A DNA stretch of 34,882 nt from Aestuariivirga sp. (GTDB lineage Bacteria > Pseudomonadota > Alphaproteobacteria > Rhizobiales > Aestuariivirgaceae): contig NZ_JADCDA010000002.1 in assembly GCF_020252405.1 (NCBI RefSeq), positions 1-34,882 of the forward strand, written 5' to 3'. The position numbers and the translations under genes were made by a program. Positions 1 to 34,882 of the stretch are shown in pieces. Below the pieces are notes generated by a model. That model saw only the letters and a list, made by a program, of their open reading frames with translations. It did no database searches and was not told the DNA's origin. The first letter of the stretch is position 1. The number at the start of each line of letters is the position of its first letter.

Positions 1-64
1 ACGAGGGCGATCCTACTCTAACTCGGCCCGTCAAACGGCCAGCAAAATCACGATCCGTCCCTCG

Positions 65-98
65 CCGCTGGACGGGAGTTATAACTCCCGTCCAGCGG
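65..98. terminator. 34-bp perfect palindrome, probable hairpin terminator
   Basis: The two 17-base halves are exact reverse complements (CCGCTGGACGGGAGTTA and its complement) with no spacer. Transcribed in either direction it would fold into a long stem closed by a short AU loop. On the plus strand it is followed by an AT-richer stretch with four T (about 103-107). It could therefore terminate a gene lying to the left of the window, or act as a second terminator for rpoD. It could also be a protein-binding palindrome; nothing here decides. Confidence 0.5.
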
Positions 99-215
99 AT
101 CTCTTTTCGCACTTTCGAACGCAATTGTCATAAGACAAGCTAGTTACACAGAGACTGATTAACTTCTGCAAATCAGGTTAGCGATCCGGTTGAGCTAAAG
201 ACCCATTTGAGACTT

Positions 216-246
216 CAAACAAAACACCCGGCAAGAGGCCCGGTGT
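216..246 (-). terminator. Rho-independent terminator of rpoD
   Basis: Read on the minus strand just after the rpoD stop, ACACCGGGC and GCCGGGTGT form a nine-base stem with one mismatch around a five-base loop, followed directly by TTTGTTTG. Position, orientation and T-tract fit an intrinsic terminator for rpoD. Confidence 0.7.
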
Positions 247-274
247 AATGGTGTTCAGCGATCGGAAGCCTCAA

Positions 275-2377
<2,103 letters not shown>

Positions 2378-2410
2378 GAGAAATCCTTGAAATTCAAGCG
2401 GAGGGAACCC

Positions 2411-2439
2411 GCCATAGCAACATTGCGATTCGGGGTCAA
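2411..2439 (-). promoter_or_regulatory. Putative sigma-70 promoter of rpoD
   Basis: On the minus strand TTGACC (2439-2434) and TATGGC (2416-2411) are separated by exactly 17 bases. The -10 ends 33 bases before the rpoD ATG, which is compatible with a short leader carrying the AAGGA ribosome site. This is a sequence match only. Confidence 0.5.
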
Positions 2440-2455
2440 AAGCTAGGAAGCGCGC

Positions 2456-2471
2456 GTTAAGCGCCGCTTAA
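2456..2471 (-). promoter_or_regulatory. CtrA-type box upstream of rpoD
   Basis: The sequence TTAA-GCGGCGC-TTAAC on the minus strand matches the full alphaproteobacterial CtrA consensus TTAA-N7-TTAAC. It lies in the dnaG-rpoD gap, about 80-95 bases before the rpoD ATG and 17 bases upstream of the proposed -35. The site is seen in the sequence; control of rpoD by CtrA is inferred. Confidence 0.5.
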
Positions 2472-2506
2472 GCCAGCCATTGCAACCGAACCCGTTTCGG
2501 ATCGCC

Positions 2507-4450
2507 TCAGGTGATGGCGTCAATCTGACGGCCAGAGGCGGCGCCAAAGCCCTCGATCTGGGCTTCCGACCCCGCATGGGACGACAATTGCTCGCGCACG
2601 GCCTTCAGCGCGTTCTCATTTTCCACCGTCGGATCGGCGGTCCATGCAGCCTCGGCTGCACGCACCTCCTGCTCGAGGGTGATGGTTTTCCGGTGTCTGG
2701 CGATCATCTGACGAAGGCCGGTGCGGGCGTCACCCTGCGCAGCCCCGCTCCCAAGGAACCATTCGTTCAGCCGCTTCGCCTGGGCTTCCAGGCGGTCCAG
2801 AAGAGGACCGAACCCCACATTGATAAAGTGGGCCTTCAGGACCGCGCCGTCAAGACCGGCACCCAAGGCCGCGCTATCTATGATCTGGGTACGGAGGGAG
2901 TCAAGCTCCGGCACGCGCATCTCCAGGGTGGAGAACTCCTCCAGAAACTCATGCAGCAAATCGGGATGGTTCACCAGACACAGCGTAATCAGCCCCTCCC
3001 GCAGAACCGCCTGCGACGTGGGATTGGAGACCAGCTGAGAGCGCCTGAGCGCCAAAGACGGCGGCTGCTGCAGGTCCCACGGCCGCATGCCGGGTTTGAA
3101 GGGACGGTTTCCGCCTGTCTTTCCAAAAGCCTGGCGGCGGTTGCCGGGGCCCCGGTTGCCGCCCATGGGGGCAAAGAGCGCACGCATCCGCTCGCCGAAC
3201 TCGGCGAGATAATGTTTTTTCACAACATCGTCGTTTATGCTGTTGAGAAAACTCCGCAAATCCTTCTCGAACTGGGCGCGGCGTTCGGGCGTCGACCGGT
3301 CATTCTGGGCCAGTGCCCGCTGCCACAGCATGTCGGCGAGCGGCTGGGCGCCGTCGATCACCTCGCGCACCGCGCCGGGGCCCTGGGCTTTCAGGAGGTC
3401 GTCCGGGTCCTGCCCCTCAAGGAGCAGCGCAAAGCGCAGCGAGTGGCCGGGTTCGAGCAGCGGGAGGGCCTGGTCGAGCGCCCGGTAGGCGGCCTTGATC
3501 CCTGCCCCGTCGCCGTCGAAGCACAGGATGGGCTCGGCTGCCTGTTTCCACAGCATCCGAAGCTGGTCCTCGGTCAGCGCCGTGCCGAGGGGGGCCACAG
3601 CCTGCGGCAATCCGGCGCGGTGCATGGCGATAACATCGACATAGCCCTCCACCGCGATGATCTGGCCCTTCTCATGGGCGGGTCCGCGGGCCTTGTCCAG
3701 GTTGTAGAGGACACTGCCCTTGTGGAAGAGCGGCGTTTCCGGCGAGTTCAGATATTTGGCCGGCACGTCCCTCGACAGCGCCCGGCCGCCAAACGCGATC
3801 ACCCGCCCGCGCGGGTCACGGATGGGGAACATCACCCGGTCGCGAAAGCGGTCATAAGCGACGGGAATGTCGTCGCCGGAGATCACCAGCCCGGCCTCGG
3901 CCATCTGCTCCACCGAAACGCCCTTGTCGGCGAGGTGGCTGCGCAGCGCCGAGCGGTCGTCAGGCGCATAACCCAGGCGGAACTCCTTCTGGATGGCGGG
4001 AGGGAGCTGCCGGTCGGCGAGGTAACCCCGCGCGCGGGAGCCGCGCGCCGCCTGGAGTTCGGCCTCGAAGAACCCGGTCGCCATCTCCATCACATCATAG
4101 AGGTTCGCCCGCTGCTGCTCCCGTTGCTGGTCGGCCTCCGACACGACAGGCATGGGGAGCCCCGCCTCCTGCGCCAGCCTTTCGACGGCCTCGGGGAAGC
4201 TCAGGCCCTCCTTTTCGACGAGGAAGCGGAACACGTCGCCCGAGGCCTTGCAGCCGAAGCAATGGTAAAACCCTTTCCGGTCATCGACGTGGAAGGAGGG
4301 CGATTTCTCGCCATGGAATGGGCAGCAGGCCCAGAAGTCGCCCTTGCCCGGGTTCGACTTCTTCCGGTCCCAGGTAACCTTGCGACCGACCACCGAGGAG
4401 ATGGAAACCCGGTTCCTGATGTCTTCAAGAAAGGACGGAGGCGCCTGCAT
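2507..4450 (-). CDS. dnaG: DNA primase DnaG
   Basis: DnaG synthesises the RNA primers for leading- and lagging-strand replication and works with the DnaB helicase, whose gene is at 23629. The 647-residue protein has the N-terminal CHC2 zinc-binding domain (C43, H46, C64, C67; CPFH...YHCFGCKASGD), then the primase N-domain. The TOPRIM catalytic core carries the acidic motifs VEGYVDVIA and FDGDGAG. A C-terminal helicase-interacting region follows. The ATG at 4450 has no strong Shine-Dalgarno, but the family start (MQAPPSFLEDIRNRVSI) fits. It is followed by rpoD in the same direction, the classical order of the macromolecular synthesis locus. The yqeY gene, which commonly sits just upstream of dnaG in alphaproteobacteria, is here almost 9 kb away. 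Confidence 0.98.
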   Translation of the reverse strand: MQAPPSFLEDIRNRVSISSVVGRKVTWDRKKSNPGKGDFWACCPFHGEKSPSFHVDDRKGFYHCFGCKASGDVFRFLVEKEGLSFPEAVERLAQEAGLPMPVVSEADQQREQQRANLYDVMEMATGFFEAELQAARGSRARGYLADRQLPPAIQKEFRLGYAPDDRSALRSHLADKGVSVEQMAEAGLVISGDDIPVAYDRFRDRVMFPIRDPRGRVIAFGGRALSRDVPAKYLNSPETPLFHKGSVLYNLDKARGPAHEKGQIIAVEGYVDVIAMHRAGLPQAVAPLGTALTEDQLRMLWKQAAEPILCFDGDGAGIKAAYRALDQALPLLEPGHSLRFALLLEGQDPDDLLKAQGPGAVREVIDGAQPLADMLWQRALAQNDRSTPERRAQFEKDLRSFLNSINDDVVKKHYLAEFGERMRALFAPMGGNRGPGNRRQAFGKTGGNRPFKPGMRPWDLQQPPSLALRRSQLVSNPTSQAVLREGLITLCLVNHPDLLHEFLEEFSTLEMRVPELDSLRTQIIDSAALGAGLDGAVLKAHFINVGFGPLLDRLEAQAKRLNEWFLGSGAAQGDARTGLRQMIARHRKTITLEQEVRAAEAAWTADPTVENENALKAVREQLSSHAGSEAQIEGFGAASGRQIDAIT

Positions 4451-4539
4451 GCCTGATCATGTGCGCCGTTTGAAGGGGGAGTTCAAGCCGCGCTCTTCAT
4501 TCCTCTCCACCACCGCGCGGAGCCAAGGAGCGGACGCAA

Positions 4540-5268
4540 TCACCGCAGCACCGGCGCCTCGGACACCAATTCCTTCCGGCTCTTGAGGTGGCGGTACAAA
4601 TGCCCCTCGATCCCGCGGAAGCCCCACAGCGTCAGGTAGGTCAGCGCCAGGTAAATGATCCCGATGGTGATGAACATCTCATAGGGGGCAAAGGTCCGCG
4701 CGATCACCACCCGCGCCGCCCCCGTGAGGTCCATCACGGTGACGAGGCTGGCGAGCGAGGTGGACTGCAGGATGAACACCACCTCGTTGGTATAGGCCGG
4801 GAACAGGATGCGCATCGCGATGGGAAACTTGATGCGGCGCAGGATGGTGAAGGGGCTCGTGCCCATCGCGCGCGCCGCCTCGATGTCGCCCAGCGGCACG
4901 TTGCGGAGCGCCCCCGCGACGATCTCGATCGTGTAGGCCGCGGTGTTCAGCGTGAAGGCGATGAGGCAGCACCAATAGCCATCGCGCAGGATGAACCACA
5001 GAACCGAGGACCGCACCGCCTTGAACTGGGCGAGGCCGTAGTAGATCAGAAACAGCTGGATCAGCATCGGCGTGCCGCGGAAGAAATAGGTATAGGCCCA
5101 GATCGGCCCGCTGATGAACCTGTTGGGCGAGGTCCTGAGCACGCCCAGCGGAACCGACAGGATGATGCCGCCGATGACGGTGAGCACGGTAAGCTGCAGC
5201 GTGACGGCGAGGCCGGAGAACAGGTCCGGCAGGCTGGTCCAGATCAGGCTCAGATCAAAGGAGGCCAC
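4540..5268 (-). CDS. Polar amino acid ABC transporter, permease subunit (HisM/ArtM type)
   Basis: Inner-membrane subunit of an amino acid importer, 242 residues. It has several hydrophobic segments (first near residues 17-43) and the family signature RGTPMLIQLFLIYYGL around residues 64-79. The cytoplasmic EAA loop EAARAMGTSPFTILRRI, which contacts the ATPase, lies about two-thirds along. It is the last gene of a three-gene operon; its ATG follows the stop of the upstream permease gene by only four bases. The two permeases would form the HisQM-like heterodimer. The exact amino acid cannot be read from the sequence; the binding protein points to basic or polar amino acids. No terminator is visible before dnaG. 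Confidence 0.93.
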   Translation of the reverse strand: MASFDLSLIWTSLPDLFSGLAVTLQLTVLTVIGGIILSVPLGVLRTSPNRFISGPIWAYTYFFRGTPMLIQLFLIYYGLAQFKAVRSSVLWFILRDGYWCCLIAFTLNTAAYTIEIVAGALRNVPLGDIEAARAMGTSPFTILRRIKFPIAMRILFPAYTNEVVFILQSTSLASLVTVMDLTGAARVVIARTFAPYEMFITIGIIYLALTYLTLWGFRGIEGHLYRHLKSRKELVSEAPVLR

Positions 5269-5272
5269 CGCC

Positions 5273-5977
5273 TCAGCTCCGCCGGAAGCCGGAGGAGGCC
5301 CAGCGCTCCGCCCGGATGCGCAGCACGTCGGACACCGCCGTCATGGCGAGGTAGAGCAGGCACGCGATGAAGAACACGGTGAAGGGCATGTGGGTCGGAG
5401 CCTTGATCAGGTCCGCCTGCCGGGCGAGCTCGGTGAGGCCGATCACCGATGTGATGGAGGTGGCCTTCAAAAGCGTGAGCCAGAGATTGCCGAGGCCCGG
5501 AATGGCCAGCCGCCAGGCCTGCGGCAGCTCGATACGCAGGAAGACCTGGGCGTTTGACATGCCATAGGCCTGGCCCGCCTCGCTCTGGCCCCCGGGAACC
5601 GCGAGAAAGGCGCCGCGGAAGATTTCGGTGGCATAGGCGCCATAAACGAAGCCGACGACCAGCGTGCCCGCCATGAAGGCGTTGATGTCGACCCGCACCT
5701 CGCCGCCGCCGAGCGACAGCAGCCACTGCAGCAGCAGCGTGCCGCCATAGTAGACGAGCAGCATGAGCACCAGTTCGGGGATGCCGCGGATGACCGTGGC
5801 ATAGGTTGAACCGATGGCGCGCAGCAGGCGGTTGTTTGACAGCCGGGCCAGCGCGCCGAGAATGCCCAGCGCGAGCGCCACCATCATGGCCGCCACGCCG
5901 ACCGACAGGGTTATGAGCGCCCCGTCGATCAGCAGGTGGCCATATCCTTTCAGGTCAAGAAAGGCCGGCAGGGCCAA
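5273..5977 (-). CDS. Polar amino acid ABC transporter, permease subunit (HisQ/ArtQ type)
   Basis: Second membrane subunit of the same importer, 234 residues. Hydrophobic segments start at about residues 17-42. The RGIPELVLMLLVYYGG signature is near residue 64, and a derived EAA loop (SEAGQAYGMSNAQVFLRIELP) lies near residues 131-151. It is the middle gene of the operon, starting three bases after the stop of the binding-protein gene and ending four bases before the next permease. This packing indicates one transcript and translational coupling. As in HisQ/HisM systems, it should pair with the 4540-5268 product and need an ATPase partner encoded elsewhere. Confidence 0.93.
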   Translation of the reverse strand: MALPAFLDLKGYGHLLIDGALITLSVGVAAMMVALALGILGALARLSNNRLLRAIGSTYATVIRGIPELVLMLLVYYGGTLLLQWLLSLGGGEVRVDINAFMAGTLVVGFVYGAYATEIFRGAFLAVPGGQSEAGQAYGMSNAQVFLRIELPQAWRLAIPGLGNLWLTLLKATSITSVIGLTELARQADLIKAPTHMPFTVFFIACLLYLAMTAVSDVLRIRAERWASSGFRRS

Positions 5978-5980
5978 GGA

Positions 5981-6772
5981 TCAGCCGCCGTAAATATCGA
6001 AATCGAAATACTTGTCGTTGATCTGCTTGTAGGCGCCGTCGGCGCGCATGTCCTTGATCGCCTGGTTGATGGCGTTCAGCAGCTCCGTCTCACCCTTGCG
6101 GACGCCGATGCCTTCGCCCTTGGAGCCGAAGGCCGTCTCCGGCCAGGTGTTGCCGACACGGGCGAAATCATCCTTCGAGTCTCCTGCGAGCAGGCCGTTC
6201 TGGAGCACGATGAAGTCATCGAAGCGCGCGTCCACGCGGCCCGCGGTCGCGTCGAGGTCCGCACTTTCCGACGTGTCATAGACCACGATCTCGGCCTGCG
6301 GCCAGGTCTTGCGGGCATAGCTCTCGTAACCGGTGGAGCGCTGCACCCCAATCTTCTTGGCCGCAAGCGTAGCCGGGTCGACATAGCCGTCGGGGCCAAC
6401 TATGATACCGGAATTCTTGTTGGCCACAAGGCCCGTCGGGCTCTGGTAATAGGGGATCGAAAAGTCGATCTTTTCCTCGCGCTCCGGCAGGATGCCCATG
6501 GAAGCGACGATCACGTCATATTTCTTGGCGATGAGGCCGGGGATCATGCCGTCCCAGTCCTGCTTGATGATTTCGCACTGGGCATCGAGCTTCACGCACA
6601 TGGCCCTGGCGAAATCGACGTCGAAGCCCTGAAGGCTGCCGTCAGCCGCGACGAAATTATAGGGAGGATAGGCGCCCTCGGTGGCGATGATGAGTTTTTT
6701 CTGCCCGGCAAGCGCCGGACCCGCCAGCATGGCGAGGCCGAGCGCCACGGCGGCGATCTTCAGCAGTTTCAT
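5981..6772 (-). CDS. Periplasmic amino acid-binding protein (LAO/HisJ-type, SBP family 3)
   Basis: First gene of the amino acid importer operon, 263 residues. Residues 1-22 are a typical Sec signal peptide ending in ALA-G. The mature part has the family 3 pattern: ATEGAYPPYNFV near the start, LQGFDVDFARAMC, WDGMIPGLIAKKYDVIVASM, and the hinge segments around IGVQRSTGYE. The protein would capture an amino acid in the periplasm and hand it to the HisQM-like permeases encoded just downstream. The conserved aromatic Y and DFSIPYY segments fit lysine/arginine/ornithine or histidine binders, but specificity is an inference. The ATG at 6772 has GGGGAA upstream. Confidence 0.93.
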   Translation of the reverse strand: MKLLKIAAVALGLAMLAGPALAGQKKLIIATEGAYPPYNFVAADGSLQGFDVDFARAMCVKLDAQCEIIKQDWDGMIPGLIAKKYDVIVASMGILPEREEKIDFSIPYYQSPTGLVANKNSGIIVGPDGYVDPATLAAKKIGVQRSTGYESYARKTWPQAEIVVYDTSESADLDATAGRVDARFDDFIVLQNGLLAGDSKDDFARVGNTWPETAFGSKGEGIGVRKGETELLNAINQAIKDMRADGAYKQINDKYFDFDIYGG

Positions 6773-7130
6773 GTGAGTTCCCCAGTTTAGGACGCCGCAG
6801 ATTTAGGCCCCGATTGTGACAGTTTGTCCAGAGCGGGAAATCCCGTCATGATGGCGACATGTTGCGGGAAATGTACAACATTCAGCGGGGCATGGGCCGC
6901 GGCCGGCGGATCGACCACTCCCGGATTGCCGGAGCTGGCGCGTGCACAACTTCCCCGGTCAGGCGGCGTGCCGCACGCGGGCGTCGCCTTTCCCGCCAAC
7001 GCCCCCGGACATGGCGCTTGAGCATGATCTGGCGGCCAGGGCGGGGCGGTGAAGAAGGCTTGATCCGCCGCCGCATCGCATCCAAAGTGAGGCGGGACAT
7101 CAGACAACCGGCTTTTTGAAGGAGACGCCA
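6773..7130. other. Intergenic region between divergent transport operon and ohr
   Basis: This 358-bp stretch separates the divergently read binding-protein gene and ohr, so it must hold both promoters. Open frames on both strands are GC-driven and show no recognisable protein pattern or ribosome site. A short match to the repeat-like word GAGCATGATCT occurs near 7021-7031, too short to call. The AAGGAG at 7119-7124 is the ohr ribosome site. I see no clear OhrR-type operator. Confidence 0.4.
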
Positions 7131-7550
7131 ATGCCCATCGCCTATACTGCCCATGCCACCTCCACCGGCGGCCGCGACGGCCACGGCCGCACCGATGACG
7201 GCAAGCTCGACGTGCAGCTGTCGCTCCCTAAGGAAATGGGCGGCGACAACAAGGGCACGAACCCCGAGCAGCTCTTCGCCGTCGGCTATTCCGCCTGCTA
7301 TCTCGGCGCCATCCGCTTCGTCGCCGGCAATGAGAAGGTGACGATCGCGCCGGACGCCTCGGTCGCCGCCCATGTGGGCGTCGGCCCGCGCGAAGACGGC
7401 CGCGGCTTCGGCCTTGAAGTGGCGCTCGATGTGCACCTGCCCGGCCTCGACAAGGCCCAGGCCGAGGACATCACCGCCAAGGCCCATGTGGTGTGCCCCT
7501 ATTCCCACGCCACCAAGGGCAACATCAAGGTGACCACAAAGATCGTGTGA
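7131..7550 (+). CDS. ohr: Organic hydroperoxide resistance protein Ohr
   Basis: Ohr is a thiol-dependent peroxidase of the Ohr/OsmC family that reduces fatty-acid and other organic hydroperoxides in the cytoplasm. The 139-residue product has both catalytic cysteines in their usual contexts, C56 in GYSACYLGAI and C122 in VVCPYSHAT, plus the N-terminal GGRDGHGRTDDG segment that carries the conserved arginine. The ATG at 7131 is chosen because AAGGAG lies directly upstream; an in-frame TTG at 7116 would put that site inside the gene. It stands alone with its own terminator. OhrR, the usual MarR-type repressor, is not seen nearby. Confidence 0.95.
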   Translation: MPIAYTAHATSTGGRDGHGRTDDGKLDVQLSLPKEMGGDNKGTNPEQLFAVGYSACYLGAIRFVAGNEKVTIAPDASVAAHVGVGPREDGRGFGLEVALDVHLPGLDKAQAEDITAKAHVVCPYSHATKGNIKVTTKIV

Positions 7551-7576
7551 GGCCTGGCCCAGATGACTTGCACCGG

Positions 7577-7608
7577 TGCGGGGCAGCCTGGCGGCCCCGC
7601 ATTTTTCT
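7577..7608 (+). terminator. Rho-independent terminator of ohr
   Basis: TGCGGGGC (7577-7584) and GCCCCGCA (7594-7601) form a perfect eight-base GC-rich stem with a nine-base loop, followed at once by five T and CTT. It begins 27 bases after the ohr stop. Confidence 0.85.
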
Positions 7609-7966
7609 TGGGGGTGACGCCTCCACCCATGCGGGCCGCCGCAAGGATTTTTTGGAATATAGTCCTTTTTTGATCTTGACTTTCTTCCTAGGGTATGCTA
7701 AATGTCCAACAACGCGCTTTCTGCTGATTGACATTGTGAATCTTTTTTGAGCGGCCCCGCCCTTGGCCGCGATCCGCTCCACGCCGCCGCCCCGGCGTGG
7801 GATGGGATCGCGCTTCGGGCGTAGCCCCTGCGGCAAGCAGCCTGCCTCCGTCACCTCGAAAGGTCTGCATAGCCAGCCTCGTGCTTACGCGCCCTTTGAC
7901 AGAAACCTACCCCTGCGATAGATGGTGCAATCTGCGATTGTTCCCTCATCCACATGGAGAGACGCC
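7609..7966 (+). promoter_or_regulatory. AT-rich upstream region of the ClpS/ZBD/AAA+ gene
   Basis: This stretch has no convincing gene. The part from about 7647 to 7752 is clearly more AT-rich than its surroundings and holds promoter-like words: TTGACT at 7676-7681 followed after 17 bases by TAAATG at 7699-7704, and an isolated TTGACA at 7728-7733. If the first pair is used, the AAA+ gene would have a leader of roughly 250 bases. GC-rich sequence follows from 7753. The true promoter cannot be fixed by eye. Confidence 0.35.
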
Positions 7967-9688
7967 GTGCTGACGCCCACGAAGCCGCCGGAAACACGCA
8001 CACTGATCCTGAGCAACGATCCTGAGACGCCGTGGGACGTTGTGGTGGGACTCCTCCGCACCGTTTTCGCGATGACGCCGGAAACCGCCGAGGCGGTGAC
8101 ACGCAAGGTGGACAAGGAGGGGCAGGCCTGCTTGGGCCCGTATCCCGCCAATGTTGCAGAAGCATTTCTTGCCGCGGCGATCGAGGCACGGGGATTGCAC
8201 CCGCTCAACATCCGGATCATGGCGGATGAGGATGATGGGCCGCGCTGTGCCTTTTGCGAAAGGCTCACGCCCGAGGGACAGCGGCGCTACACGCGGGGCA
8301 AGGCGACCATCTGCCAGGATTGCCTTGCCGCCGGCTACGCCCAGTTCCGGTCCGATGGCGGCGAGCGCCCCGATTTCGGCTATGCCTTCCAGGCGCTGGG
8401 CTGGCACTTTGCGGGTATCCCGAAGAACCTGATCACCTCCACGGCGCGGGGCTTTCCCGGCCACATGCGCGCCGACGTGCAGACGGCGGTGAGCAGCTGC
8501 TTTTCCAGGCCGGACAGCATCATCTACGGCGTGCTTGAAGAATACCGCTATGAGACGCTGACCTTCGCCAAGCTCATGTCGCAGAGCCGCTCGCCCTCAA
8601 TGATCGCGCAGGCGGAATACGAGGACCTCGACATCGGCAGCGGTGAGCCCGTGAAGTGCCTGAGGAATGGCTTCTGGCTGCTGCACGATAACGACATGCC
8701 CTATGTCGTGGTGCTGTCGGAACACCGCGAGTTCGACAGGGAATTGCAGGTCCGCATCGAAATCGCCGCCCCCATCGGCGAACAGGGCCGGGCGCTGACA
8801 GCACGCTGCTTCAAATTTCTTGAGGATGAGGTGGAGGCGGCACGCAGCTATCGGGGCAAAGTCCTGTCCTTTGAGGCGAAGGGCCGGTATCGCGGCCAGT
8901 CCGGCGGCATGATGGTGCATCGCCTGCCGCCGGTGTCGCGCGAGGACGTGATCCTGCCGCAGGACACGCTCGCGCTGCTGGACCGCAACCTCCTCGACTT
9001 CGTGGAAAACCGCGAGAAGCTGCGGGCGCTTGGGCAGCCGACGCGCAAGGGTATCCTGCTCTATGGCCCGCCGGGCACGGGCAAGACGCACACCATCCGC
9101 TATCTCGCTCACAATCTGCCCGGCCACACGACGCTGCTGATCACCGCGCAGCAAGTTGCAAAGCTCGACCAGTATGTGCTGCTGGCGAGGCTGCTGCAGC
9201 CTGCCATGGTGGTGATCGAGGACGTGGACCTGATCGCCCGCCAGCGCGAAAACATGAACGGCCCCTGCGAGGAGTCGATGCTTAACGAGCTGCTGAACGA
9301 GATGGACGGGCTGAAGGGCGACGCCGACATCATCTTCGTGCTCACCACCAACCGGCCGGAGCAGCTGGAGGAGGCCCTGGCCGGGCGGCCGGGCCGCGTG
9401 GACCAGGCGATCGAGATCCCGCTGCCGGACGAGGCGTGCCGCAAACGGCTCATCTTGCTTTATGGTGGCAATCTGGCACTGGGTGACCCGGTGGTGGCGG
9501 AGGCGGCGGCACGGACCCATGGCATGAGCGCCGCCTTCATCAAGGAGATGATGCGGCGCATCGCCCAGCTGACATTGGGGCGTGACGGAGGGACGGTTTC
9601 CTCAGCCGACATGGCGCATGCCATTGACGACATGCTGTTCTCCGGCGGCCGGCTGAATGCCCGGCTGCTCGGGGCGGAGACCACCTGA
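7967..9688 (+). CDS. AAA+ ATPase with N-terminal ClpS-like and ClpX-type zinc-binding domains
   Basis: The 573-residue protein joins three modules. Residues 12-85 read like the ClpS N-degron adaptor fold: LILSNDPETPWDVVV aligns with the ClpS strand and NDDYTPMEFV helix start, followed by EGQACLGPYPANVAEA, the counterpart of the ClpS QGKAVCGVYTAEVAET segment. Residues 94-119 are a C4 zinc finger with exact ClpX spacing (C94-x2-C97-x18-C116-x2-C119). About 220 residues of unassigned sequence follow. The last 225 or so residues are an AAA+ module of the FtsH/Cdc48/BCS1 class: Walker A GPPGTGKT (367-374), a Walker B reading VVIEDVD with the acidic pair in the order E418-D419, sensor TTNRPE, and arginine-finger segment GRPGR (473-477). 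I see no IGF-type ClpP-docking loop. The GTG at 7967 is preferred because GGAGA lies six bases upstream; an in-frame ATG at 7922 lacks a ribosome site and adds 15 residues. The substrate is unknown; an unfoldase or remodelling role is inferred. Confidence 0.85.
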   Translation: MLTPTKPPETRTLILSNDPETPWDVVVGLLRTVFAMTPETAEAVTRKVDKEGQACLGPYPANVAEAFLAAAIEARGLHPLNIRIMADEDDGPRCAFCERLTPEGQRRYTRGKATICQDCLAAGYAQFRSDGGERPDFGYAFQALGWHFAGIPKNLITSTARGFPGHMRADVQTAVSSCFSRPDSIIYGVLEEYRYETLTFAKLMSQSRSPSMIAQAEYEDLDIGSGEPVKCLRNGFWLLHDNDMPYVVVLSEHREFDRELQVRIEIAAPIGEQGRALTARCFKFLEDEVEAARSYRGKVLSFEAKGRYRGQSGGMMVHRLPPVSREDVILPQDTLALLDRNLLDFVENREKLRALGQPTRKGILLYGPPGTGKTHTIRYLAHNLPGHTTLLITAQQVAKLDQYVLLARLLQPAMVVIEDVDLIARQRENMNGPCEESMLNELLNEMDGLKGDADIIFVLTTNRPEQLEEALAGRPGRVDQAIEIPLPDEACRKRLILLYGGNLALGDPVVAEAAARTHGMSAAFIKEMMRRIAQLTLGRDGGTVSSADMAHAIDDMLFSGGRLNARLLGAETT

Positions 9689-10112
9689 GAGCATGCCGTT
9701 AGCGCTGAAGTAGGTTTCATTCCTTTGGATCATGCGCCGGCTTTCGCCGGGGTGACAGCTGGAAGGCGACCGGGCGCGCTCTTCCGCCTCCCACATGCGC
9801 GAACTTGACCGGCACCCTTTGACGGCCACCATTTGACGGCCACCACATGGGATGGTCGGCGCGAGCCTGACCATCATGCGTGTTGGAAGGAGAGAGTCCG
9901 CAAAGTCAGCATCGCCGGGGACGATCCCGGAGAGGACAAGATGACCAGCTGCTCCACGCCGCTTGACCTCAGTTCTGACGGGACTTGATGCGCCGGATGG
10001 GGCGAGGGACGCGACACAGGCTTCGTTTTGACCAGTTTTCCAAGGCTCCTGTTGACCCAACGCAAAGCCTGGCGAATGTGCAAGCAGCGGTTTGCGACCG
10101 GTGGGAGCTTAC
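9689..10112. other. Intergenic region with REP-like hairpin and tandem duplication
   Basis: No protein is supported in these 424 bp. Just after the AAA+ stop, 9686-9735 resembles the modular repeats elsewhere in the window (GAGCATG ... GGATCATGC), though degenerate. At 9730-9760 the words GCGCCGGC and GCCGGGGTGACAGC form a small hairpin of the type seen in many proteobacterial dispersed palindromes. A tandem duplication is described separately. GGGAG before 10113 is the ribosome site of the next gene. Confidence 0.4.
9818..9845 (+). repeat. Perfect 14-bp tandem duplication
   Basis: TTTGACGGCCACCA occurs twice in direct succession without a mismatch (9818-9831 and 9832-9845) in non-coding sequence. 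It could be a recent slippage event or a doubled binding site. Confidence 0.8.
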
Positions 10113-10388
10113 ATGATGCAAAATGGAAAATGGGAGGAGGATCTAACCCGCGCCATTGACAGGCACGTGGGCCGCCGGTTGCGGACCCTGCGAACCTCCC
10201 GGCGCCATTCGGTGCTTCGTCTGGCGACGCTGATGGGACTGCCGGCCTTTGACCTCGCTCGCATTGAGAGCGGAACACGGCGCCTCTCCATTCCCGAACT
10301 ATGGACGCTCACGCGCATATACGGGGTCGAACCCCGCTTTTTCTTCCGGTTCGACAGGCGTGGAGAAGACAAAGTTGGAAATTATTAG
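10113..10388 (+). CDS. Small XRE/Cro-type helix-turn-helix protein
   Basis: The 91-residue protein contains one XRE-like domain: RRLRTLRTSRRHSVLRLATLMGLP...LARIESGTRRLSIPEL, in which residues of about 34-55 form the helix-turn-helix and IESGTRR is the typical end of the recognition helix region. After it the GVEPRFFF segment matches the tail seen in many short XRE regulators. The ATG at 10113 has GGGAG five bases upstream; a TTG at 10092 in frame has none. It is convergent with the APC transporter gene, and its stop codon TAG is the first triplet of a dispersed repeat. Its targets are unknown; it may regulate a neighbour or be a remnant of a mobile element. Confidence 0.75.
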   Translation: MMQNGKWEEDLTRAIDRHVGRRLRTLRTSRRHSVLRLATLMGLPAFDLARIESGTRRLSIPELWTLTRIYGVEPRFFFRFDRRGEDKVGNY

Positions 10389-10496
10389 AGCAGGTTTCGG
10401 GTTCAGAGGACTCGAAACCTGTTCTATCTTTATCTCTCTGCTTGGTCGCATTTTAGACGGTCAACCGGTGTCCACTTGACCTGAAAATGCTTTAGG
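10386..10496. repeat. Dispersed palindromic repeat, two modules (copy 1)
   Basis: Module one (10387-10425) is a hairpin with arms AGAGCAGGTTTCG and CGAAACCTGTTCT (one mismatch). Module two (10443-10496) contains GGTCAACCGG and the outer arms GCATTTT/AAAATGC. Reverse-complemented, these 54 bases match 31453-31506 with one difference. The repeat fills the space between the convergent XRE and APC genes, and its edge supplies the stop of the XRE gene. It could act as a bidirectional terminator. Confidence 0.85.
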
Positions 10497-10510
10497 CATG
10501 GAACGGTCCG

Positions 10511-11764
10511 TCAGGGCGGTGAGGATGCATGCACGGTCGATTTCGCAGGCCACCGGGGAGCCAGAATCGCGGCGAGGCCGAGCAATGCCGGATAGACGAG
10601 GTTTGAACCCTGCCAGGAACACAAGACGACGACGAGCCCGACAACAGCCGCTGCAAGCAAGCGGGGTCCCGTGCCGGGCATCAGACGGAACAGGGACGCC
10701 CCGGCAATGCCATAGAGAATGAAGAAATTCTGCCCGGCCAGCGCCAACATGCGATCAAGGCCGAAATGCCATATTTGGTCAGCGATGAGCACACAAAGCA
10801 AGGTCGCGACCGTCGCCAAGGCGGCGCGAACAGGCCTGCCATTCCAGGTGCCTGCGAACCAACCCGGAAATTGCCCTGACCGGGCAAGGCTGAAGACGAG
10901 CCGGGATACGCCCCAGACCGCGCCTGTGAGATTGGCGAAGACGATCAGACACGCCGTAAGGCCCACAGCGCTCGGCCCGATTGGCCCAAGCACGGGCCCT
11001 ACAAAGCGTATGAAGGGCGCTTCATAGACCCCTTCGAGGTCAAATCGGCTGGCGGTAAACGCCGCGCCCCCATAGAGAGCGCACACCAGCAGAAATGAGC
11101 CAACCATCGCCTTCGGAAAGTCGGTCGCGGGGTTGCGGAACTCCTCCGCGATCCCTGCGCCGATTTCCCAACCGGTAAAGGCGAAAAAGATCATCATGAA
11201 CGGGGCAAACGCGCCCGCGATTGGATAGGCGAGGCCAACAGACGTGATCCTGGCGGGTGGCGCCGTTACGACTCCTATGGCGATCATCGCGGCGACGACC
11301 AGAACGGTCGCGGAGGCCAAAGCTGTCATCACGCGTGCCGCCCCGTCACCCGGAAGGAGGTGGGGCACAAGAGAGAGCGTCACCAATGCGAGAGCATAAA
11401 GTGACGCAGACCCGGGCAAGACCTGTGCCAGGTAGTGGCCGCCGACGAGAGCGATCGACGGCAGCCCGAACGCCACCGCGCCCAGCAGCAGGAAGGCCGC
11501 GACACGTTGTGCCGCTGGCCCGAAAGCCTTCCCGGCATAAGCGGCGATGCCTCCCGCGTCGGGATACCGTCGGCCGAGGAGAACGAATACGAGAACGAGC
11601 GGCGTGGCCGCGATGGCGCAAACGGCCCAGGCCAGGGGCGCTTGAGACCCCGCAACCTTCTGGACCAGACCGGGAAGAGTCAGGAGCCCAGCGCCCACGA
11701 CAATGTTGAGGAGGATGGCGGCCCCTCGGGTCGCAGTGAGCGTGCGCCCGAGTTCATCACCCAT
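10511..11764 (-). CDS. APC-superfamily amino acid transporter
   Basis: A 417-residue integral membrane protein with about 12 hydrophobic segments. It has the APC N-terminal pattern RGAAILLNIVVGAGLLTLPG, in which the unwound helix 1 (IVVGAGLL) forms the substrate site, and FFAFTGWEIGAGIAEEFRNPATDFPKA, the conserved helix 6-loop region. It probably moves an amino acid or related compound; direction is not readable. The start is placed at the ATG 11764 because it overlaps the stop of the upstream YcgG-family gene (ATGGGTGA), as in translational coupling, and because the hydrophobic core begins soon after. An ATG at 11875 with GGAG upstream would add 37 arginine-rich residues that are merely the other frame of the neighbour. 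Confidence 0.85.
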   Translation of the reverse strand: MGDELGRTLTATRGAAILLNIVVGAGLLTLPGLVQKVAGSQAPLAWAVCAIAATPLVLVFVLLGRRYPDAGGIAAYAGKAFGPAAQRVAAFLLLGAVAFGLPSIALVGGHYLAQVLPGSASLYALALVTLSLVPHLLPGDGAARVMTALASATVLVVAAMIAIGVVTAPPARITSVGLAYPIAGAFAPFMMIFFAFTGWEIGAGIAEEFRNPATDFPKAMVGSFLLVCALYGGAAFTASRFDLEGVYEAPFIRFVGPVLGPIGPSAVGLTACLIVFANLTGAVWGVSRLVFSLARSGQFPGWFAGTWNGRPVRAALATVATLLCVLIADQIWHFGLDRMLALAGQNFFILYGIAGASLFRLMPGTGPRLLAAAVVGLVVVLCSWQGSNLVYPALLGLAAILAPRWPAKSTVHASSPP

Positions 11765-12572
11765 TGCGCGAAGCCTGCTGGGTTGACGCCGCCGAGATGG
11801 CCTCTGGCTGCTCCGCGTCGTCAGGCGCAGCACCTGTCCGCGCCTTGAAGGGGCACCGGTCAGTTCGTGGTTCATTGGACTCCATTAGGCCGTATTGCCA
11901 CCATTCGATCTCGCCAGCCTCATAACTCCCGAGCGTTGGGCTGTGCGCCAATCCATCATAGGCTTCGATCCGGTCGCGGATTCGCTGGCGTATTTTCCGG
12001 CCCGATGGCGTATCGCCCGCCACCCTGTCAAAACGCTCGCGCGGATTGATCACGAGTGTAAGCGCCGGTCCCAGATTCCTGCTGCGGCGCAGGCGATGGG
12101 CGGGATTGCTGATGTTGACGAAAATCTGCACCCCCAAGAAACACATGGTCCAGTAAGGCATGTGAGGATCGTTCGCGACAGTGCCGGGCCAGGGCACCGG
12201 ATCGACATCATGCCAGAATTGAAGGACGCTCCACGCGACCTGGTGATAGCCGGCAACGCCCGGCGCAGCGACGCGTTCGGGGTGGAACACCATGACAAGA
12301 GGCTCCGCGGTGGCCGCAGAACCATCCCAGCTTGCTGCGCGCTTCAGATATTCAGCAAGATCAGATGCAGACTTCATAAAGGACGCCTTGCTGAGATCAT
12401 CGACAAAGGAAAAGACAAGCCGTTTGGTGCGGCTCGCATGCTGAGCAAACAGGCAGGGAAACTGGCCTGTTATGCCGATATGATCGACGATAGATAATGC
12501 CACGTCCTTCCGCCACGGCACATTTGGCATCATCGCGTCAGCCATTTCAAGCTGATTTTGCAAAACTAGCAT
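11757..12572 (-). CDS. YqcI/YcgG-family protein, putative heme-dependent N-oxygenase
   Basis: The 271-residue protein shows the family's hallmark segments: QFPCLFA (37-43), LQFWHDVDPVPWPG (117-130), NDPHMPYWTMCFLG (134-147), ISNPAHRLRRSRNLG (154-168), INPRERFD (175-182) and a late CPF (240-242). Members of this family include GntA, reported as a heme-dependent N-hydroxylase in guanitoxin biosynthesis; others are uncharacterised. Oxidation of an amino or guanidino nitrogen is therefore a reasonable but unproven guess. The ATG at 12572 has GAGGAG seven bases upstream; the longer frame from GTG 12608 would place that site inside the gene. It is first in a two-gene unit with the APC transporter and divergent from an Lrp/AsnC regulator, suggesting an amino-acid-responsive system. 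Confidence 0.8.
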   Translation of the reverse strand: MLVLQNQLEMADAMMPNVPWRKDVALSIVDHIGITGQFPCLFAQHASRTKRLVFSFVDDLSKASFMKSASDLAEYLKRAASWDGSAATAEPLVMVFHPERVAAPGVAGYHQVAWSVLQFWHDVDPVPWPGTVANDPHMPYWTMCFLGVQIFVNISNPAHRLRRSRNLGPALTLVINPRERFDRVAGDTPSGRKIRQRIRDRIEAYDGLAHSPTLGSYEAGEIEWWQYGLMESNEPRTDRCPFKARTGAAPDDAEQPEAISAASTQQASRNG

Positions 12573-12646
12573 CGGAAAGCTCCTCATCTGCGGGAATAAA
12601 GGCTTCACGAGCTAGGAATTCTGTAGCATCATAGAGAAGGTGAGAA

Positions 12647-12673
12647 TTTGATCAGTTTTGATCATTTTGACCA
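12647..12673. promoter_or_regulatory. Three-fold TTTGAYCA operator array
   Basis: TTTGATCA (12647-12654), TTTGATCA (12657-12664) and TTTGACCA (12666-12673) recur every 9-10 bases, about one helical turn. The array lies in the 128-bp gap between the divergent YcgG-family and Lrp/AsnC genes. Lrp-family proteins bind such AT-rich, helically phased sites as multimers, so this is the likely operator for the neighbouring regulator. Confidence 0.55.
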
Positions 12674-12700
12674 ATAACGAGATGCGCTTGAGCCATTGTC

Positions 12701-13201
12701 ATGCAGGATGAACCAGCACCGGTGCGTCCCTTCAGGCTGAACGCCAATGACCGGGCCATTCTGGCCTTGCTGGAGGAAGACGCCAAACGAACAACCACTG
12801 AGATTGCGTTGAGTCTCGGTATCTCACGCACCACGGTAAAAACCCGCATTGACCGCATGCGGGACCGCGGCGTGATCAAACGCTACACAATTGAGCTCGA
12901 AAGTCCGTCCGCTGGGGATGGACGTCCGTCGACGGCGTTCTTTGCCGTGCAACTGAAGCGTCCGATCTGCCGGATTGTCTACCAGTCCATCCGCGGCTGG
13001 CCGGAACTCCTGCAGGCGTGGTCCCTGACGGGGGATACGGATTTCCTGGTGCTCGTTCGCGCCACGGACAGCGAGCGGATCGAATACCTGCGGGAACGCC
13101 TCATTCGCCACCCGGAGGTGAGCAAAGTAACCACACACTTGGTCTTGCAGGATTGGGTCCGCAGGGTTTCACCGCCAGCGGATGCAGCGGGCTTGCGATA
13201 G
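12701..13201 (+). CDS. Lrp/AsnC-family transcriptional regulator
   Basis: A 166-residue regulator. Residues 13-60 form the AsnC-type winged helix-turn-helix (LNANDRAILALLEEDAKRTTTEIALSLG, then ISRTTVKTRIDRMRDRGVI). The C-terminal half is the RAM ligand-binding and oligomerisation domain, with GDTDFLVLVRATDSERIEYL matching the conserved G-x-x-D-f-x-l segment. Lrp/AsnC proteins sense amino acids and often control a divergent catabolic or transport gene. Here the divergent pair is the YcgG-family protein and APC transporter, and the shared gap holds a phased TTTGAYCA array. No strong Shine-Dalgarno is seen before the ATG. It ends in a dispersed repeat, convergent with yqeY. Confidence 0.92.
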   Translation: MQDEPAPVRPFRLNANDRAILALLEEDAKRTTTEIALSLGISRTTVKTRIDRMRDRGVIKRYTIELESPSAGDGRPSTAFFAVQLKRPICRIVYQSIRGWPELLQAWSLTGDTDFLVLVRATDSERIEYLRERLIRHPEVSKVTTHLVLQDWVRRVSPPADAAGLR

Positions 13202-13212
13202 GCTGGCCCCCA

Positions 13213-13263
13213 GCGCATGTTACGATCAGGCGGAACCACCCGATCGGCAAGATCATGCGCTAA
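13213..13263. repeat. Dispersed palindromic repeat (copy 2)
   Basis: Outer arms GCGCATG and CATGCGC enclose inner arms CGATCAGG.GG and CC.CGATCGG. The same pattern recurs at 25145-25191 and 27973-28016. It separates the convergent lrp-type and yqeY genes, and the minus-strand word TAGCGC at its edge provides the stop codon of yqeY. Confidence 0.85.
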
Positions 13264-13721
13264 CCCAGCAGCGCCTTCACGATGGCGCCGGCCTTGCCCA
13301 TGTCCAACTGACCTGCGAACCTGGCCTTGAGCTCCGCCATGACCTTGCCCATGTCCTTGACCGAGGTGGCGCCGAGCGCGGCGATGACGGCGGCGACGGC
13401 GGCCCTGGCTTCCTCGCCGGACATCTGTTTGGGCATGAAGGACTGGATGACCGCGATCTCGTCGCGTTCGTTCTGGGCGAGTTCCGGGCGGCCGCCCTGC
13501 TCGTAAGCCGCGACCGAGTCCTCGCGCTGCTTCACCATCCTGGCGAAGAGCTCGGCGAGGCCCGCATCGGAGGTCAGCGCCGAATCATGGCCCTCGGTGC
13601 GGCTGTTGATGTCCTTGTCCTTGATGGCGGCCTGCATCAGGCGCAGCGTGCCGAGGCGCTTCCTGTCGCCCGACTTCATCGCATCCTTGACTGCCGCCGT
13701 AATGTCGTCGCGCAGGGCCAT
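13260..13721 (-). CDS. yqeY: GatB/YqeY domain protein
   Basis: The 153-residue protein matches the stand-alone YqeY family, which resembles the C-terminal tail domain of GatB in the tRNA amidotransferase. Its role is uncertain but tRNA-related binding is suspected. Visible family features are LRDDITAAVKDAMKSGDRKRLGTLRLMQAAIKDKD near the start, EIAVIQSFMPKQMS in the middle, and the C-terminal DMGKVMAELKARFAGQLDMGKAGAIVKALLG. It is divergent from carA with about 120 bp between them, an arrangement widely kept in alphaproteobacteria, where dnaG and rpoD usually follow. Here an Lrp gene follows instead and dnaG is nearly 9 kb away. Its stop codon lies inside a dispersed repeat. Confidence 0.93.
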   Translation of the reverse strand: MALRDDITAAVKDAMKSGDRKRLGTLRLMQAAIKDKDINSRTEGHDSALTSDAGLAELFARMVKQREDSVAAYEQGGRPELAQNERDEIAVIQSFMPKQMSGEEARAAVAAVIAALGATSVKDMGKVMAELKARFAGQLDMGKAGAIVKALLG

Positions 13722-13841
13722 TTTGCCTGTTCCTCCCGAAAATCAGGGTTCGGGCCACGTGTAGAGCGGATAAGGCTGCACCGCAACCTTGACGGCCCGG
13801 CCCCCGTCCCCTAACCAGCCGCAAGTCCCCGGGAGTTACCC

Positions 13842-15062
13842 ATGCCGAGCCCCAAGAAGCCTCCCAAGGCCAGGAAACCCGCACGCCCCAAGTTCGGCGA
13901 CTGGGACCAGCCCCGCGTGACGGCGCTGCTGGTGCTGGCGGACGGTACGGTGATCGAGGGCTTCGGCGTCGGCGCCGAGGGCGAGGCGGTGGGCGAAGTC
14001 TGCTTCAACACGGCGATGACAGGCTACCAGGAGGTGCTGACCGACCCCTCCTATGCCGGGCAGATCGTGACCTTCACCTTCCCGCATGTGGGCAACGTCG
14101 GCGCCAATGACGAGGATATCGAGACGGCGAACCTCGCTGCCTCCGCCGGTGTCGTCGGCTGCGTGATCAAGGCGGAGATCACCGAGCCCGCCAACTATCG
14201 CTCCGCCAGGCATTTCGACACATGGCTGAAGACGCGCGGCATCATCGGGCTTTCCGGCATCGATACGCGCGCGCTGACCGCCCGCATCCGCGAGAAGGGC
14301 ATGCCCAATGGCGTGATCGCGCACAACGCCAGGGGCAAGTTCGACCTGAAGAAGCTGAGGCAGATGGCGGCCGGCTGGCCGGGCCTCGTCGGCCTCGACC
14401 TCGCGAAGGAGGTGTCCCTCACCCAGAGCATGCACTGGGACGAGATGCTGTGGGACTGGAGGGACGGCTACCGGACAGTGACGTCCGCGCCGTGGAAGGT
14501 CGTCGCCGTCGACTACGGCCTGAAGCGCAACATCCTGCGCTGCCTCGCCTCGGCGGGCTGTGACGTGACAGTGGTGCCCGCCACCACCAAGGCCGGGGAT
14601 ATTCTCGCCATGAAGCCGGATGGCGTGTTCCTCTCCAACGGGCCGGGCGACCCGGCGGCGACGGGCGAATATGCGGTGCCGGAGATCAGGAAGCTGGTGA
14701 GTTCCGGCAAGCCCGTTTTCGGCATCTGCCTCGGCCATCAGATGCTGGGCATCGCGCTGGGCGCCAGGACCGTGAAGATGCACCAGGGGCACCATGGCGC
14801 CAACCATCCGGTGAAGGACTTCACCACCAACAAGGTGGAGATCGTCTCGATGAACCACGGCTTCGCGGTGGACCGTGACTCGCTGCCCGCCGACGTGGTC
14901 GAAACGCATGTCTCGCTGTTCGACGGCTCCAATGCGGGGATCGCGCTGAGGGACAGGCCGGTGTTCTCCGTGCAGCATCATCCGGAGGCCTCGCCCGGGC
15001 CGCAGGACTCGCACTATCTGTTCAGGCGTTTCGTCGGTTACATGGAGAAAGCCAGGCGCTGA
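13842..15062 (+). CDS. carA: Carbamoyl-phosphate synthase small chain
   Basis: CarA is the glutaminase subunit that passes ammonia to CarB for carbamoyl phosphate, feeding arginine and pyrimidine synthesis. The 406-residue protein has the N-terminal CPSase domain (VCFNTAMTGYQEVLTDPSYAGQIV, then IDTRALTARIREKG). The class I amidotransferase domain has the nucleophile C296 in GICLGHQ and the HHPEASPGP motif with H380 and E382. The first 20 or so residues are a lysine- and proline-rich extension of the kind seen in alphaproteobacterial CarA. CarB is not in the window. The stop overlaps the start of the carboxypeptidase gene (TGATG), suggesting coupled translation of an unrelated enzyme. Confidence 0.98.
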   Translation: MPSPKKPPKARKPARPKFGDWDQPRVTALLVLADGTVIEGFGVGAEGEAVGEVCFNTAMTGYQEVLTDPSYAGQIVTFTFPHVGNVGANDEDIETANLAASAGVVGCVIKAEITEPANYRSARHFDTWLKTRGIIGLSGIDTRALTARIREKGMPNGVIAHNARGKFDLKKLRQMAAGWPGLVGLDLAKEVSLTQSMHWDEMLWDWRDGYRTVTSAPWKVVAVDYGLKRNILRCLASAGCDVTVVPATTKAGDILAMKPDGVFLSNGPGDPAATGEYAVPEIRKLVSSGKPVFGICLGHQMLGIALGARTVKMHQGHHGANHPVKDFTTNKVEIVSMNHGFAVDRDSLPADVVETHVSLFDGSNAGIALRDRPVFSVQHHPEASPGPQDSHYLFRRFVGYMEKARR

Positions 15063-16549
15063 TGTCCTTCGCCGAACTCGACCATCTTTGCCGCCGCCTT
15101 GAGGCAATCGGCCATGCCGAGGCGATGCTGGGCGTGGACGAGGCGGTCAACATGCCCGAGGGCGGGGCTGAGAACCGCGCCGAGGCAATGGGCGTGCTCG
15201 CCTCCATGGCGCATGAAATGGCCACGGCCCCGCATGTCGCCGGGTGGATCGCCAGGGCGGAGAACGAGGAGCTTGACACCGCACAGAAGGCGGCGGTGGC
15301 GGAGTTCAGGCGCGGCTACATCAACCGCACCTGCCTTTCCTCCGATTTCGTGGCCCGCCAGGTGAATGCGGCGCTCCGCTGCGAGCAGCTGTGGCGAAGC
15401 TTGCGCGCCAGGAACGACTGGAACGACTTCCTCCCTTCCTTCGAGAACATCGTGGCTCTGGCGCGGGAAGAGGCGGCGCGGCGCGCGGAGGTGCTGGGGC
15501 TCCCGCCCTATGATGCGCTGGTGGAGCAATATGACCCCGGCAGCCGCTCGGCCGAGATTGCGCGGGTCTTTGCGGACCTCAAAGGGTTCCTCAAGGACTT
15601 CATTCCGCAAGCGCTTGAGGCGCAGGCTCGGCGGCGGGCGAAGCATCCGTTGACGCCCTTCGCCGGCCCCTTCCCCATCGAGACGCAGAAGGCGCTGGGG
15701 CTGGAACTGATGAAGGCGGTGGGCTTCGATTTCCACCACGGCCGGCTCGACATCTCGCATCACCCTTTCTGCGGCGGCGTGCCGTCTGACGTGCGCATGA
15801 CGACGCGCTACCAGACGGATGAGTTTCTCTCGTCCCTCATGGGCATCCTGCACGAGACCGGCCATGGGCTTTATGAGCAGAACCTGCCGCATGACCTGTC
15901 GCACTGGCCCTCGATGAAGGCGCGCGGCATGGCGATGCATGAGAGCCAGAGCCTGTTCCAGGAAATGCAGCTGTCGCGGCGCCGGGAGTTCTGGGAATTC
16001 GCGCTGCCGAAGGCGCGCGGGATCCTCGGGCTGGGGGACATCACGATCGATGATCTTCTGGCCCATGTTCACCGCGTGGAGCGCGGCTTCATCCGCGTCG
16101 ATGCCGATGAGGCGACCTATCCGCTGCATGTGATCCTGCGCTTCGAAATCGAGCAGGATCTGGTGACGGGCAAACTCGCGGCGAAGGACGTTCCCGAGGC
16201 CTGGGACGCGAAGATGCGCGAATATCTGGGGCTGTCCACCGCCGGCAATTTCAGGGACGGCCCGATGCAGGACGTGCACTGGCCGTCAGGCGCCTTCGGC
16301 TATTTCCCGAGCTATACGCTGGGCGCAATGATGGCAGCCCAGCAATGGGCCGCGATGGAGCGCGCCGTGCCGGATGCGGCAGCCCGGATCGCGAAGGGCG
16401 ACTTCTCGGGCATCAATGCGTGGCGCAAGGAAAACATCTGGTCCAAGGCCTCGATGCTGTCCACACCGGAGATCATGCGCCAGGCAACGGGCGAGCCGCT
16501 GAATGCCGGGTATTTCGAAGAGCACCTGAAGCGGCGGTATCTCGGCTGA
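15062..16549 (+). CDS. M32 metallocarboxypeptidase (Taq type)
   Basis: A 495-residue zinc carboxypeptidase of family M32, which removes C-terminal amino acids from peptides in the cytoplasm. All family motifs are present in order: HPF (234-236), D-x-R-x-T (243-247), the metal-binding HETGH (264-268), HESQS (293-297) with E294 as third ligand, and GPMQDVHW near residue 401. This length is normal for the family. The ATG shares one base with the carA stop, so the two genes are co-transcribed. The functional link to carbamoyl phosphate synthesis is not obvious and may be only positional, for example amino acid recycling. Confidence 0.95.
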   Translation: MSFAELDHLCRRLEAIGHAEAMLGVDEAVNMPEGGAENRAEAMGVLASMAHEMATAPHVAGWIARAENEELDTAQKAAVAEFRRGYINRTCLSSDFVARQVNAALRCEQLWRSLRARNDWNDFLPSFENIVALAREEAARRAEVLGLPPYDALVEQYDPGSRSAEIARVFADLKGFLKDFIPQALEAQARRRAKHPLTPFAGPFPIETQKALGLELMKAVGFDFHHGRLDISHHPFCGGVPSDVRMTTRYQTDEFLSSLMGILHETGHGLYEQNLPHDLSHWPSMKARGMAMHESQSLFQEMQLSRRREFWEFALPKARGILGLGDITIDDLLAHVHRVERGFIRVDADEATYPLHVILRFEIEQDLVTGKLAAKDVPEAWDAKMREYLGLSTAGNFRDGPMQDVHWPSGAFGYFPSYTLGAMMAAQQWAAMERAVPDAAARIAKGDFSGINAWRKENIWSKASMLSTPEIMRQATGEPLNAGYFEEHLKRRYLG

Positions 16550-16623
16550 GCGGGAAACGTCACACAACTGTTTTGTGGCGGACCTACGCGTCTCGGCTTA
16601 ACCTTTTTGCCAAGGAGATTCCG

Positions 16624-17922
16624 ATGCGCGCCTTCCTACTCAGCACTGTCTTCGCCCTTTCGGCCACCGCGGCCTTTGCTTCCGGCGTCACTGTTTCAGA
16701 ACTCAAGCTTGATGACTTGCCGCTCGGCCAGGTGACCTATCCCGGCGGCAAGACGCTGACGCTGGTGCGCGGCATTGGCTCCGCCGCCTTCCGCGACCCC
16801 AATGATCCGGCGGGCGTGGTCTGGACGCTCACTGACCGCGGCCCCAATCTCGACTGCGAGGGCATCGAGGAACTGACGGGCCTCGGCATCGACACGCTGT
16901 GCGCCGGCGACGACAAGGCCAAGAATTTCCCCATGCCGGACTTCAACATCACCATCCAGAAGGTCGAGACCGGTGCGGACGGTACGGCCAAGGTGACCGA
17001 GACCATTTCGCTCAAGGACAAGACCGGAAAGCCGGTGGGCGGCCTGCCCTTCGCCGCCGATGGCATCAAGATGGAAGCCGCCTTTGACATGAACGGCAAG
17101 CCGCTCACCGGCGTCAACGGGCTGGACAGCGAGGCGCTGGTGCGCCTGCCGGGCGGCGGCTTCCTGATCGCCGACGAATATGCGCCCTCGATTGTCGAGG
17201 TGGCGGCGGACGGCACGCTGGTGAAGCGCCATGTTCCGGCTGGCCTCGAAACGGCGCTGGCCAATGACGGCGTCGAGGTGGTGGGCACGCTCCCCGCCAT
17301 CATGGCCAAGCGCTACATCAACCGCGGCCTCGAGAACCTTGCGCTCTCGCCCGACGGCAGCACCATCTATGCGCTGATGCAGAGCCCGCTCGCCAACCCG
17401 GACAGCGATGCTTACAAGAAGAGCGCCAACACACGCCTGTGGAAGATCGACCGCGCCACCGGCAAGGTGCTGGGCGAATATATCTATGTGATGGATGACG
17501 CCGCTTCCTTCGTTGCCGACAACAAGAAGGAGCCGCAGAAGCAAAACGCCGTCCGCATGAGCGAAATGGTGGCGATCGGCAACGACAAGCTGCTGGTGGA
17601 CGAGCGCATCAGCAAGACCACCAAGTTCTATGTGATCGACCTCGCCACGGCGACGCCGCTGGACGCGTCATTCGATGATGCGAAGACGGCGCCCTCGCTC
17701 GAGCAGATGAGCGCGGCGGACCTCGAGGCCAAGGGCATCAAGCCGGTGGCGAAAATGCTCGTGCTCAACTCGGACGACGTCGAGGGCATGCCCAAGAAAA
17801 TCGAGGGCGTGGCGGTGATGAGCCCGACCGAGATGATCGTGTTCAACGATTCGGACTTCGGCATCGAGGGCGACGCCAACAAGGCTCTGAAGGTGACCTT
17901 CCCGGCGCCCGTCCTGCAGTAA
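16624..17922 (+). CDS. Secreted esterase-like-activity-of-phytase family protein
   Basis: The 432-residue product begins with a clear signal peptide (MRAFLLSTVFALSATAAFAS) and should be periplasmic or secreted. The body resembles the family named for the esterase-like activity of phytase: FRDPNDPAGVVWTLTDRGPN near residue 54, GLDSEALVRLPGGGFLIADEYAPSIVEV near 165, and NRGLENLALSPDGSTIYALMQSPL near 236, as in a beta-propeller fold. Acidic residues in TDRGPN and DSEAL would suit calcium or phosphate binding. The substrate is unknown. The ATG 16624 is chosen for AAGGAG upstream and the signal peptide. A hairpin follows the gene. Confidence 0.85.
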   Translation: MRAFLLSTVFALSATAAFASGVTVSELKLDDLPLGQVTYPGGKTLTLVRGIGSAAFRDPNDPAGVVWTLTDRGPNLDCEGIEELTGLGIDTLCAGDDKAKNFPMPDFNITIQKVETGADGTAKVTETISLKDKTGKPVGGLPFAADGIKMEAAFDMNGKPLTGVNGLDSEALVRLPGGGFLIADEYAPSIVEVAADGTLVKRHVPAGLETALANDGVEVVGTLPAIMAKRYINRGLENLALSPDGSTIYALMQSPLANPDSDAYKKSANTRLWKIDRATGKVLGEYIYVMDDAASFVADNKKEPQKQNAVRMSEMVAIGNDKLLVDERISKTTKFYVIDLATATPLDASFDDAKTAPSLEQMSAADLEAKGIKPVAKMLVLNSDDVEGMPKKIEGVAVMSPTEMIVFNDSDFGIEGDANKALKVTFPAPVLQ

Positions 17923-17944
17923 ACCCAACAAGATCGGGACTCTG

Positions 17945-17968
17945 GGCTCCGGCCGTTTGGCCGGGGCC
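17945..17968 (+). terminator. Hairpin terminator after the phytase-like gene
   Basis: GGCTCCGGCC (17945-17954) and GGCCGGGGCC (17959-17968) form a ten-base stem with one G-U pair and a GTTT loop, starting 22 bases after the stop. Only a weak pyrimidine tract (GCTTCTC) follows, so it may be an imperfect terminator. Confidence 0.55.
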
Positions 17969-17993
17969 GCTTCTCATGGCGCGGACGAGGGTT

Positions 17994-18335
17994 CGCCCCG
18001 CCGCAGAACTGCCTGTGCCACTGGAGGTGCAGCGCACCGCCAAGGTCATCGGCGCCCCGTTGGAAGCCGCCCCTGTGGTGCATGTCGAGGATGCGGGCAC
18101 GCTGGCCGCCCTGCGGTCGGTCGATTTTGCCGACATCTGCATCACCTCTGCCCTGACACTCGCCGCCGATCCCGCCCCGGCCGAGGCGTTCCGCCTGCCC
18201 GAAGTGCCCGGCGTAGGCGTGGTGTTTGAACTGGCCGAAGGGCAGAAATGCCGACGCGGCTGGAAGATCCTGCCCGATGTCGGCAGCCACAAACACCCCC
18301 ACACCTGCGCGAGGTGCAACGACGCGCCGGGGTAG
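17994..18335 (+). pseudogene. 3' fragment of isoleucyl-tRNA synthetase gene (ileS)
   Basis: The frame ending at 18335 reads like the C-terminal end of IleRS only. It has the anticodon-domain tail VPLEVQRTAKVIGAPLEAAPVV, then VPGVGVVFELAEGQKCRRGWKILPDVG, then HTCARCNDA. In intact IleRS the C-terminal zinc site has two CxxC pairs; here the first pair reads K-C-R-R-G-W, so one cysteine has become glycine. More than 800 upstream residues are absent and the end of the phytase-like gene lies directly before it. The fragment is therefore non-functional. A complete ileS must exist elsewhere. It lies in a segment with transposase remains, which suggests it arrived or was cut by IS-linked rearrangement. 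Confidence 0.8.
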
Positions 18336-18420
18336 CACAGGTGCGCGGCCACCTGGCTGACCGACAGGCCGATCAGCGGCGCAGCGCTGTGCGGCTTTGT
18401 CGGGCAGGGTCCTGTCCCAC

Positions 18421-18708
18421 CCTGGGCCACGGCGACATCGGCATTCCAGACACTCCCGGCAGCCACAAGGCCGCAGCCATCCGCCGGGCAGTCCGGGCCG
18501 GGGTGCTGGGCTGCGCCTTCATCCCGCGCACAGTGCCGACACCGCAGGCATCCGGCAGGTCTTGGCGAGGCTCTGACACCTGCCGCGAACGGCAGCGGAC
18601 CGCAGCAAAGAAGCCAGCCCGATAAGGATCGGTGGCCCGCCTGACCTGTTCACAGCGCAGCAACACGAACACGGCCCCGGAAACTCGGGCTATGGTCCCG
18701 TCTGGGGG
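18421..18708 (+). pseudogene. Degenerate IS630-type transposase, C-terminal part
   Basis: Two frames together recover the end of an IS630/Tc1-like DDE transposase. One frame gives PDTPGSHKAAAIRRAVRA, matching the DNLGSHK...RRAIRA segment with the second catalytic aspartate. After a frameshift near 18525 the next frame gives PAHSADTAGIRQVLARL for PYSPDLNPIEQVFAKLK, then an in-frame TGA, LPRTAADRSKEA, and finally DLFTAQQ...NSGYGP, matching the family end. Start, first aspartate and inverted repeats are missing. The element is dead and old, since the DDE-motif region itself has drifted. Confidence 0.7.
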
Positions 18709-18776
18709 CAGCCTGTTCCGGTCTCAGGCGACCAGAACGCGTTTGCCTGTGCCAGCTTCAGCATCAAGGCCCACAT

Positions 18777-19148
18777 TTATTCCTTGCGGGTTCGCATCTC
18801 TATTTGGCCGCAGATGAATAAAGCCATCTTGATCGTCAGCAGCAGGAGCATCCAGCCGAAGAGACCTGTTCCGTCGGCCAGCCACCAAAGGATCGGAACC
18901 TCGAAAACGTGAATGGCAACGAAAAGGACAGATACCCAGTCCGGCAACTCTGCGTAATATGCGCGTGTCGACCGCGCCGCATTGGCGACGGTGCCGGCCG
19001 CCCAGTCAAGCGCGAAAACGGCAAGCAGCGCGCCCTGCCAACCGCCAGGGCCGCTCAACCATACAAATACGGCGGCAAGGCAGCCGATCACATACATCAC
19101 GGCCAGCACGGCAGGAATCGGGTCGCGTCCGTGCAGAAGAAGCATCAT
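18777..19148 (-). CDS. Small integral membrane protein of unknown function
   Basis: The 123-residue product has about four hydrophobic segments, at roughly residues 11-31, 37-52, 70-88 and 93-114, with a short loop AARSTRAYYAELPDW between the second and third and a charged tail (EMRTRKE). I do not recognise the family. The loop and spacing look like a real membrane protein, and unlike its neighbours this frame is unbroken. No good Shine-Dalgarno precedes the ATG at 19148; a second ATG follows directly. It lies between two transposase remnants and could be a passenger gene of the mobile elements or a surviving native gene. Confidence 0.55.
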   Translation of the reverse strand: MMLLLHGRDPIPAVLAVMYVIGCLAAVFVWLSGPGGWQGALLAVFALDWAAGTVANAARSTRAYYAELPDWVSVLFVAIHVFEVPILWWLADGTGLFGWMLLLLTIKMALFICGQIEMRTRKE

Positions 19149-19311
19149 CTTGTATTTCCCAGACCGATTGCGGCGTGGTAGCGGAGTTCTGCCTCGGGAT
19201 CAATTGTTTCTCGTCGCGATACAAAACGTCGTTGTGAGGTTAACGGATTTCGGTCTGGGGTGGCTGGTCGTGGCTTGATCTGATTCCTGTGGTGGCGGGA
19301 GGTGAGCCGTC

Positions 19312-20339
19312 ATGGAGCAGGTTTTTGTCAGGGATCGTCTTGCGCTGATGCTGGAGCATTTTGGGGCGGTTGGGGATCCGCGGGAGGGCTGCAAGGTCCG
19401 GTATCCGTTGCGGGAGGTGCTGTTTTTGGTCACCTGCGCCATGATCGCGGGCTGCGACGACTATGGCGAGATTGCGGACCGGGGGTGTCTTCCACCGGGA
19501 TTTCCTCAAGGAATACGGAGATTTCTACTTTGGAACGCCGACGGAGGACTGGCTTCGGGTGGTACTGAACCGGATCGATCCGGCGCTGTTCGAGGCCTGT
19601 TTCGCGGCCTGGGCGCGATGCCTGCGGCCCGACGCCGCCGACCTGATCGCGCTGGATGGCAAGAGCCTGCGGCGCAGCGGCGAGACGGGTGCGCAGATCA
19701 GGCCAGTCCATCTGGTCTCGGCCTGGGCCTCGACCCGGCGCCTCGTGCTGGCGCAAGAGGCGGTCGAGGCCAAGGACAACGAATGCGCCGCCATGCTGGC
19801 GATCCTCGAACGCCTGACCCTCAGGGGCGCACCCATAACCATCGACGCGGTCGCGACCAATCCGACCATGGCCGCATCGAAACCCGCACCACCACTGTCA
19901 GCCTCGAGGCCGGATGGCTGACCGGCGACCGCCGCCACCCGGGGGAACACCGCTTCCCCGGCCTCAAAAGCCTCGTCCGCTCCACCACAGAGGTCGAACG
20001 CATGGGAAAATCTCGCGCGAAACCAGATACTTCATCTCCTCCGCCGCCCTGACGCCCGAACGCGCCGCAACGGCCGTCCGAAGCCACGTCCGAAGCCACT
20101 GGGGCATCGAGAGCCTCCATTGGGTCATGGACGTCGTCTTCAAGGAAGACCAGTCGCGGCTCAGGCGGGGCCACGGCACCACAAACATGGCCCTCGTCCG
20201 CCGCCTCGCCTTCAACATGCTCCGCGCCGGAAAGGGCAAGCGATCCATCAAGACTGCCCGAAAAGCCGCAGCTTGGAACACCGAAACCCTCAAGGCAATC
20301 CTGAATGAACCACCACGTTTACCTGGACTTGTGCCCTGG
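19312..20339 (+). mobile_element. Remnant of an ISAs1-family insertion sequence
   Basis: The element is defined by its transposase remains. A possible right terminal repeat is seen at 20322-20338, read inward as CAGGGCACAAGTCCAGG, but no matching left end or target duplication is visible before 19312. The left end is therefore probably lost. Boundaries are approximate. Confidence 0.5.
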
Positions 20340-20384
20340 CGGCCGGAAGCCATATCTTGCATTGGCGGTGAATTTCCGCCATAA
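19312..20384 (+). pseudogene. Broken ISAs1-family transposase
   Basis: Three frames must be joined to read the ISAs1-family DDE transposase. The start is MEQVFVRDRLALMLEHFGAV with the associated N-terminal domain. A first frameshift lies near 19480, after GEIAD. The middle frame holds LIALDGKSLRRSG with the first aspartate and APITIDA with the second. Directly after this about 50 residues are missing, since DHGRIETRTTTVS follows in another frame. A single-base shift lies near 20010 (VERMGK/GKISRETRYFISSA). The last frame has HWGIESLHWVMDVVFKEDQSR with the catalytic glutamate. A 12-base in-frame duplication repeats VRSH near 20085-20108. The gene cannot make an active enzyme. Confidence 0.88.
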
Positions 20385-20584
20385 GCCGCCCCGCTGTAAG
20401 GCACCCGGCCGGGGGCTGAACGGAAGGGCCAGCCGCGAACACGCGCCTGGCCAGGGGTTGAACCCCGTCTTCCCGTGTCTCCGCTCTTTCGTCTGACCGG
20501 TCTTTCGAGCCTTTCCGAGGGTTCGAAAGAGGCTCTGCGCCGGATGGTTTGCACTGTTGAAACGTAACGAAAGGCGAAATCCAT
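20385..20584 (+). promoter_or_regulatory. Leader region of the rpsF operon
   Basis: The 200 bp between the IS remnant and rpsF must hold the operon's promoter. At 20509-20538 GAGCC-TTTC and GAAA-GAGGCTC can pair into a hairpin, followed by GCGCCGG. Many bacteria carry an S6:S18-binding structure with a CCG motif in this leader. The resemblance here is loose, so autoregulation is only a possibility. Confidence 0.3.
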
Positions 20585-20959
20585 ATGGCTCTCTACGAGC
20601 ACGTGTTCCTGACCCGTCAGGACGCTGCGCCCGCTCAGGTCGATGCCCTGACGGACCAGTACAAGGCGCTTCTCGCCGCCAATGGCGGCAAGGTGACCAA
20701 GACCGAATATTGGGGCCTCAAGTCCCTCACCTATCGCATCAGGAAGAACCGCAAGGCGCATTACACGCTCTTCAACATCGAGGGTCCCCCGGCCGCCGTG
20801 CAGGAGATGGAGCGACAGATGTCGATCTCGGAAGATGTGATCCGCTATATGACGGTCAAGGTCGAAGCGCATGAGGAAGGCCCCTCGGCCCAGATGCGCC
20901 GCCGCGAGGACCGTGACCGCCGCGAGGACCGCAGCGATTCGAACGAGGAGAGCAACTGA
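20585..20959 (+). CDS. rpsF: 30S ribosomal protein S6
   Basis: S6 is a primary component of the 30S platform and binds 16S rRNA as a dimer with S18. The 124-residue protein has the family pattern [13 protein letters not shown] at the start, [26 protein letters not shown] in the middle, and [12 protein letters not shown] at the end of the fold. A charged tail of about 30 residues, rich in R, D and E, follows, typical of alphaproteobacterial S6. AAAGG lies upstream of the ATG. It is first in rpsF-rpsR-rplI, and its stop overlaps the rpsR start (TGATG). Confidence 0.97.
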
Positions 20960-21198
20960 TGTCCGCTCCGCAAGCCCGCAGGCCTTTCTTCCGCCGCAAG
21001 AAGAGCTGCCCCTTCACCGGCGAGAACGCGCCCAGGATCGACTACAAGGACGTGCGCCTGTTGCAGCGCTATGTCTCCGAGCGCGGCAAGATCGTGCCGA
21101 GCCGCATCACCGCGGTGTGCGCCAAGAAGCAGCGTGAGCTGGCCCGGGCCATCAAGCGCTCGCGCTTCCTGGGCCTGCTGCCCTATGTGCTCAAGTAA
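20959..21198 (+). CDS. rpsR: 30S ribosomal protein S18
   Basis: The 79-residue partner of S6 on the 30S platform. The sequence [22 protein letters not shown], then [44 protein letters not shown], is the standard S18 core. Its ATG overlaps the rpsF stop by one base, so S6 and S18 synthesis is coupled, matching their complex. In many Rhizobiales a membrane protein gene of the DUF2232 type separates rpsR from rplI; here the gap is only 12 bases. Confidence 0.98.
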
Positions 21199-21210
21199 GG
21201 AGTAGCCCAG

Positions 21211-21786
21211 ATGGACGTCATTCTTCTCGAGCGCGTCGCCAAGCTCGGCCACATGGGCGAAGTGGTGAAGGTCAAGGACGGCTTTGCCCGTAACTTCCTT
21301 CTCCGCCAGGGCAAGGCGCTGCGCGCCACCGAGGCCAACAGGGCCAAGTTCGAGCGCGAGCGCGCGGCCCTTGAGGCCCGCAACGCCGAACGCCGCGCCG
21401 CCGCCGGCGAGGAAGCCAAGGCGCTGGACGGCAAGACCTTCACGCTGATCCGCCAGGCCGGCGAATCGGGCCAGCTTTATGGCTCCGTGTCGCCGCGTGA
21501 CATCGTCGACGCTGCGGCCGCCGTGGGCGTCAAGGTCGACCGTGGCCACGTGATGCTGACCAACCCGATCAAGACCATCGGCCTCCACGAGGTCGTCGTG
21601 TCGCCGCATCCGGAAGTCGAGGTCAAGGTGACGGTGAACGTCGCCCGCTCGCCCGAGGAAGCCGCAGCCCAGGCACGCGGCGAGGACCTTACCGGCCCGA
21701 CCTCGGACCGCGCGGAAATCCGCGCCGCCGCCGAGGCCCTGTTCGAGGAAGCCCAGGCCGAGGCCGCCCGGGAAGACAACGCCTGA
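21211..21786 (+). CDS. rplI: 50S ribosomal protein L9
   Basis: L9 binds 23S rRNA near the L1 stalk and helps reading-frame fidelity. The 191-residue protein has the N-terminal RNA-binding domain ([36 protein letters not shown]), the long connecting helix, and the C-terminal domain ([13 protein letters not shown], then [24 protein letters not shown]). A tail of about 40 residues beyond the usual end is rich in A and E, common in alphaproteobacteria. AAGGAG precedes the ATG. It closes the operon and is followed by a strong terminator. Confidence 0.98.
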
Positions 21787-21809
21787 GCTCCCCGTCATCG
21801 GGATCGACC

Positions 21810-21843
21810 GGGGCCGCCCTTCGAGGCGGCCCCTTTCGTTTTG
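21810..21843 (+). terminator. Rho-independent terminator of the rpsF-rpsR-rplI operon
   Basis: GGGGCCGCC (21810-21818) and GGCGGCCCC (21825-21833) form a perfect nine-base stem with a CTTCGA loop, followed by TTTCGTTTTG. It starts 24 bases after the rplI stop. Confidence 0.85.
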
Positions 21844-22251
21844 TCCATATCCCCTTGTGCGCGGCGGACCACGAAAATGCTTTCGGTTCAGCCTCAATCA
21901 CCTATGGATGCGCAATCGGGGGAACGCCGTGATTGAAGCACCGAGGTCACGCATCGCGCTGGCGCCATGCCGGTTGCGTTCCCCTTGCCGTGTGCCACGG
22001 GCTTGCTGGCAGTCCCGTTCCCCGGACGGCTGGACTGCCGCAGCGAGGTGCGGACACCGGAACATCCGGCCACGTTCCGGACCAGACACTCTTGCGTTCC
22101 CGAAGAGATGCCTTAACCGGCGTTAACCTTGGCCAAACCAGCCTCTTGCGCAGGCCTCCAAGCTGACATTAATGTTTTGTTAACAACAAAGACCCCTGGG
22201 GGAGATGCCGGACGACGCTTCCATTGCGGAAGGGGTAAGGAGCGCAGGACC
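21844..22251 (+). promoter_or_regulatory. cfa upstream region with CtrA-type boxes
   Basis: No gene is evident in this 408-bp stretch. TTAA-TGTTTTG-TTAAC at 22169-22184 matches the CtrA consensus TTAA-N7-TTAAC exactly and lies about 68-83 bases before the cfa ATG. A second place, TTAACC-GGCG-TTAACC at 22113-22128, carries two directly repeated TTAACC half-sites with shorter spacing. AAGGAG at 22237-22242 is the cfa ribosome site. The earlier part, 21850-22100, shows no clear signal. Confidence 0.5.
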
Positions 22252-23514
22252 ATGTACGCACTTCTGGATCGGGCACTGAAAACGGTCGTCGAAAAAGGCA
22301 CGCTGCGGGTGACCGGGCCCGACGGCAAGCTGCATGACTACGGCGATGGCACAGGTACACCGGTCAACATCTCGATCAGGACGCCGCTCGCCGCCGCCAA
22401 GATCGCTGCCGACGCAGACCTCTATCTCGGCGAATGCTACATGGACGGCACGCTCGACGTTTCGGGCGACTCCACCATCTATGACGCTCTGGCGATCCTC
22501 ATCGGCAATGCCCAGGCGCACAAGATGCCGAAGATCGCCAGGGCCGCGAACGCCGTGCGCATCGCCATGAAGCGCATCGACCAATACAACCCCGTCGGCA
22601 AGGCGAAGAACAACGTCGCGCATCACTACGATCTCTCCGGCGCGCTCTACGATCTCTTCCTCGACCGCGACCGGCAATATTCCTGCGCCTATTTCGAAAC
22701 CGATGACGGATCGCTGGACGATGCGCAGCTGGCCAAGAAGCGCCATCTGGCGGCCAAGCTCGCGGTCAAGCCCGGCATGAAGGTTCTCGACATCGGCTCC
22801 GGCTGGGGCGGCCTTGGCCTCTACCTCGCCGAAATCTGCGGCGCAGAGGTCACCGGCGTCACCCTGTCGGAAGAGCAGCACAAGCTGTCGAACGAGCGCG
22901 CCAGGCAGCGCGGCGTCGCCGGCCGCGTGAAGTTCCACCTGAAGGATTACCGCGACCTTGACACCAGGTTCGACCGTATCGTGTCGGTGGGCATGTTCGA
23001 GCATGTGGGTGTTGGCCACTTCCGGGAGTTCTTCACGAAGATGAACTCGCTCCTCGCGGATGATGGCGTGGCGGTGCTGCATTCGATCAACCGCTCGGCG
23101 GGACCCGACGCAACGTCGGCCTGGATCAAGAAATACATCTTCCCCGGCGGCTACATCCCTGCCCTTTCCGAAGTGCTGCCGCATATCGAGAAGTCCGGCC
23201 TTTACGTCAGCGACATCGAAATCCTGCGGCTGCACTATGCCAGGACATTGCGCGAGTGGTCCCGGCGCTTCGCCGGCCACCGCGGGCGCGCGGGAGAACT
23301 CTATGACGAGCGCTTCTGCCGTATGTGGGAGTTTTATCTCGCGGCCTCCGAAATCGCATTCCGCTACATGGGCATGAACAATTTCCAGATCCAGTTCGTG
23401 AAAAACCAGAACGCCCTGCCGCTCACCCGCAGCTATATGTTCGCGGAAGAAGAACGCCTGCGCCAGATCGATTCGAAGCTGCCGCGTTTCAAGTCGGTGC
23501 TGCCGGCCGAGTGA
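22252..23514 (+). CDS. cfa: Cyclopropane-fatty-acyl-phospholipid synthase
   Basis: This SAM-dependent methyltransferase adds a methylene bridge to unsaturated acyl chains of membrane phospholipids. The 420-residue protein has the N-terminal lipid-binding part, then NVAHHYDLSGALYDLFLD, the conserved YSCAYFETDD segment, SAM-binding motif I VLDIGSGWGGLGLYLAE (178-194), FDRIVSVGMFEHVGVGHF, and the C-terminal NFQIQFVKNQNALPLTRSYM. The ATG at 22252 is chosen for AAGGAG upstream; the frame is open further 5' but that part is non-coding in character. It lies alone between the L9 terminator and dnaB and has consensus CtrA-type sites upstream. Confidence 0.95.
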   Translation: MYALLDRALKTVVEKGTLRVTGPDGKLHDYGDGTGTPVNISIRTPLAAAKIAADADLYLGECYMDGTLDVSGDSTIYDALAILIGNAQAHKMPKIARAANAVRIAMKRIDQYNPVGKAKNNVAHHYDLSGALYDLFLDRDRQYSCAYFETDDGSLDDAQLAKKRHLAAKLAVKPGMKVLDIGSGWGGLGLYLAEICGAEVTGVTLSEEQHKLSNERARQRGVAGRVKFHLKDYRDLDTRFDRIVSVGMFEHVGVGHFREFFTKMNSLLADDGVAVLHSINRSAGPDATSAWIKKYIFPGGYIPALSEVLPHIEKSGLYVSDIEILRLHYARTLREWSRRFAGHRGRAGELYDERFCRMWEFYLAASEIAFRYMGMNNFQIQFVKNQNALPLTRSYMFAEEERLRQIDSKLPRFKSVLPAE

Positions 23515-23628
23515 GCACGGGGGGTGCCTCGCCCTTCCATTTCCTGCGTTCCGCTCCGTCGTTGTGGATAGCGGGCATAAGGCGCACAAAAGCGCCGCAA
23601 ATCTTCTCCATTTGCCTACGGTCGCCCC

Positions 23629-25128
23629 ATGATTCAGAATCCCGCCCTCCGCGCCATCGAGCCCGCTCCGGACGACGGGAGCTATCGTAGCCCGCCCCAC
23701 AATATCGAGGCGGAACAGGCGCTGCTGGGCGCCATACTCGTCAACAACGAGGCGGCCGACAAGGTCTCGGCGTTCCTCGCTCCGGAGCATTTCTTCGAAC
23801 CGCTGCACGCGCGCATCTACGAGGCGGCCACGACGCTGATCAGGATCGGCAAGCTGGCGAGCCCCGTCACGCTCAAGACCCATTTCGAGAATGACGCGAC
23901 GCTGAAGGAGATCGGCGGCACGGCCTATCTCGCGCGCCTCGCGGCGAGCGCCACCACCATCATCAATGCGGAGGAATATGGCCGCACCATCTACGAACTG
24001 GCGCAGCGGCGGAAGCTCATCGGCGTCGGCACCGATCTCGTCAACGAGGCCTTCGACCCCGGCATCGAGGACACCTCGCGCGAACTGATCGAGCGCGCCG
24101 AGCAGACGCTCTATTCGCTGGCGGAGACGGGCAAATACGGCCAGGGCTTCCAGCCCTTCGCGCGGGCCCTCACCGACGCGGTGGACATGGCGGCGAGCGC
24201 CTATCAGCGTGACGGCGGCCTGTCCGGCATTTCCACGGGCCTCAGGGACCTCGACGAGAAGATGGGCGGCCTGCAGGCCTCGGACCTCATCATCATCGCC
24301 GGGCGGCCCGCCATGGGCAAGACCTCGCTTGCCACCAACATCGCCTACAACATCGCCAGGGCCTATAAGGCCGAGCACAATGCCGATGGTTCGGTGAAGG
24401 TGACGGATGGCGGCGTGGCCGCCTTCTTCTCGCTCGAAATGTCGGCCGAGCAGCTGGCCACCCGCATCATCTCCGAGCAGGCCATGATCCCGTCGGAGCG
24501 CATCCGCCGCGGCAAGATCGACGCGGACGAGTTCGCCAGGATCGTCGAGGTGACGCGCGAGATGCAGTCGCTGCCGCTCTATATCGACGCCACCGGCGGC
24601 ATCACCATCGCGCAGGTGGCGGCGCGCGCCCGCCGCCTGAAGCGCCAGCGCGGGCTGGGCGTGCTGGTCATCGACTATTTGCAGCTGCTGTCGGGCTCCT
24701 CGCGCCGCGCTTCGGAGGGCCGCGTGCAGGAAGTCTCCGAAATCACCGTGGGCCTCAAGGCCCTCGCCAAGGAATTATCCGTTCCCGTCATCGCCCTCTC
24801 GCAGCTCTCCCGCCAGGTCGAGAACCGCGACGACAAGCGGCCGCAGCTCGCGGACCTGCGCGAGTCAGGCTCGATCGAGCAGGATGCCGACGTGGTGCTG
24901 TTCGTCTATCGCGAGGAATATTATCTTGCCCGCAAGGAGCCCCGCCCCAATACGCAGGAGTATTTCGAATGGCAGGAGCAGATGAACCGCGTGAACGGCG
25001 TGGCCGAGGTCATCATCGGCAAGCAGCGCCACGGCCCCACCGGCACCGTCGAACTGCAGTTCGAGGCGAGCCTCACCAAGTTCCAGAACCTGGTGCGCGC
25101 CGACTATCTGCCGGAGCGCTTCGAATAG
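23629..25128 (+). CDS. dnaB: Replicative DNA helicase DnaB
   Basis: Hexameric 5'-3' helicase that unwinds the fork and recruits DnaG. The 499-residue protein has the N-terminal collar domain (PPHNIEAEQALLGAILVNNEA) and the RecA-like ATPase with Walker A GRPAMGKTS (225-233). A short alphaproteobacterial-type insert (AEHNADGSVKVTDGG) follows, then FFSLEMSAEQLATRI, Walker B LGVLVIDYLQLL, and RDDKRPQLADLRESGSIEQDAD. The first codons contain GATTC and GAATC, two CcrM-type GANTC sites within 11 bases. It sits in the conserved rplI-dnaB-alr-radA neighbourhood, interrupted here by cfa. Confidence 0.98.
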   Translation: MIQNPALRAIEPAPDDGSYRSPPHNIEAEQALLGAILVNNEAADKVSAFLAPEHFFEPLHARIYEAATTLIRIGKLASPVTLKTHFENDATLKEIGGTAYLARLAASATTIINAEEYGRTIYELAQRRKLIGVGTDLVNEAFDPGIEDTSRELIERAEQTLYSLAETGKYGQGFQPFARALTDAVDMAASAYQRDGGLSGISTGLRDLDEKMGGLQASDLIIIAGRPAMGKTSLATNIAYNIARAYKAEHNADGSVKVTDGGVAAFFSLEMSAEQLATRIISEQAMIPSERIRRGKIDADEFARIVEVTREMQSLPLYIDATGGITIAQVAARARRLKRQRGLGVLVIDYLQLLSGSSRRASEGRVQEVSEITVGLKALAKELSVPVIALSQLSRQVENRDDKRPQLADLRESGSIEQDADVVLFVYREEYYLARKEPRPNTQEYFEWQEQMNRVNGVAEVIIGKQRHGPTGTVELQFEASLTKFQNLVRADYLPERFE

Positions 25129-25144
25129 CAACGCGCGCCGCCTG

Positions 25145-25191
25145 GCGCATGTTGCGATCAGGTGATTCCATCCGGTCGGAACATGCGCTAA
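25145..25191. repeat. Dispersed palindromic repeat (copy 3)
   Basis: GCGCATGTTGCGATCAGGTG at the left pairs imperfectly with the right arm CCGGTCGGAACATGCGC; the unit ends CTAA. It has the same plan as copies at 13213 and 27973. It lies 17 bases after the dnaB stop, between dnaB and alr. Confidence 0.85.
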
Positions 25192-25221
25192 GCCAGTCGC
25201 CGAAAGGACCTGGCCCGCAAG

Positions 25222-26361
25222 ATGACCCCCACCCCAGAGGACCTCGCCGGCGCGGTGCTGACCATTGACCTGGTGGCGCTGAAGGACAATTGGCGGCGGC
25301 TTAACGCATTGGCCGGAAAGGCGGAATGCGGCGCCGCGGTGAAGGGCAACGCCTATGGGCTGGGCATCGCACCCGTGGCAAAGGCGTTGTGGGAGGCCGG
25401 CTGCCGCTCCTTCTTCGTGGCGCGGCCCAAGGAGGGCGAGGAGCTGCGCGGGCTTCTGCCCGAGGCCACCATCTATATCCTCGACGGATTGTTTCCCGGG
25501 CAAGCCGAATTCTATGCCAAACTGGCTCTCCGTCCGGCCCTGATTTCCATCGAGGAAGCGCGGGAATGGGCAGCGTTTGGAAGGGTTTACGGACGGAAAC
25601 TGCCCTGCGCCATCCATGTCGATACCGGCATCAACCGGCTTGGGTTTTCGCCGGCCGAATTCGATGGCCTGCGCGACGACCGCGTCACCATGGAGGGGCT
25701 GAACGTCACGCTGCTGATGAGTCATCTGGCCTGCGCCGACGAGCCCTCCCATCCGCTGAACCGGCGCCAGAGCGAGGCCTTTGCGGCGGTGAGAGCCAGG
25801 CTGCCGGGTGTTGCGGCGAGCCTCGCCAACTCCAGCGGCATATTCCTCGGCGAAAGTTTCACCCATGACCTGGTGCGTCCGGGCATTGCGCTCTACGGCG
25901 GAAATCCGACGCGGAATGTTGCGAATCCGATGCTGCCCGTTGCCATTCTGGAAGGTGCCGTCATGCAACTGCGCGACGTTGCCCCCGCAAGCACGGTTGG
26001 CTACGGCGCCACGTGGACAGCCGGCCGCCCGGCCCGCATCGCCATCCTCGGCGCGGGCTATAAGGATGGCGTGCCCCGGGCGCTGTCCTCGACGCAGCCC
26101 AACGGGCCAGCCCAGGTTTTCATCAATGGCCGGCGCTGCCCGGTTGTCGGGCGGATCTCCATGGACATGATGGGGATCGACGTCACCGCCCTGCCCGAGG
26201 GTTCGGTGAAGCGCGGCGCCAGGGCCGAAATCCTGGGCCGCCATATCGGCATCGACGAGGCCGCCGGCTGGGCGGGCACCATTGCCTATGAGTTGCTGAC
26301 GAGGCTGGGCAGCCGCTATGCAAGGCTTTACACCGGACTCGAATCGGACTCCCGCGCTTGA
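25222..26361 (+). CDS. alr: Alanine racemase
   Basis: PLP enzyme that converts L-alanine to D-alanine for peptidoglycan. The 379-residue protein has the PLP-binding lysine K41 in AAVKGNAYGLG and the second catalytic base Y261 in TVGYGATWTA. Other family segments are HVDTGINRLGF (132-142), LLMSHLACAD, ANSSGIFLG, VRPGIALYG and the late GRISMDMMGIDVT. Length and order are normal. The usual A in VKANAYGHG is G here and the H is L, minor variation. The stop overlaps the TTG start of mlaE (TTGA), so the two are translated together. Confidence 0.96.
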   Translation: MTPTPEDLAGAVLTIDLVALKDNWRRLNALAGKAECGAAVKGNAYGLGIAPVAKALWEAGCRSFFVARPKEGEELRGLLPEATIYILDGLFPGQAEFYAKLALRPALISIEEAREWAAFGRVYGRKLPCAIHVDTGINRLGFSPAEFDGLRDDRVTMEGLNVTLLMSHLACADEPSHPLNRRQSEAFAAVRARLPGVAASLANSSGIFLGESFTHDLVRPGIALYGGNPTRNVANPMLPVAILEGAVMQLRDVAPASTVGYGATWTAGRPARIAILGAGYKDGVPRALSSTQPNGPAQVFINGRRCPVVGRISMDMMGIDVTALPEGSVKRGARAEILGRHIGIDEAAGWAGTIAYELLTRLGSRYARLYTGLESDSRA

Positions 26362-27131
26362 ACCTTTTCGCCCATATCGGCCGCGCCACGCTGGCCATGC
26401 TCACCGAGATCGGGCGCGTCGCCATGTTTCTCAAGGACGCGCTGCTGCAGGGGCTCACCCCGAAGATTTTCCCGCGCCAGATCATCGGGCAGATGGTGCA
26501 CATCGGCTACTTCTCGCTGCCCGTCGTCGGCCTCACCGCCTTTTTCACCGGCGGCGCGCTGGCGCTGCAGATTTACCTCGGCTCCTCGCGCTTCAATGCG
26601 GAAAGCCTGGTGGCGTCGATCGTGGCGCTCGGCATCACGCGCGAACTGGGGCCGGTTCTCGCGGGCCTCATGGTGGCGGGCCGCGTGGGCGCCTCGATCG
26701 CCGCGGAACTCGGCACCATGCGGGTGACCGAGCAGATCGACGCGCTGGTGACGCTGGCCACCAACCCGTTCAAATATCTCGTGGGCCCGCGCATCATCGC
26801 CGCGGTGGTGACGCTGCCCATGCTCGTCGGCATCGCCGACATCATCGGCATCATGGGCGGCTACATCGTCGGCACGCGCTCGCTCGGTCTCAATGGCTTT
26901 GCCTATATCCGCAACACGGCGGATTTCCTGGAGTTCAACGACGTGTCCTCCGGCCTCATCAAGGCCGCCGTCTTCGGCTTCATCATCGCGGTGATGGGCT
27001 GCTACCACGGCTTCAACTCCAGCGGTGGGGCACAAGGCGTGGGCCGCGCCACGACGAATGCGGTGGTGTCCTCGGCGATCCTGATCCTCGCCGCCAACTT
27101 CGCCCTCACCACGCTGCTCTTCGCGGATTGA
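26358..27131 (+). CDS. mlaE: MlaE-family ABC transporter permease (phospholipid transport)
   Basis: Inner-membrane component of the Mla-type phospholipid transporter that maintains outer-membrane asymmetry. The 257-residue protein carries the MlaE (YrbE) pattern: FTGGALALQIYLG, RELGPVLAGLMVAGRVGASIAAELGTMRVTEQIDAL in the cytoplasmic loop that meets the ATPase, NPFKYLVGPRIIA, and five or so hydrophobic segments. The start is a TTG overlapping the alr stop. The ATPase MlaF follows two bases after its stop. No MCE-domain MlaD gene follows in the window, so the lipid-carrier subunit must be encoded elsewhere. Confidence 0.93.
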   Translation: MNLFAHIGRATLAMLTEIGRVAMFLKDALLQGLTPKIFPRQIIGQMVHIGYFSLPVVGLTAFFTGGALALQIYLGSSRFNAESLVASIVALGITRELGPVLAGLMVAGRVGASIAAELGTMRVTEQIDALVTLATNPFKYLVGPRIIAAVVTLPMLVGIADIIGIMGGYIVGTRSLGLNGFAYIRNTADFLEFNDVSSGLIKAAVFGFIIAVMGCYHGFNSSGGAQGVGRATTNAVVSSAILILAANFALTTLLFAD

Positions 27132-27133
27132 CG

Positions 27134-27910
27134 ATGGCCGGGGCGGGATACATCGAACTGACAGGCGTGAGGAAGAGCTTCGGGGCGAAGCATGTGCTGA
27201 ACGGCGTGACGCTGTCCGTGCCCAAGGGTCATTCGCTGGTGGTCATCGGCGGCTCCGGCACCGGCAAGTCGGTGATGCTGAAGTGCATCCTCGGCCTGCT
27301 GCATCCGGATTCGGGCTCGATCCGCATCGCGGGCGAGGAGGTCGTTGGCCTTCGGGGCAGCGCGCGCGACGAATATCTGGCGCGCTTCGGCATGCTGTTC
27401 CAGGGAGCAGCCTTGTTCGACTCCCTCTCCGTCTGGGAAAACGTGGCCTTCGGGCTGATCCAGGGTCGCCATATGGCGCGCTCACGGGCCCGCGACATCG
27501 CCATCGAGAAACTGGGTCAGGTGGGGCTCACACCGGAAGTCGGCAATCTCCATCCGGCGGAGCTTTCAGGGGGCATGCAGAAGCGCGTGGGCCTCGCCCG
27601 CGCCATCGCCGCGGACCCCGAGATCATCTTCTTCGACGAACCGACCACGGGCCTCGACCCGATCATGGCTGACGTCATCAACAATCTGATCGTCGACTGC
27701 GTGAAAAGGCTGGGCGCAACCACCGTGTCGATCACCCATGACATGGCGTCCGCCCGCAAGATCGCCGATGACATCGCCATGATCTTCAAGGGCGAGATCG
27801 TCTGGCAGGGACCCGCCAAGACCATCGACAACAGCGGCAACGCTTACGTCGACCAGTTCATTCACGGCCGCGCCGAAGGGCCGATCCAGATGGATGTGCT
27901 GAAGCCGTAG
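27134..27910 (+). CDS. mlaF: MlaF-family ABC transporter ATPase (phospholipid transport)
   Basis: The cytoplasmic ATPase partner of MlaE, 258 residues. It has Walker A GGSGTGKS (about 37-44), Q-loop FGMLFQGAALFDSLSVWENV, signature LSGGMQKRVGLARA, Walker B IIFFDEPTTGLDP and the switch histidine in SITHDM. The MQKR form of the signature and the GAALFDS segment are typical of MlaF rather than of other ABC ATPases. It begins two bases after mlaE. The stop codon TAG is the first triplet of a dispersed repeat (TAGAGCA), and the gene converges with a small minus-strand gene. Confidence 0.94.
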   Translation: MAGAGYIELTGVRKSFGAKHVLNGVTLSVPKGHSLVVIGGSGTGKSVMLKCILGLLHPDSGSIRIAGEEVVGLRGSARDEYLARFGMLFQGAALFDSLSVWENVAFGLIQGRHMARSRARDIAIEKLGQVGLTPEVGNLHPAELSGGMQKRVGLARAIAADPEIIFFDEPTTGLDPIMADVINNLIVDCVKRLGATTVSITHDMASARKIADDIAMIFKGEIVWQGPAKTIDNSGNAYVDQFIHGRAEGPIQMDVLKP

Positions 27911-28016
27911 AGCACGTTCCGCAAGAGCGGCACCCGCTTATGCGACAAGATCATGCTCAGGCTTTTGATCTGGCGCATGTTCCGGTCAGGCCATTCCACC
28001 TGACCGGAAGATGCGC
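27909..28016. repeat. Dispersed palindromic repeats, two modules (copy 4)
   Basis: Module one (27909-27959) runs from AGAGCACGTTCCG to GATCATGCTCA, an imperfect palindrome. Module two (27973-28016) has near-perfect arms GCGCATGTTCCGGTCAGG and CCTGACCGGAAGATGCGC. The second has the plan of copies at 13213 and 25145. The left edge supplies the mlaF stop codon. Confidence 0.85.
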
Positions 28017-28036
28017 CGGGAGCCTGCGGACCCTAA

Positions 28037-28066
28037 CGAAAAAGGCCGCCAGTGCTGGCGGCCTTT
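28037..28066 (-). terminator. Rho-independent terminator of the small minus-strand gene
   Basis: On the minus strand AAAGGCCGCCA and TGGCGGCCTTT form a perfect 11-base stem around a four-base loop, and the T run continues to five T. The plus strand lacks a T-tract beyond TTT, so the orientation is minus, 40 bases after the small gene's stop. It may also help stop mlaF transcripts. Confidence 0.85.
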
Positions 28067-28105
28067 CCGTGAGATGCGCCGGAAGGCGGTCTCGAACCCG
28101 TAGCG

Positions 28106-28168
28106 TCAGCTCCGCTTGCCCGCGGAGGCAACGATCCGGCTCGCCGGCACAGTGAACTCACTCGACAT
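28106..28168 (-). CDS. Very small protein gene (20 aa) with extended Shine-Dalgarno
   Basis: The ATG at 28168 is preceded on the minus strand by GAAAGGAGGTGATCC (28184-28170), which can pair over 15 bases with the 3' tail of 16S rRNA; AGGAGG to ATG is seven bases, the ideal distance. The frame encodes 20 residues starting MSSEFTVPASR and ending AGKRS, then TGA, and a strong terminator follows 40 bases later. Together these describe a compact free-standing mRNA of about 150 bases. I do not recognise the peptide. It could be a real small protein, a leader peptide, or an RNA whose anti-anti-SD stretch acts on ribosomes. Confidence 0.6.
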   Translation of the reverse strand: MSSEFTVPASRIVASAGKRS

Positions 28169-28270
28169 CGGATCACCTCCTTTCGCTGTTGACGATAGAA
28201 TGGAGAGTGGGGGCTTGCCGCCCGTTCGTCAAGCGGGCATTTTCGCGGCGCAGATCAAAGGACCCCCCGC

Positions 28271-29944
28271 ATGACCGCCGCCGACATTCTGATCACCAAT
28301 GCACATGTGCTGACAATGGACCCTGCACGCCCCCGCGCCGAGGCGGTGGCCATTGCCGGGAACCGCATCATCCGCGTGGGCTCGCATGACGACGTGGCGG
28401 GACTGAAGGCAAAGCACACGCGCGTGATCGATGCGGCCCAAAAGACTGTGATGCCCGGCATCATCGAGGGCCATGTGCATCTGTTCGGCGGGGCCGTCGA
28501 ACTCGAAACACTGATTCTGAACGGCATGACCGGCTTCGCTACGGTGGCCGACGCCGTCGCCCGCTTCCGCAGGCAGCGCCCGGGCGAGCCCGTGCTGCTC
28601 GCCACAGGCATTGCGCATGAGGCCTTTGGCGAGCCGATCACCCGGCAGATGCTCGACCGCATGGTCCCGGACATTCCCTTCATCATGGGCTGCTTCGACC
28701 ACCACACCATGTGGGCCAACACCAGGGCGCTGGAGGCGGCAGGCATCATGAATGGCCGCGATCTGCCTGTCGGCAACGAGATCGTGCTCGACCACAATGG
28801 CATCGCCACGGGCGAACTGCGCGAGCCTGCGGCCTACATGCCGGTGCAGGCGCTGACCCCGACGGGCGGGCGCGAATGGCTGGGGATGACGACGGGCGAG
28901 AACCCCAACCCGCCGGCGACGGCGGCGCAGCGCGAGCTCGACATCGGCTTCTTCAAAAAGGGCATTGCGCATGCGGCGTCCCTCGGCATCACCTCGATGC
29001 ACAACATGGACGGCAACTGGTATCAGCTGGAGCTGCTGCAGGCGCTGCTCGACCGCGGTGAGATGCTGGCGCGCGTCGAAATTCCCTTCCACCAGAAGAA
29101 CACCTTCGAAATCGCGCGCGTCGAGGAGGCGGCCGACATGCGCGCCAAATATGGCCGCACGCGGCCGGGTGGCGAGATGCTGCATTGCGACCGCGTGAAG
29201 GTGTTCATCGACGGCGTGCTCGAGACCTATACCGCGCTGATGCTGGAAGGCTACCCGGATCAGCCGGAGAATATGGGAGCGCCGCTGTTCACCGCGGAGG
29301 AGATGAACGAGATCGTGCGCCGCGCCGACCGGCACGGCCTGCAGGTGGCGACCCATGCCATCGGCGATGGCGGCGTCAGGCGCACGCTCGATGCCTATGA
29401 GAATGCAATCAGGACGAATGGCAAGCGCTCCTCGCGGCACCGCATCGAGCATATCGAGATGATCGACCCTGCCGACATTCCACGCCTGAAGGAGCTGGGC
29501 GTCATCGCCTCGCTGCAGCCCATCGCCGGCGTGGGTGTTCCCGGATCGCCGCATGAACCCATTCTCTCCCGCGTGGGAAGCAAGCTGCCGTGGTCCTATG
29601 CCTGGCAGACGCTGCGCGACTCAGGCGCCGTGATCGCCTTTTCCTCCGACTGGCCGGTTGCTCCCTTAAGCCCCTTCCTTGGCATGCAGGCGGCGATGAC
29701 GGCCGCACCGTTAAGCCCCGACTGCCCGCCGCAGGCGCAGACTCTGATGGACACGCTGCACAGCTTCACCGCCGCCGGCGCCTACATGGAATTCATGGAG
29801 GACAGGAAGGGCACGCTGAAGGAAAATTATCTCGCCGACGTGGTGGTGCTCGATTCCGATATGGAGAAGACGCCAAAGGACCAGGTTGCCAATGTGCGGC
29901 CGGTCACAACGATCTGCGATGGGCGGGTGAGTTTCGAGGCGTGA
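28271..29944 (+). CDS. Amidohydrolase family protein (YtcJ-like)
   Basis: A 557-residue metal-dependent hydrolase of the amidohydrolase superfamily, YtcJ-like branch. It has the N-terminal beta-sandwich part (ADILITNAHVLTMDP), the metal-binding HVH at residues 68-70 (MPGIIEGHVHLFGG), KVFIDGVLETYTALM, THAIGDGG and RIEHIEM with the later histidines, and SSDWPVAPLSP with the final aspartate. Members of this branch cleave amide or ester bonds in varied compounds; the substrate cannot be read here. AAAGGA lies upstream of the ATG. It is monocistronic, placed between mlaEF and radA, which elsewhere are often closer together. Confidence 0.9.
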   Translation: MTAADILITNAHVLTMDPARPRAEAVAIAGNRIIRVGSHDDVAGLKAKHTRVIDAAQKTVMPGIIEGHVHLFGGAVELETLILNGMTGFATVADAVARFRRQRPGEPVLLATGIAHEAFGEPITRQMLDRMVPDIPFIMGCFDHHTMWANTRALEAAGIMNGRDLPVGNEIVLDHNGIATGELREPAAYMPVQALTPTGGREWLGMTTGENPNPPATAAQRELDIGFFKKGIAHAASLGITSMHNMDGNWYQLELLQALLDRGEMLARVEIPFHQKNTFEIARVEEAADMRAKYGRTRPGGEMLHCDRVKVFIDGVLETYTALMLEGYPDQPENMGAPLFTAEEMNEIVRRADRHGLQVATHAIGDGGVRRTLDAYENAIRTNGKRSSRHRIEHIEMIDPADIPRLKELGVIASLQPIAGVGVPGSPHEPILSRVGSKLPWSYAWQTLRDSGAVIAFSSDWPVAPLSPFLGMQAAMTAAPLSPDCPPQAQTLMDTLHSFTAAGAYMEFMEDRKGTLKENYLADVVVLDSDMEKTPKDQVANVRPVTTICDGRVSFEA

Positions 29945-30068
29945 GGCCCGTTTGAGCCTCCGCTCCGCTCGATACCTGCGGCTGCCGCCGCTCCGGAACC
30001 AACGGTGTCGGTCGGCCAGGTGGAAATCGCCCCCTTTCCGTTCCAGAAACGTTCCGGTATGACAGGGC

Positions 30069-31457
30069 ATGGCCAAGTCCTCCCAATTCGTCTGCCAATC
30101 TTGCGGTTCCGCCTCTTCCAAATGGTCCGGCCGCTGTGACAATTGCGGCGCGTGGAACTCCATCGTCGAGGAGCAGGCCTCTGCCCCGCTCTCCGGCGCC
30201 AAGGGGGCGAGCCTGCCCAGGGGGCGGGCATCAAGGCTTGTGGGGCTGCGCGGCGAGTCTCCCGCACCGCCGCGCATCATCACCGGCATTGCCGAACTGG
30301 ACCGCGTGGCGGGCGGCGGCTTCGTGCCGGGCTCGGGCGTGCTGATCGGCGGCGACCCCGGAATCGGCAAGTCCACCCTGCTGCTGCAGGCGCTGGCAGC
30401 ACTGGCGCGCAAGGGCGAGCGGGTGGTCTATATTTCCGGCGAAGAGGCGATTGCCCAGGTGCGGCTCAGGGCCCAGCGGCTGGGCCTCGACGATGCCCCG
30501 GTGCTGCTGGCGACCGAGACCAATGTCTCCGACATTTTGGCCACACTGTCGGAGGAGAAGCCCCCGTCCATTGCAGTCATCGATTCGATCCAGACCCTCT
30601 GGGCGCCCTCGATCGAGGCGGCACCCGGCACGGTCTCCCAGCTCAAGGCCGGTTCCGAGGCGCTGATCCGCTTTGCCAAGCAGAAGGGCACCGCCGTGCT
30701 GCTGGTGGGCCACGTGACCAAGGACGGGCAGATCGCCGGACCCAAGGTGGTGGAGCACATGGTGGATGCCGTGCTCTATTTCGAGGGCGACCGCGGGCAC
30801 CAATACCGCATTCTGCGTGCCGTGAAGAACCGCTTTGGGCCCACCGACGAGATCGGCGTATTCGAAATGTCGGACGGCGGGCTGGCCGAAGTCAGCAATC
30901 CGTCGCGCCTGTTCATGGGCTCCGGCGAGCGCCCGGCGCCGGGCACCGCGGTCTTCGCGGGCATGGAGGGGACGCGTCCCTTGCTCATCGAGGTGCAGGC
31001 GCTGGTTTCGCCCTCGCCGCTCGGCACGCCGCGGCGGACGGCGGTCGGCTGGGATTCGAACCGGCTGGCCATGATCCTGGCCGTGCTGGAGGCGCGTGCG
31101 GGCGTGCAGATCGGGCAGAACGACGTTTACCTCAACGTCGCCGGCGGGCTTAAGGTGCGCGAACCCGCGGCCGACCTCGCGGTTGCGGCGGCGCTGCTCT
31201 CCTCCCTCACCGGCACGGTGATCCCGCCCGGCACGGCGGTGTTCGGCGAAATTGCGCTGTCCGGCGCCATTCGTCCGGTGGGCCAGACCGACGCCCGCCT
31301 CAAGGAAGCCCAGAAGCTGGGCTTGAGGGAGGCCATCGTCGCCGCCACCGCGGAGCAAGTGGGCATGAAGGATCTGAAGGTGAGGGGCCTCGAGACGATC
31401 ATGGACCTCGTGGCCTGGTCGGCCGCGCAGGACCGCGGACAACAGAGAATCGCCTAA
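30069..31457 (+). CDS. radA: DNA repair protein RadA
   Basis: RadA (Sms) is a DnaB-like branch-migration helicase in recombinational repair. The 462-residue protein has the N-terminal C4 zinc finger (C9-x2-C12, C23-x2-C26), Walker A GGDPGIGKST (94-103), the RadA-specific KNRFG motif in AVKNRFGPTDEIGVFEM, and the C-terminal Lon-protease-like domain (GLKVREPAADLAVAAALLSS, then GEIALSGAIRPV) without protease activity. Length is usual. The stop TAA lies within a dispersed repeat that fills the space before cvpA. Confidence 0.97.
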   Translation: MAKSSQFVCQSCGSASSKWSGRCDNCGAWNSIVEEQASAPLSGAKGASLPRGRASRLVGLRGESPAPPRIITGIAELDRVAGGGFVPGSGVLIGGDPGIGKSTLLLQALAALARKGERVVYISGEEAIAQVRLRAQRLGLDDAPVLLATETNVSDILATLSEEKPPSIAVIDSIQTLWAPSIEAAPGTVSQLKAGSEALIRFAKQKGTAVLLVGHVTKDGQIAGPKVVEHMVDAVLYFEGDRGHQYRILRAVKNRFGPTDEIGVFEMSDGGLAEVSNPSRLFMGSGERPAPGTAVFAGMEGTRPLLIEVQALVSPSPLGTPRRTAVGWDSNRLAMILAVLEARAGVQIGQNDVYLNVAGGLKVREPAADLAVAAALLSSLTGTVIPPGTAVFGEIALSGAIRPVGQTDARLKEAQKLGLREAIVAATAEQVGMKDLKVRGLETIMDLVAWSAAQDRGQQRIA

Positions 31458-31558
31458 AGCATTTTCAGGTCAAGTGGACACCGGTTGACCGTCGAAAATG
31501 CGACCAGACAAAAAGACAGAGCAGGTTTCGATTCCGCCAGAACGGAACATGCGCTAGG
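31453..31558. repeat. Dispersed palindromic repeat (copy 5)
   Basis: Positions 31453-31506 match the reverse complement of 10443-10496 in 53 of 54 bases. A short AGAGCAGGTTTCGATTC piece follows, as in copy 1, and the end GGAACATGCGCTAGG belongs to the other module type (copies at 13213 and 25145). The unit is thus a mosaic of modules. Its left edge supplies the radA stop codon. Confidence 0.88.
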
Positions 31559-31624
31559 CTCAGGCGGAAATTCTTTCTATATGAATGCCGAAACCGGGTC
31601 GCCGTACCCCTCCAGGACCACGAG

Positions 31625-32350
31625 ATGCCACTGACGCTCCTCGATTTCATCCTCATCGCCATCATGCTCGTTTCCGGCCTTCTCGCACTGATGCGTGGCT
31701 TCACCCGCGAGGTGCTGTCGCTGGTCGCCTGGGGTGCGGCGGCGGTGGCTGCCTATTTCGCCATCAAGCAGCCTGGCCTTGTGAGCTGGGTTCAGGCCAG
31801 CGTGCCCTATCTCGAGAAGGAGAACCTCGCCCAGATTGCCGTGGGAGCCTCGGCCTTCCTGATCGTGCTGATCGTCGTCTCCGTCATCAGCGTCAAGATA
31901 TCGGACTGGGTGGTCGATTCGGCGGCCGGCGCCTTCGACCGCACGCTGGGCCTTGTGTTCGGCGTGGCGCGGGGTTTCATATTCGTCGCCATCGCCTATC
32001 TCTTTTATGGCTGGCTTCAGCCCTTCGACAGGCAGGAAAGCTGGGTCCGGAACGCCTATTCGCTGCCGATGATCAAGTCGGCCGGCGAGGGTCTGCTCGC
32101 TTTTATGCCGCCCGATATTGTGGACACGATCAACGACACGGCCCTTGCCACCGGCGGCGACAAGACCCCGGCCCCCGACGATGCCGCGCAGACCGACCCC
32201 GGCTACAAGAGCAACGACAGCCAGCAGCTGGACAATCTGATGGAAAGCACGGGTGGCGGCAACAGCCCGATGCCGCCTGCCAGCCAGGACACCACCGGCA
32301 ACACCCGGCAACCGCCGCAAGCGCCGGGCGGACAGGACAACAGCCAATGA
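31625..32350 (+). CDS. cvpA: CvpA family membrane protein
   Basis: The 241-residue protein has four hydrophobic segments in the first 150 residues (TLLDFILIAIMLVSGLLALMRG, then EVLSLVAWGAAAVAAYFAI, AVGASAFLIVLIVVSVISV and a fourth around LGLVFGVARGFIFVAIAYLF). A polar, proline- and glutamine-rich tail of about 80 residues is probably disordered. CvpA proteins are needed for colicin V release and for envelope homeostasis in enterobacteria; the molecular role is not settled. It directly precedes purF with an ATGA overlap, the arrangement found across proteobacteria. Confidence 0.93.
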   Translation: MPLTLLDFILIAIMLVSGLLALMRGFTREVLSLVAWGAAAVAAYFAIKQPGLVSWVQASVPYLEKENLAQIAVGASAFLIVLIVVSVISVKISDWVVDSAAGAFDRTLGLVFGVARGFIFVAIAYLFYGWLQPFDRQESWVRNAYSLPMIKSAGEGLLAFMPPDIVDTINDTALATGGDKTPAPDDAAQTDPGYKSNDSQQLDNLMESTGGGNSPMPPASQDTTGNTRQPPQAPGGQDNSQ

Positions 32351-33807
32351 GCATGGACATCGATTCCGGGCTCAACGCCGACCGGCTGCGCGAGGAGTGC
32401 GGCGTGTTCGGCATCTATGGCCATCCGGACGCAGCGGCGCTGACGGCTCTCGGCCTGCACGCCCTGCAACACCGCGGCCAGGAGGCGGCGGGCATCGTGT
32501 CTTTCGACGGCGGGCGATTCCAGACCGAGCGCCGCCTCGGCCTCGTCGGCGACCATTTCTCCTCCGAGAAGGTGATCGGCCGCCTGCAGGGTTCATCCGC
32601 GCTGGGTCATGTGCGCTATTCGACGACGGGCGAAACCATCCTGCGCAACGTGCAGCCGCTGTTCGCCGAACTCGCCGCCGGCGGCTTCGCCGTCGCGCAC
32701 AACGGCAACCTCACCAATGGCCTGACGCTGCGCCGCGAACTCATCGCGCAGGGCGCCATCTGTCAATCGACGTCGGACACCGAGGTGATCCTGCATCTGG
32801 TGGCGCGCTCGCAGAAGAGCCGCATGGTCGAGCGCTACATCGACGCGCTTCGGGCGCTCGAAGGCGCTTATGCGCTGGTGGCGCTCACCAACAAGAAGCT
32901 GATCGGCGCGCGCGACCCCAACGGCATCCGCCCGCTCATCCTCGGCGAGCTCAATGGCACCCATATCCTGTGCTCGGAAACCTGCGCGCTCGACATCATC
33001 GGCGCCAAATACATCCGCGAAATCGAGAACGGCGAGGTGGTGGTGATCACGGACGGCGGCATCGAAAGCCTCAGGCCGTTCCCCAGGACCCCCGCCCGGC
33101 CCTGCATCTTCGAATACATCTATTTCTCGCGCCCTGACTCCATTCTGGGCGGGCGGTCGATCTATGATGTGCGCAAGGCCATGGGCCGCGAACTCGCCAG
33201 GGAATCCGCCATCGCGGCGGACGTGATCGTGCCGGTCCCCGATTCCGGCGTTCCCGCCGCCATCGGCTATGCGCGGGAGACGGGCATTCCCTTCGAGCTC
33301 GGCATCATCCGCAACCACTATGTGGGCCGCACCTTCATCGAGCCCACGCAAACGATCCGCTCGCTCGGCGTGAAGCTGAAGCACAACGCCAACCGCGCCG
33401 TCGTCGAGGGCAAGCGCGTGGTGCTGGTGGATGACTCGATCGTGCGCGGCACGACCTCCGTGAAGATCGTGCGCATGATGTATGAGGCGGGTGCGAGGGA
33501 GGTGCACATGCGCATCTCGAGCCCGCCCATCAAGCACCCGGACTTCTATGGCATCGACACGCCGGAGCAGAAGTCGCTCCTGGCGGCCACCCGCACGCTG
33601 GAGGAAATGCGCCAGTATATCGGCGTCGACTCTCTGGCCTTCCTGTCGGTCGATGGCGTCTACCGGGCGGTGGGCTACCCCGGCCGCGACAACGCGCGCC
33701 CGCAGTTCACCGACCACTGCTTCACCGGCGATTATCCCACGCACCTCACCGACCTCGCGGGGGAAACCGGAAAGCAGCAGCTGTCACTGCTGGCGGAAGC
33801 GGGCTGA
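32347..33807 (+). CDS. purF: Amidophosphoribosyltransferase
   Basis: PurF catalyses the first committed step of purine synthesis, making phosphoribosylamine from PRPP and glutamine. The 486-residue precursor begins with a 17-residue propeptide before the Ntn nucleophile C18 (EECGVFGIYGH). Then come the glutaminase domain (GHVRYSTTG, NGNLTN) and the PRPP-binding loop VVLVDDSIVRGTTS of the type I phosphoribosyltransferase domain. The iron-sulfur ligands of Bacillus-type PurF are only partly kept: RPCIFEYIYF has its cysteine, but HPDFYG has D for C and TDHCFTG keeps only the second of two cysteines. The ATG overlaps the cvpA stop (ATGA). Confidence 0.97.
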   Translation: MSMDIDSGLNADRLREECGVFGIYGHPDAAALTALGLHALQHRGQEAAGIVSFDGGRFQTERRLGLVGDHFSSEKVIGRLQGSSALGHVRYSTTGETILRNVQPLFAELAAGGFAVAHNGNLTNGLTLRRELIAQGAICQSTSDTEVILHLVARSQKSRMVERYIDALRALEGAYALVALTNKKLIGARDPNGIRPLILGELNGTHILCSETCALDIIGAKYIREIENGEVVVITDGGIESLRPFPRTPARPCIFEYIYFSRPDSILGGRSIYDVRKAMGRELARESAIAADVIVPVPDSGVPAAIGYARETGIPFELGIIRNHYVGRTFIEPTQTIRSLGVKLKHNANRAVVEGKRVVLVDDSIVRGTTSVKIVRMMYEAGAREVHMRISSPPIKHPDFYGIDTPEQKSLLAATRTLEEMRQYIGVDSLAFLSVDGVYRAVGYPGRDNARPQFTDHCFTGDYPTHLTDLAGETGKQQLSLLAEAG

Positions 33808-33813
33808 TTTCAC

Positions 33814-34545
33814 ATGGCGCGCAAGCTTGAAGGACGCATCGCCCTCGTGACGGGCGCCTCGCGCGGGCTCGGGCGTTCGGCGGCAATCGCCCTGGCGAAG
33901 GAGGGCGCGCATATCATCGCCACGGCGCGCACCGAGGGCGGGCTCACCGAACTCGACGACGAGATCAAGAAGTCCGGCGGCGCTGCCACGCTGGCCCCCG
34001 TCGATATCAGGGATTTCGCCGCCATCGACCGCCTGGGCGCCGCGATCTTCGAGCGCTGGAGGAAGCTCGACATCCTGATCGGCAATGCCGGCGTGCTGGG
34101 CAAGCTGACGCCCGTGGCGCATGCGGAGCCCAAAATGTGGGACGAGGTGATGGCGGTGAACGTCACCGCCAATTACCGCCTCATCCGCTCCATGGACCCG
34201 CTGCTGCGCCAGTCGGACGCCGGGCGCGCCGTGTTCGTGACGTCGGGCCTCGCCCACAAGTGCTGGGCCTATTGGGGCCCCTACGCGATCTCCAAAGCCG
34301 CCCTCGAGGCGATGGTGAAGACCTATGCGGCCGAGATCGCCACCAGCGCAATCCGCGCCAACTGCTTCAGCCCCGGCGCCACGCGCACGCATATGCGCGC
34401 CTCCGCCATGCCGGGCGAGGACCCTATGAGCCTGCCTCACCCTGACGAGGTGGCGGCCCAGATCGTGCCGATGTGCGAGCCCTCCTTCAGCGGCAATGGC
34501 GGGGTTTGGAAATACGCGCCCGAGGGCCTGTTCAAGCAAATCTGA
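33814..34545 (+). CDS. Short-chain dehydrogenase/reductase (SDR)
   Basis: A classical NAD(P)-dependent SDR of 243 residues. It has the cofactor-binding TGASRGLG (13-20), NAG (91-93), the catalytic serine around S144 and the Y157-x3-K161 pair in YAISK. The C-terminal part has CFSPGATRTHMRA, typical of the family. The substrate is unknown. It begins six bases after purF and is probably co-transcribed; an SDR gene after purF is a common arrangement in Rhizobiales, though its link to purines is not established. Confidence 0.93.
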   Translation: MARKLEGRIALVTGASRGLGRSAAIALAKEGAHIIATARTEGGLTELDDEIKKSGGAATLAPVDIRDFAAIDRLGAAIFERWRKLDILIGNAGVLGKLTPVAHAEPKMWDEVMAVNVTANYRLIRSMDPLLRQSDAGRAVFVTSGLAHKCWAYWGPYAISKAALEAMVKTYAAEIATSAIRANCFSPGATRTHMRASAMPGEDPMSLPHPDEVAAQIVPMCEPSFSGNGGVWKYAPEGLFKQI

Positions 34546-34556
34546 GAGGTGACGTG

Positions 34557-34733
34557 ATGAGCGGCAGCCAGGCGATCGCGTGGCTCGCCAATCACCTGAA
34601 CGGCCATGGCGTGGGGCCGCAGGAAGGCGGGACCGTCACCACGGGAGTGATCACGGTGTTATTCTCGGCGGGGCTGGGCGACGACATCGCGGTGCGCTTC
34701 GAGCATCTGGGCGATGTGACGGTGACGTTCTGA
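34557..34733 (+). pseudogene. C-terminal fragment of a 2-keto-4-pentenoate hydratase-type (FAH family) gene
   Basis: The 58-residue frame (MSGSQAIAWLANHLNGHGVG at the start, LGDDIAVRFEHLGDVTVTF at the end) resembles only the last 55 or so residues of MhpD-type hydratases, where AWLAN...G..L..GD, V.TG, GD.....F..LG.V...F is the pattern. The first 200 residues and the metal-binding glutamates are missing. It starts 11 bases after the SDR stop with a GAGAGGTG ribosome-like site, so a short peptide may still be made. Two readings are possible: a deletion remnant, or a small protein kept for another purpose. The remnant is more likely. Confidence 0.5.
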
Positions 34734-34882
34734 GATGATTGTGAGTTGAGATGGTATTCACCTGACAGTCTGGCCCGCTGGCAGGGCGCGCGGACCGCAA
34801 GAGTCAAGCGCGCCCGGACCGGTGTGGCCATGCCGCTCCGATGTGGGTTTAGGATGGAGTTGCGACTTCAACCCTGAACCTC
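34734..34882. other. Right edge of the window, no feature seen
   Basis: The last 149 bp contain no supported gene. GCGCGCGGACCGC and the later GCGCGCCCGGACC are similar words without a clear stem. A gene could begin beyond the edge. Confidence 0.4.

Follow-up and report, generated by a model that had tools for sequence, protein, structure and literature searches.

The window, by which we mean the whole 34,882-nucleotide stretch of DNA analysed here, carries at positions 7967–9688 of the plus strand a single open frame that joins an adaptor domain, a C4 finger and an ATPase module. The ORF listing gives a protein of 573 aa from GTG 7967, or 588 aa with ATG 7922; the GTG is aligned with the start of the closest relative (L109/L088), and a Shine–Dalgarno-like GGAGAG, read by eye at 7956–7961 (+), lies 5 nt before it. 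In order along the plus strand, the product features a ClpS domain (residues 22–100; 7985–8221), a C-x2-C-x18-C-x2-C finger formed by Cys109, Cys112, Cys131 and Cys134 (8246–8323), a domain that we call MID (residues 150–345; 8369–8956) and a classical AAA+ module (residues 346–588; 8957–9685). MID has no Pfam family in the Pfam scan and no match in the PDB sequence searches, and is present in all 43 aligned members of the family. The initial annotation had read adaptor, finger and motor as one chain, and the joining of the predicted ClpS, ClpX-spaced finger, MID and classical AAA+ parts in a single open frame is confirmed; related bacteria carry the same fused arrangement, which indicates a real machine rather than a chance resemblance. 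A full-length single-sequence structure model of the protein was poor (pLDDT 37).

The gene is solitary, flanked by an OsmC ORF (7116–7550) and a small helix-turn-helix ORF (10092–10388), with sigma-70 and DnaG genes further left on the other strand. At 19312–20049 the window encodes a DDE_Tnp_1-associated domain, a transposase remnant or element, which was the sole Pfam match among the scanned ORFs between about 17900 and 22000.

Relatives were collected with an alignment of MID plus the P-loop (A1) as query at E<=1e-20. One related genus of the same order gave matches in 116 of 242 genomes; the counts were 8 of 69 genomes for the family to which the window belongs, including two distant matches, 3/385 for the class (one distant) and 7/398 for the phylum. 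From the fetched loci, which are part of all matches, a second alignment (A2) of 43 members including the window was built, omitting duplicates, near-identical second copies, one outgroup, four seemingly frame-broken genes, and L087 and L090, which the ORF pattern did not pick up (L087 because of its changed Walker A). ClpS (PF02617) is matched by 39 of these 43 at E<=0.01, and 32 of the 39 ClpS-bearing members have the four cysteines, so that the architecture for which a homologue survey had been suggested proved to be conserved.

Evidence for the ClpS domain is of several kinds. The window protein scores 43.6 bits with PF02617 (residues 22–88) against a curated cut-off of 23, PDB sequence searches match the region to ClpS, and a structure prediction comparison gives it the ClpS fold, in agreement with the ClpS-like N-terminus claimed initially; shuffled controls score far below the real sequences. 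A chance resemblance, a frameshift artefact or a pseudogene fusion could draw on the few relatives that look frame-broken (L044/L053 with an internal stop; L057, L061 and L073 by eye), but this reading is refuted by the family-wide ClpS matches, the shuffled controls, the ClpS fold, the purifying selection described below and the one open frame in the window, and we give it practically no credence.

The finger has exactly the spacing of ClpX, as had been noted, and the 18 residues between the cysteine pairs are kept in 32 of the 32 four-cysteine members. The window's own finger is not listed by PF06689 either in the Pfam scan (E<=1) or in a search of its own genome (E<=10), a search that gives 75.9 bits to the ClpX-type protein of contig 72; the NCBIfam ClpX model matches the window protein at residues 105–139 only (14.3 bits against a cut-off of 359). 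Within the family, 12/43 members match PF06689 at E<=0.01, the strongest with E 1.8e-6. When a profile built from 15 of the family's fingers was compared with PDB sequences, the top four matches were all ClpX chains (best E 0.0013), followed by a thymidine kinase (E 0.011). It is thus the relatives, rather than the window's finger by itself, that support assignment to a putative ClpX-type domain.

The motor was likewise assigned correctly as a classical AAA+ module: PF00004 gives 77.2 bits against a cut-off of 21.2, and the best profile matches are FtsH, PAN and CDC48. Walker A, GPPGTGKT (residues 382–389; 9065–9088), is found in 42/43 members, the same number retaining the extended GPPGTGKTH. 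In Walker B (VVIED, residues 430–434; 9209–9223), the E-D-V-D signature has its Glu in at least 90% of members and is otherwise invariant. The RPGR of the second region of homology (residues 489–492; 9386–9397), candidate arginine fingers in a role that we take from general knowledge of AAA proteins, has invariant P490, G491 and R492 and R489 in at least 90% of members in the family alignment. Tyr418 and Leu415 are kept in 42/43 and 41/43 members where a pore loop could lie; by our own reading, a threading pore loop is uncertain because few residues separate the ITA strand from Walker B.

Inspection of the 43 members for links to a protease found no HbYX C-terminus (0/43), no HEXXH motif of M41 zinc peptidases (0/43) and no conserved IGF-type loop, [ILV]GF occurring after residue 300 in one member only (LGF in L042), which bears out the earlier remark that no ClpP-docking loop is visible. 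The ring could nevertheless feed a separate protease, ClpP or another peptidase, through contacts that are not recognised. The window genome does keep ClpS, a ClpA-size protein and a ClpX-type protein, and paired pitrilysin genes lie near three of ten viewed plasmid relatives (two at about 5 kb with groESL, one at about 1 kb). Apart from the motif counts, however, finger-bearing copies elsewhere share no common neighbour beyond the synteny of one clade in the neighbour comparison, and none of the three of their neighbours that were scanned with Pfam is a clear protease; we regard such a partnership as unlikely.

The proteins named are present in the window genome as separate genes. A canonical ClpS is retained, and just downstream, on the same contig and strand, lies an 829-aa protein with a ClpB_D2-small domain, which by size and place is ClpA; an 892-aa protein with the same domain is by size ClpB, and the contig 72 protein (436 aa) combines a ClpX finger with a ClpB_D2-small domain. 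The presence of separate ClpS, ClpA-size and ClpX-type proteins indicates that the fusion is an extra machine.

Three designs occur among the 43 aligned members: ClpS–C4–MID–AAA (A, 32 members), ClpS–MID–AAA (B, 7) and MID–AAA (C, 4). As some relatives have ClpS without the finger and others have neither, we see MID–AAA as the constant core and the recognition parts as modules. The idea of a fixed unit of adaptor, recruitment domain and motor therefore holds for most members, in which the three are joined, but not for the family as a whole, and "recruitment" by the finger is an analogy only. In a MID–AAA tree of 48 rows, B forms one group (support 99/94) within A; well-supported branches require at least three changes for A, and B has probably lost its finger; the fork that joins B to the nearest A rows has support of only 83/60. 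L047 is placed inside A (95/98), which indicates that it has lost both putative recognition parts, while the plasmid copies and L048 group apart as C (86/88). The branch leading to the outgroup L089 is very long, and no ClpS match was found in L089 or L110, the two distant MID–AAA proteins checked. Against L109, of the same genus, dN/dS is 0.23 for ClpS, 0.41 for C4, 0.17 for MID and 0.11 for AAA, indicating that all parts are under purifying selection and that the recognition parts are kept while varying faster than the motor.

In the window's genus, L087 (a 574-aa frame, +) also has ClpS without a finger and, by eye, Asp at the position of His66; its Walker A is changed to GPPGTAKT. L087 is off the tree and in no count. 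It appears to be a second finger-less line, perhaps with altered use of ATP.

The ClpS adaptor picks proteins by their first amino acid, and Glu79 and Lys84 of free ClpS contact, or dock to, ClpA. As a canonical reference we used 23 ClpS proteins of the same order, the most window-like of about 100 order-level matches, in which the positions of Asn34, Asp35, Asp36, Thr38, Pro39, His66 and Lys84 are invariant. Of the 39 fused domains, 37 retain Asp35, 37 Thr38, 35 Pro39 and 27 Asn34. The His66 position is Glu in 24, Asp in three including the window (Asp64; codon 8111–8113, +, by alignment), His in one (L109) and another residue in 11, and the Met40 gatekeeper position is highly variable, with Trp in the window and Asp, Val, Glu, Arg or Leu elsewhere. 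Of the positions that contact the substrate amino group, the window protein has Asn32 and Asp33 and carries Asp64 in place of His66, and Pro34 stands at the Asp36 position. The docking positions have changed throughout: Lys is found at the Lys84 position in 0/39 fused domains against 23/23 canonical ones, and Glu at the Glu79 position in 0/39 against 14/23 (Phe82 and Asn77, respectively, in the window). An additional adaptor on a tether, passing clients to ClpAP or blocking ClpS while its AAA+ domain is no more than regulatory, would make use of the ClpS fold, but both docking residues are lost and the motor motifs are intact across the family, which leaves this a very improbable role.

PMC8346999 describes the entrance to the E. 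coli ClpS pocket as made up of Asn34, Asp35, Thr38, Met40 and His66 (printed once as H65); the ClpS-like N-domain of human UBR1, a type-2 N-recognin, is represented there by a homology model and has Asp263 in the place of His66. PMC9810338 describes reduced substrate binding when Asp35, Asp36 and His66 of E. coli ClpS are changed together to alanine. Since His66 and Asp36 are both replaced here, N-degron binding may be weak or gone. We read the pocket as changed in activity, though not necessarily inactive, and the need for ClpA docking as probably gone; with the motor part of the chain, the Glu79 and Lys84 positions would no longer be constrained.

A rival reading, which we consider possible but tentative, goes further: the ClpS domain would have lost N-degron binding altogether to become a general protein-contact or oligomerisation module, with MID choosing the clients of an AAA+ chaperone or complex-remodelling ATPase. 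It would account for a His66 position that is changed in 38/39 fused domains, for the variable Met40 position and for the faster evolution of ClpS and C4 than of MID and AAA; ClpS-less members keep MID–AAA, and the distant relatives L089 and L110 are both without ClpS. It is harder to reconcile with the retention of the Asp35 and Thr38 positions in 37/39 domains each, with purifying selection on ClpS and with UBR1, which also has Asp at the His66 position (PMC8346999).

Our preferred reading, to which we assign a probability of roughly 55%, is an AAA+ remodeller that reads N-termini through a built-in N-recognin, acting in cis and independently of ClpA and ClpP; we infer that both client choice and unfolding are carried out by the fusion itself. 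A mechanism is proposed where the AAA+ modules form a hexamer and six tethered ClpS domains catch clients by an exposed N-terminus in an N-degron-like manner, probably with a shifted preference. Further contacts, within the oligomer or with the client, would come from the C4 finger as they do in ClpX. The ring would pull on the client or remodel it in cis, needing neither ClpA nor a ClpP of its own. We count in favour of a built-in N-recognin, besides the ClpS fold, the conserved architecture and the purifying selection, the retention of Asp35, an acidic residue at the His66 position as in UBR1, the loss of the Glu79 and Lys84 residues and the intact Walker A, Walker B and P-G-R motifs; counted against it are the replacement of His66 and Asp36, the variability at Met40 and the short pore-loop stretch. 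The existence of ClpS-less members (4/43 and further plasmid copies), which implies that the motor can work without ClpS, also weighs against it, as do L087, with no finger and a changed Walker A, and the poor full-length model.

The finger-less B copies have a setting of their own. Three of 11 B loci (L046, L093 and L100) lie beside nifN, nifX, fdxB and others, several other flanks ending at contig ends, and the L100 copy is divergent from IscA-like and NifS-like (aminotransferase V) genes. A NifA-type TGT-N10-ACA site, which occurs in 7.3% of random 800-bp stretches, is found upstream of 10 of these 11 loci (L046 and L091–L100 make up the 11), the eleventh having only 60 bp of upstream sequence; in 8/11 it is followed, 88–91 bp on, by a sigma-54-like GG-N10-GC site. 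This pair of sites occurs in 2/9 C entries, in 0/38 A entries (31 distinct genes) and in 75/4000 random windows. This first scan was anchored on the first possible start, which in finger-bearing copies may be a long way ahead of the true one. A repeat with the 43 aligned members, anchored on the ClpS motif (or the start of MID), had the same outcome: the pair in 5/7 B, 1/4 C and 0/32 A members (random windows 48/4000), and the NifA-type site alone in 7/7, 1/4 and 3/32, respectively (random windows 220/4000). As the B copies are closely related, these upstream-site counts amount to about two independent lineages; a third B lineage (L098 and L099) has tandem NifA-type sites without a sigma-54-like partner.

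Downstream of finger-less L046, L092, L093, L097 and L100 lies a gene for a 222–238 aa protein without a Pfam family (L046:6894–7607, +; L100:7512–8180, −), a possible companion.

The 39 plasmid C records that match the first 325 residues of the window protein lack both ClpS and finger. In the ten loci viewed, with flanks shown to 6 kb or 15 kb for those with nif/fix genes, six have nif/fix genes in the flank and four have none; the rhizobial copies near nif, fix or nod genes are L034, L035, L036, L112, L120 and L122. Some family copies (among L044/L053, L057, L061, L073 and L034) look frame-broken at the N-terminus or are split into two annotated ORFs. A TlpA-family gene lies near L035, L112 and L122, the last two being those with paired pitrilysin genes and groESL about 5 kb from the ATPase. 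L113 and L114 lie beside a P450/polyprenyl synthetase/fni cluster that by eye resembles one for gibberellin synthesis, and TIR-domain and caspase-family genes (L036:822–3191; L120:9830–12199), with DUF1273 in L120, occur a few kb from the plasmid ATPase, possibly as part of a defence or signalling cluster.

The NifA-type sites on B and the nif/fix setting of the plasmid relatives suggest an AAA+ ATPase with a role in symbiotic nitrogen fixation, of which no study was found in the papers searched. The window's own copy has none of the nif or NifA features of B and C. A search of its genome returned two strong NifH-family hits on contigs 59 and 60 (L039 and L040), by eye BchX- and BchL-like chlorophyllide-type reductases, and no clear nitrogenase NifH; these reductases suggest that the organism is probably phototrophic. 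A broader and rather doubtful extension of the N-recognin reading is an AAA+ machine for N-degrons that needs no ClpP: it would use the N-terminus to sort proteins or take them apart instead of degrading them, and its finger-less branch would have been drawn into the nitrogen-fixation regulon of bacterial root symbionts, where it might look after nitrogenase or further proteins of the symbiosis.

Published accounts of the bacterial N-degron pathway have ClpS as a free adaptor and end in degradation by ClpAP. If the preferred reading is true, N-terminal recognition in bacteria would also serve an end other than degradation by ClpAP, the recognin here being part of a different motor in a conserved family with no visible link to a protease. 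As a compact single-chain protein, the fusion would allow N-degron choice to be coupled to the motor, or cut from it, by simple mutations, and the natural replacement of His66 by an acidic residue, in parallel to UBR1, provides a direct test of changes to an N-degron pocket.

Compared with known systems, the fusion differs from ClpS (PF02617), a stand-alone adaptor of about 100 aa, in that its ClpS domain is part of a motor protein of 573/588 aa, has changed His66, Glu79 and Lys84 positions and is not followed by ClpA. It shares the C-x2-C-x18-C-x2-C spacing with the N-terminal zinc-binding domain of ClpX (PF06689), but its finger has ClpS ahead of it and, via MID, a classical AAA domain behind, which is not a ClpX-type motor and lacks the conserved IGF loop for ClpP. 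Walker A and RPGR are common to the classical AAA ATPases FtsH, PAN, Cdc48/p97 and BCS1; in contrast to FtsH, PAN, Cdc48 and BCS1, the fusion has a short stretch before Walker B, E-D-V-D, no HEXXH, no HbYX and a MID of its own, although we take the short stretch and the E-D-V-D to resemble BCS1. The rhizobial plasmid ATPases, annotated as 'AAA family ATPase' or 'ATP-binding protein', have MID and AAA as in the fusion (about 41–50% identity in the best 20 records, from residue 154 to residues 554–584 of the window protein) but lack ClpS and finger and often lie near nif/fix genes. UBR1 likewise carries a ClpS-like domain as part of a larger effector, and the His66 position is Asp there too (PMC8346999), but it is a ubiquitin ligase and not an ATPase; the relation that we draw is confined to that domain. 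The papers searched contained no description of a ClpS–finger–AAA+ family, in line with the initial view that no protein of this design had been characterised. The family combines known parts in a new way and adds one domain that has no Pfam family.
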